Source of the DNA: a bacterium
Lineage (GTDB): Bacteria; Campylobacterota; Campylobacteria; Campylobacterales; Sulfurimonadaceae
Reading direction: 5' to 3'
Length of the DNA: 36,184 nt
Assembly (NCBI GenBank): GCA_018824305.1
Contig: JAHJGM010000021.1
Span: forward strand, 1 to 36,184
The stretch's first letter is position 1, and the number at the start of each line of letters is the position of its first letter. The translations under genes were made by a program, and so were the position numbers. The notes below the pieces were generated by a model. The model saw only the letters and a list, made by a program, of their open reading frames with translations, did no database searches and was not told the origin of the DNA. Shown here one piece after another: positions 1 to 36,184 of the stretch.

Positions 1-396
1 CAATAGTAATTTAATTTCTACGAAATCACTAACATTATTAAAGCTATGAAGAAATGTTTTATAAGATTCATCAAACATTAGGAAACCATTAACATAGCTA
101 AATGAAGAAGTATTATTCAAACTCTCAATCTTTCCATTTTTATCTTTTTCAGGATAAGAATAAACAGTATCATTTCTTTTAAAAGTCTCATAGTAAGTCT
201 TTATAGCTTTTTGAATGAGCAAGTCGTAAAAAGGAAGGATGAGTACAAATAAAAATATTCCGGTAGAGATAGAGAGTCTTTTTGTCAATGTCCATTTGGA
301 CTTTTTTTCTAAAATGATAAGTACAATAACTCCGATAGTTACGGAAAACAGAAGATAAACCAGATTTACTGCTATAAACATCAATCCAAAGCTCAT
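1..396 (-). CDS. Hypothetical inner-membrane protein, partial (3' end outside window)
   Basis: An open frame runs without a stop from an ATG at 394-396 to the left edge, giving 132 residues; the C-terminus is missing. The start is supported by an AGGGG Shine-Dalgarno sequence in the leader (AAAGGGGTCGTGTA before ATG). Two hydrophobic segments are visible, at about residues 4-28 and 44-60, separated by a basic stretch (KKSKWTLTKR). A polar, probably periplasmic region begins near residue 65. I do not recognise the family; it looks like a small membrane protein with an extracytoplasmic domain. A TTACATGTAA palindrome lies 31 bp upstream of the start. Confidence 0.6.
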   Translation of the reverse strand, partial: MSFGLMFIAVNLVYLLFSVTIGVIVLIILEKKSKWTLTKRLSISTGIFLFVLILPFYDLLIQKAIKTYYETFKRNDTVYSYPEKDKNGKIESLNNTSSFSYVNGFLMFDESYKTFLHSFNNVSDFVEIKLLL

Positions 397-426
397 TACA
401 CGACCCCTTTAAACACTTCTCTATCC

Positions 427-436
427 TTACATGTAA
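427..436. repeat. TTACATGTAA palindrome (first of a dispersed family)
   Basis: This is an exact 10-bp palindrome. The other exact copies start at 906, 1231, 2812, 16444, 19063, 19342, 20162, 20178, 29836, 32445 and 32461. One-mismatch forms start at 1207, 15674 and 28508 (TTACATGTAG), 3671 (TTACATGTGA), and 19609 and 26029 (GTACATGTAA); 24018 is CTACATGTAG. Copies occur in coding DNA (often read as Thr-Cys-Lys) and in intergenic DNA. The function is unknown. Confidence 0.9.
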
Positions 437-506
437 AGATTTAAATTTCATAAAAAAACACTGTGATAAATAATAACTAAAAGATTTATAAAGTTTAATG
501 AAAGAA

Positions 507-902
507 GTTCTATGTACTTTTTTCTCCGCATAAAAGTACCAAAAAGCTCTTGCAACGGCTTCGAGCTTGACTTCGTCAAGTTCCCAAGAAATAGTAAATC
601 TATTCCTAAAAACATAAAACTCGGGCAAGCCCTCAAACAGTTATATTTTTTTAACGTCATGGCTTTACTATTTCTCGGCTCTGCAGATGTTGCAATCGAC
701 GTAGAAATTTTATTGCCTGTTTGTGTCACTTTGGATTTTAGTCTTTTTGACCGAGTGGAAGCGTGAAGAAAATCAAACTGTTTGAGGGAACATCGTGACC
801 GAGTTTTTGATTTTTAGATGTAGCGACCGAAAAAGGCGTTAAAAAATCCAACCGTGACACGATTTTTTATGCTACTTTTTTCTAAAAAAAGTGGCATAGA
901 AC
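507..902. repeat. Interspersed repeat element, two inverted half-copies (MITE-like)
   Basis: This fills most of the 397-920 gap, where I see no credible gene. The outer ends are inverted: GTTCTATG at 507-514 and CATAGAAC at 895-902. Just inside each end is a hairpin, GTACTTTT/AAAAGTAC at 514-539 and GCTACTTTTTT...AAAAAAGTGGC at 871-895. Deeper in, CCCTCAAACAGTT (630-642) is matched by AACTGTTTGAGGG (776-788) in inverse orientation. The left part (about 507-645) is therefore a degenerate inverted copy of the right part. The right part (about 670-902) is clearly homologous to 19375-19595. Similar ORF-like repeats with terminal poly-T/poly-A hairpins are, as I recall, scattered through many proteobacterial genomes. 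No transposase is present, so any mobility would have to be in trans. Confidence 0.75.
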
Positions 903-905
903 CAC

Positions 906-915
906 TTACATGTAA
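906..915. repeat. TTACATGTAA palindrome downstream of the EEP nuclease gene
   Basis: An exact copy of the dispersed palindrome lies 5 bp beyond the stop codon of the minus-strand nuclease gene and 3 bp from the edge of the interspersed element. Its context (CTTACATGTAAG) extends the palindrome to 12 bp. Confidence 0.85.
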
Positions 916-920
916 GGTTA

Positions 921-1919
921 TTATCTTACAAGAAACTCAGCAGTCAAGGGCAGATGATCCGAATACCCTTTTCCCAGATGTTTTTTAGGCTTTCTTTTAC
1001 TCATCTGCCATCTGTTTATCTTACCGTTAATAACAAGATAATCTGTTTTAAAACTCCTAAGTGAACCGTTTATATAATGAAAATTTTTATTGTGTAGTGT
1101 ATATGGTGTTACGATGATGTTATCGAGTGCTTCTTTTTTCTTTTTAAAGATGTACGTATATCTTTTATCTATGTCAGTGTCATACCAAAGGTTATAGAGA
1201 CAATCCTTACATGTAGAGACCTCTTTGGCTTTACATGTAAGCTTATCTGTGTGAAGGATGCTATTGATGCCTGTTATGCCGTTCGTATCGTTATGTTTTT
1301 TGTCTATCTTTTTATTCTCTTCATAGTCTGAGTTAAAATCACCTACAATGATGATATTTTTCTCAAAACCGATCTCTTGAATCCTTGAGTAGAGTTTTTT
1401 TGCAGATTGTACTCTTTCACTCTCTTTTCCTGCTTTTGATTTCCAATGATTGTTAAAGAGATAGACACTGTTGCCATCAACATCGATTTTGACTTCCAAA
1501 ATATTTCTGTATCTGAAAGTGGCATTGATAGGTATCTCTTTTTTATACAAGATTTTATATCTGCTGAAAATCCCGACTTTTACGGTTGTGTCTTTTGCAT
1601 CTGCGAGCGCAGAATATTGATAATATAATCCATCTCGTTTGACTTGATTTTTTAGGTCGATAAACGCTTCACCTGACTCGATCTCTTGAACTGCGATTAT
1701 ATCGGCATTGATCTTTTTTATGACTTTTGCTATATTTTTTATTTTTGCATCGTATGCTTTTTTATTCCATTGCGATACACTGTTTGGAATGTACTCTTTA
1801 TATTCATATCCCGACTTTTTGAGATCAAAGAGATTTTCTACATTATATGTTGCGATTTTGACCACTTTGTCTCCATATAAGATCGATATTGATAATAACA
1901 ATAGTACTAAGAATCTCAT
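921..1919 (-). CDS. Secreted endonuclease/exonuclease/phosphatase (EEP, DNase I-like) family protein
   Basis: A 332-residue protein with a short signal peptide (hydrophobic residues 3-14, possible cleavage after G16) followed at once by the EEP fold. The family's catalytic motifs are all visible: N26 in TYNVEN, E79 in VQEIE, NNHWK at 156-160, GDFNSD at 193-198, and the terminal SDH at 320-322. These residues support a Mg2+-dependent phosphodiesterase acting in the periplasm or outside the cell; the substrate (DNA, RNA or other phosphoester) cannot be read from sequence. The ATG directly abuts the stop of the upstream oligopeptidase gene, so the two are probably co-transcribed. Two palindrome sites (1207, 1231) fall in its C-terminal half, encoding STCK and LTCK. 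Confidence 0.85.
   Translation of the reverse strand: MRFLVLLLLSISILYGDKVVKIATYNVENLFDLKKSGYEYKEYIPNSVSQWNKKAYDAKIKNIAKVIKKINADIIAVQEIESGEAFIDLKNQVKRDGLYYQYSALADAKDTTVKVGIFSRYKILYKKEIPINATFRYRNILEVKIDVDGNSVYLFNNHWKSKAGKESERVQSAKKLYSRIQEIGFEKNIIIVGDFNSDYEENKKIDKKHNDTNGITGINSILHTDKLTCKAKEVSTCKDCLYNLWYDTDIDKRYTYIFKKKKEALDNIIVTPYTLHNKNFHYINGSLRSFKTDYLVINGKINRWQMSKRKPKKHLGKGYSDHLPLTAEFLVR
1231..1240. repeat. TTACATGTAA palindrome inside the EEP nuclease gene
   Basis: This exact intragenic copy is followed 24 bp away by a one-mismatch copy (TTACATGTAG at 1207-1216). The local peptide reads LTCKAKEVSTCK, so both sites encode Thr-Cys-Lys. Confidence 0.85.
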
Positions 1920-3869
1920 CTATTTTATGCCGTTTAATCTTAAAAGATTATTGACATCGGGCTCTCTTCCCATAAGCTCTACAAAAAGTTTTTGCATACT
2001 GTAGCTGCCGCCTTTTTTAAGCACTATGTCCAGGTATCCTTTTGCTGTTTTTGAATCAAAGATCCCCTCATCGACAATCTGAAAAAATGTGTCGGCACTG
2101 AGGACTTCCGCCCATTTATAGCTGTAGTATCCTGCTGCATATCCTCCACCGAATATATGGGAAAAACCGTTTTGAAACTTATTGTATGCAGGCGGTTTGA
2201 TAAGAGCTGTTTTTTCTCTTATACTGTCAAGAAGAGCTTGTACCTCTTCGCCTTTATATCTGCCCATGTGGAGTTTAAAATCAAAAAGCGAGAATTCCAG
2301 CTGTCTTAGCATCGATAAGCCTGACTGGAAGTTTTTAGAAAGGATGAGCTTTTCTATCATCTCATCAGGTAGCGTTTCACCTGTTTTGTAATGTTTTGCA
2401 AAAAGTTTTAGGACCTGCGGTTCATAGGCGAAGTTTTCCAAAAGCTGTGAAGGAAACTCTACGGCATCCCACTCGACACCGTTCACACCGCTGACCTCGT
2501 TCTCATTGACTTGAGAGAGTAGATGATGGATGGTATGACCCATCTCATGAAAAAGTGTCACCACATCGTCATGGCGAAGCAGAGAGAGAGTCTCTTTGCC
2601 AGATGGCGGAAAGTTACACACGACAAACGCAGAAGCCAGCTGTTCGTTGTTATTTTCATCTTTGCAATGTGTCTGCCAGTTATGCATCCATGCACCGCCG
2701 CGTTTGTCTTTTCGTGATTCAAGATCCATATATATTCTAGCTGTGAGAGTATCATCTAAATACAGATCATACGCTTTTGCTTTTTCATCCCATAGCGGTG
2801 TCTCAACGCTCTTACATGTAAAGCCAAAAAGCTTATGCAAAAACTCAAACATACCGTTGACGACTGAGTTTTGTTCCAAGTAAGGTCTGTACAACTCTTC
2901 GTCGATGTCATATTTTTCGCGTTTGAGTATTTCGCTGTAGTAAGCCATATCGTAGCTTTTTATCTCATCTTGCGTGACCTCTTTTAACTCTACAAGTTCA
3001 TTTTTTGCCTGATCTATCGATGAGTCGATAAGCTTTTGTATGAACTCGATCACCTTGTCTGTAGAGGGGGCCATCTTCGATGCGATAGAGTATTCGCTGT
3101 AGTTATTGAAGCCCAAGAGCTTTACCATATCTTGCTTGAGTTCTAAAATCCTGTCAATGATTGCGGCATTTTCCGGTGCTCTTGTTGTGTATGCTTTGTA
3201 TAAAACTTCTCTTATAGCCTGGTTTTTTCCATAGGTCATATACGCTATGTAAGTCGGCATTTGGAGATTGAGTTTATATTTTGTGACTCCATTGTCGTTA
3301 AATTTTAACTCCTCTATGTCACTCTCCGGAACACCCTCCATATCTTTTTCATCGACGATATATTCAAATGCATTTGTCGCATCCAAAAGGTTTTGCGAGA
3401 ATTTATTTGAGAGCTCATTTTTTTCAAGATTGATTTTTTGCAGTTTTTCTTTTGTCTCATCATCAAGATGGGCACCGCTTAATTCAAAGTTTTGGATGTT
3501 TAATTCCAAGACTCTTTTTTGCTCATCATTCAGATTTTTTTCACTCTCAAAAATCTGTTTTATAGCTTTATAGATATCCAGATTTTGACCTATTTTTGTT
3601 GAATATTCTGTGATAATAGGAAGTGCATTCGAATATATTTCTTGTGTTTTTTTAGAGTTTTTTACCGAGTTTACATGTGACAATGGAGTAAAAAATTTAT
3701 CTAGTCTTTCATCCATCATCTCAAAAGGTTTGACAAAATTTGCAAATGTTTTCTCTTTTATATTGAGTATTTCGATCACTTTTTTATTGTTTTCATCGAT
3801 TATTGTTGAAAGATCATTGATAAAAGTGTCCAAATTTACACTAAAATCTAAAAAATATTCTTTATTCAT
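1920..3869 (-). CDS. prlC: M3 family oligopeptidase (oligopeptidase A / PrlC-like)
   Basis: A 649-residue zinc metallopeptidase of family M3. The active-site motif HEMGH is at 441-445 and the third zinc ligand is predicted as E471 in VEFPSQ. A PrlC/thimet-type C-terminal signature (GGGYAAGYYSYKWAEVLSADTF region) lies near residue 595. Length and motifs fit the oligopeptidase A branch better than PepF, but the symbol is by similarity only. There is no signal peptide, so it should act in the cytoplasm on short peptides, for example products of ATP-dependent proteases and cleaved signal peptides. The ATG is preceded by a weak GGAAC element and by a TATAAT box at 3886-3891. It is divergent from pyrH and is followed directly by the EEP nuclease gene. 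Confidence 0.88.
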   Translation of the reverse strand: MNKEYFLDFSVNLDTFINDLSTIIDENNKKVIEILNIKEKTFANFVKPFEMMDERLDKFFTPLSHVNSVKNSKKTQEIYSNALPIITEYSTKIGQNLDIYKAIKQIFESEKNLNDEQKRVLELNIQNFELSGAHLDDETKEKLQKINLEKNELSNKFSQNLLDATNAFEYIVDEKDMEGVPESDIEELKFNDNGVTKYKLNLQMPTYIAYMTYGKNQAIREVLYKAYTTRAPENAAIIDRILELKQDMVKLLGFNNYSEYSIASKMAPSTDKVIEFIQKLIDSSIDQAKNELVELKEVTQDEIKSYDMAYYSEILKREKYDIDEELYRPYLEQNSVVNGMFEFLHKLFGFTCKSVETPLWDEKAKAYDLYLDDTLTARIYMDLESRKDKRGGAWMHNWQTHCKDENNNEQLASAFVVCNFPPSGKETLSLLRHDDVVTLFHEMGHTIHHLLSQVNENEVSGVNGVEWDAVEFPSQLLENFAYEPQVLKLFAKHYKTGETLPDEMIEKLILSKNFQSGLSMLRQLEFSLFDFKLHMGRYKGEEVQALLDSIREKTALIKPPAYNKFQNGFSHIFGGGYAAGYYSYKWAEVLSADTFFQIVDEGIFDSKTAKGYLDIVLKKGGSYSMQKLFVELMGREPDVNNLLRLNGIK

Positions 3870-3885
3870 CTTATTGTTCCAATCT

Positions 3886-3891
3886 ATTATA
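3886..3891 (-). promoter_or_regulatory. -10 box for the oligopeptidase-nuclease pair
   Basis: A perfect TATAAT lies on the minus strand 17 bp upstream of the oligopeptidase ATG, giving a very short leader. No clear -35 element is seen, which is usual in Campylobacterota. Confidence 0.5.
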
Positions 3892-3982
3892 ATTTAGCGG
3901 GTATTGTATCTTAGTTAGGATAAACTCATATTAAATTATGTACAATAGATTTTCCAAAAGCGTTTTTAAAGCGATTTTTATA

Positions 3983-4725
<743 letters not shown>

Positions 4726-4760
4726 GTTATTTAAAACAAATCAAATAAAAGGTTTTAACA

Positions 4761-4973
4761 ATGAGAGTAGAAGAATTAACAGCAAAAGCACTAGAAGTAG
4801 CGAATATAGATAGATATGTACTTGCAATCGCAGTAGCAAAACGTGCGGATGAACTTTTAAACGGTAGTCCAAGTAAATTGAATATTGATCCAAAATCGAT
4901 GAAAGCATCAGATCTGGCTTTAATGGAAATAGCAGAGGGCCTTGTAGTAATCAAAGGCTTTGAAAAAAAATAA
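4761..4973 (+). CDS. rpoZ: DNA-directed RNA polymerase subunit omega
   Basis: A 70-residue protein with the omega signature: an N-terminal RVEELTAKALE start, then RYVLAIAVAKRADEL corresponding to the conserved region that binds the beta-prime C-terminus. It assists RNA polymerase assembly and, in many bacteria, forms part of the ppGpp site 1. Placement just before the (p)ppGpp synthetase gene, with 16 bp between them, fits that shared role. An AAAAGG Shine-Dalgarno element precedes the ATG. Confidence 0.93.
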   Translation: MRVEELTAKALEVANIDRYVLAIAVAKRADELLNGSPSKLNIDPKSMKASDLALMEIAEGLVVIKGFEKK

Positions 4974-4989
4974 CTTCTAAAGAAAAATC

Positions 4990-7143
4990 TTGAGCCGATT
5001 AAATTTAGAAAAGATAAAACATTTTCATAGTGTTGACTCGGCTACAGATTATTTATTTAAACAGATCGAACATTCGGCAAAGTTAAAAGAAGCCCTTGAC
5101 TTTGCTGCCAAAGCTCACGAAGGCCAAATTAGAAAAAGTGGTGAGCCCTACATAATACATCCCATTCTCGTTTCTTCCATCGTAGCATCAATTACAAATG
5201 ACGAGTCTATGGCGATCGCCGCACTTTTACATGATATCGTTGAAGATACGGATACATCGGTTGAAGAGATATCAAACCGTTTTGGTAGCGATGTCGCTCA
5301 TCTCGTCGAGGGATTGACCAAGATAGATATTATCCGTGATGCCGAACTTATTCCCTCATCATCCGATGAAAAACTCATCGTCTCCGCACTCTCATTCAGA
5401 AAGATGCTTGTTGCAAGTATCCATGATGTCAGAGTTCTTGTCGTAAAATTGTGTGACAGGCTCCACAACATGCTCACATTAGATGCTCTGCCACCCTATA
5501 AGCAGCATCGCATCGCCGAAGAGACGTTGGTCGTTTATGGACCGATCGCGCATAGACTCGGGATCTCATTTCTTAAAAATATGCTCGAAGATCTTAGCTT
5601 TTCCTATCTGTTTAAAGAGGAAAAGCACTATATCGATAACTATCTCGATACAAACTACAGGGAGCTGGAAACAAAACTCGATGAGTTTAAGCAGTCCGTT
5701 TCAAAGCTTTTGGTCCAAAATGGCTACTGTGAAGATGATTTTGAGATACTCAGCCGTGTAAAACATAAGTACTCTATCTACCTAAAGATGCAGAGAAAAG
5801 GGATAAGTATAGATGAAGTCCTTGATCTTTTAGCTATCAGGATCTTGGCCAAAAACAAGATAGACTGTTACAAGATACTTGGTATTGTCCATCTGCATTT
5901 TAAACCTCTTGCTTCGAGATTTAAAGATTACATCGCCATAGCAAAAGAGAACGGTTATCAGACGATCCATACTTCCGTTTTTTTTAATCACGTTATATTT
6001 GAGGTACAGATCCGTACATTTCAGATGCATAAAACGGCAGAATACGGTGTCGCTGCCCACTGGAAATATAAAAACGGCGGCAATGAGATAAGTCTTGAGT
6101 GGCTGAAAAATCTTCAATATCAAAACGAGTCCGTTGAAGATTTTTATGAGATGATAAAAAACGATCTTTACAGTGAAGATATCAGTGTCTTCTCACCAAA
6201 GGGCGATGCCTATACGCTTCCAAGAGGTGCAGTCGCATTGGATTTTGCTTATGCAGTTCACTCAAAAGTAGGAGATTGTGCATCAGCTTGTCTTGTCAAT
6301 AAAGAAAGAGTTTCTCTTCTTTCTGAGTTACAAAACGGGGATATAGTCAATATTATAACAGACAAGGAAACTATCAGCAGGTGCAGCTGGATAGATGCCG
6401 TTCAAACATCCAGAGCAAAGACATATATGAAAACACTTTGTAACTCAAAGTTTAAACATATAGATTCTCTGGCTAGTATCAGCATAGTCGCAACGGTCAT
6501 GGGACTGAACAACTCGCGTGTAGATGAATGGTTCACTGCTCATAATTGCAGTGAAGCCAGATTGAAAATACCAAATGACCTCAATCAGTTAAAAGAGACG
6601 ATAACCAAATATGTTGAGGATCTAAGCACCAATCAGAGATTTTCAAGTTTCTTGACAAGAAGAAAATTCAAGTTCAAAGAGAGTGTGTACCAAGGCGTAA
6701 AAGTTGTCAGCAATAAATCTATTAACGGTCTGATCTTTGATTATTGTTGTCACCCCAAAATGAGTGATCCTATAGTAGGGATACTGCACGGTTCTAAAGT
6801 GCATATACATCACAAGATGTGCCAAAATGCACTTCAGCAGATCAAAGCGTATGAACCTATGGTCTTTGTAAAATGGGAAGACAAAAAAGTCTATCATTAC
6901 CATATCATCGTGAGCCTTCAAAACGGTAAGGGCGCTCTTGCGAACTTTTTGACCTATTTGGCGAAAATCGATATTGAGATCATGAGTATTGTTTTAGGCA
7001 AAGAAAAAGTCGATCATGTCCACTATTGTGAGATCGATTTTCACTCTATGGAAGCAAACATTTATCAACTACAAGGTAAAATTGAGAAAAAAGTTAAAGT
7101 CATAAATCTGGTAAGAACAGATGATGTTTATAAGAAAGATTAA
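4990..7143 (+). CDS. spoT: Bifunctional (p)ppGpp synthetase/hydrolase, RelA/SpoT family
   Basis: A 717-residue long RSH enzyme that makes and degrades (p)ppGpp. The hydrolase (HD) domain appears intact, with H57, H81-D82, E85-D86 and N160 in the expected places. The synthetase domain has RFKD at 310-313 (the Arg-x-Lys-Asp form of bifunctional enzymes), NGYQTIHT, and E338 in FEVQIRT. A TGS domain follows at about 398-460, a Cys-Cys segment (YCCHPK) near 580, and a C-terminal ACT domain at about 640-717. The start is a TTG after a poor Shine-Dalgarno sequence (AAAGAAAA), implying low translation. As in other Campylobacterota this is probably the only long RSH protein, but that cannot be checked here. 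Confidence 0.95.
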   Translation: MSRLNLEKIKHFHSVDSATDYLFKQIEHSAKLKEALDFAAKAHEGQIRKSGEPYIIHPILVSSIVASITNDESMAIAALLHDIVEDTDTSVEEISNRFGSDVAHLVEGLTKIDIIRDAELIPSSSDEKLIVSALSFRKMLVASIHDVRVLVVKLCDRLHNMLTLDALPPYKQHRIAEETLVVYGPIAHRLGISFLKNMLEDLSFSYLFKEEKHYIDNYLDTNYRELETKLDEFKQSVSKLLVQNGYCEDDFEILSRVKHKYSIYLKMQRKGISIDEVLDLLAIRILAKNKIDCYKILGIVHLHFKPLASRFKDYIAIAKENGYQTIHTSVFFNHVIFEVQIRTFQMHKTAEYGVAAHWKYKNGGNEISLEWLKNLQYQNESVEDFYEMIKNDLYSEDISVFSPKGDAYTLPRGAVALDFAYAVHSKVGDCASACLVNKERVSLLSELQNGDIVNIITDKETISRCSWIDAVQTSRAKTYMKTLCNSKFKHIDSLASISIVATVMGLNNSRVDEWFTAHNCSEARLKIPNDLNQLKETITKYVEDLSTNQRFSSFLTRRKFKFKESVYQGVKVVSNKSINGLIFDYCCHPKMSDPIVGILHGSKVHIHHKMCQNALQQIKAYEPMVFVKWEDKKVYHYHIIVSLQNGKGALANFLTYLAKIDIEIMSIVLGKEKVDHVHYCEIDFHSMEANIYQLQGKIEKKVKVINLVRTDDVYKKD

Positions 7144-7157
7144 GAATTAGGATAGAG

Positions 7158-8360
7158 ATGATAAAAGAGGCGTTGAGAGAGATAAGTCGTGGCACAGCAG
7201 AGATAATAGATAATGACGCAATAGTGAAATTAGTAACGAACTATTTTCAAAAGGGTGAGACTTATACAGTAAAAGCAGGTTTTGACCCGACTGCACCGGA
7301 CCTTCATTTAGGGCACACCGTTCTTTTACAAAAATTGGCGACTTTTCAAAAATATGGAGCGAAAATACAGTTTCTTATAGGTGACTTTACAGCTCAGATC
7401 GGTGATCCGACAGGCAAGAGTGTCACAAGAAAAACACTAAGTGCCGTGCAGATACAAGAGAATGCAAAAAGCTACAAGGATCAGGTATTTAAGATACTCG
7501 ATCCTCTTAAAACGGAAGTTGTCTTTAACTCCGAGTGGATAAATGCTCTTGGTGCTTCGGGGATGCTTTCTCTCACGACTACCTTTAACGTAGCCAGAAT
7601 GCTTGAGCGCGATGATTTTGATAAAAGATACAAAAGCGGTACATCGATCTCTATCAGCGAGTTTATTTATCCGCTTCTCCAAGGGTATGACAGTGTTCAC
7701 TTAAAAAGCGATATCGAGATAGGCGGGACTGATCAAAAGTTCAACCTTTTGATGGGTCGTCATTTGCAACGTGCTTATGAGATAGGAAAAGAGCAGTCTG
7801 TACTGATGATGCCTATATTAGAGGGCTTGGACGGTGTCCAGAAGATGAGTAAATCTCTTAATAACTACATCGGTGTGGCTGATGAGCCTAATGATATGTT
7901 CGGAAAAGTGCTGAGTATATCCGATGAACTTATGTGGAGATATTACGAGCTTTTGAGTGCAAAGAGTTTAGACGAGATCGAAGCACTTAAAAACGGTGTA
8001 AATGACGGCTCATTGCATCCTAAAAAAGTGAAAGAGGAGTTAGGTCTAGAGATCATTGAAAGATTTCATTCCAAAGATGCTGCAATAGGTGCAAAAGAGG
8101 AGTTTGAGAGAGTACATGCAAACAATGAAATACCTACGGATATAGAAGAATTTGAACTTTTGGAGTCTCCGATCTGGATCGCCAAAGCCTTAGTCGAATG
8201 TAAATTAGAACCGTCAACTTCACAAGCCCGTAGAGATATTAAGCAAGGTGCTGTTAAAATAAACCAAGATAAAGTCGAAGATGATCAGTTACAGATTGAA
8301 AGTGGCGAGTATATTCTACAAGTCGGAAAAAGAAAGTTTGCAAAAGCAAGGGTTAAATGA
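7158..8360 (+). CDS. tyrS: Tyrosyl-tRNA synthetase
   Basis: A 400-residue class I synthetase charging tRNA-Tyr in the cytoplasm. The HIGH-type motif is HLGH at 50-53 and the KMSKS loop is exact at 229-233. A C-terminal S4-like RNA-binding segment starts near residue 335 (SQARRDIKQGAVKIN). Size and motifs fit the TyrZ-like subgroup that carries a true KMSKS. It follows spoT by 14 bp and overlaps the next gene by 4 bp (ATGA), indicating translational coupling. Confidence 0.96.
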   Translation: MIKEALREISRGTAEIIDNDAIVKLVTNYFQKGETYTVKAGFDPTAPDLHLGHTVLLQKLATFQKYGAKIQFLIGDFTAQIGDPTGKSVTRKTLSAVQIQENAKSYKDQVFKILDPLKTEVVFNSEWINALGASGMLSLTTTFNVARMLERDDFDKRYKSGTSISISEFIYPLLQGYDSVHLKSDIEIGGTDQKFNLLMGRHLQRAYEIGKEQSVLMMPILEGLDGVQKMSKSLNNYIGVADEPNDMFGKVLSISDELMWRYYELLSAKSLDEIEALKNGVNDGSLHPKKVKEELGLEIIERFHSKDAAIGAKEEFERVHANNEIPTDIEEFELLESPIWIAKALVECKLEPSTSQARRDIKQGAVKINQDKVEDDQLQIESGEYILQVGKRKFAKARVK

Positions 8361-9451
8361 TGAGTTATAAATCTGTACAAATAGGTAAATATAAAATACA
8401 AAAACCTATCATTCAAGGTGGTATGGGTGTCGGAATAAGTTGGGATAAACTAGCCGGAACAGTATCAAAAGAGGGTGGATTAGGTGTTATTAGTGCAGTA
8501 GGGACCGGTTATTATGAAGATAAAGCGTATGCAAAGCGTTTAGTCGCACAAAGACCCTTAGAAGCTGAAAACTTTTACTCAAAAGAGGGCTTTACGGCTA
8601 TTATCAAGAATGCAAGAAAAATATGCGGGAAAAAACCTCTTGCTGCCAATATCTTGTATGCGATCAATGATTATGGACGTGTGGTAAAAGATGCTTGTGA
8701 AGCCGGAATAGATATCATCATCACAGGTGCAGGACTTCCGACAAACATGCCGGAATTCACTGAAGATTATCCTGATGTCGCGCTCGTTCCTATCGTTTCA
8801 TCTCCAAAGGCTTTGGCAATTATCTGTAAAAGATGGCAAAAAAGATATAATCGTCTTCCCGATGCAGTGGTTTTAGAAGGCCCAAAAAGCGGTGGACACC
8901 AAGGTTTTACTTATGAGCAGTGTGCTATGGAAGAGTTTCAATTGGAAAATCTTGTAGCACCTGTTGTAGAAGAAGCTAAAAAATGGGGAAATATCCCTGT
9001 TTTTGCAGCCGGAGGGATCTGGGATAAAAAAGATATCGACGAGATGATGGCTCTTGGTGCTGCAGGCGTTCAGATGGGTACAAGATTTATCGGTACGCAT
9101 GAGTGTGACGCCCATGATAATTTCAAACAAGTCCTTTTAGACGCAAAAGAGGAAGATATACAGCTTATGGCGTCGCCTGTCGGATATCCGGCTCGCGGTG
9201 TCAAAACAAATCTTACCTCTTTGGTCGAGAAAAGAGAGGGACCTGCGATCAAGTGTATCTCAAATTGTGTCGCTCCCTGTCATCGCGGAGTCGAGGCAAA
9301 AGCAGTCGGTTTTTGTATAGCAGACAGACTCAGTGATGCTTATGTCGGTAATTTAGAGTTTGGACTCTTCTTCTCAGGGACAAACGGATACCGCTTAGAT
9401 AAAATCATTTCGGTAAAAGAACTCATGGACAAACTGGTAAATGGTGAATAA
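8357..9451 (+). CDS. NAD(P)H-dependent flavin oxidoreductase / nitronate monooxygenase family
   Basis: A 364-residue FMN-dependent TIM-barrel enzyme. The N-terminus carries the family QGGMGVGIS segment. The proposed catalytic His is H181 in GGHQG, and the FMN phosphate-binding region is AAGGIWDKKDI...GAAGVQMGTRFI. The same fold includes nitronate monooxygenase (detoxifying propionate 3-nitronate) and FabK-type enoyl-ACP reductase; sequence alone does not settle which. A cysteine cluster (CISNCVAPC near residue 300) is notable, as it could bind metal. Two in-frame ATGs (8357 and 8360) are possible starts. The gene overlaps tyrS and precedes the amidase by 7 bp. Confidence 0.85.
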   Translation: MMSYKSVQIGKYKIQKPIIQGGMGVGISWDKLAGTVSKEGGLGVISAVGTGYYEDKAYAKRLVAQRPLEAENFYSKEGFTAIIKNARKICGKKPLAANILYAINDYGRVVKDACEAGIDIIITGAGLPTNMPEFTEDYPDVALVPIVSSPKALAIICKRWQKRYNRLPDAVVLEGPKSGGHQGFTYEQCAMEEFQLENLVAPVVEEAKKWGNIPVFAAGGIWDKKDIDEMMALGAAGVQMGTRFIGTHECDAHDNFKQVLLDAKEEDIQLMASPVGYPARGVKTNLTSLVEKREGPAIKCISNCVAPCHRGVEAKAVGFCIADRLSDAYVGNLEFGLFFSGTNGYRLDKIISVKELMDKLVNGE

Positions 9452-9458
9452 AATTTGA

Positions 9459-10847
9459 ATGTTTAGGTTTCTTTTATCATTTTTTTTATTAGTAAACTTA
9501 CTCGGTGCAACTGAAAATCAGGATATTTTGGCAAGAGCAGATGCTTTAGCCAGATCTGCTAAGACAAGTGATCTTTTTAAATCATATAACGACTACAAAA
9601 ACCTATATCTTCGCTCTATCATGAGTGATGATGACTCCTTAAAAATAAAATCGCTAAACGGTATCGTTGTTACAGGTAAAGAGTTACATATAGATGTATC
9701 TGAGTACTCACAGGAACTACGGGAACTAAACTCAAAAAAAACATATAAAACTTCTGACGGAACAAAAAAAACAAATACACAGCCCATATTACTTAGTTCA
9801 CTATCAAGATTGGAATCTATAAAATGGGACGACAATGATCTGGTATTGAGTTTTGACAGTGAACTAAAATCAGATCAGATTAAATACTTTGTGCTTCATG
9901 ATAATGTGAAAAACAGATACAGATACGTGTTTGACATCGATTCATCATCTATTACAAATAGTAAAGTCCTGACTAAAAGAGGCATTTCCCGTATAAATCT
10001 AAATCAATATAATCCAAAAACGGTTAGACTTGTTTTTGAAGACAGTGAAAAGATCAATATGCATTTTAGTTTGGATAAAAATGATTTGACGATCAGTTTA
10101 TTGCTAAAAGAGGAGAAAAAGTTTCAACCCAATGTAGCAAAAATAGTACAAAAAAGCTCTAAAAACAATAAGAACAAGATAATCGTGATCGATCCAGGTC
10201 ATGGAGGAAAAGATTCGGGTGCGATAGGATATAGACGTTATTATGAAAAAAACTTAGTTTTGAGTATCGCTCACGAATTAAGTTCAGCTCTAAAGAAACG
10301 CGGTTATACAGTTTATATGACAAGAGATAAAGATGTGTTTGTAAAACTGAAAGATCGTACGGCCTACGCAAATAATAAAGATGCCGATCTTTTTATATCC
10401 ATACATGCAAATGCGGTTTGCAGCTCTAAAGCAGAAAAAGCCTGTGGACTTGAGACATATTTTCTCTCTCCTTCAAGAAGTGCCAGAGCAACATCTGTCG
10501 CAGAACTGGAAAACTCGGCTGATCTTTCGGATATGAACGGTTATGGCAAATCGACATTTTTAAAATTTACCACAAATCTGACACGTATCGCATCAAATAA
10601 GCTTGCCATAGACCTGCAGCGCGGAATGCTCGGCAATCTTAGAAAATACCATAAAGATGTCGTAGATGCCGGAGTCAGAGAGGGACCGTTCTGGGTACTG
10701 GTAGGTGCTCAGATGCCCGCAGTCCTTGTAGAAGTCGGATTTATTACAAATCCTGATGAAGCTAAAAAGTTGGTCAATAAGACATATGAAAGAAATTTAG
10801 CTTATGGTTTGGCAAATGGGGTAGAGCGTTATTTTATGAATAACTGA
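9459..10847 (+). CDS. N-acetylmuramoyl-L-alanine amidase (Amidase_3)
   Basis: A 462-residue periplasmic zinc amidase that cleaves the lactyl-peptide bond of peptidoglycan, usually during daughter-cell separation. The signal peptide covers residues 1-16. An AMIN-like region precedes the catalytic domain at about 65-215. The catalytic part begins at IIVIDPGHGGKDSGA, with zinc ligands H248, E263 and H316 and catalytic E425 in VLVEVGF. An insertion between H316 and E425 (about 320-390) resembles the regulatory helix region of AmiC-type enzymes. It is the last gene of the operon and is followed by an intrinsic terminator at 10872. The homologue in C. jejuni sits in the same place and is called AmiA. 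Confidence 0.93.
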   Translation: MFRFLLSFFLLVNLLGATENQDILARADALARSAKTSDLFKSYNDYKNLYLRSIMSDDDSLKIKSLNGIVVTGKELHIDVSEYSQELRELNSKKTYKTSDGTKKTNTQPILLSSLSRLESIKWDDNDLVLSFDSELKSDQIKYFVLHDNVKNRYRYVFDIDSSSITNSKVLTKRGISRINLNQYNPKTVRLVFEDSEKINMHFSLDKNDLTISLLLKEEKKFQPNVAKIVQKSSKNNKNKIIVIDPGHGGKDSGAIGYRRYYEKNLVLSIAHELSSALKKRGYTVYMTRDKDVFVKLKDRTAYANNKDADLFISIHANAVCSSKAEKACGLETYFLSPSRSARATSVAELENSADLSDMNGYGKSTFLKFTTNLTRIASNKLAIDLQRGMLGNLRKYHKDVVDAGVREGPFWVLVGAQMPAVLVEVGFITNPDEAKKLVNKTYERNLAYGLANGVERYFMNN

Positions 10848-10861
10848 CCCTTAGAAAGGGT
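10847..10861 (+). terminator. Small stem-loop after the amidase gene
   Basis: ACCCTT and AAGGGT form a 6-bp stem with a 3-nt loop right at the amidase stop codon, followed by a weak GTAGTTTTG. It may be an auxiliary terminator or an mRNA 3'-end stabiliser. Confidence 0.4.
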
Positions 10862-10871
10862 GTAGTTTTGT

Positions 10872-10894
10872 AAGAGAGCCTAACTCTCTTTTTT
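10872..10894 (+). terminator. Intrinsic terminator of the pyrH operon
   Basis: AAGAGAG and CTCTCTT pair across a 5-nt loop, and the stem runs into a six-T stretch. It overlaps the last codons of the convergent DHH phosphoesterase gene. Confidence 0.75.
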
Positions 10895-11959
10895 GTACTC
10901 TAGGTTGCCCGCGACAGATTCTTTGTCAGCTATGAGTTTTTGTATCTGCTCTTTTACTTTATCGTAACGGTACTGCTCTTTGAAGCCGATGATACGTCCG
11001 CCTGAAGCGTTTGGATGTCCGCCTCCGTCAACCCATTCCTTCGCTATTTGTGAAACGCTTACCTTATTGTTTGCACGAAAACTCATCGTACCTCTTGAAC
11101 TTACATCTACGATAAAGTCATAATCATCGAATTTTGTCAAAAATCCGTTTCCGACGATGGAAGTATTGCCCACGCTGTAACTTAAAAAGCCTTTGTATCC
11201 TTTGTAGTAGATCGTCATATAGTCTGTTTTTTGCCCTAAAAGATTGACGATGTATGTGGTTGAAAGATTGTCGAGCGTGTCATCTTCATCTATAATGAAA
11301 AACTCTTTTTTCATCTTATGGATGGCATCATCAAGTGCGATGTTCGCTTTTTCTTTTTCTATAAAGGTAACTGCTTTTTGCAACAGTGAAAGTTTGTAAA
11401 ATCTGTCATCATCTCCAAATGTCACACGGTTTAGCTCTCTTGTCTCTGAGATAAGACGCATACAGACTTTTCCGAACTCGAAGTTAAATACCTCTTCTTG
11501 TTTCCAAAGATCGACCGCATTGACGATATCCACATATCTGTTCATCCACTCTACATCATTTAACTCAAAGTTCTCTTTGGCGTAGTCGTATGTAATTTTT
11601 GTCGCACAACGAGTAGTATCAAGATAGTACCATTCAAATTTGTTCGCACTGTCTTGACCGCTTCCGTGGTGATCTAGTAGAGTGATCTTGATATTTCTGC
11701 CTTTGTCATTTAACATGTTGACTTCTCTGTCGAGCCATCTTGACTCATCCATCGTGAGGTTTAGGTCTGTTATAAGGATGACGGCAGGTTTGTCGTTTGA
11801 TTTTATATCATCCATGATCTCTTCAAGTCTGCTTTTTACCTCTGCACCGTAGTTGGCATTGTAGCTTTTCATATTGTGCGGAGTGTAACTCATAACCAAT
11901 TGACAGCTATAGCCGTCAAGATCGGTGTGAGAGAGATGATATATATTTTGTTTATTCAA
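10880..11959 (-). CDS. DHH superfamily phosphoesterase (NrnB-like oligoribonuclease?)
   Basis: A 359-residue cytoplasmic protein of the DHH/DHHA1 superfamily. Metal-binding motifs are visible in order: H11-x-D13-x-D15 (HTDLDG), D65 in LITDLN, DHH at 96-98, a later Asp in the NAVDLW region near 150, and the DHHA1 substrate motif GGGHPNASGG at 312-321. Known relatives degrade short RNA or DNA oligonucleotides or cyclic-dinucleotide products with Mn2+; the NrnB/cAMP-phosphodiesterase group is the nearest match I can name. The start is TTG with an AAGGA Shine-Dalgarno sequence 7 nt away. It follows flhA by 30 bp and probably shares its transcript. Confidence 0.82.
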   Translation of the reverse strand: MNKQNIYHLSHTDLDGYSCQLVMSYTPHNMKSYNANYGAEVKSRLEEIMDDIKSNDKPAVILITDLNLTMDESRWLDREVNMLNDKGRNIKITLLDHHGSGQDSANKFEWYYLDTTRCATKITYDYAKENFELNDVEWMNRYVDIVNAVDLWKQEEVFNFEFGKVCMRLISETRELNRVTFGDDDRFYKLSLLQKAVTFIEKEKANIALDDAIHKMKKEFFIIDEDDTLDNLSTTYIVNLLGQKTDYMTIYYKGYKGFLSYSVGNTSIVGNGFLTKFDDYDFIVDVSSRGTMSFRANNKVSVSQIAKEWVDGGGHPNASGGRIIGFKEQYRYDKVKEQIQKLIADKESVAGNLEYKKES

Positions 11960-11989
11960 TTTTTTTCCTTTTTTAGTTTTACGTGAAGT

Positions 11990-14167
11990 CTAGGCAATAT
12001 CTATAGAGCCCATTACTTCAAATTTTGCATTTGAGTCTATCTCAGCGTGAGAGAGCGTCACCACATCAAGACTGAACCTTTCAAATATCTCTGCAACAGG
12101 ACGGCGAAGCTGAGGATCGACGATGATGATAACAGGAGATATCCCTTTTTGCAGAGCATCTGTCGCTTTTTGGCTTGTCGCTTGGATGAGACTGTTGATC
12201 TCGCCGACATTGAGTAAAAGATTTCTTACTCCGTCTTGCTCTTTTGATTTTTCCAGCATCATCTGTTCACTTGCAGTCGTAAATGTCAGCAGATGGATCA
12301 TGCCGTTATCACCCGCATACATCTGAGTGATGACGCGGGAGAGTTTTGCACGGACCTGCTCGGTGATGATGTCCACATTTTTTGTATACTCGCCGATATC
12401 TGCTATGGTCTCTAGGATCGAGAGCATATCTTTAAGCGGTATCTTTTCATGTAAAAGGGCTTTGAATACTCTTTGAATAAGTCCGACACTCGCGACTTTA
12501 AGCACATCATCCACGACAACAGGGTAGTTTTCTTTGATCTTGTTGACAAGAGATTGTACCTCTTGACGAGTAAGCAGGTCTTCGGCGTAGCGTTTTACAA
12601 GCTCGCTCATATGTGTTGAGATGACCGTTGCAGGATCGACGACAGTATAACCGTTGATGATCGCATCCTCTTTTTGATTTGGTTTTATCCACAGAGCATC
12701 AAGTCCAAATGCTGGTTCTTTTGTCGGCTCACCGTCAATGTCCCCTGTAGCCATTCCACTGTCCATTGCCAAAAACTTATCGGGTACGATCGTTCCTTCT
12801 CCGATAGAGATACCTTTTAAAAGTATCTGATACTGGTTTGGTTTGAGGTGCAGATTATCGCGTATACGCACTTGCGGCATCAAAAATCCAAAATCAGAAG
12901 CGATCTTTCGGCGCATTGAACGGATACGCTCTAAAAGGTCTCCGCCTTGAGTAGAATCCGCAAGACGGATAAGCTGATAACCCAAAGTAAGTTCGAGCAT
13001 CTCGACTTTTAAGATATCCTCTAATGCTGCTTCTTCCTCTTTTGCTATCTCTTCATTTGATTTAGAAGCTGTTTTTGACTGTGTGGATGCGGCTAGTTTT
13101 TCCTCTTCCTCTTTTTTCTCTTTGCTGAGTGGAGAAAGAGCATCGAGAATGGTCAGTTCGCCCAGTTCATATTTGTAAAGTGCGTATCCAAGACCTAAAA
13201 AGATAAAACCGACAAATCCCATAGATAGAGTCGGAAGACCAGGGACAAGTGCAAACATAACCATAATACCGCCGACGATGATCATGTTTTTGGCATTGCC
13301 CATCATCTGCTTGATGGTACCCTCTGCAAAATTATTACCGTCACTGGATGAACGAGTGATCATAATACCTGTGGCAGTAGAGACGATGAGTGCGGGGATC
13401 TGCCCCACAAGTCCGTCACCGATGGTTAGGATCGTAAATGTAGAAGCACTGCTTGAAACGGTCATGCCGTGTTGAAATACACCGATCAAAAAACCGCCGA
13501 TGATATTGACAAGTGTAATGATGATACCTGCTACCGCATCGCCCTTTACGAATTTACTAGACCCGTCCATTGCTCCGTAAAAGTTTGCATCTTGAAGGAT
13601 CTCCGCACGTCTTTGTTTGGCTTGTTCATCATCGATAAGTCCCGCATTAAGGTCTGCATCGACTGCCATCTGTTTACCGGGCATCGAGTCGAGCGTGAAA
13701 CGGGCAGCGACCTCTGCGACCCTTCCGGCACCTTTAGTGATGACCATAAAGTTGATGATGACAAGAATGGTAAAGACGATGATCCCGATAACAAAGTTAC
13801 CGCCCACGACGAAGTTACCAAAGCTGGTGATGATATCACTGACGGCTTGAGGGCCTTCGTTCCCATGGCTTAAGATCATCCTTGTGGTCGCTACGTTGAG
13901 TGAAAGCCTAAACAGAGTCACGATTAGGATGATAGTAGGAAAGGTGGTCAAATCCGTCGGTTTTGGTATATAAAGCGAGATCAAAAGGATCAGTACTGCA
14001 ATAGCGATGGAGATAGTAAGCATAAAATCGAGTACACCGCTTGGAAGTGGTACGATAATGATCGCGATGATAGCGACGACAAAAAGTACGACACTTAGAT
14101 CACGTTGACCGATTAAAAAATTTAGAGATTGACTTATCTGTTTTCTAAAAGGTATTTTTTTTTCCAA
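11990..14167 (-). CDS. flhA: Flagellar biosynthesis protein FlhA
   Basis: A 725-residue core component of the flagellar type III export gate in the inner membrane. The N-terminal third has about eight membrane segments between residues 20 and 330. The conserved cytoplasmic FHIPEP-family loop is present (RFTLDSMPGKQMAVDADLNAG). A charged linker rich in Glu/Lys and Ser/Thr (about 345-380) joins the C-terminal cytoplasmic domain that docks chaperone-substrate complexes. The start appears to be TTG, 3 bp after the rrf2 stop and with an AGAAGAG element upstream, so translation is probably coupled to rrf2. In Campylobacterota, assembly of this export gate also gates sigma-54 flagellar transcription. 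Confidence 0.97.
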   Translation of the reverse strand: MEKKIPFRKQISQSLNFLIGQRDLSVVLFVVAIIAIIIVPLPSGVLDFMLTISIAIAVLILLISLYIPKPTDLTTFPTIILIVTLFRLSLNVATTRMILSHGNEGPQAVSDIITSFGNFVVGGNFVIGIIVFTILVIINFMVITKGAGRVAEVAARFTLDSMPGKQMAVDADLNAGLIDDEQAKQRRAEILQDANFYGAMDGSSKFVKGDAVAGIIITLVNIIGGFLIGVFQHGMTVSSSASTFTILTIGDGLVGQIPALIVSTATGIMITRSSSDGNNFAEGTIKQMMGNAKNMIIVGGIMVMFALVPGLPTLSMGFVGFIFLGLGYALYKYELGELTILDALSPLSKEKKEEEEKLAASTQSKTASKSNEEIAKEEEAALEDILKVEMLELTLGYQLIRLADSTQGGDLLERIRSMRRKIASDFGFLMPQVRIRDNLHLKPNQYQILLKGISIGEGTIVPDKFLAMDSGMATGDIDGEPTKEPAFGLDALWIKPNQKEDAIINGYTVVDPATVISTHMSELVKRYAEDLLTRQEVQSLVNKIKENYPVVVDDVLKVASVGLIQRVFKALLHEKIPLKDMLSILETIADIGEYTKNVDIITEQVRAKLSRVITQMYAGDNGMIHLLTFTTASEQMMLEKSKEQDGVRNLLLNVGEINSLIQATSQKATDALQKGISPVIIIVDPQLRRPVAEIFERFSLDVVTLSHAEIDSNAKFEVMGSIDIA

Positions 14168-14170
14168 ATG

Positions 14171-14575
14171 TTACTCTTCTATCAGATCTGCGATTGTAAG
14201 TGTGTCTAAAAAGTTGTCGATTTTATTTTGAAGTTTATTTAAAAACGGCCATAATGAACAGCTTTTTGCTTTATCCGAAGGGCATGAACTTTCAGAAGGA
14301 GAGCAGTCAAAAACTGCCGGATTTTTTCCCTCGACTGCACACATGACTTCCAAGATAGTGATATCTTCACTTTTTTTTATCAGTTCAAATCCGCCGTTTA
14401 CTCCCTTAAATGATTGAAGTATGTGTTGTCTTGTAAGAGATTGCAAGATTTTTGATAAAAAACTTTTTGAGATATTAAGCTCTTTTGATAGGGTGTCGGA
14501 ATCCATAGGTCCCGAAGCTTTTGCTAAAACGACTAAAGATAAAAGAGCGTATTCGCTCGCGCGTGTCATTAACAT
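14171..14575 (-). CDS. Rrf2 family transcriptional regulator, probably Fe-S binding
   Basis: A 134-residue winged-helix regulator beginning MLMTRASEYAL, the usual Rrf2 start. The DNA-binding helix lies near residues 35-50 (SKSFLSKILQSL). Cysteines C79, C91, C98 and C106 cluster in the region where IscR, NsrR and RsrR hold an Fe-S centre; spacing differs from IscR (Cx5Cx5C), so the ligand set is uncertain. Its promoter region (14590-14640) has two TATAAT-like boxes read leftward. The gene is immediately upstream of flhA, an arrangement also found in C. jejuni, which suggests redox or NO sensing may influence the operon. Confidence 0.87.
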   Translation of the reverse strand: MLMTRASEYALLSLVVLAKASGPMDSDTLSKELNISKSFLSKILQSLTRQHILQSFKGVNGGFELIKKSEDITILEVMCAVEGKNPAVFDCSPSESSCPSDKAKSCSLWPFLNKLQNKIDNFLDTLTIADLIEE

Positions 14576-14665
14576 AGATGGTAGTTTCCTAAAAGTGTAT
14601 AAATTATAGGTATTATATCTAAAAAAATATTTTACACGCTTGTAGAGAATTTGAGATTTTTTAGA

Positions 14666-14671
14666 TATAAT
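14666..14671 (+). promoter_or_regulatory. -10 box of rpsO, with a leader stem-loop
   Basis: TATAAT lies 53 bp upstream of the rpsO start codon. Just downstream, GCTTC (14675-14679) can pair with GAAGC (14691-14695). Ribosomal protein S15 represses its own translation in several bacteria through leader structures that differ between lineages, so this leader is a candidate; the structure is only a 5-bp stem. Confidence 0.45.
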
Positions 14672-14724
14672 TTCGCTTCGGCTTTATTTAGAAGCTAGAT
14701 TATTATACCATTCAGGAGGCTATT

Positions 14725-15000
14725 ATGGCTTTAGATTCGGCTAAAAAATTAGAAATTGTTGCAAAATACGGACGTAGTGAAAATGATACTGGTTCAAGCG
14801 AAGTGCAAATCGCGCTTTTAAGTACTCGTATTGAAGAATTAACTTCTCACCTTAAAGTATTCAAAAAAGATCACGCATCTCGTTTAGGTCTTCTTAAATT
14901 AGTTGGTCAACGTCGTCGTTTGATGCGTTACTTCAAGGCTAAAAACAGAGAAGCTTACAATAAACTTGTAGCAGATCTAGGTATCCGCGATAATATATAA
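14725..15000 (+). CDS. rpsO: 30S ribosomal protein S15
   Basis: A 91-residue S15 protein that binds the central domain of 16S rRNA and contributes to an inter-subunit bridge. The family signature around [28 protein letters not shown] is complete. A strong Shine-Dalgarno sequence (AGGAGG) precedes the ATG. It stands alone, with its own promoter and two 3' stem-loops, and is divergent from rrf2-flhA as in C. jejuni. Confidence 0.97.
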
Positions 15001-15012
15001 CTAATGTTATAT

Positions 15013-15060
15013 GTTCAATGAGCAAAGCCCATTGAACAGCAGGGACAAATTGTCCCCTGC
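15013..15060 (+). terminator. Tandem stem-loops after rpsO
   Basis: Two hairpins lie in succession: GTTCAATG/CATTGAAC (15013-15037, 9-nt loop) and GCAGGGACAA/TTGTCCCCTGC (15039-15060). Neither is followed by a T-run. They may block read-through into the convergent kdsB gene or protect the rpsO mRNA. Confidence 0.5.
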
Positions 15061-15114
15061 AACCCCCTAAAGCTATGAAAAATATCTTTTTCGAGACTTA
15101 CAAAGTACTAAACT

Positions 15115-15834
15115 TTATTTAAGAAAAATCTCCACCGCTCTTTTGAGATCCTCCTCGGTATCTATACCAAAACCCGTACTTGAAACCTTTACCATAGAAA
15201 TTTTCTTTTGATGATAAATCGCACGCAGTTGTTCAAGTTTTTCTATATCTTCTATCGGAGCATCGTTTAGATTACAAAACTCATAGAGACTTTTTTTGGT
15301 AAAACCGTATATCCCGATATGCCCAAAATAGGTTGCGTCACCGCTTCTGTTGTATGGAATAGGTGATCTTGAGAAGTAAATGGCATTCTCTTTATCGTCA
15401 AGGATCACTTTGACAAGGTTGGGGTCTTGTGCCGACTCGTTGTTGATCGCATTAAAACAGCTTCCCATGACAAACTCTGCATTCTGGCTTTTGAGCAGTT
15501 CGAGTCTTTCGATCAATGCTTTTACTACATTTATCTCGATGAACGGTTCATCTGCCTGAACATTGATGATAAGTTCATCATCGGCGATATCTAGAAGCTG
15601 TGCACATTCGTTGATGCGGTCTGTTCCGCTTTTGTGTGTGAGAGATGTCATCATCGCTTTTATGCCGTGAGCTTTACATGTAGAGACGATAAGCTCATCA
15701 TCGGTAGCAACAACAACGTCATCGATCGAACTTACAGCTTTCGCTGTACGAACTACCATCGGTAACCCGCCTATATCTGCCAAAACTTTTTGCGGAAACC
15801 TTGTAGAAGCCAAACGTGCAGGAATAATTATCAT
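15115..15834 (-). CDS. kdsB: 3-deoxy-manno-octulosonate cytidylyltransferase
   Basis: A 239-residue cytoplasmic enzyme that activates Kdo with CTP to give CMP-Kdo for lipid A/LPS core assembly. The N-terminus IIIPARLASTRFPQKVLADIGG is the nucleotide-binding signature, and INVQADEPFI carries a metal-binding acidic residue. A later HIGIYGFTK segment is typical of KdsB. Length is normal. It is transcribed divergently from the methyltransferase gene, with a TATAAT on the minus strand at 15864-15869. A TTACATGTAG near-palindrome falls in its coding sequence at 15674. Confidence 0.95.
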   Translation of the reverse strand: MIIIPARLASTRFPQKVLADIGGLPMVVRTAKAVSSIDDVVVATDDELIVSTCKAHGIKAMMTSLTHKSGTDRINECAQLLDIADDELIINVQADEPFIEINVVKALIERLELLKSQNAEFVMGSCFNAINNESAQDPNLVKVILDDKENAIYFSRSPIPYNRSGDATYFGHIGIYGFTKKSLYEFCNLNDAPIEDIEKLEQLRAIYHQKKISMVKVSSTGFGIDTEEDLKRAVEIFLK

Positions 15835-15850
15835 TTAATGCCCTTAGAGT

Positions 15851-15869
15851 TATAATTACGGCAATTATA
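15851..15869. promoter_or_regulatory. Back-to-back -10 boxes for kdsB and the methyltransferase operon
   Basis: The plus strand has TATAAT at 15851-15856, for the rightward operon with a leader of about 23 nt. The minus strand has TATAAT at 15864-15869, for kdsB. The two boxes are only 7 bp apart, so the promoters must overlap and may compete. Confidence 0.45.
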
Positions 15870-15885
15870 TCAAAAAAGGGTGTTT

Positions 15886-16581
15886 ATGACACTTTATCAG
15901 CCTGAGTCCGGGTACTGTTACAACAGTGATTCCGTCTTTCTTTATAATTTTATAGACTCTTTCAAACCGCGCGGCAGAATGCTTGATGTGGGTGCGGGTT
16001 GCGGGATCGTCGGACTGCTTGTGGCGAGGGATAATGAAAAAGTCGAACTGCATGCTGTTGAAAAGCAAGAGATATTTGTCAAATATGCCACCAAAAATGC
16101 TAAAGTAAACGAGATAAATTATAACATACACCATACGGATTTTTTAGAGTATGAAGATGAAAAAGGGTTTGATTATATAGTCTCAAATCCGCCTTTTTAT
16201 CATGACGGTGCGGCAAAAAGTGAAAATAAGATGCTTTTTCACGCAAGATATAACGTGAACCTTCCTTTAAAACAGTTTTTTAAAAAGGCGGCAAGCCTTT
16301 TGGCTCCAAAGGGGCATTTTATATTTTGCTATGATGCAAAGCAGTTCGCACTCATCTGTGCCGAACTTTCAGATGCTAAATTAAGAGTAGTTGATGTACA
16401 ATTCGTACATCCGAAAATTGACAGAAGTGCATCTTTAGTGATGTTACATGTAAGAAAAAATTCTAAATCACTTTTAAATGTCTTGCCTCCGTTCATAGCT
16501 TTTGACGGAGACAAATTTTCAAAAGCCTCAGAGTTAGTATATGAAAAAGCGAGGACAAATAGCGTAAAATGTCAGATTTAA
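15886..16581 (+). CDS. N6-adenine methyltransferase, TrmN6/YfiC-like (tRNA1Val A37) family
   Basis: A 231-residue SAM-dependent methyltransferase. The SAM site is DVGAGCGIVGLL near residue 35 and the N6-adenine motif is SNPPFYHDG near residue 100. The N-terminal YQPESGYCYNSDSVFL segment is characteristic of the TrmN6/YfiC family, which methylates A37 of tRNA1(Val). ATG 15886 is preferred over GTG 15880 because AAAAGGG lies 5 nt upstream of it. It overlaps the next gene. An exact TTACATGTAA copy at 16444 encodes part of LHVRK. Confidence 0.82.
   Translation: MTLYQPESGYCYNSDSVFLYNFIDSFKPRGRMLDVGAGCGIVGLLVARDNEKVELHAVEKQEIFVKYATKNAKVNEINYNIHHTDFLEYEDEKGFDYIVSNPPFYHDGAAKSENKMLFHARYNVNLPLKQFFKKAASLLAPKGHFIFCYDAKQFALICAELSDAKLRVVDVQFVHPKIDRSASLVMLHVRKNSKSLLNVLPPFIAFDGDKFSKASELVYEKARTNSVKCQI
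16444..16453. repeat. TTACATGTAA palindrome inside the methyltransferase gene
   Basis: An exact copy in a reading register different from the Thr-Cys-Lys copies (here M-L-H-V-R). Conservation of the word across reading frames points to selection at DNA level rather than protein level. Confidence 0.85.
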
Positions 16582-16949
16582 TGAGAAAAGATGGTTTTGC
16601 TTATGCTTTTGATCCTTCAAAATGCGAGACTTGTGAGGGGAGATGCTGTACCGGTGAGAGCGGGTATATTTATATCTCACAAGAGGAGATATTAAACATT
16701 GCGGCACTTTTACAGCTCGATATACCGACATTTGTAGAGACATACCTCTTCAAAAAGGGCTATAAATACTCTATAAAAGAGGTCGTACATGAGGGTTCTA
16801 ATGACTGTATATTTTTTGACAGAAAGATAAACGGCTGCAGTATTTATGAGGCGAGACCGACTCAGTGCAGAACTTTTCCTTTTTGGGATTATTTCAGACA
16901 AAGAGTCGATGAATTAAAACAAGAATGTCCAGGAATACTAGATGACTAA
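16569..16949 (+). CDS. YkgJ family cysteine-cluster protein
   Basis: A 126-residue small cytoplasmic protein with eight cysteines in the pattern of the YkgJ (zinc- or iron-chelating) family: C19, C22, C26, C27 (CETCEGRCC), then C80, C90, C100 (CSIYEARPTQC) and C120. The biochemical role of the family is not established. It overlaps the methyltransferase gene by 13 bp and the lipoprotein gene by 8 bp. An alternative ATG at 16581 would overlap the previous stop by 1 bp (TAATG). The same neighbours occur in C. jejuni. Confidence 0.85.
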   Translation: MSDLMRKDGFAYAFDPSKCETCEGRCCTGESGYIYISQEEILNIAALLQLDIPTFVETYLFKKGYKYSIKEVVHEGSNDCIFFDRKINGCSIYEARPTQCRTFPFWDYFRQRVDELKQECPGILDD

Positions 16950-18270
16950 ATTTATATTTTTTATCCTTGTCTCTGTCTTCTTCATAGGATGCCACGGTGT
17001 CAGCGACGTCAAACCAGATGAAAAAGCCTTTGAGGGTGAAGACAGGTATGTCATGTTCGCGCTTGAAGCGGAAAAATTAGGTGATTATAACTCATCTGCA
17101 TCTTTGTTTAACACGGTGTATAAGGCATCGGGAAAAAAAGAGTATCTGTACAGATCACTTCTTGGACTGCTCAATTCAAATCAGTACGAAACACTTTTAG
17201 AAAGATCGATTGAACATCAAAAAGATTTTCCCGATGACAGTTCGCTTAAAAGATATGAGATTTTGGCTCTTGTCGATCTCGATCGGTTAGAAGACGCAAA
17301 AAATAGAGCGATCGAACTTGTAAACACGACAAAAGAACCCGATGATTACATCCTTGTGAGTAATATTTACATAAAACAAAATCATTTTAAAACGGCATTG
17401 AAATATCTTGAGAGTGCTTATAACGTAAACTATAATGAGAAGATATTGGACAAGATGGCTATCATCTTATATGTCAATCTACAAAGAAAAAGTGAAGCGC
17501 TTGCTTATCTGGAATCGCACATCAGGATTCACGGTTGTTCAAAACTCATCTGTCTGAGACTGGCAGGATTTTACAGTAATGAGAACAACGTAGAGGGGAT
17601 GCTGACCACATATTTGAGACTTTATGAGATAGAGCCTTCCGATGAGGTCGCTCAAAACATCATTAAATTATACGGATATCAAAAAGATTACTCAAAACTG
17701 ATGTTCTTTTTAGAAGAGTGCAATTGCGATAACGATCTGTTGCTACAGCTGTATGTAGAAGGGAAGCTTTATGATAAAGCTTCTGATCTGGCGAAAAAGC
17801 TTTATGCACAAAACTATGATCCCCAGTATTTAGCTCAAAGTGCGATATATAAATATGAGAGCCTTGATAAAAAAAAGGATAAAAAAAGCATAATCAAAAT
17901 CCTAAAAGATCTGAAAGATGCCGTAGACCTTGATCCAAGAGCACAGTATCTAAACTACCTCGGCTACTTGATGATAGAGCACAATCTCAATGTAAAAGAG
18001 GGGATGGATTATGTCAGAGAAGCTCTCAAAGAGGAGCCAAACTCTGCATATTATCTCGATTCGCTTGCATGGGGATACTATAAACTTCATCAATGTACAA
18101 AAGCAAAAACGATCATGGATCAGGTCGTAAAAGATATAGGTCTTAAAGACGTGGAAGCAAAAGAACATTTCGATGCGATCGATAAATGTATAAAAGCGAT
18201 CAAGCATAAAAAAGTGAAAAAACATAAAAAAGTTGTAAAAAAGAAAGTAAAGGGAAAAAAGAGTAAATGA
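16942..18270 (+). CDS. TPR-repeat lipoprotein with lysine-rich C-terminus
   Basis: A 442-residue protein with a lipoprotein signal peptide: hydrophobic residues 4-15 and lipobox FIG-C17. Helical TPR/Sel1-like repeats cover most of residues 35-405. The last 25 residues are almost all Lys, Val and His ([10 protein letters not shown] then [10 protein letters not shown]), a strongly basic tail. It probably sits on a membrane in the periplasm as a scaffold for protein interactions; the partner is unknown. A similar lipoprotein lies next to trpC in C. jejuni. It overlaps trpC by 4 bp (ATGA). Confidence 0.8.
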
Positions 18271-19055
18271 TTTTAGACGACATCATAAAAAGAACAAAAG
18301 AGGACTTGGAAAAAAGAGAAAAGGAGTTTAGTCTTGACTGGCTGGGGCGTTCGCTTGCTTTTAACGCAAGAGCTCCACGAGACGTGATCCCGTATTTGAA
18401 GTCTACGGAAGAAAATCCGTACCGCATTATCTCAGAAGTAAAAAAAGCGAGTCCTTCAAAAGGGGTCATACGTGAAGATTTTGACCCTCTTGCGATCGCT
18501 CAAGCTTATGAAAGAGGCGGCGCGAGTGCCATTTCTGTCCTTACGGAACCTCACTTCTTTCAAGGCGACTTGGAGTATCTCGCAGGCATACGCAGATATG
18601 TAAGCATTCCGCTTCTTAGAAAAGATTTCATCGTCTCAAAATATCAGATACTTGAAGCGATGGTATACGGGGCTGATTTTATCCTGCTCATCGCTGCTGC
18701 TCTTTCAAAAGGCGAATTAAAAGAGCTTCTCGAATATACTCGTCATCTTGGTATGGAAGCTTTAGTCGAAGTCCATGACAAAACAGACCTTACAAAAGCG
18801 ATCTATGCAGGTTCTGACATCATTGGGATAAATCACAGAAACCTTCAGACTTTTGAGATGAATATGAACCTCTCTTATGAGCTTATTCCACTCATTCCAA
18901 ATGGAAAGATCATCGTCGCAGAGAGCGGCATCTATGAACACGGACAGCTGGAAGACCTTGCAAAAGCAGGTGTCGATGCGTTTTTGGTAGGTGAATCACT
19001 TATGCGTCAAGATAATGTGGAAGAGGCTCTTAAAAAGCTTAAATACGGGGAATAA
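18267..19055 (+). CDS. trpC: Indole-3-glycerol-phosphate synthase
   Basis: A 262-residue TIM-barrel enzyme of tryptophan synthesis, forming indole-3-glycerol phosphate from CdRP. Catalytic motifs are visible: [40 protein letters not shown] and VAESGI. Monofunctional, not fused to TrpF. It is the last gene of an operon of otherwise unrelated functions, separated from other trp genes, as in C. jejuni. It is followed by a terminator hairpin at 19069. Confidence 0.96.
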
Positions 19056-19062
19056 ATCCTCG

Positions 19063-19072
19063 TTACATGTAA
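19063..19072. repeat. TTACATGTAA palindrome downstream of trpC
   Basis: An exact copy 8 bp after the trpC stop, running directly into the trpC terminator stem. Confidence 0.85.
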
Positions 19073-19093
19073 GATTTTTTTATCTTACTTTTT
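19069..19093 (+). terminator. Intrinsic terminator of the trpC operon
   Basis: GTAAGAT (19069-19075) pairs with ATCTTAC (19082-19088) across a six-T loop and is followed by TTTTT. The left arm shares sequence with the TTACATGTAA palindrome. Confidence 0.6.
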
Positions 19094-19206
19094 CAATTTT
19101 ATGAATTGAACAGATGAGTCGCACACCATAAAATATAAATGCTGCTACTGCTACAAATATACCAGAAGAATCTTGTATTACTTTCAATCCTATTTTTTTG
19201 CAACAT
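19080..19206 (-). pseudogene. Small one-TM membrane protein gene, frameshifted at an A7 run
   Basis: An ATG (19204-19206) follows an excellent Shine-Dalgarno sequence (AAGGAGACAAA). The ATG frame gives only a 35-residue, poor-looking peptide. Skipping one base of the A7 run right after the third codon gives MLQKIGLKVIQDSSGIFVAV followed by AAFIFYGVRLICSIHKIEKVR and a stop: about 41 residues with one membrane helix and a basic tail. That is a plausible small membrane protein. The locus is therefore a pseudogene, a phase-variable gene, or an assembly homopolymer error. I do not recognise a family. Confidence 0.4.
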
Positions 19207-19341
19207 TTTGTCTCCTTTAATTACGGTATTATCTATTACAAAGATGAAGAAACTATGAAGAAAACAGAACTCTTCCTTGTTTTATGAATTATAAAAATAT
19301 ATTATTACAGCATGATTTCATAGAGTGATAAAATATAAATT

Positions 19342-19351
19342 TTACATGTAA
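19342..19351. repeat. TTACATGTAA palindrome in the trpC-HEPN spacer
   Basis: An exact copy in the 19207-19704 gap. This gap otherwise holds the solo repeat half (19375-19595), a variant palindrome GTACATGTAA at 19609, and the promoter of the next gene. Confidence 0.85.
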
Positions 19352-19374
19352 AGACTTCATTTCATATCTTTCAT

Positions 19375-19595
19375 ATTTCTTGGCTCTATAGATATTGTAA
19401 CTGACATAACAAGTTTTGTTGTCCATGTGTGGCACTTTGGATTTTAGTCTTTTTGACCAAGAGGAGTCGTTAAGAAAATGCAACTGTTTGAGGAGCGAAG
19501 CCCGAGTTTTGCATTTTTAGACGAAGCGACCGAAAAAAGGCGTAAAGAAATCCTACCGTGACACGATTTTTGGTTACTTTTTCTAAAAAAGTGAC
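19375..19595 (+). repeat. Interspersed repeat element, solo half-copy
   Basis: Collinear with 670-895. Shared blocks include ATTTC(T/C)TGGCTCT-like left ends, CTTTGGATTTTAGTCTTTTT, AACTGTTTGAGG, GCGACCGAAAAA and CCGTGACACGATTTTT. It ends in the same kind of poly-T/poly-A hairpin (GTTACTTTTTCTAAAAAAGTGAC at 19573-19595). By eye the identity is about 75%. The inverted left half seen at 507-645 is not present here. Confidence 0.75.
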
Positions 19596-19663
19596 AAAGA
19601 GAAAGCCTGTACATGTAAGCAGATTTATTTATTTATACATTTTGTCATTTCGGAATAAATGAA

Positions 19664-19694
19664 TATAATGTTTGTGAATAAATACTAAGTATTT
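19664..19694 (+). promoter_or_regulatory. Promoter and operator-like palindrome of the HEPN-like gene
   Basis: TATAAT at 19664-19669 is followed, about where transcription would start, by AAATACT-A-AGTATTT (19680-19694), a perfect 7-bp inverted repeat. The gene's AGGGAG Shine-Dalgarno sequence comes immediately after. This layout suits autoregulation, but the repeat is short and AT-rich. Confidence 0.45.
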
Positions 19695-19704
19695 AGGGAG
19701 TATC

Positions 19705-20130
19705 ATGAATGAGATTCTAAATATTAATGCTCATCTTAAATATGTTGAATTTCTTCTTTATATATTTGATTATGAAAAAGATGATTTAACACTTGGAGAA
19801 ATACGAAAACAGTTTTTTGAAAAATTTGGAACAAATCATGATTTACTAAATCAGAATTTCGGCATTTATAGATTGCTCTCATTGATTTTGATAAAAGAAG
19901 AATATAAAAATCAAAAAGTTACCCTAGAAGGTGATATTCAAAAAATTAAAATAATTCGAGATGCTATTGCTCATCATAAGTTTACAATTAACGAGCAAGG
20001 TTATACATTTACAAGCAATTCTGGAACAGTGTCATTGAACTATGATGAATTTCAAAAGTTCATACATAAAATTGAGAATGATTTTTATGGTCAGAAACTA
20101 ACAAATCAAATGGATTCAATTAAAAAGTAA
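19705..20130 (+). CDS. Hypothetical protein with HEPN-like Rx4H motif
   Basis: A 141-residue, largely helical cytoplasmic protein. The segment IIRDAIAHHKF (R85-x4-H90) matches the Rx4-6H catalytic motif of HEPN-domain ribonucleases, placed at the start of a C-terminal helix as in that superfamily. No antitoxin-like partner gene (for example a MNT nucleotidyltransferase) is adjacent. Codon use is more AT-rich than in neighbouring genes, and it lies among repeats, which suggests acquisition. The HEPN assignment rests on one motif and on helical character; it could instead be an unrelated helical protein. Confidence 0.6.
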   Translation: MNEILNINAHLKYVEFLLYIFDYEKDDLTLGEIRKQFFEKFGTNHDLLNQNFGIYRLLSLILIKEEYKNQKVTLEGDIQKIKIIRDAIAHHKFTINEQGYTFTSNSGTVSLNYDEFQKFIHKIENDFYGQKLTNQMDSIKK

Positions 20131-20161
20131 TGAGCAACTTTTTGATTACTAATTTTAAATA

Positions 20162-20187
20162 TTACATGTAAGAACTCTTACATGTAA
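20162..20187. terminator. Paired TTACATGTAA hairpin between convergent genes
   Basis: Two exact palindromes are arranged as TTACATGTAAG-AACT-CTTACATGTAA, an 11-bp perfect stem with a 4-nt loop. It lies in the 68-bp space between the HEPN-like gene (plus) and yqeY (minus). The same geometry recurs at 32445-32470. A bidirectional terminator role is inferred from position; there is no canonical T-run. Confidence 0.55.
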
Positions 20188-20198
20188 AGAAAAATTAT

Positions 20199-20642
20199 TT
20201 ACGAAAGTAACGCTTTCGCACACTCGTTGATGCGCTTCCCATCAACTTTTCCAGCCAGCTCTTTACTAGCCATTCCCATTACTTTTCCGATATCTTTCAT
20301 AGAAGCAGCTTCGGTTTTTGCGATGATCTCTTTGAGTGCGGCGCTTAGCTCATCGTCACTTAGCTGTTTAGGCAGGTACGGTTCATAGTAAGCTATCTCC
20401 GAACTCTCTTTTTCTACCAGATCATCGCGTCCTGCAGTTTGGTATTGCTCGATCGCATCGTTTCTCTGTTTGATCTGTTTTTGGATGATCTTGACGACAT
20501 CATCGTCGCTCAGCTCTTTTCTCTCATCCACTTCTATCTGTTTAAAAGCACTGCTTAACAGTCTCAGCGCATCGCGTTTTGCGTTGTCTTTTGCCTTCAT
20601 AGCCTCTTTGATGTCTGTATTGATCTGCTCTTTTAAACTCAT
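20199..20642 (-). CDS. yqeY: GatB/YqeY domain-containing protein
   Basis: A 147-residue helical protein of the YqeY family, related to the tRNA-binding tail domain of GatB. The family pattern is clear: an N-terminal helix with RDALRLLSSAFKQIEVD, EQYQTAGRDDLVEKE in the middle, and a C-terminal MGKVMG-like IGKVMGMASKELAGKVDGKRI. A role in tRNA-dependent amidation or tRNA binding is suspected but unproven. Its Shine-Dalgarno sequence is AAGGAT. An extended -10 (TGGTATAAT) on the minus strand ends at 20671 and overlaps the flgH sigma-54 promoter. Confidence 0.9.
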   Translation of the reverse strand: MSLKEQINTDIKEAMKAKDNAKRDALRLLSSAFKQIEVDERKELSDDDVVKIIQKQIKQRNDAIEQYQTAGRDDLVEKESSEIAYYEPYLPKQLSDDELSAALKEIIAKTEAASMKDIGKVMGMASKELAGKVDGKRINECAKALLS

Positions 20643-20650
20643 AAATATCC

Positions 20651-20667
20651 TTGGTACTTTTTTTGCT
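20651..20667 (+). promoter_or_regulatory. Sigma-54 (RpoN) promoter of flgH
   Basis: TTGGTACTTTTTTTGCT matches the consensus TTGGCAC-N5-TTGCT with one mismatch and exact GG-N10-GC spacing (GG at 20653-20654, GC at 20665-20666). Transcription would start near 20678, about 49 bp before flgH. Middle and late flagellar rod, ring and hook genes in Campylobacterota are commonly RpoN-dependent. The divergent yqeY -10 (20671-20676) overlaps it. Confidence 0.7.
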
Positions 20668-20726
20668 AGTATTATACCAAGAGCTGTTAAAGCTGCCCTT
20701 TATATCACAGGAAAAGAAGAATTATA

Positions 20727-21443
20727 ATGATTAAAATTATTTTTGTTAGTTTATATGTTATGATAATAGGTACAAATTGTAATGCGAGTTTCGTCGATCC
20801 GGACATGGACTTTACCCCGCCTAAATATGTAGCGGAGATGCCGGAGAAGAAAGCGGATAAAGACTTCGTCTATCAGGGAAGCATCTTTGGAAGAGGCGAT
20901 AATCCGCTTTTTGCAGATCACAAGGCTATGCATGTCAATGATATTGTGACGGTTCTTATCTCTGAAGCTGTAAAAAGCAGCAATACCGGTTCAAAAGCAA
21001 TGTCAAGCAGTGACAACAGTAACCTTGGCGGCGGTGTCTTTACAACGGGTAACGGAGCTACGAGTACAGTCGCGCAGTTTGAGAAACAGATAAACGGATT
21101 GACGGATATAAAATTTAACAGTGCTTCGACGAGCTCTTTTTCGGGTAAGGGTTCAGATACAAAGAATGCAACCTTTAACACGACCGTATCGGCAAGAGTC
21201 GTGAAAGTCTTGGAAAATGGAAATTATTTTATTGCCGGAAAACGTGAGATTTTGATTGACAACGAAAAACAGGTCGTTCAAGTCAGCGGTGTCATAAGAC
21301 CTTACGACATAAGTCAAAACAATCAAATAAGTTCCTCACAGATCAGCGATGCGAAAATACTTTATCAAACAGAGGGAGATATCAATCGTGCGACAAAACA
21401 AAAATGGGGAACCAAGATTATTCAGAACGTTTGGCCGTTTTAG
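20727..21443 (+). CDS. flgH: Flagellar L-ring protein FlgH
   Basis: A 238-residue outer-membrane ring protein of the flagellar basal body. Family landmarks are GSIFGRGDNPLFADHKAMHVNDIVTVLISE and the C-terminal KWGTKIIQNVWPF. FlgH is normally a lipoprotein; here the signal peptide has C18 preceded by G-T-N, a poor lipobox, with signal peptidase I cleavage after A20 as the alternative. A sigma-54 promoter is positioned upstream. Its 3' end overlaps the start of the transglutaminase-like gene. Confidence 0.95.
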   Translation: MIKIIFVSLYVMIIGTNCNASFVDPDMDFTPPKYVAEMPEKKADKDFVYQGSIFGRGDNPLFADHKAMHVNDIVTVLISEAVKSSNTGSKAMSSSDNSNLGGGVFTTGNGATSTVAQFEKQINGLTDIKFNSASTSSFSGKGSDTKNATFNTTVSARVVKVLENGNYFIAGKREILIDNEKQVVQVSGVIRPYDISQNNQISSSQISDAKILYQTEGDINRATKQKWGTKIIQNVWPF

Positions 21444-22947
21444 CAGTTTATTACTCATCAGTGCAATTGCACTGAATGCGGGTGCTTTTGAGGATTTTAA
21501 AAGAACCCAGAACGAATCTTTCAAAAAATATAAAGATGAAAAAGATACCGAGTTCAACAACTACTTAAAGCAACAGTGGAAAGAGTATAAAGAGTTCGTC
21601 GGACAATCTGCGTATGAAGAACCAAAACCAAAAACCATCCCAAAAACTACCTTTGTCGAGCCAAAAAGTCTCGGCCCTAAAATCATCATAAAAATAAAAC
21701 CGCCTGTTGAAGTTCCAAAAGCACCTGTAGTCGTGCAACCAAAGCAAGAGGTCGCAGAACAACCAAAAGAGGTACAAAAGCCTGAGGTCGTACAACAACC
21801 TAAGGTCGAAGAAAAAAAAGCTCCGGTCGTCGTTGTGAAAAAAGTAGAGGTTCCAAAAAAAGATATCAATTTTGTTTTTTACGGTTCGATGGTAGGCTTT
21901 GACATTCCAAAAAATATGCGAACAGCAACTTTTTCTCCGATGGAACAAGAGGGGATCGCAAACTTCTTCGATGTTGTGGCATCGAGCGACTACAAAGATC
22001 TTGTAAATGAGATAAAAACTGTTCAACAGGAGTTAAATCTCAATGACTGGGGTGTTTATCTTTTAGTAAACGAGATCTCATCAAAAGTTTTTGACAATCA
22101 AGACGACAGGACGCTTTTAAGCTGGTTTGTGTTTAACAAACTGGGCTATTCCGTGAGAGTGGGCATTGCAAATAAACATGTCGTCATGCTTCATTACTCC
22201 AAAAAAGTCATCTATTCTACACCAAGCTATACTTTGAGCGATAAAAAATATTATGCGCTTTCTTTTTACAATAAAAGCGGTGTAGGGCGTTTATTTACTT
22301 ACAATAAGGATTACCCTGATTCAACGAAAGCTTTTGATCTCAGTATCAAAGTGCTTCCGAATTTTGTGGACGACAGCAATGCAAAAAATTTGAAGTTTAA
22401 ATATGAGGGAAAAGAGTACGCGGTGAACTTTGACTATAATAAAAATATTATAGATTTCATGGCTTCATATCCGCAGGCTGATTATGATACATATTTTGAT
22501 GCGCCTATCGAAAACAAGACCTATGAGCAGATCGCTATTGAACTGAAAAAATATCTTGACGGCAAACGTGCTAGTGATGCGATGAACTTCGTGCTTTCAT
22601 TTGTACAACATGCATTTTTATACCAAACGGATCCTCAGCAGTTTGGAAGAGAAAAACCGATGTTTGCCGAGGAGACTCTGTACTATGACAAGTCGGACTG
22701 CGAGGACAGGGCAGTCTTGTACGCATATTTGATGAAAAAACTTTTCAACGTAAATATCGTGGGTATCAAGTATAAAGACCATATGGCAACAGCAGTGCAG
22801 ATACCTCTGGGCGGAGATGCGGTAACCGTAGATAATAAACGTTTTGTCATTGCAGATCCGACATATATCAATGCGACTATAGGACAAAGTATGCCGCAGT
22901 ATAAAAGTGTCATACCCGATACGTTTATCACTGTAAAAGTAGACTAG
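21388..22947 (+). CDS. Periplasmic transglutaminase-like (papain-fold) protein
   Basis: About 519 residues from a GTG at 21388, chosen because AGGGAGA lies 8 nt upstream; an ATG at 21349 lacks such a site. The gene begins inside flgH (56-bp overlap). The signal peptide ends near the NAGA segment. Next come a charged helical stretch, then a Pro/Lys/Val-rich linker at about 81-157 (repeated KxEVxxPK units). The C-terminal domain has a Cys-His-Asp triad: C438 in SDCEDR, H465 in KDHMATAV, D490 in IADPTY. An earlier segment, QDDRTLLSWFVFNKLGYSV, resembles a second copy with Cys replaced by Gln (Q238). Coupling to flgH suggests an envelope role near the flagellum, but no function is known to me. 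Confidence 0.75.
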   Translation: MRQNKNGEPRLFRTFGRFSSLLLISAIALNAGAFEDFKRTQNESFKKYKDEKDTEFNNYLKQQWKEYKEFVGQSAYEEPKPKTIPKTTFVEPKSLGPKIIIKIKPPVEVPKAPVVVQPKQEVAEQPKEVQKPEVVQQPKVEEKKAPVVVVKKVEVPKKDINFVFYGSMVGFDIPKNMRTATFSPMEQEGIANFFDVVASSDYKDLVNEIKTVQQELNLNDWGVYLLVNEISSKVFDNQDDRTLLSWFVFNKLGYSVRVGIANKHVVMLHYSKKVIYSTPSYTLSDKKYYALSFYNKSGVGRLFTYNKDYPDSTKAFDLSIKVLPNFVDDSNAKNLKFKYEGKEYAVNFDYNKNIIDFMASYPQADYDTYFDAPIENKTYEQIAIELKKYLDGKRASDAMNFVLSFVQHAFLYQTDPQQFGREKPMFAEETLYYDKSDCEDRAVLYAYLMKKLFNVNIVGIKYKDHMATAVQIPLGGDAVTVDNKRFVIADPTYINATIGQSMPQYKSVIPDTFITVKVD

Positions 22948-23082
22948 CGCAGTTGTGGCGTATGCGAGTATTCAAAAGAGAATGATGATCTGTACAAACT
23001 TCTTTCCTGTGCGGACAAAGAACTTTACAAAGCCAAAGAACTCGGCAGAAACCGAGTCGTTAGCTTAAGCCGTGAAGATTAG
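22948..23082 (+). pseudogene. GGDEF (diguanylate cyclase) C-terminal remnant
   Basis: The 44 codons after the TAG of the transglutaminase-like gene stay open in the same frame and encode the end of a GGDEF domain: SCGVCEYSKENDDLYKLL, then CADKELYKAKELGRNRVV. The family pattern is S-x-G-V-A...D...LL..AD.ALY.AK..GRNRV. The GGDEF active site and everything upstream are missing. There is no start codon of its own, so it is a fossil. Its end overlaps the convergent sulP stop by 4 bp. Confidence 0.8.
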
Positions 23083-24623
23083 TAGTTATAGGCTACTTTA
23101 TATGTCGGATCGTCATTTGCTTCTACAAATGTGCAGTGTCTTCCCGCAGCGATAAGAAGGTTTTTACAGTCCTTACTTAGATGGCGGAGCATGAGTGTCT
23201 TGCCTGCATCCTCATATTTTTTTGTTATGACATTGATGGCTTCAACGCCTGATGAGTCCATGACACGTGCATTTTTAAACTCCAGTATCACTCTTTCACT
23301 GTCATTTTCGACATCGAAGATATCCATAAACGAGCTAGATGATCCAAAAAACAAAGGGCCTTCGAGTTCATATATCTTTGTGCCATCATCGGTAAAACTT
23401 ACTTTTGCGTAGATACGGGCATGTTTCCATGCAAACACGAGTGCAGAGATGATGACACCTGCGATCACAGCTGTTGCAAGATCGGAAAATACGGTAATAA
23501 GTGTTACGGAGACGACGATAAAAGCGTCCTCGCGAGGCATATGTTTTAGATGAGAAAAACTGCTCCACTCAAATGTCCCGATGCTCACCATAAACATGAT
23601 CCCTACAAGTACGGCAATAGGGATGATGTTTAGCGTATCAGTCAGTGATGCCACCAGTACCATCAAACCGATGGCAGCCGTAACGCCTGAGAGACGTCCA
23701 AGACCGCCTGAGGTAAAGTTGATGATGGATTGTCCGATCATCGCACATCCAGGCATACCGCCAAATACTCCACATGTAATGTTTCCGGTACCCAAGGCGA
23801 TACACTCTTTGTTTCCGCTTCCTCTGGTCTCACTCATCTCATCTAAAACAGAAAGTGTCAGAAGTGACTCGATAAGACCTACCATTGCAACGATAACAGC
23901 GTATGGAAGAACCATCTTTATCGCTTCAAAACTCAAAATTGTATCGGGTAGATGAAAAGATGGGAGATGTCCTTTGAACTCGGCAAGATTTGCCATATTG
24001 CCCACAAGCATAGTGTCTACATGTAGATAATAAACGCCTATAGTAAGTGCGATGATAGCGACGAGTCCCGATGGTACCGCTTTTGTCAATTTCGGTAAAA
24101 AATACATGATGAGCATCGTGATACCGACAAGGATATACATGGCATAACCCTGACCGTGAAAGAACTTGAACTGCGCCATAGCGATAACGATAGCAAGTCC
24201 GTTAACAAACCCGTAGATCGCAGGAAGCGGTACTAAACGGATAAATTTTCCAAGTTTTAAAACACCTGCCCCTATCTGGATTAGACCTGCTAAAACAGCT
24301 GCAAGGGTGATGTACTGCAGCACTCCAAATGCCAAAGCGTCACCGCTTAGACCCTGTGAGATAAGCAATGAGCGAGACTCAAGCGTCAGTCCGACTAAAA
24401 CAACCGCAACAGAACCTGTCGCTCCGCTGATCATTCCCGGTTTACCGCCGATGAGAGCCGTGATAAGACCGAGGATAAAAGCGGTATATAAACCTACTAT
24501 CGGGCTTACATCGACGATAAAAGCAAATGCGATGGCTTCGGGAACGAGGGCGACGGCGACGACAAGTCCTGAAAGGATGTCGTTTTTGATGTTGGAGGTA
24601 TTGTATTTTCGTATATCAAACAA
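23079..24623 (-). CDS. SulP family inorganic anion transporter with STAS domain
   Basis: A 514-residue membrane transporter of the SLC26/SulP family. The membrane domain (about residues 10-400) starts with the conserved VALVPEAIAFAF helix and the GKPGMISGATGSVAV motif. The cytoplasmic STAS domain follows at about 415-510 (ILEFKNARVMDSSGVEAI). Family members move sulfate, bicarbonate or dicarboxylates, often with Na+ or H+; the substrate here is not determined. For a chemolithoautotroph, sulfate or bicarbonate are both reasonable. The start is a TTG with AAGGTC upstream and TATAAT at 24659-24664. The gene ends against the GGDEF remnant. Confidence 0.88.
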   Translation of the reverse strand: MFDIRKYNTSNIKNDILSGLVVAVALVPEAIAFAFIVDVSPIVGLYTAFILGLITALIGGKPGMISGATGSVAVVLVGLTLESRSLLISQGLSGDALAFGVLQYITLAAVLAGLIQIGAGVLKLGKFIRLVPLPAIYGFVNGLAIVIAMAQFKFFHGQGYAMYILVGITMLIMYFLPKLTKAVPSGLVAIIALTIGVYYLHVDTMLVGNMANLAEFKGHLPSFHLPDTILSFEAIKMVLPYAVIVAMVGLIESLLTLSVLDEMSETRGSGNKECIALGTGNITCGVFGGMPGCAMIGQSIINFTSGGLGRLSGVTAAIGLMVLVASLTDTLNIIPIAVLVGIMFMVSIGTFEWSSFSHLKHMPREDAFIVVSVTLITVFSDLATAVIAGVIISALVFAWKHARIYAKVSFTDDGTKIYELEGPLFFGSSSSFMDIFDVENDSERVILEFKNARVMDSSGVEAINVITKKYEDAGKTLMLRHLSKDCKNLLIAAGRHCTFVEANDDPTYKVAYNY

Positions 24624-24658
24624 ATTTTTGACCTTTATAAAAATAATAAAATTTCGCG

Positions 24659-24664
24659 ATTATA
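24659..24664 (-). promoter_or_regulatory. -10 box of the SulP gene
   Basis: A minus-strand TATAAT 35 bp upstream of the TTG start, in the context GGATATAATCGCGAAATTTTA. The valS promoter has a closely similar TTATAATCGCGCAATTTTA. Confidence 0.5.
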
Positions 24665-24717
24665 TCCAAAGAGTTATGAAGGCTTGCTTGAGCTGTTTGT
24701 GTGAGAGTTTTTAGAAT

Positions 24718-24743
24718 CTTAAAGGCGTATGTTCGCCTTTAAG
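24718..24743. terminator. 10-bp perfect stem-loop between the 179-residue gene and sulP
   Basis: CTTAAAGGCG and CGCCTTTAAG form a perfect stem with a 6-nt loop, 8 bp past the end of the 24752-25291 gene. No T-run follows on either strand, although the base of the stem is A/T rich. It probably ends or stabilises that gene's transcript. Confidence 0.6.
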
Positions 24744-24751
24744 AGAGAGAG

Positions 24752-25291
24752 TTAGCCCATTTTTAGTGCGCAAGCCTCTTCGTAAGGCATTTTTTTAGCG
24801 TAGAAAGTCGCTGTTTTTAGTCCGTCGTAAAGGGCATCTAGCTTCTCCTCGGCACCCATACGTTTGAGCTCTTTTTTATCCAGATCGGCATGAGAGATAA
24901 GTTCGTTCCAAACAGAACTTTCATCAAGTGCAAATGCATTGACGGTGATACCGTTATATTCAAAGATCGCATCACTTAGAAGATTGTTGATAAAAAGCGT
25001 GAGTATCGTTTTTGGCATAAAGATATCTTTGTAGAGTTCAAACGCTTTTTCAAAGTTGGCAAAATCATCTAGTTCGGCTGCAAATAAAAGTGTTGATTCA
25101 GCATCTGTTATGACAATAGCATGTTTTAGCATAAGTTTTGGAGGCAACTGTTTTTCAGGTGAAAGGAACTCGCCTGCTGTGATGATAAGCTCTCCTCTAT
25201 ATCCAAAGCGTCCTGCTGTTTCTAATGCACCTCTTAAAGAAGGCTGCCACTGTAACTCGTTTTCGTATATGTAATCAATAGGTGTTCCCAT
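24752..25291 (-). CDS. Hypothetical cytoplasmic protein
   Basis: A 179-residue soluble protein without signal peptide or membrane segments. I do not recognise the family. It looks mixed alpha/beta, with hydrophobic strands (GELIITAGEF, KHAIVITD, STLLFAAEL), a helix-rich middle (FEKAFELYKDIFM) and a charged helical C-terminus with EEKLDALYDGLKTATFYAKK. The ATG has a good AAGGA Shine-Dalgarno sequence 7 nt upstream. It is probably transcribed alone or with upstream msrPQ; 160 bp separates it from msrQ. A strong stem-loop follows it. Confidence 0.7.
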   Translation of the reverse strand: MGTPIDYIYENELQWQPSLRGALETAGRFGYRGELIITAGEFLSPEKQLPPKLMLKHAIVITDAESTLLFAAELDDFANFEKAFELYKDIFMPKTILTLFINNLLSDAIFEYNGITVNAFALDESSVWNELISHADLDKKELKRMGAEEKLDALYDGLKTATFYAKKMPYEEACALKMG

Positions 25292-25320
25292 TTGATGTTC
25301 CTTGGTTTTGGATTGTATCC

Positions 25321-25480
25321 GATCAAGATTTGTTTGAGCACCGTAAGGAAATGGAGCATGCTGCTGCGCGGCTTAAAAGAAGTTATAAATACCAATGCAT
25401 ATAGTATGCCAGCATATAGTGACGTTTATGTCATGAAAGATAAAGAGAATTTAGATCTTTATCATCTTGGTACGTTGTAA
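25321..25480 (+). pseudogene. Possible decayed gene fragment between msrQ and the 179-residue gene
   Basis: One frame gives DQDLFEHRKEMEHAAARLK from 25321. Skipping one A of the AAAA at 25375-25378 continues as EVINTNAYSMPAYSDVYVMK and ends [13 protein letters not shown] at a TAA (25478-25480). Joined, this reads like about 50 residues of a real, hydrophilic protein C-terminus. There is no convincing start or ribosome site, and its end overlaps the convergent msrQ by 30 bp. I do not recognise it, and chance similarity to protein is possible. Confidence 0.25.
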
Positions 25481-26008
25481 AAATTTAAATATCCCAATGA
25501 TGAACATAATGAGAAGATAAAACCACTGGTTGATACTCAGGGCTTTTTGCGCCATGACAAAATGGATGCTTGCTAGAATAAGTACCGCGTAGATGACTTT
25601 GTGGTATCTATAGTACTTTGTGAAGAACACTCTTAGTGAGGTGACCGCCATAAACAGCAGTATCAAAAATGCGATAAGACCCAAATAGATAAAGGGTTTT
25701 TCCAGCGTCGCTTTGAGTACGGAAGAAAATTTGAGTTCCATATCGAAAACGATAAAATTGAGAAAATGTAGCAAAGCGTAAAAAAAGCTGAACAGACCGA
25801 TAGTACGGCGGTACTTGATGAGGTTGACGGCTTTTCTTATCATGGAGATGGATGTCGTGATATACAGCAGTGTCAAAGCCGTGGCGCCCGTTATCGTATA
25901 GATATACTTGATGGGGTCTTTAACGCCCGTTACAAAGAGGCTGTAAAGCAAGAACAGAAGCGGCAGGAGCAGAAGAATTACCAAAAAGAGCTGTTTTTTC
26001 AAAACCAT
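25451..26008 (-). CDS. msrQ: Heme-binding membrane subunit MsrQ (YedZ-like)
   Basis: A 185-residue inner-membrane protein with about six hydrophobic helices. Histidines that could ligate b-type heme are H81 (YALLHF), H136 (YRYHK) and H149 (SIHFV), as in the ferric-reductase-like MsrQ family. MsrQ passes electrons from the quinone pool to MsrP in the periplasm. It overlaps msrP by 10 bp, the usual arrangement, which makes the assignment firm despite low sequence complexity. Confidence 0.88.
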
Positions 26009-26958
26009 TTCCTCAGATCCATCCCTTTGTACATGTAAGCGACCTCTTTTTCATAACCGTTGAACATCAGGGTGTCCTGTTTGAAAAATTTGCCCAAGAC
26101 TCTTTCTCTGGCTTGTGACCAGCGGGGATGGTCGACATGCGGGTTTACATTCGCATAAAAGCCATATTCGTTTGAAGCTGCCTGTTGCCAAGTATTGAGC
26201 GGTTGAGTGTCTGTAAAGGTGATCTTGACGATCGATTTTATACTTTTAAAGCCGTATTTCCAAGGAACAGCCAGCCTGATAGGTGCGCCGTTTTGAGGAG
26301 GTAGTGTATGTCCGTAGAGTCCGGTTACCATAAATGCAAGCGGATTCATCGCTTCATCCATACGCAAACCCTCTACATAAGGGTAGTCAAGTGCTGCGAA
26401 CCTGCCTCTGTTCTGGTCGGGAAACTGCTTTGGATCATAGAGTGTCTCAAAACGGATATATTTCGCACTTAAAAGCGGTCTGGCATATTTGATAAGCTTG
26501 GATAACTCAAAGCCGACCCACGGAACGACCATTGCCCAGCCCTCGACACATCGAAAACGATAGATACGCTCCTCAAGCGAAAACTTTTTCATAAGCTCGT
26601 GCATGTCGACTTCAAAGGGTTTTTCTACAAGTCCGTCGATCGTGACTTTCCAAGGTTCTGTTTTGAAGTTTTTAGCCAAAGGTCTCACGGCTTCTTTATT
26701 CGTAGAAAACTCATAGAAATTGTTATACGAGGTGATCTGATCGTAGGAGTTGAGTGTGAGGTGTTGCAGATTAGGGTCTTTTAGATACTCAAGATTTGGA
26801 GAGGGAGCAGACTCTTTTGCCGCCAAGTCCATAACATACGCACTGCTTATAGCCAAAGCCGCTCCGAGTTTTAAAAACTTCCTTCTTTTATCAAAGAATC
26901 TTTCATCGGTGACAAAATTTTCCGAAAGTTCCCACCCTTTGCTTTTAATATAGTTCAT
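25999..26958 (-). CDS. msrP: Protein-methionine-sulfoxide reductase catalytic subunit MsrP
   Basis: A 319-residue molybdopterin enzyme that reduces oxidised methionines in periplasmic proteins. A Tat signal is visible (KRRKFLKLG, twin Arg at 25-26). The Mo-ligating Cys is C137 in RFRCVEGW. Later motifs ([30 protein letters not shown]) are typical of YedY/MsrP. I chose the ATG at 26956-26958 because of a strong AAGGAGATACC ribosome site; a longer in-frame start at 27012 lacks one. It forms a pair with msrQ. A GTACATGTAA near-palindrome lies near its 3' end at 26029. Confidence 0.93.
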
Positions 26959-27033
26959 GGTATCTCCTTTGTCAGAACAATACTCACTTTTTATCTCATA
27001 TAAGTATATCACTCTATTATGTTATTTGTTTAT

Positions 27034-27039
27034 ATTATA
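27034..27039 (-). promoter_or_regulatory. Candidate -10 box of msrPQ
   Basis: A minus-strand TATAAT (context ACTTATAATATAAAC), 75 bp upstream of the msrP ATG. The G8/C8 tract at 27081-27088 lies about 45 bp further upstream. Confidence 0.4.
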
Positions 27040-27080
27040 AGTTTTGCTGAGAAATTTTATGAAAGATTAATAATGCTGCA

Positions 27081-27088
27081 GGGGGGGG
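27081..27088. repeat. G8 homopolymer tract (C8 on the msrP strand)
   Basis: Eight consecutive Gs lie in an otherwise AT-rich spacer between the end of valS and msrP. Poly-G/C tracts of this length are the classic phase-variation substrate in Campylobacter and Helicobacter. Here it is intergenic, so any effect would be on transcription of msrP or on the valS 3' end. Confidence 0.7.
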
Positions 27089-27104
27089 TGAAAGAGCAAA
27101 GGTG

Positions 27105-27133
27105 TTGGCACAGCGGGAGATACCCTGTGCCAA
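27105..27133 (-). terminator. Stem-loop after valS
   Basis: TTGGCACAG (27105-27113) pairs with CTGTGCCAA (27125-27133), and GGG/CCC can extend the pairing inward. It begins 9 bp past the valS stop codon. No T-run follows on the minus strand. Confidence 0.6.
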
Positions 27134-27141
27134 AAAGATGG

Positions 27142-29772
27142 TTATTTTTGAAGAGAGTTTAGCTGTTCTTGTACTTTTTCCTGTTTGCTTTGCGCGTCTG
27201 CCAATGCTTCGCGATTTTTAGCCAGGACATCTTCAGGGGCATTTGCTACGAATCTTTCGTTGTTTAGCATACCTGCAAGTTTACTTATCTCTTTTTCAAG
27301 TTTTTCGCTCTGTTTTTCTAAACGGGAGATGATAGGAGCAAGATCGATGGAAGCTGTTGGGATGAATACTTCACACTTCTCGCCGATATCGCTGACCGCA
27401 TCGGCTACTTTAGCATTACAGAACTCTATCTCTTCGACTTTTGCGAGTTTTTCGATGTAAGCTTTCATCATCTCTTTGGCTTCATCACTTGCACCGTCGA
27501 TCTTCACATACGCTTTGGCGATCTTTTGGTTTGCCATATCAACTAGAACTTTTGCACGTCTGATAGATACGATGGCATCCATGATGATCTCAAACTTCGC
27601 TTCCTCCTCTTCACGTCTTCTTGTCTTAGTAGGAAAATTTGTGATCATGATAGACTCAGTCTCTTCAAGCTCTTTACCAGAGAGTTCCTGGTAAAGATAC
27701 TCGGTGATAAACGGCATAAACGGATGAAGCAGTTTCATCGCCTCCTTAAAGATAGCACCAAGCTCGATAATAGAACCTTTGTCAGCTTTACTTAGCTCAA
27801 TTCCCCAGTCACAGAATTCGTTCCATAAGAATCTATACATTACAGTCGCAGCATCGTTAAATCTATACTCATCCAGATATGCACGCACCTCTTTTGTCGC
27901 AACGTTTAGACGTGAGACCATGTACTTTCCAAGCTCGGTATCAAGACAAAACCCGCCAAGATCAGGGAATGTCTCGGCGTTCATCTGAAGGTACTTAGAC
28001 GCATTATAAAGCTTGTTCGTAAAGTTACGGGTCTGCTCAAGCTTATCGCCACTCATACGGATGTCACGCCCTTGAGCCGCACTCACAGCCAGAGTAAAAC
28101 GTAAGATATCCGCACTATAGTCGTTGATGGTATCAAGAGGATCTATGACGTTGCCTTTTGACTTACTCATCTTATCGCCGTTCTCATCACGTACAAGCGC
28201 GTGAAGATAGATATGCTCAAACGGGAGTTTGCCCATAAATGTCTCACCCATCATCATCATTCTTGCAACCCAGAAGAAAAGGATATCAAAGCCTGTGATA
28301 AGAAGAGAGTTCGGGTAGAACTCTTTTAAGTCGTCAGTCTCAAACAGTCTGTCCATCTCGCTGTCACCGTTGCCCCAACCAAGAGTCGAGAAAGGCCAAA
28401 GAGCAGAAGAGAACCAAGTATCAAGGACATCCGGGTCTTGTGCAAACTCTTTAGACGCACATTTAGGACACTCATGCGGGTGCTCATCCATACTCGCCCA
28501 TTCATGGTTACATGTAGAGCAGTAAAATACCGGTATCTGATGTCCCCACCAAAGCTGACGGGAGATACACCAGTCGCGAAGTTCACCCATCCAAGAGTTG
28601 TAGCTGTTGATCCAATGTGGAGGGAAGAACTTCGCCTGACCCTCATTTGTCTTCTCAATCGATTTTTTAGCTATCTCGCTTCTGATGAACCATTGTTTTG
28701 AGATATACGGTTCGACTACGTTCTTACAACGGTAACAATGACCTACCTGATGCATATGCTCTTCGACTTTTTCCATAAAGCCCTCTTCATCAAGACGCTT
28801 TACGATCACGCTGCGCGCTGCTAAACGTTCCAAGCCTTTAAACTCGCCTGCAAAGTCGTTGAGTATCCCGCTTTCGTCAAACACCGTGATGAACTCTAAG
28901 TCATGGCGTTTTCCTACTTCGTAGTCGTTTGGATCGTGTGCAGGCGTGACTTTAACCATACCTGTCCCAAACTCCATATCGACGTAGCTGTCGGCGATGA
29001 TAGGTATTTCTCTGTTTATAAGCGGCAGTTTTACTTTTTTACCGATGAGGTGTTTGTATCTTTCATCTTCGGGATGCACCATAACGGCCGTATCTCCGAA
29101 GTATGTCTCAGGTCTGGTTGTCGCTACGATGATCTCTCCGCTGCCATCGGCAAACGGGTATTTCATATGGTAGAAATTCCCTTGATGCTCTTCGTATTCA
29201 ACCTCGATGTCACTTAGTGCGCCGTCATGCGTACACCAGTTTACCATGTAGTTTCCACGGATGATAAGACCTTCGTTATAGAGGTGGACGAACGCTTCGC
29301 GTACTGATTTTTGTAAGCCGGCATCCATCGTGAATCTTTCACGCTTCCATGCAGGACTTACTCCGAGTTTGCGGAGCTGGGATACCATCGTATTGCCGCT
29401 GAACTCTTTCCATTTCCATGCACGTTTTAGAAACTCTTCGCGTCCGAGTTCCTCTTTTGTTTTGCCCTCAGCCATTATCTGTTTTTCAACGACATTTTGA
29501 GTCGCGATCCCTGCGTGATCGGTTCCCGGCTGCCAAAGGGTTTTATATCCGTCCATTCTTTTATATCTTGTGATGATATCCTGAAGAGTGAATGTAAGAG
29601 CGTGACCGATGTGAAGACTTCCTGTGACATTTGGAGGAGGCATCATGATCGCGAATTTTTTGTCATCTTTTTGGATCGCTTTGTTTCCGTCGATCTCAAA
29701 ATAGCCTCTTTCTTCCCAAAGTTTATAAAATCTATCTTCTACCTTGCTTGGTTCATAGCTGTTTGTGGACAT
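27142..29772 (-). CDS. valS: Valyl-tRNA synthetase
   Basis: An 876-residue class I synthetase. HIGH is at 54-57 (GSLHIGHAL) and KMSKS at 534-538. The editing (CP1) domain includes ATTRPETYFGDTAV near 220. A CSTC...CPKC cluster at 418-438 suggests a zinc knuckle. The C-terminal 65 residues form the coiled-coil arm of ValRS (SRLEKQSEKLEKEISKLAGM). An AAGGT Shine-Dalgarno sequence precedes the ATG, and TATAAT is at 29807-29812. A TTACATGTAG near-palindrome at 28508 encodes the STCN of the zinc knuckle. Confidence 0.97.
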   Translation of the reverse strand: MSTNSYEPSKVEDRFYKLWEERGYFEIDGNKAIQKDDKKFAIMMPPPNVTGSLHIGHALTFTLQDIITRYKRMDGYKTLWQPGTDHAGIATQNVVEKQIMAEGKTKEELGREEFLKRAWKWKEFSGNTMVSQLRKLGVSPAWKRERFTMDAGLQKSVREAFVHLYNEGLIIRGNYMVNWCTHDGALSDIEVEYEEHQGNFYHMKYPFADGSGEIIVATTRPETYFGDTAVMVHPEDERYKHLIGKKVKLPLINREIPIIADSYVDMEFGTGMVKVTPAHDPNDYEVGKRHDLEFITVFDESGILNDFAGEFKGLERLAARSVIVKRLDEEGFMEKVEEHMHQVGHCYRCKNVVEPYISKQWFIRSEIAKKSIEKTNEGQAKFFPPHWINSYNSWMGELRDWCISRQLWWGHQIPVFYCSTCNHEWASMDEHPHECPKCASKEFAQDPDVLDTWFSSALWPFSTLGWGNGDSEMDRLFETDDLKEFYPNSLLITGFDILFFWVARMMMMGETFMGKLPFEHIYLHALVRDENGDKMSKSKGNVIDPLDTINDYSADILRFTLAVSAAQGRDIRMSGDKLEQTRNFTNKLYNASKYLQMNAETFPDLGGFCLDTELGKYMVSRLNVATKEVRAYLDEYRFNDAATVMYRFLWNEFCDWGIELSKADKGSIIELGAIFKEAMKLLHPFMPFITEYLYQELSGKELEETESIMITNFPTKTRRREEEEAKFEIIMDAIVSIRRAKVLVDMANQKIAKAYVKIDGASDEAKEMMKAYIEKLAKVEEIEFCNAKVADAVSDIGEKCEVFIPTASIDLAPIISRLEKQSEKLEKEISKLAGMLNNERFVANAPEDVLAKNREALADAQSKQEKVQEQLNSLQK

Positions 29773-29806
29773 AAATATACCTTAAATGAGTGATTAAAAT
29801 TGCGCG

Positions 29807-29812
29807 ATTATA
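29807..29812 (-). promoter_or_regulatory. -10 box of valS
   Basis: A minus-strand TATAAT 34 bp before the valS ATG, in the context TTATAATCGCGC. Confidence 0.5.
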
Positions 29813-29833
29813 ACCAAAGTGATGTGAAAATAT

Positions 29834-29847
29834 GCTTACATGTAAGC
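29834..29847. repeat. 14-bp palindrome GCTTACATGTAAGC between divergent valS and fliW
   Basis: The longest perfect version of the dispersed palindrome. It lies 22 bp upstream of the valS -10 and 11 bp upstream of the fliW sigma-54-like site, and could therefore act as an operator. Confidence 0.85.
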
Positions 29848-29857
29848 AGTGGAAAAT

Positions 29858-29874
29858 TTGGAATAGGCTTTGCT
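29858..29874 (+). promoter_or_regulatory. Possible sigma-54 promoter of fliW
   Basis: TTGGAATAGGCTTTGCT has GG-N10-GC spacing (GG at 29860-29861, GC at 29872-29873) and an intact TTGCT, but the -24 half is TTGGAAT rather than TTGGCAC. It would give a leader of about 27 nt. No better -10 box for fliW is evident. Confidence 0.45.
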
Positions 29875-29911
29875 TATATATCAATACTAGAAATTACATA
29901 GAGGAAGTAAT

Positions 29912-30301
29912 ATGACGTACGAAGTAAAAACAGAGATCCTTGGTTTTGAAAATATCAAAAGTATGGAATTTGGTGAGATAGATGAACTTTTTGCAACTAT
30001 TAAAAGCAATCAGGGTGATTCTATCTCTTTTACATTGGTAAATCCTTACCTTTTAAGAGAGTATTCATTTGACTTACCTAACTCTGCAAAAGTTATGCTT
30101 GAGATAGATGAGACATCAAATGTTTTGGTATATAATATCATGGTCGTTCAAAACCCACTTAACGAATCAAGAGTGAATTTTCTCGCACCGATTATATTCA
30201 ATAAGGACAAAGGACTCATGGGGCAAATTGCTCTTCGTGCAGTTTTTTATCCTCATTTTGGATTAGCAGAACAGTTGAAAAACTTTACAGTCGCGGCATA
30301 A
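29912..30301 (+). CDS. fliW: Flagellar assembly factor FliW
   Basis: A 129-residue FliW. The beta-rich family pattern is clear (EILGFENIKSMEFGEID near the start, then FTLVNPYLLREYSFDL, VVQNPLNESRVNFLAPIIFN). FliW binds flagellin and, in Campylobacter and Bacillus, antagonises the RNA-binding regulator CsrA, linking flagellin synthesis to assembly. A GAGGAAG Shine-Dalgarno sequence precedes the ATG. It is monocistronic or weakly linked to the helicase gene 55 bp downstream. Confidence 0.93.
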   Translation: MTYEVKTEILGFENIKSMEFGEIDELFATIKSNQGDSISFTLVNPYLLREYSFDLPNSAKVMLEIDETSNVLVYNIMVVQNPLNESRVNFLAPIIFNKDKGLMGQIALRAVFYPHFGLAEQLKNFTVAA

Positions 30302-30322
30302 CTTTACCATAAAGCAAATTTG

Positions 30323-30353
30323 GTATAATCCTTTTTTTAAACAAGGATTATAC
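30323..30353 (+). promoter_or_regulatory. Extended -10 within a 9-bp inverted repeat upstream of the helicase gene
   Basis: TGGTATAAT is an extended -10 (box at 30324-30329). GTATAATCC (30323-30331) is repeated inverted as GGATTATAC (30345-30353), ending 3 bp before the TTG start. The right arm contains the GGA of the Shine-Dalgarno sequence. A protein bound to the repeat would cover promoter and start region. Read-through RNA from fliW could fold and hide the ribosome site. Confidence 0.5.
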
Positions 30354-30356
30354 TAC

Positions 30357-32441
30357 TTGCCTCTATCACGTCTCAATGAACAACAACTCTCAGCAGCAAC
30401 GGCTTCCATCGGTCACAATCTCATAATCGCATCAGCAGGTACCGGTAAGACATCTACAATAGTCGGACGCATTGCACATCTCTTAAACAGCGGTGTCAAA
30501 CCAAACGAAATACTCTTACTTACTTTTACAAACAAAGCTGCTGCAGAGATGGTAGAGCGTGTGGCGCAATATTTCGGTAATGAAATAGCGACAAAAATTG
30601 ATGCCGGTACTTTTCATGCCGTGAGCTACAGATGGTTAAAAAAAGAGGATAAAAGAGTCGTCCTAAAACAGCAGCGAGAACTTAAAACACTTTTTAGAAG
30701 CGTACACGATAAACGCAGCTTTATGCATATATCTGCCGAGACGACTCCTTATGGCGGAAACTATCTTTACGATCTGTACTCCTTTTATCAAAACACGGAG
30801 ATGAGCCTTGATTTTGAGGCTTGGATCAAACAAAATCAAGCCGAGCATGAGACATTTGCGATGATATATGCGGATATTGTCGATGAGTTTGAAACATTAA
30901 AGACTCAATACGGTTTTTTGAATTTTAATGATTTACTGATAAGGATGCGTGATCTGTGTCGGCATAAAGACCTTGGATATAAAGAGGTCTTGATTGATGA
31001 GTATCAAGATACAAATGCACTGCAGGGAACTCTCATCGATGCGATGCGACCGGAATCTCTCTTTTGTGTCGGAGACTATGATCAAAGCATCTACGCTTTT
31101 AACGGAGCGGATATCTCCATAATCGGGAGTTTTTCTAAGAAGTTTCAAGACGCGAATATATTTACTCTCAACAAGAACTACCGCTCGACTATTCCTATCC
31201 TGTCGCTGGCAAATAAAGTCATCTCTTACAATGAGCGTATCTATCCAAAGGCATTGGAGTTTACAAGAACTCACGAAAATGTTCAATCCCCAAAACTAAT
31301 AGCATTCGATGAGCTTTTTGACCAGTATCATAACATCGCTGCTTCCATACGGGACTCGATGACACAGCGTGATGAGATCGCCGTCATATTTAGAAACAAC
31401 TCAACGGCTGATGGCATAGAAGTCGCATTAAAAGAGCTAGGGATTGCATGTAGAAGAAAAGGCGGGACGAGTTTTTTTGATTCAAAAGAGATAAAAGTCC
31501 TGCTTGATCTTTACACACTGCTAATAAATGAGTCTGATATGATGGCATTTATACATCTTTTTGAGTATGCTAAAGGCATCGGGACATCTATGGCAAAAGA
31601 GATTTACACTGCTTTAAAGACTCTTGGTCACGGTTCTATTTTTTATGGACTTTATGCCCCTGACCTGTCCATCTCCAATCCGTTTGAAAAGAGAAGTCTC
31701 AACCATCAGCTTGGACTTTTTGATGATTTTTTGGAACTTGGTGCAATAGGGCGCTTTGCTAAGCTTGATTTTGAAGATAAGTTTTTAAAAAATGCTGTCT
31801 TAAAGCATCCAAAACTGACAAAAGAGGGCGCAATATTTTTGCATCTTTTTTATCAGCTTTTTCGTGATCTCAAAGGAATAACCCAACCTAAGACGATAGT
31901 CAAAAAAATGGCATCGTCTGAACTTTATAAAACCATCACAAATCAACTGGCACAAAAGAGAGCACAGTTAAAAGATGGTTCGATTGATGAAAAACAGGAG
32001 CAAGAAGCAAAGATCAGGATAGCTAGAAAAGCGATTTTGTTAGAAGAACTCTCAAAACCCTATAAAGAGCATGAACGCTTTTTAAATGCGATGATACTAG
32101 GTTCTCAAGACTTAACACAAGGTGAGGGTGTTCATCTTCTCAGCATTCATGCATCAAAAGGGCTTGAATATAAAGAAGTGTATGTCATTGACCTGATGGA
32201 CGGAAGATTTCCAAATAGAAAACTTATGTCAAGAGGCGGTAGTATCGAAGAGGAGAGAAGGCTTTTTTACGTTGCCGTGACGCGTGCAAAAGATATACTT
32301 TATCTTAGTTATGCCAAATATGACAAGATCAAGAAGATAGATTTTGTTGCTTCACAATTTTTGTATGAAGCGGGTCTTATCGCAATGGATGAAAACTATA
32401 AAAAGCTTGTTAAAAAAACATCCAAAGATGAGGAAGAATAG
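30357..32441 (+). CDS. UvrD/Rep/PcrA-like superfamily 1 DNA helicase
   Basis: A 694-residue 3'-5' SF1A helicase. The motifs are complete: Q motif (LNEQQ, 6-10), Walker A ASAGTGKT (25-32), Ia LLTFTNKAAAEM, Walker B DEYQDT (214-219), III GDYDQSIYAFNG (239-250), IV LNKNYRS, V HLLSIHASKGLEY and VI RRLFYVAVTRAKD. It is cytoplasmic and likely acts in replication restart or repair; Rep, UvrD and PcrA types cannot be told apart safely here. The TTG start has AAGGA 9 nt upstream. The C. jejuni homologue likewise lies close to valS. Confidence 0.92.
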   Translation: MPLSRLNEQQLSAATASIGHNLIIASAGTGKTSTIVGRIAHLLNSGVKPNEILLLTFTNKAAAEMVERVAQYFGNEIATKIDAGTFHAVSYRWLKKEDKRVVLKQQRELKTLFRSVHDKRSFMHISAETTPYGGNYLYDLYSFYQNTEMSLDFEAWIKQNQAEHETFAMIYADIVDEFETLKTQYGFLNFNDLLIRMRDLCRHKDLGYKEVLIDEYQDTNALQGTLIDAMRPESLFCVGDYDQSIYAFNGADISIIGSFSKKFQDANIFTLNKNYRSTIPILSLANKVISYNERIYPKALEFTRTHENVQSPKLIAFDELFDQYHNIAASIRDSMTQRDEIAVIFRNNSTADGIEVALKELGIACRRKGGTSFFDSKEIKVLLDLYTLLINESDMMAFIHLFEYAKGIGTSMAKEIYTALKTLGHGSIFYGLYAPDLSISNPFEKRSLNHQLGLFDDFLELGAIGRFAKLDFEDKFLKNAVLKHPKLTKEGAIFLHLFYQLFRDLKGITQPKTIVKKMASSELYKTITNQLAQKRAQLKDGSIDEKQEQEAKIRIARKAILLEELSKPYKEHERFLNAMILGSQDLTQGEGVHLLSIHASKGLEYKEVYVIDLMDGRFPNRKLMSRGGSIEEERRLFYVAVTRAKDILYLSYAKYDKIKKIDFVASQFLYEAGLIAMDENYKKLVKKTSKDEEE

Positions 32442-32444
32442 TTT

Positions 32445-32470
32445 TTACATGTAAGAAAACTTACATGTAA
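32445..32470. terminator. Paired TTACATGTAA hairpin between the helicase gene and gspF
   Basis: TTACATGTAAG-AAAA-CTTACATGTAA, an 11-bp perfect stem with a 4-nt loop, sits in the 37-bp gap between convergent genes. It has the same design as 20162-20187 with a different loop. It is probably a bidirectional 3'-end structure. Confidence 0.6.
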
Positions 32471-32478
32471 GTATTCTC

Positions 32479-33726
32479 TTACGTTCTTCCTTGTACTGCA
32501 TTACCCATATCCCACATCGGCAGGAAAATACCAAGTGCCAAAAGGATAACCATAGAGGCAATAATGAGTAGCATAATCGGCTCTACGGCTTCAGATAAGC
32601 CGTCAATGATCGCATCAAATCTCATCTTATAGTATTCTGCGACTTTTTGCATCATGGTGTCGAGTTGTCCGCTTGATTCACCGGCTGAAATCATCTGAAT
32701 AATCATATTCTCAAAAAGACCTGTTTCTTTAAGACCGTTATTTAGAGTTCCACCCTTCTCGACTGTCGCTCTTACTGTTGCAAGCTTCTCTTTTAGCGGG
32801 AGGTTGTCGATCATCGCAATCGCCGTATCAAGCGCTTCGGCAATAGGAATACCCGCACGGATCAACTCTGAAAATACAAGGGTAAATCGACTCAAGGTGG
32901 CAAATTTAATAATATTTTTTATAAGGTACACTTTGAGTAAAAATTTATGAAATCCATACTTGATATGTCTATAGTTATTGATAAGATAATTAAAAACGAC
33001 ATAGATAATAAAGAGTAATGCCAAGAGATATGGACCGAAATTGTTAAACAGGTATTCTAGTTTTAAGAGTATAAGAGTCGGAAGTGGAAGATTTGCATGC
33101 AACTCTTCAAAAATTGCTTTAAATTGAGGAACGACGTAGGATATCAATACAGTAAATGCTACAGCCATAGCGATCATAACATTCCTTGGATATGCCATAG
33201 CTTTTTTGAATTTTATGATATTGGCTCTTATCTCTTCTAGCATATCCGAGAGTGAATAGAGTGCTTCTGCAACATTACCCGTTTTTTCTCCAAGTTCTAT
33301 CATCGCTAAGGTAAGATTTCCAAGTTCATATCTATAGTTACCTACAGCATGAGAAAGACTATGTCCGGAGTTGATATCATCGGCAATAGACAAGAAAATA
33401 TCTTTTAAGTTATTGTCACTTGTCGAACGTGCGATCTCTTTTATGGAATCATGTATAGAAATACCTGCATTAGCCATAACTGCAAGCTGTCTGGTTGAAG
33501 CGATCAACGCATCCTGCTTGACTTTTTTTCTTTTCATGTTTTTTGTAAGACTTGCTTTAAATTGTTTTAACTGTTCTTCTAAAGGAGGTTTTGATTCAAC
33601 GACTTTTATTATGATCCCGGAGTATTTGATCTTTGCGAGATACTGAGCCTCTTTTTTACTCTCGGCATAAAATCCGTGATCCTCTTTTTTCCCTTTTGAA
33701 AGAATAGTCGCAGTAAAATAATTCAT
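32479..33726 (-). CDS. Type II secretion system F family protein (GspF/PilC/CtsF-like)
   Basis: A 415-residue inner-membrane platform protein with two tandem T2SSF domains (about 70-195 and 270-400). Membrane segments are near 180-200, 225-250 and 385-410. Signature stretches include TRQLAVMANAGISIHDSIKEIA and its repeat FSELIRAGIPIAEALDTA. It organises the pseudopilus assembly machine with its ATPase. The ATG overlaps the GspE stop by 4 bp. In C. jejuni the equivalent pair (CtsE, CtsF) is needed for natural transformation, and no complete T2SS is known there; the same role is likely but not proven here. Confidence 0.87.
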   Translation of the reverse strand: MNYFTATILSKGKKEDHGFYAESKKEAQYLAKIKYSGIIIKVVESKPPLEEQLKQFKASLTKNMKRKKVKQDALIASTRQLAVMANAGISIHDSIKEIARSTSDNNLKDIFLSIADDINSGHSLSHAVGNYRYELGNLTLAMIELGEKTGNVAEALYSLSDMLEEIRANIIKFKKAMAYPRNVMIAMAVAFTVLISYVVPQFKAIFEELHANLPLPTLILLKLEYLFNNFGPYLLALLFIIYVVFNYLINNYRHIKYGFHKFLLKVYLIKNIIKFATLSRFTLVFSELIRAGIPIAEALDTAIAMIDNLPLKEKLATVRATVEKGGTLNNGLKETGLFENMIIQMISAGESSGQLDTMMQKVAEYYKMRFDAIIDGLSEAVEPIMLLIIASMVILLALGIFLPMWDMGNAVQGRT

Positions 33727-35459
33727 ACTTTTGCCACCCTTAATATCTCTTCAAATGTAGTTATACCATTTATTGCTTTTTGCATGCCGTTTTCAAACAT
33801 ACCGACAAAACCCTCTTCTTTTGCTTGTTTGTGAAGATCCTCTTTTGATGAATTTTTTGCGATCATACTAGAGAGTTTTTCTGAAATCGGGAGGACTTCA
33901 CATATCATCTCGCGCCCCATATAGCCAGTTGAGTTACACTCGGTACAACCTTCACCTTTATAAAAGATGGTATCTTTTGGGATCAGGTATCTATACGGTT
34001 CCAGTGATGTTTCAGGCAAGTGATCTTGCACTTTACAGTTAGAACAGATCTTTCTTACTAGTCTTTGTGCTTGTACCGTAACTAAAGCACCGCTGATAAG
34101 ATAGGGCTCAATTCCCATATCGACCATACGCGGAATCGCACTGATCGAATCATTGGTATGCAAAGTTGAAATAACTAAGTGACCTGTAAGTGCCGCTTTA
34201 ATAGCGATTTCAAGTGTTTCTTGGTCACGAATTTCACCGATCATTATCTTGTCGGGATCTTGACGAAGAATCGATCTGAGTGCTGCAGCAAAACTAAGTC
34301 CGACACCTGCATTGACTTGAACTTGCTGAATAAGGTTCATTCTATACTCGACAGGATCTTCGACTGTGATTACCTTATCTTCGACATTTCTGAGCTCATT
34401 TAAAGCACCGTAAAGTGTAGTGGTCTTACCAGAACCGGTAGGTCCTGTAACTAGAATGATTCCAAATGGCGATTCTAAACCTTTTAAGAGTTTATTGTAG
34501 CTTAGCGTGTCCATACCGGCATCTTCAAGTTTGACTAGTGCTTTTGTCTTATCTAAGATACGCATAACGATTGACTCACCGTAAAGAATCGGCAGTGTAG
34601 ATATACGAAAGTCAAACTCTCTATCACTGAGTGTTGCAGAAAAACGACCGTCTTGCGGTTTTCTTTTTTCTGCGATATCAAGGTTGGCTAAAAGTTTTAG
34701 TCTTGATGCAAGAGGCGGGTATATGTCTTTATCAAAGATAAATATTTCATTTAATTTACCGTCAATACGTGCACGTACGACACAGTTTTTTTCAGTTGGT
34801 TCTATATGAATATCACTCGCTCTACTTTTTATACATGCATTTAATACTACATCGATTAATTGCAGGATAGAAGAGGCTTCTTGTTGGTCTTCAATACTCC
34901 CTATAGATTTGAGTTCGGTTCGAATATTTGTAACAAGCTCTTTTACACTGTCTTTAAGTGCGATCTTAAAAAGATACTCTTGTATCTGTTTATTTGTCGC
35001 GATCGCTACCTTGATCGGTTTTCTTGGAAAAATTCTTTGAATCGCTTCTTGTGCTTCAATATTAAACGGATCGGCAAACACGACGATCATATTGAGATCG
35101 TCCTGAGATATTGGGAGAAGATTATATTTTTTTAGTTGATTTAACGGTACACGTTCAGCCAGCTTATAATCCATATCAATAGAATCAAGGTCGACGAAAC
35201 TTAGGTGCAAAGCTTCTGATAGTGATTGTAATATATCGGATTCTTTGATAAACTGATAATTTTTTAAAATATTCATATCATATTTACCGGTTTTCATCTG
35301 TTCGACAATAAATCTTTTAACAAAGTTTGCCGAAACTGCACCGACTTTTATAAGTGTATATAAAACTGTATCCTCATTGACTCCATGAGACATAAGTCTA
35401 TCGATCTGGCGCTGGGTAATATGATTATGTGTTAATAAATCTAGAGTGATTCTATCCAT
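33723..35459 (-). CDS. GspE/PilB-family assembly ATPase (CtsE-like)
   Basis: A 578-residue secretion/pilus ATPase. An N-terminal MshEN-like region (about 1-160) precedes the core. SDIHIEP lies near 215, Walker A GPTGSGKT at 339-346, an Asp box (VEDPVEYRM) near 366, Walker B IGEIRD at 407-412, and the His box with STLHTND near 431. The tetra-cysteine zinc motif is C472/C475 and C505/C508. It powers assembly of a type IV pilus-like or pseudopilus fibre. An AAGGG Shine-Dalgarno sequence precedes the ATG. It follows the 35475-36020 gene by 15 bp in one operon. Confidence 0.9.
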   Translation of the reverse strand: MDRITLDLLTHNHITQRQIDRLMSHGVNEDTVLYTLIKVGAVSANFVKRFIVEQMKTGKYDMNILKNYQFIKESDILQSLSEALHLSFVDLDSIDMDYKLAERVPLNQLKKYNLLPISQDDLNMIVVFADPFNIEAQEAIQRIFPRKPIKVAIATNKQIQEYLFKIALKDSVKELVTNIRTELKSIGSIEDQQEASSILQLIDVVLNACIKSRASDIHIEPTEKNCVVRARIDGKLNEIFIFDKDIYPPLASRLKLLANLDIAEKRKPQDGRFSATLSDREFDFRISTLPILYGESIVMRILDKTKALVKLEDAGMDTLSYNKLLKGLESPFGIILVTGPTGSGKTTTLYGALNELRNVEDKVITVEDPVEYRMNLIQQVQVNAGVGLSFAAALRSILRQDPDKIMIGEIRDQETLEIAIKAALTGHLVISTLHTNDSISAIPRMVDMGIEPYLISGALVTVQAQRLVRKICSNCKVQDHLPETSLEPYRYLIPKDTIFYKGEGCTECNSTGYMGREMICEVLPISEKLSSMIAKNSSKEDLHKQAKEEGFVGMFENGMQKAINGITTFEEILRVAKV

Positions 35460-35474
35460 TTTTTACCCTTGTGC

Positions 35475-36020
35475 TTATTTATATATATGTTTTTTAATTA
35501 ACGTCGAATCATACAACTCTTCAATAACCATATTACTTGCAGCCGCATCGCCTGATAAATATAATCTGTAAGTTATTTTATCATTTTTTGGGTCAATAAA
35601 TACATACAGTGGAAGTTTCTTAGGTGTTTGGAGATTAGAATACAGATCAAAGACCTTTGATAAGACATTGTCGGTAGAAGGAAGTTTTAACGGTTTGATA
35701 TTGTAATTATCTATTAAGGAGTGCTCTAAAAGCTTTTTCTGCATCAGTATAATCGAGAGATATGCGGCATTGGAACGTGCTTCTTTTGAATTTTTTAACA
35801 TTGTGATTGGGACACTTAATCTATCGATATAATCAGCATAGAGACATGAAAATGCATACAAAGAGACAAAGTTTTCATCATCTCTATATTTGTTAAGGTT
35901 TAACAACCCTGTTTTACACGCTTCGTCATATTTTTTAATTTGATATAAACTGTATATATCCTGTTTGGTATCTGCAAATATAAGTGTAGAAAATAAGAGA
36001 AATAATAGTATATACTTCAT
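35475..36020 (-). CDS. Secreted hypothetical protein of the pilus/competence operon
   Basis: A 181-residue protein with a clear signal peptide (residues 1-16, cleavage after the IFA-D junction). The mature part begins with TPR-like helices (YSLYQIKKYDEACKTGLLNL) and ends with a short beta-rich segment (LYVFIDPKNDKITYRLYL). I do not recognise the family. Its position just upstream of gspE recalls CtsX in C. jejuni, but no sequence similarity can be claimed. It overlaps the preceding gene by 4 bp (ATGA). Confidence 0.72.
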   Translation of the reverse strand: MKYILLFLLFSTLIFADTKQDIYSLYQIKKYDEACKTGLLNLNKYRDDENFVSLYAFSCLYADYIDRLSVPITMLKNSKEARSNAAYLSIILMQKKLLEHSLIDNYNIKPLKLPSTDNVLSKVFDLYSNLQTPKKLPLYVFIDPKNDKITYRLYLSGDAAASNMVIEELYDSTLIKKHIYK

Positions 36021-36184
36021 TGGAATCTTCCTGTTTCTATCTCATCAAGAAGGGTTGTCGCTGTTTGGGAATTTGAGTTTTTAATATATGATTTAAGTGT
36101 ATTGATAGCCATCTCTTTTTGCCCAAGCTTTACTATTCTTTCTGAAGGCACTTTTATGATGTCTTTCCATATGTCGTATGCCTC
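36017..36184 (-). CDS. Partial CDS: C-terminus of a probable TPR-like protein
   Basis: Reading leftward from the window edge, 55 codons stay open to a TGA at 36017-36019 that overlaps the next ATG. The peptide (EAYDIWKDIIKVPSERIVKL then GQKEMAINTLKSYIKNSNS) is helical and resembles the end of a tetratricopeptide protein. It is the upstream member of the gspE/gspF operon; most of the gene is outside the window. Confidence 0.6.
   Translation of the reverse strand, partial: EAYDIWKDIIKVPSERIVKLGQKEMAINTLKSYIKNSNSQTATTLLDEIETGRFQ

Follow-up and report, generated by a model that had tools for sequence, protein, structure and literature searches.

The question raised by this locus is whether a 390-base, strongly folded and non-coding stretch at positions 514–900 is a mobile element or a repeat kept for a cellular function. 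It is located in 36,184 nucleotides of DNA from a member of the Sulfurimonadaceae, which were analyzed as a whole and are referred to here as the window. The stretch was found to consist of two homologous nested-hairpin units of about 185 nucleotides that face away from each other. Unit L occupies 514–704 on the plus strand (profile match 190 bits, aligned with 20 others) and unit R occupies 716–900 on the minus strand (profile match 170 bits, aligned with 12 others). The short centre between them (705–715) is the gap between both profile matches. Each unit carries a T/A-rich terminal hairpin at its outer end. In L this hairpin (GTAC-T6 ... A4-GTAC, 514–539) was identified from its sequence, its inverted repeat and its covarying pairs, and in R (865–901) from an inverted repeat (865–881/885–901, 88% complementary). 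L also contains a small covarying hairpin, CTTGAC-TTC-GTCAAG (566–580), in which both sides change in the alignment (A4 columns 91–105 to 96–100). The core hairpin was located by pattern match in L at 607–656 on the plus strand (TAAAA N5 AAACTC ... TCAAACAG N5 TTTT) and in R at 762–816 on the minus strand.

Inverted arms were identified at 630–656/762–788 (27 nucleotides, 85% complementary) and at 606–627/796–817 (22 nucleotides, 82% complementary). The fold of 505–905 (401 nucleotides) had an energy of -119.1 kcal/mol; dinucleotide shuffles gave -84.3 ± 5.5 (z = -6.35), and none of 100 equalled it. This is in agreement with the first-pass annotation, which had reported the inverted structure, a hairpin at the end of each half and a further copy at 19.4 kb. 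Its description of the left part as an inverted, degenerate copy of the right part was borne out at the level of profile models, which match one another along the greater part of the two halves, whereas BLAST of the left half against the inverted right half gave a match confined to the inner core (606–656, 75%). Since the L profile matches R units and vice versa, the halves are regarded as homologous, diverged copies of one unit. The pairing of the outer ends, GTTCTATG/CATAGAAC, did not hold as a feature of the family: in 10 full copies the complementarity of a copy's own outer flanks was no better than that of swapped flanks (mean 7.5 vs 6.9), and no copy-specific outer stem was seen in the genus.

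The copy at 19.4 kb had been described as a solo half at 19375–19595. It does contain an R unit (19422–19600, minus strand, profile match 155.8 bits) with 79% identity to the right half by BLAST (query 4–241 of 246) and a core hairpin found by pattern match (19468–19519, minus strand). It also contains about 45 nucleotides resembling L (19362–19406, plus strand), with a weak profile match of 12.2 bits, and 19362–19600 looks like a truncated element rather than a simple half. An open reading frame of 141 aa (19705–20130) adjoining this copy gave a HEPN hit that was weak and fell short of the cut-off (PF18733, E = 1.2e-4). At the corresponding site in another genome (L086, G001:C98, approximately 5260–10608) there is a 5.3-kb insert with open reading frames of 331, 903, and 281 aa.

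BLAST with the right half located arms at six places of the own genome (two on C25 and one each on C30, C31, C28, and C66); a seventh place (C33) has a lone terminal hairpin. The approximately 80 nucleotides at 427–513 of the window, which lead from a palindrome to the L hairpin, recur beside this lone hairpin (L051). Matches at E ≤ 0.001 were found in 14 of 41 genomes, comprising the own genome and 40 relatives, and six of the eight genomes of the same genus had matches, G004 and G005 being without. Further copies, whose lack would have spoken against the first-pass annotation, are thus present. They take the form of L-R dimers, L without R, L-gene-L (L048 in G006) and lone terminal hairpins. 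The L048 arrangement (7706–9018) runs palindrome, L, a 263-aa open reading frame without Pfam match, inverted L, palindrome; it is symmetric and cassette-like. Apart from this one composite, no version of the element that bears a gene was noticed in passing. A different hairpin-ended repeat with a GCTACTTTTTCTAAAAAAGTGGC end was seen in G017, where at least seven copies with ordinary genes between them lie within 20 kb (L057, C1:1509000–1528900); the strict core pattern is absent from this genome.

The core follows the pattern TAAAA-N5-AAACTC, small hairpin, TCARACAR-N5-TTTTYTTHACG, in which both N5 segments are free in sequence yet complementary. A covariation check of the hairpins, which the first-pass annotation had proposed, revealed compensating stem changes. 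In all loci numbered 38–77 and 86 upward, plus the window, 37 of 57 distinct N5 pairs were fully Watson-Crick at the four variable positions, while 2000 shuffles gave a mean of 1.4 fully paired and a maximum of 7. Both sides were changed in 17 of 45 predicted pairs of the L units (n = 21) and in 4 of 30 of the R units (n = 13); because sequences within one genome are related, such cell counts are not independent and the test on distinct pairs is fairer. The loop boxes of the core are conserved across phyla and the loop lengths vary freely. GACG (CGTC on the other strand) was seen by eye near the inner end in 12 of 21 L units and was not obvious in R units. Small secondary inserts were observed at shared positions within the arms (L049 with L050, L044 with L054), which suggests that another short repeat has entered hairpin loops.

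The non-pairs of the core stem were unevenly distributed, with 18 A.C and 4 G.T (p = 0.004). The corresponding cells were 18 and 3 for L units and 3 and 0 for R units, and the skew was absent from the small hairpin of the inner loop (A.C 8, G.T 7). An A.C on the written strand corresponds to a G.U on the other, so the skew suggests folding of the complementary strand, and the folded single strand probably matters.

The exact core pattern was found in 11 of 397 sampled Campylobacterota genomes, the own genome having the most matches (nine), and the reversed control was never found. A scan of one genome per species, covering 84,980 species, gave at least 117 matching stretches, of which 80 were listed. 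Among the matches listed were Sulfurimonas, Arcobacter, Helicobacteraceae MAGs, Lachnospiraceae, Peptoniphilus and Deltaproteobacteria, together with a Thermotoga MAG, Neomarinimicrobiota, Ignavibacteriae, Sphingobacterium, Flavobacterium and Tannerella. Phyla with the core hairpin beyond Campylobacterota include, among these matches, Firmicutes, Bacteroidota and Neomarinimicrobiota; a phylum represented by a single genome, such as Thermotoga, is weak evidence because MAG bins can be mis-assigned. The core pattern occurred 1 to 21 times in 12 of the listed genomes, and in the loci printed from several other phyla the usual form was not a dimer but one unit with its terminal hairpin. Within the collections searched the element was found in bacterial genomes only: viral contigs had no match to the exact core pattern, and BLAST searches of plasmids and phages with the window element gave none. 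Rfam release 15 gave no matches in the window at gathering score, and for 20 cross-phylum loci the sole match was an unrelated FMN riboswitch. No description of the element was found in the open-access literature searched, where its sequence words gave an unrelated match only; most subscription journals lie outside this literature and an earlier description is possible.

Eight Lachnospiraceae loci (L090, L095, L103, L121, L132, L142, L153, and L161) have near-identical cores within long complementary inverted flanks that are specific to each copy. The 80 listed loci include 12 from Lachnospiraceae, and the flanks were compared for 10 of these; the remaining two lie on contig stretches that begin within the flank. 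Eight of the 10 had an own-flank score of at least 25 (25–36), compared to a mean of 7.9 and a maximum of 21 for swapped flanks; L139 (11) and L162 (6) were apparently mis-trimmed by the boundary rule. It is as if these units occupied the loops of hairpins that were already there, or were themselves the cause of an inverted duplication.

In the window the palindrome TTACATGTAA lies to the left of the element, about 80 nucleotides outside L (427–436), directly outside R (906–915), and beside the truncated copy (19342–19351), which has TACATGTA on its other side (19610–19617). When up to two mismatches were allowed, the palindrome was found within 45 nucleotides outside 22 of 32 unit ends, compared to 6 of 128 control stretches. 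The window contains 12 occurrences where 0.04 are expected, including those at 20162–20187 and 32445–32470, and the genome contains 380 compared to 6 for the reversed control. Of 41 genomes, 11 have at least 48 occurrences each, and none of the others has more than 6. G004, G005, G009, G011, and G012 are rich in the palindrome and without arms by BLAST; it was therefore rejected as an integral part of the element and is taken to be a flanking target or neighbor. It may possibly be an uptake tag or a protein site. Pairs of the form CTTACATGTAAG-n4-CTTACATGTAAG are terminator-like in appearance.

Copies were found to occupy recurring chromosomal sites, termed A–H, in genomes of the same genus. 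Site D adjoins the side of one gene that faces an rRNA, read from its sequence as 5S. G000, G003, and G006 have the element at this site; in G001, G002, and G007 the site is empty and the gene end continues toward the rRNA, and no arm was visible in the G005 stretch. The orientation in G000 is opposite to that in G003 and G006, and no target-site duplication was seen by eye in this between-species comparison. As the compared species are only about 75–85% identical, loss and gain at site D are indistinguishable. Arms of one genome cluster together (p = 0.014 for L and 0.029 for R) and those of one site do not (p = 0.40 and 0.37), which fits movement or gene conversion. The first-pass annotation had described the element as one without transposase. 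In a search for Y1_Tnp (PF01797), none was found in the copy-bearing genomes G000, G001, G002, and G003, while G006 had one and G007 had one below the curated cut-off. Mobilization by a Y1/RAYT enzyme of the own genome was therefore rejected.

MITEs are short and non-coding, have inverted ends and lack their own transposase. The element resembles them in its inverted ends, each full copy having a terminal hairpin at either end. No target duplication was seen by eye at site D, where different species were compared, and no parent transposon was recognised. The attC sites of integrons and pdif modules are imperfect palindromes near mobile accessory genes, a likeness shared by the present element, which is much larger and at most sites has one arm per cargo. 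REPs of the GTAG and CGTC super-families are hairpins of 20–40 bp that have an unpaired GTAG or CGTC tag at one end, and those with CGTC are said to have no transposase dedicated to them (Di Nocera et al., 2013, PMC3733652). The element is similar to REP/BIME in being interspersed and intergenic, downstream of genes that mostly converge or run in one direction, in forming inverted dimers, in its complementary stem changes and in its presence in several phyla. In place of a single 20–40 bp palindrome it has units of approximately 185 nucleotides in which hairpins are nested, internal boxes are conserved and the terminal hairpin stands apart, and the Y1 tyrosine transposase of REPs with RAYT was not found in G000–G003. 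Because of its size, nested architecture and internal boxes, and the lack of a Y1 enzyme in the own genome, it falls outside REP as defined in PMC3733652. BOX, RUP, and SPRITE are structured, non-coding interspersed repeats of pneumococci that were judged parasitic and slow-moving (Croucher et al., 2011, PMC3049150). By description, the element is likewise structured, non-coding and interspersed; they are nearly confined to a few streptococci, whereas the core described here spans phyla.

A functional structured RNA or 3'-end element, such as a terminator or stability element, would be transcribed on one strand, fold and be kept for the upstream genes. The strong covariation with conserved loop boxes, the strand-specific wobble and the large stem-loop followed by a T run that the favored strand reads in each unit all agree with this, as does an enrichment of convergent-gene intervals. 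Among the 80 listed loci of at least 117 stretches, cross-phylum copies were found in 25 convergent, 24 tandem, and 6 divergent contexts, with 2 inside open reading frames and 26 at a locus edge, compared to a background of 65 convergent, 265 tandem, and 69 divergent (Fisher p = 5e-6). In the genus and its nearest relatives the numbers were 14 tandem, 6 convergent, 0 divergent, and 5 edge. However, among the matches listed the strand favored by wobble runs with the genes in only 8 of 24 tandem contexts and against them in 16, and a terminator in sense orientation is therefore not supported; a simple terminator scan of 380–960 gave one site where 0.3 are expected. The neighbors in other phyla are unrelated, ordinary genes, and no recurrent family was found among 87 neighbors searched of 122 found at the loci listed. 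With the patchy occurrence of the element (11 of 397 genomes) and no Rfam family, we regard this explanation, the main rival to a mobile repeat, as rather unlikely. Still less probable is that the pairing is a by-product of palindrome correction in DNA, by template switching between inverted arms, with no selection for a folded strand involved. Such correction readily affects long inverted arms, G.T intermediates are very few on the strand as written, and the inner-loop hairpin has no strand skew; yet the process is strand-symmetric, in conflict with the A.C excess in the core stem, and the loop boxes are conserved across phyla. We consider it very unlikely. A decayed protein gene or a piece of a known insertion sequence is extremely unlikely. 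Open reading frames of 84–146 aa do span the element, but free loop lengths and compensating stem pairs are not the behavior of a decayed gene and no Pfam family recurs among the cross-phylum neighbors of the matches listed, in line with the first-pass annotation, which saw no credible protein.

The arms might also mark the boundary of a hot spot for accessory genes, serving as recombination sites or homology arms for defense and toxin genes and resembling integrons or pdif modules in effect. The same sites have arms with gene content differing by genome, and 20 of 42 length differences of at least 400 bp between orthologous stretches were located at arms. These sites were, however, selected for BLAST-detected arms, and the arms themselves contribute to the length differences. 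The L048 composite, flanked by two palindromes, also fits, whereas for most cargo a single side carries an arm. Neighbors in the genus include defense- or toxin-like genes (Mrr-helicase, HEPN, MazF, PIN, NACHT, AbiH, RloA/RloB, a Septu-like AAA+HNH pair, Macro, and a further HEPN), and neighbors at L063, L065, L039, L048, and L049 had no Pfam match. PADLOC matches were plentiful both in 44 neighbors and in 90 distant control open reading frames, and as both are rich in promiscuous helicase and ATPase models the tally shows nothing; a general link to defense genes was rejected. With ordinary neighbors in other phyla, a link to defense genes is suggestive within this genus, and a boundary function of the arms is unlikely.

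A repeat family with homologous halves, conserved boxes with compensating stems, presence and absence at a site, and intergenic, mostly downstream placement is best explained, with moderate confidence, as a non-autonomous mobile repeat dimer of REP/BIME-like type, with a trans-acting factor working on its folded single strand. The first-pass annotation had left the choice between a non-autonomous element and a functional repeat; the further copies and compensating stems support this pair of readings, and the mobile one is favored. The unit would be recognized as a folded single strand of DNA or RNA, and a factor supplied in trans would copy or move it into regions 3' of genes. Insertion together with recombination between the inverted ends may then give rise to L-R dimers, L-L dimers and single units, a mode of action like that of REP/BIME on a larger scale. 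Against mobility, orthologous sites are re-used in several genomes, unlike random insertion, and the grouping of arms by genome is weak and could be produced by gene conversion. More tentatively, the element could belong to a previously unnamed class that crosses phyla, in which the folded single strand is the substrate of a putative mobilizing factor targeting hairpins at gene 3' ends; these would be found here beside or between TTACATGTAA palindromes, and in Lachnospiraceae inside the copy-specific long inverted repeats.

A core that recurs in several phyla, has no linked gene and was not detected in the collections of phages, plasmids and viral contigs points either to a host function held in common or to a mobilizing enzyme that has escaped recognition. 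The core pattern provides a concrete, searchable signature for finding such a factor. In its own genus, the element marks sites where accessory and defense-like genes differ between species.
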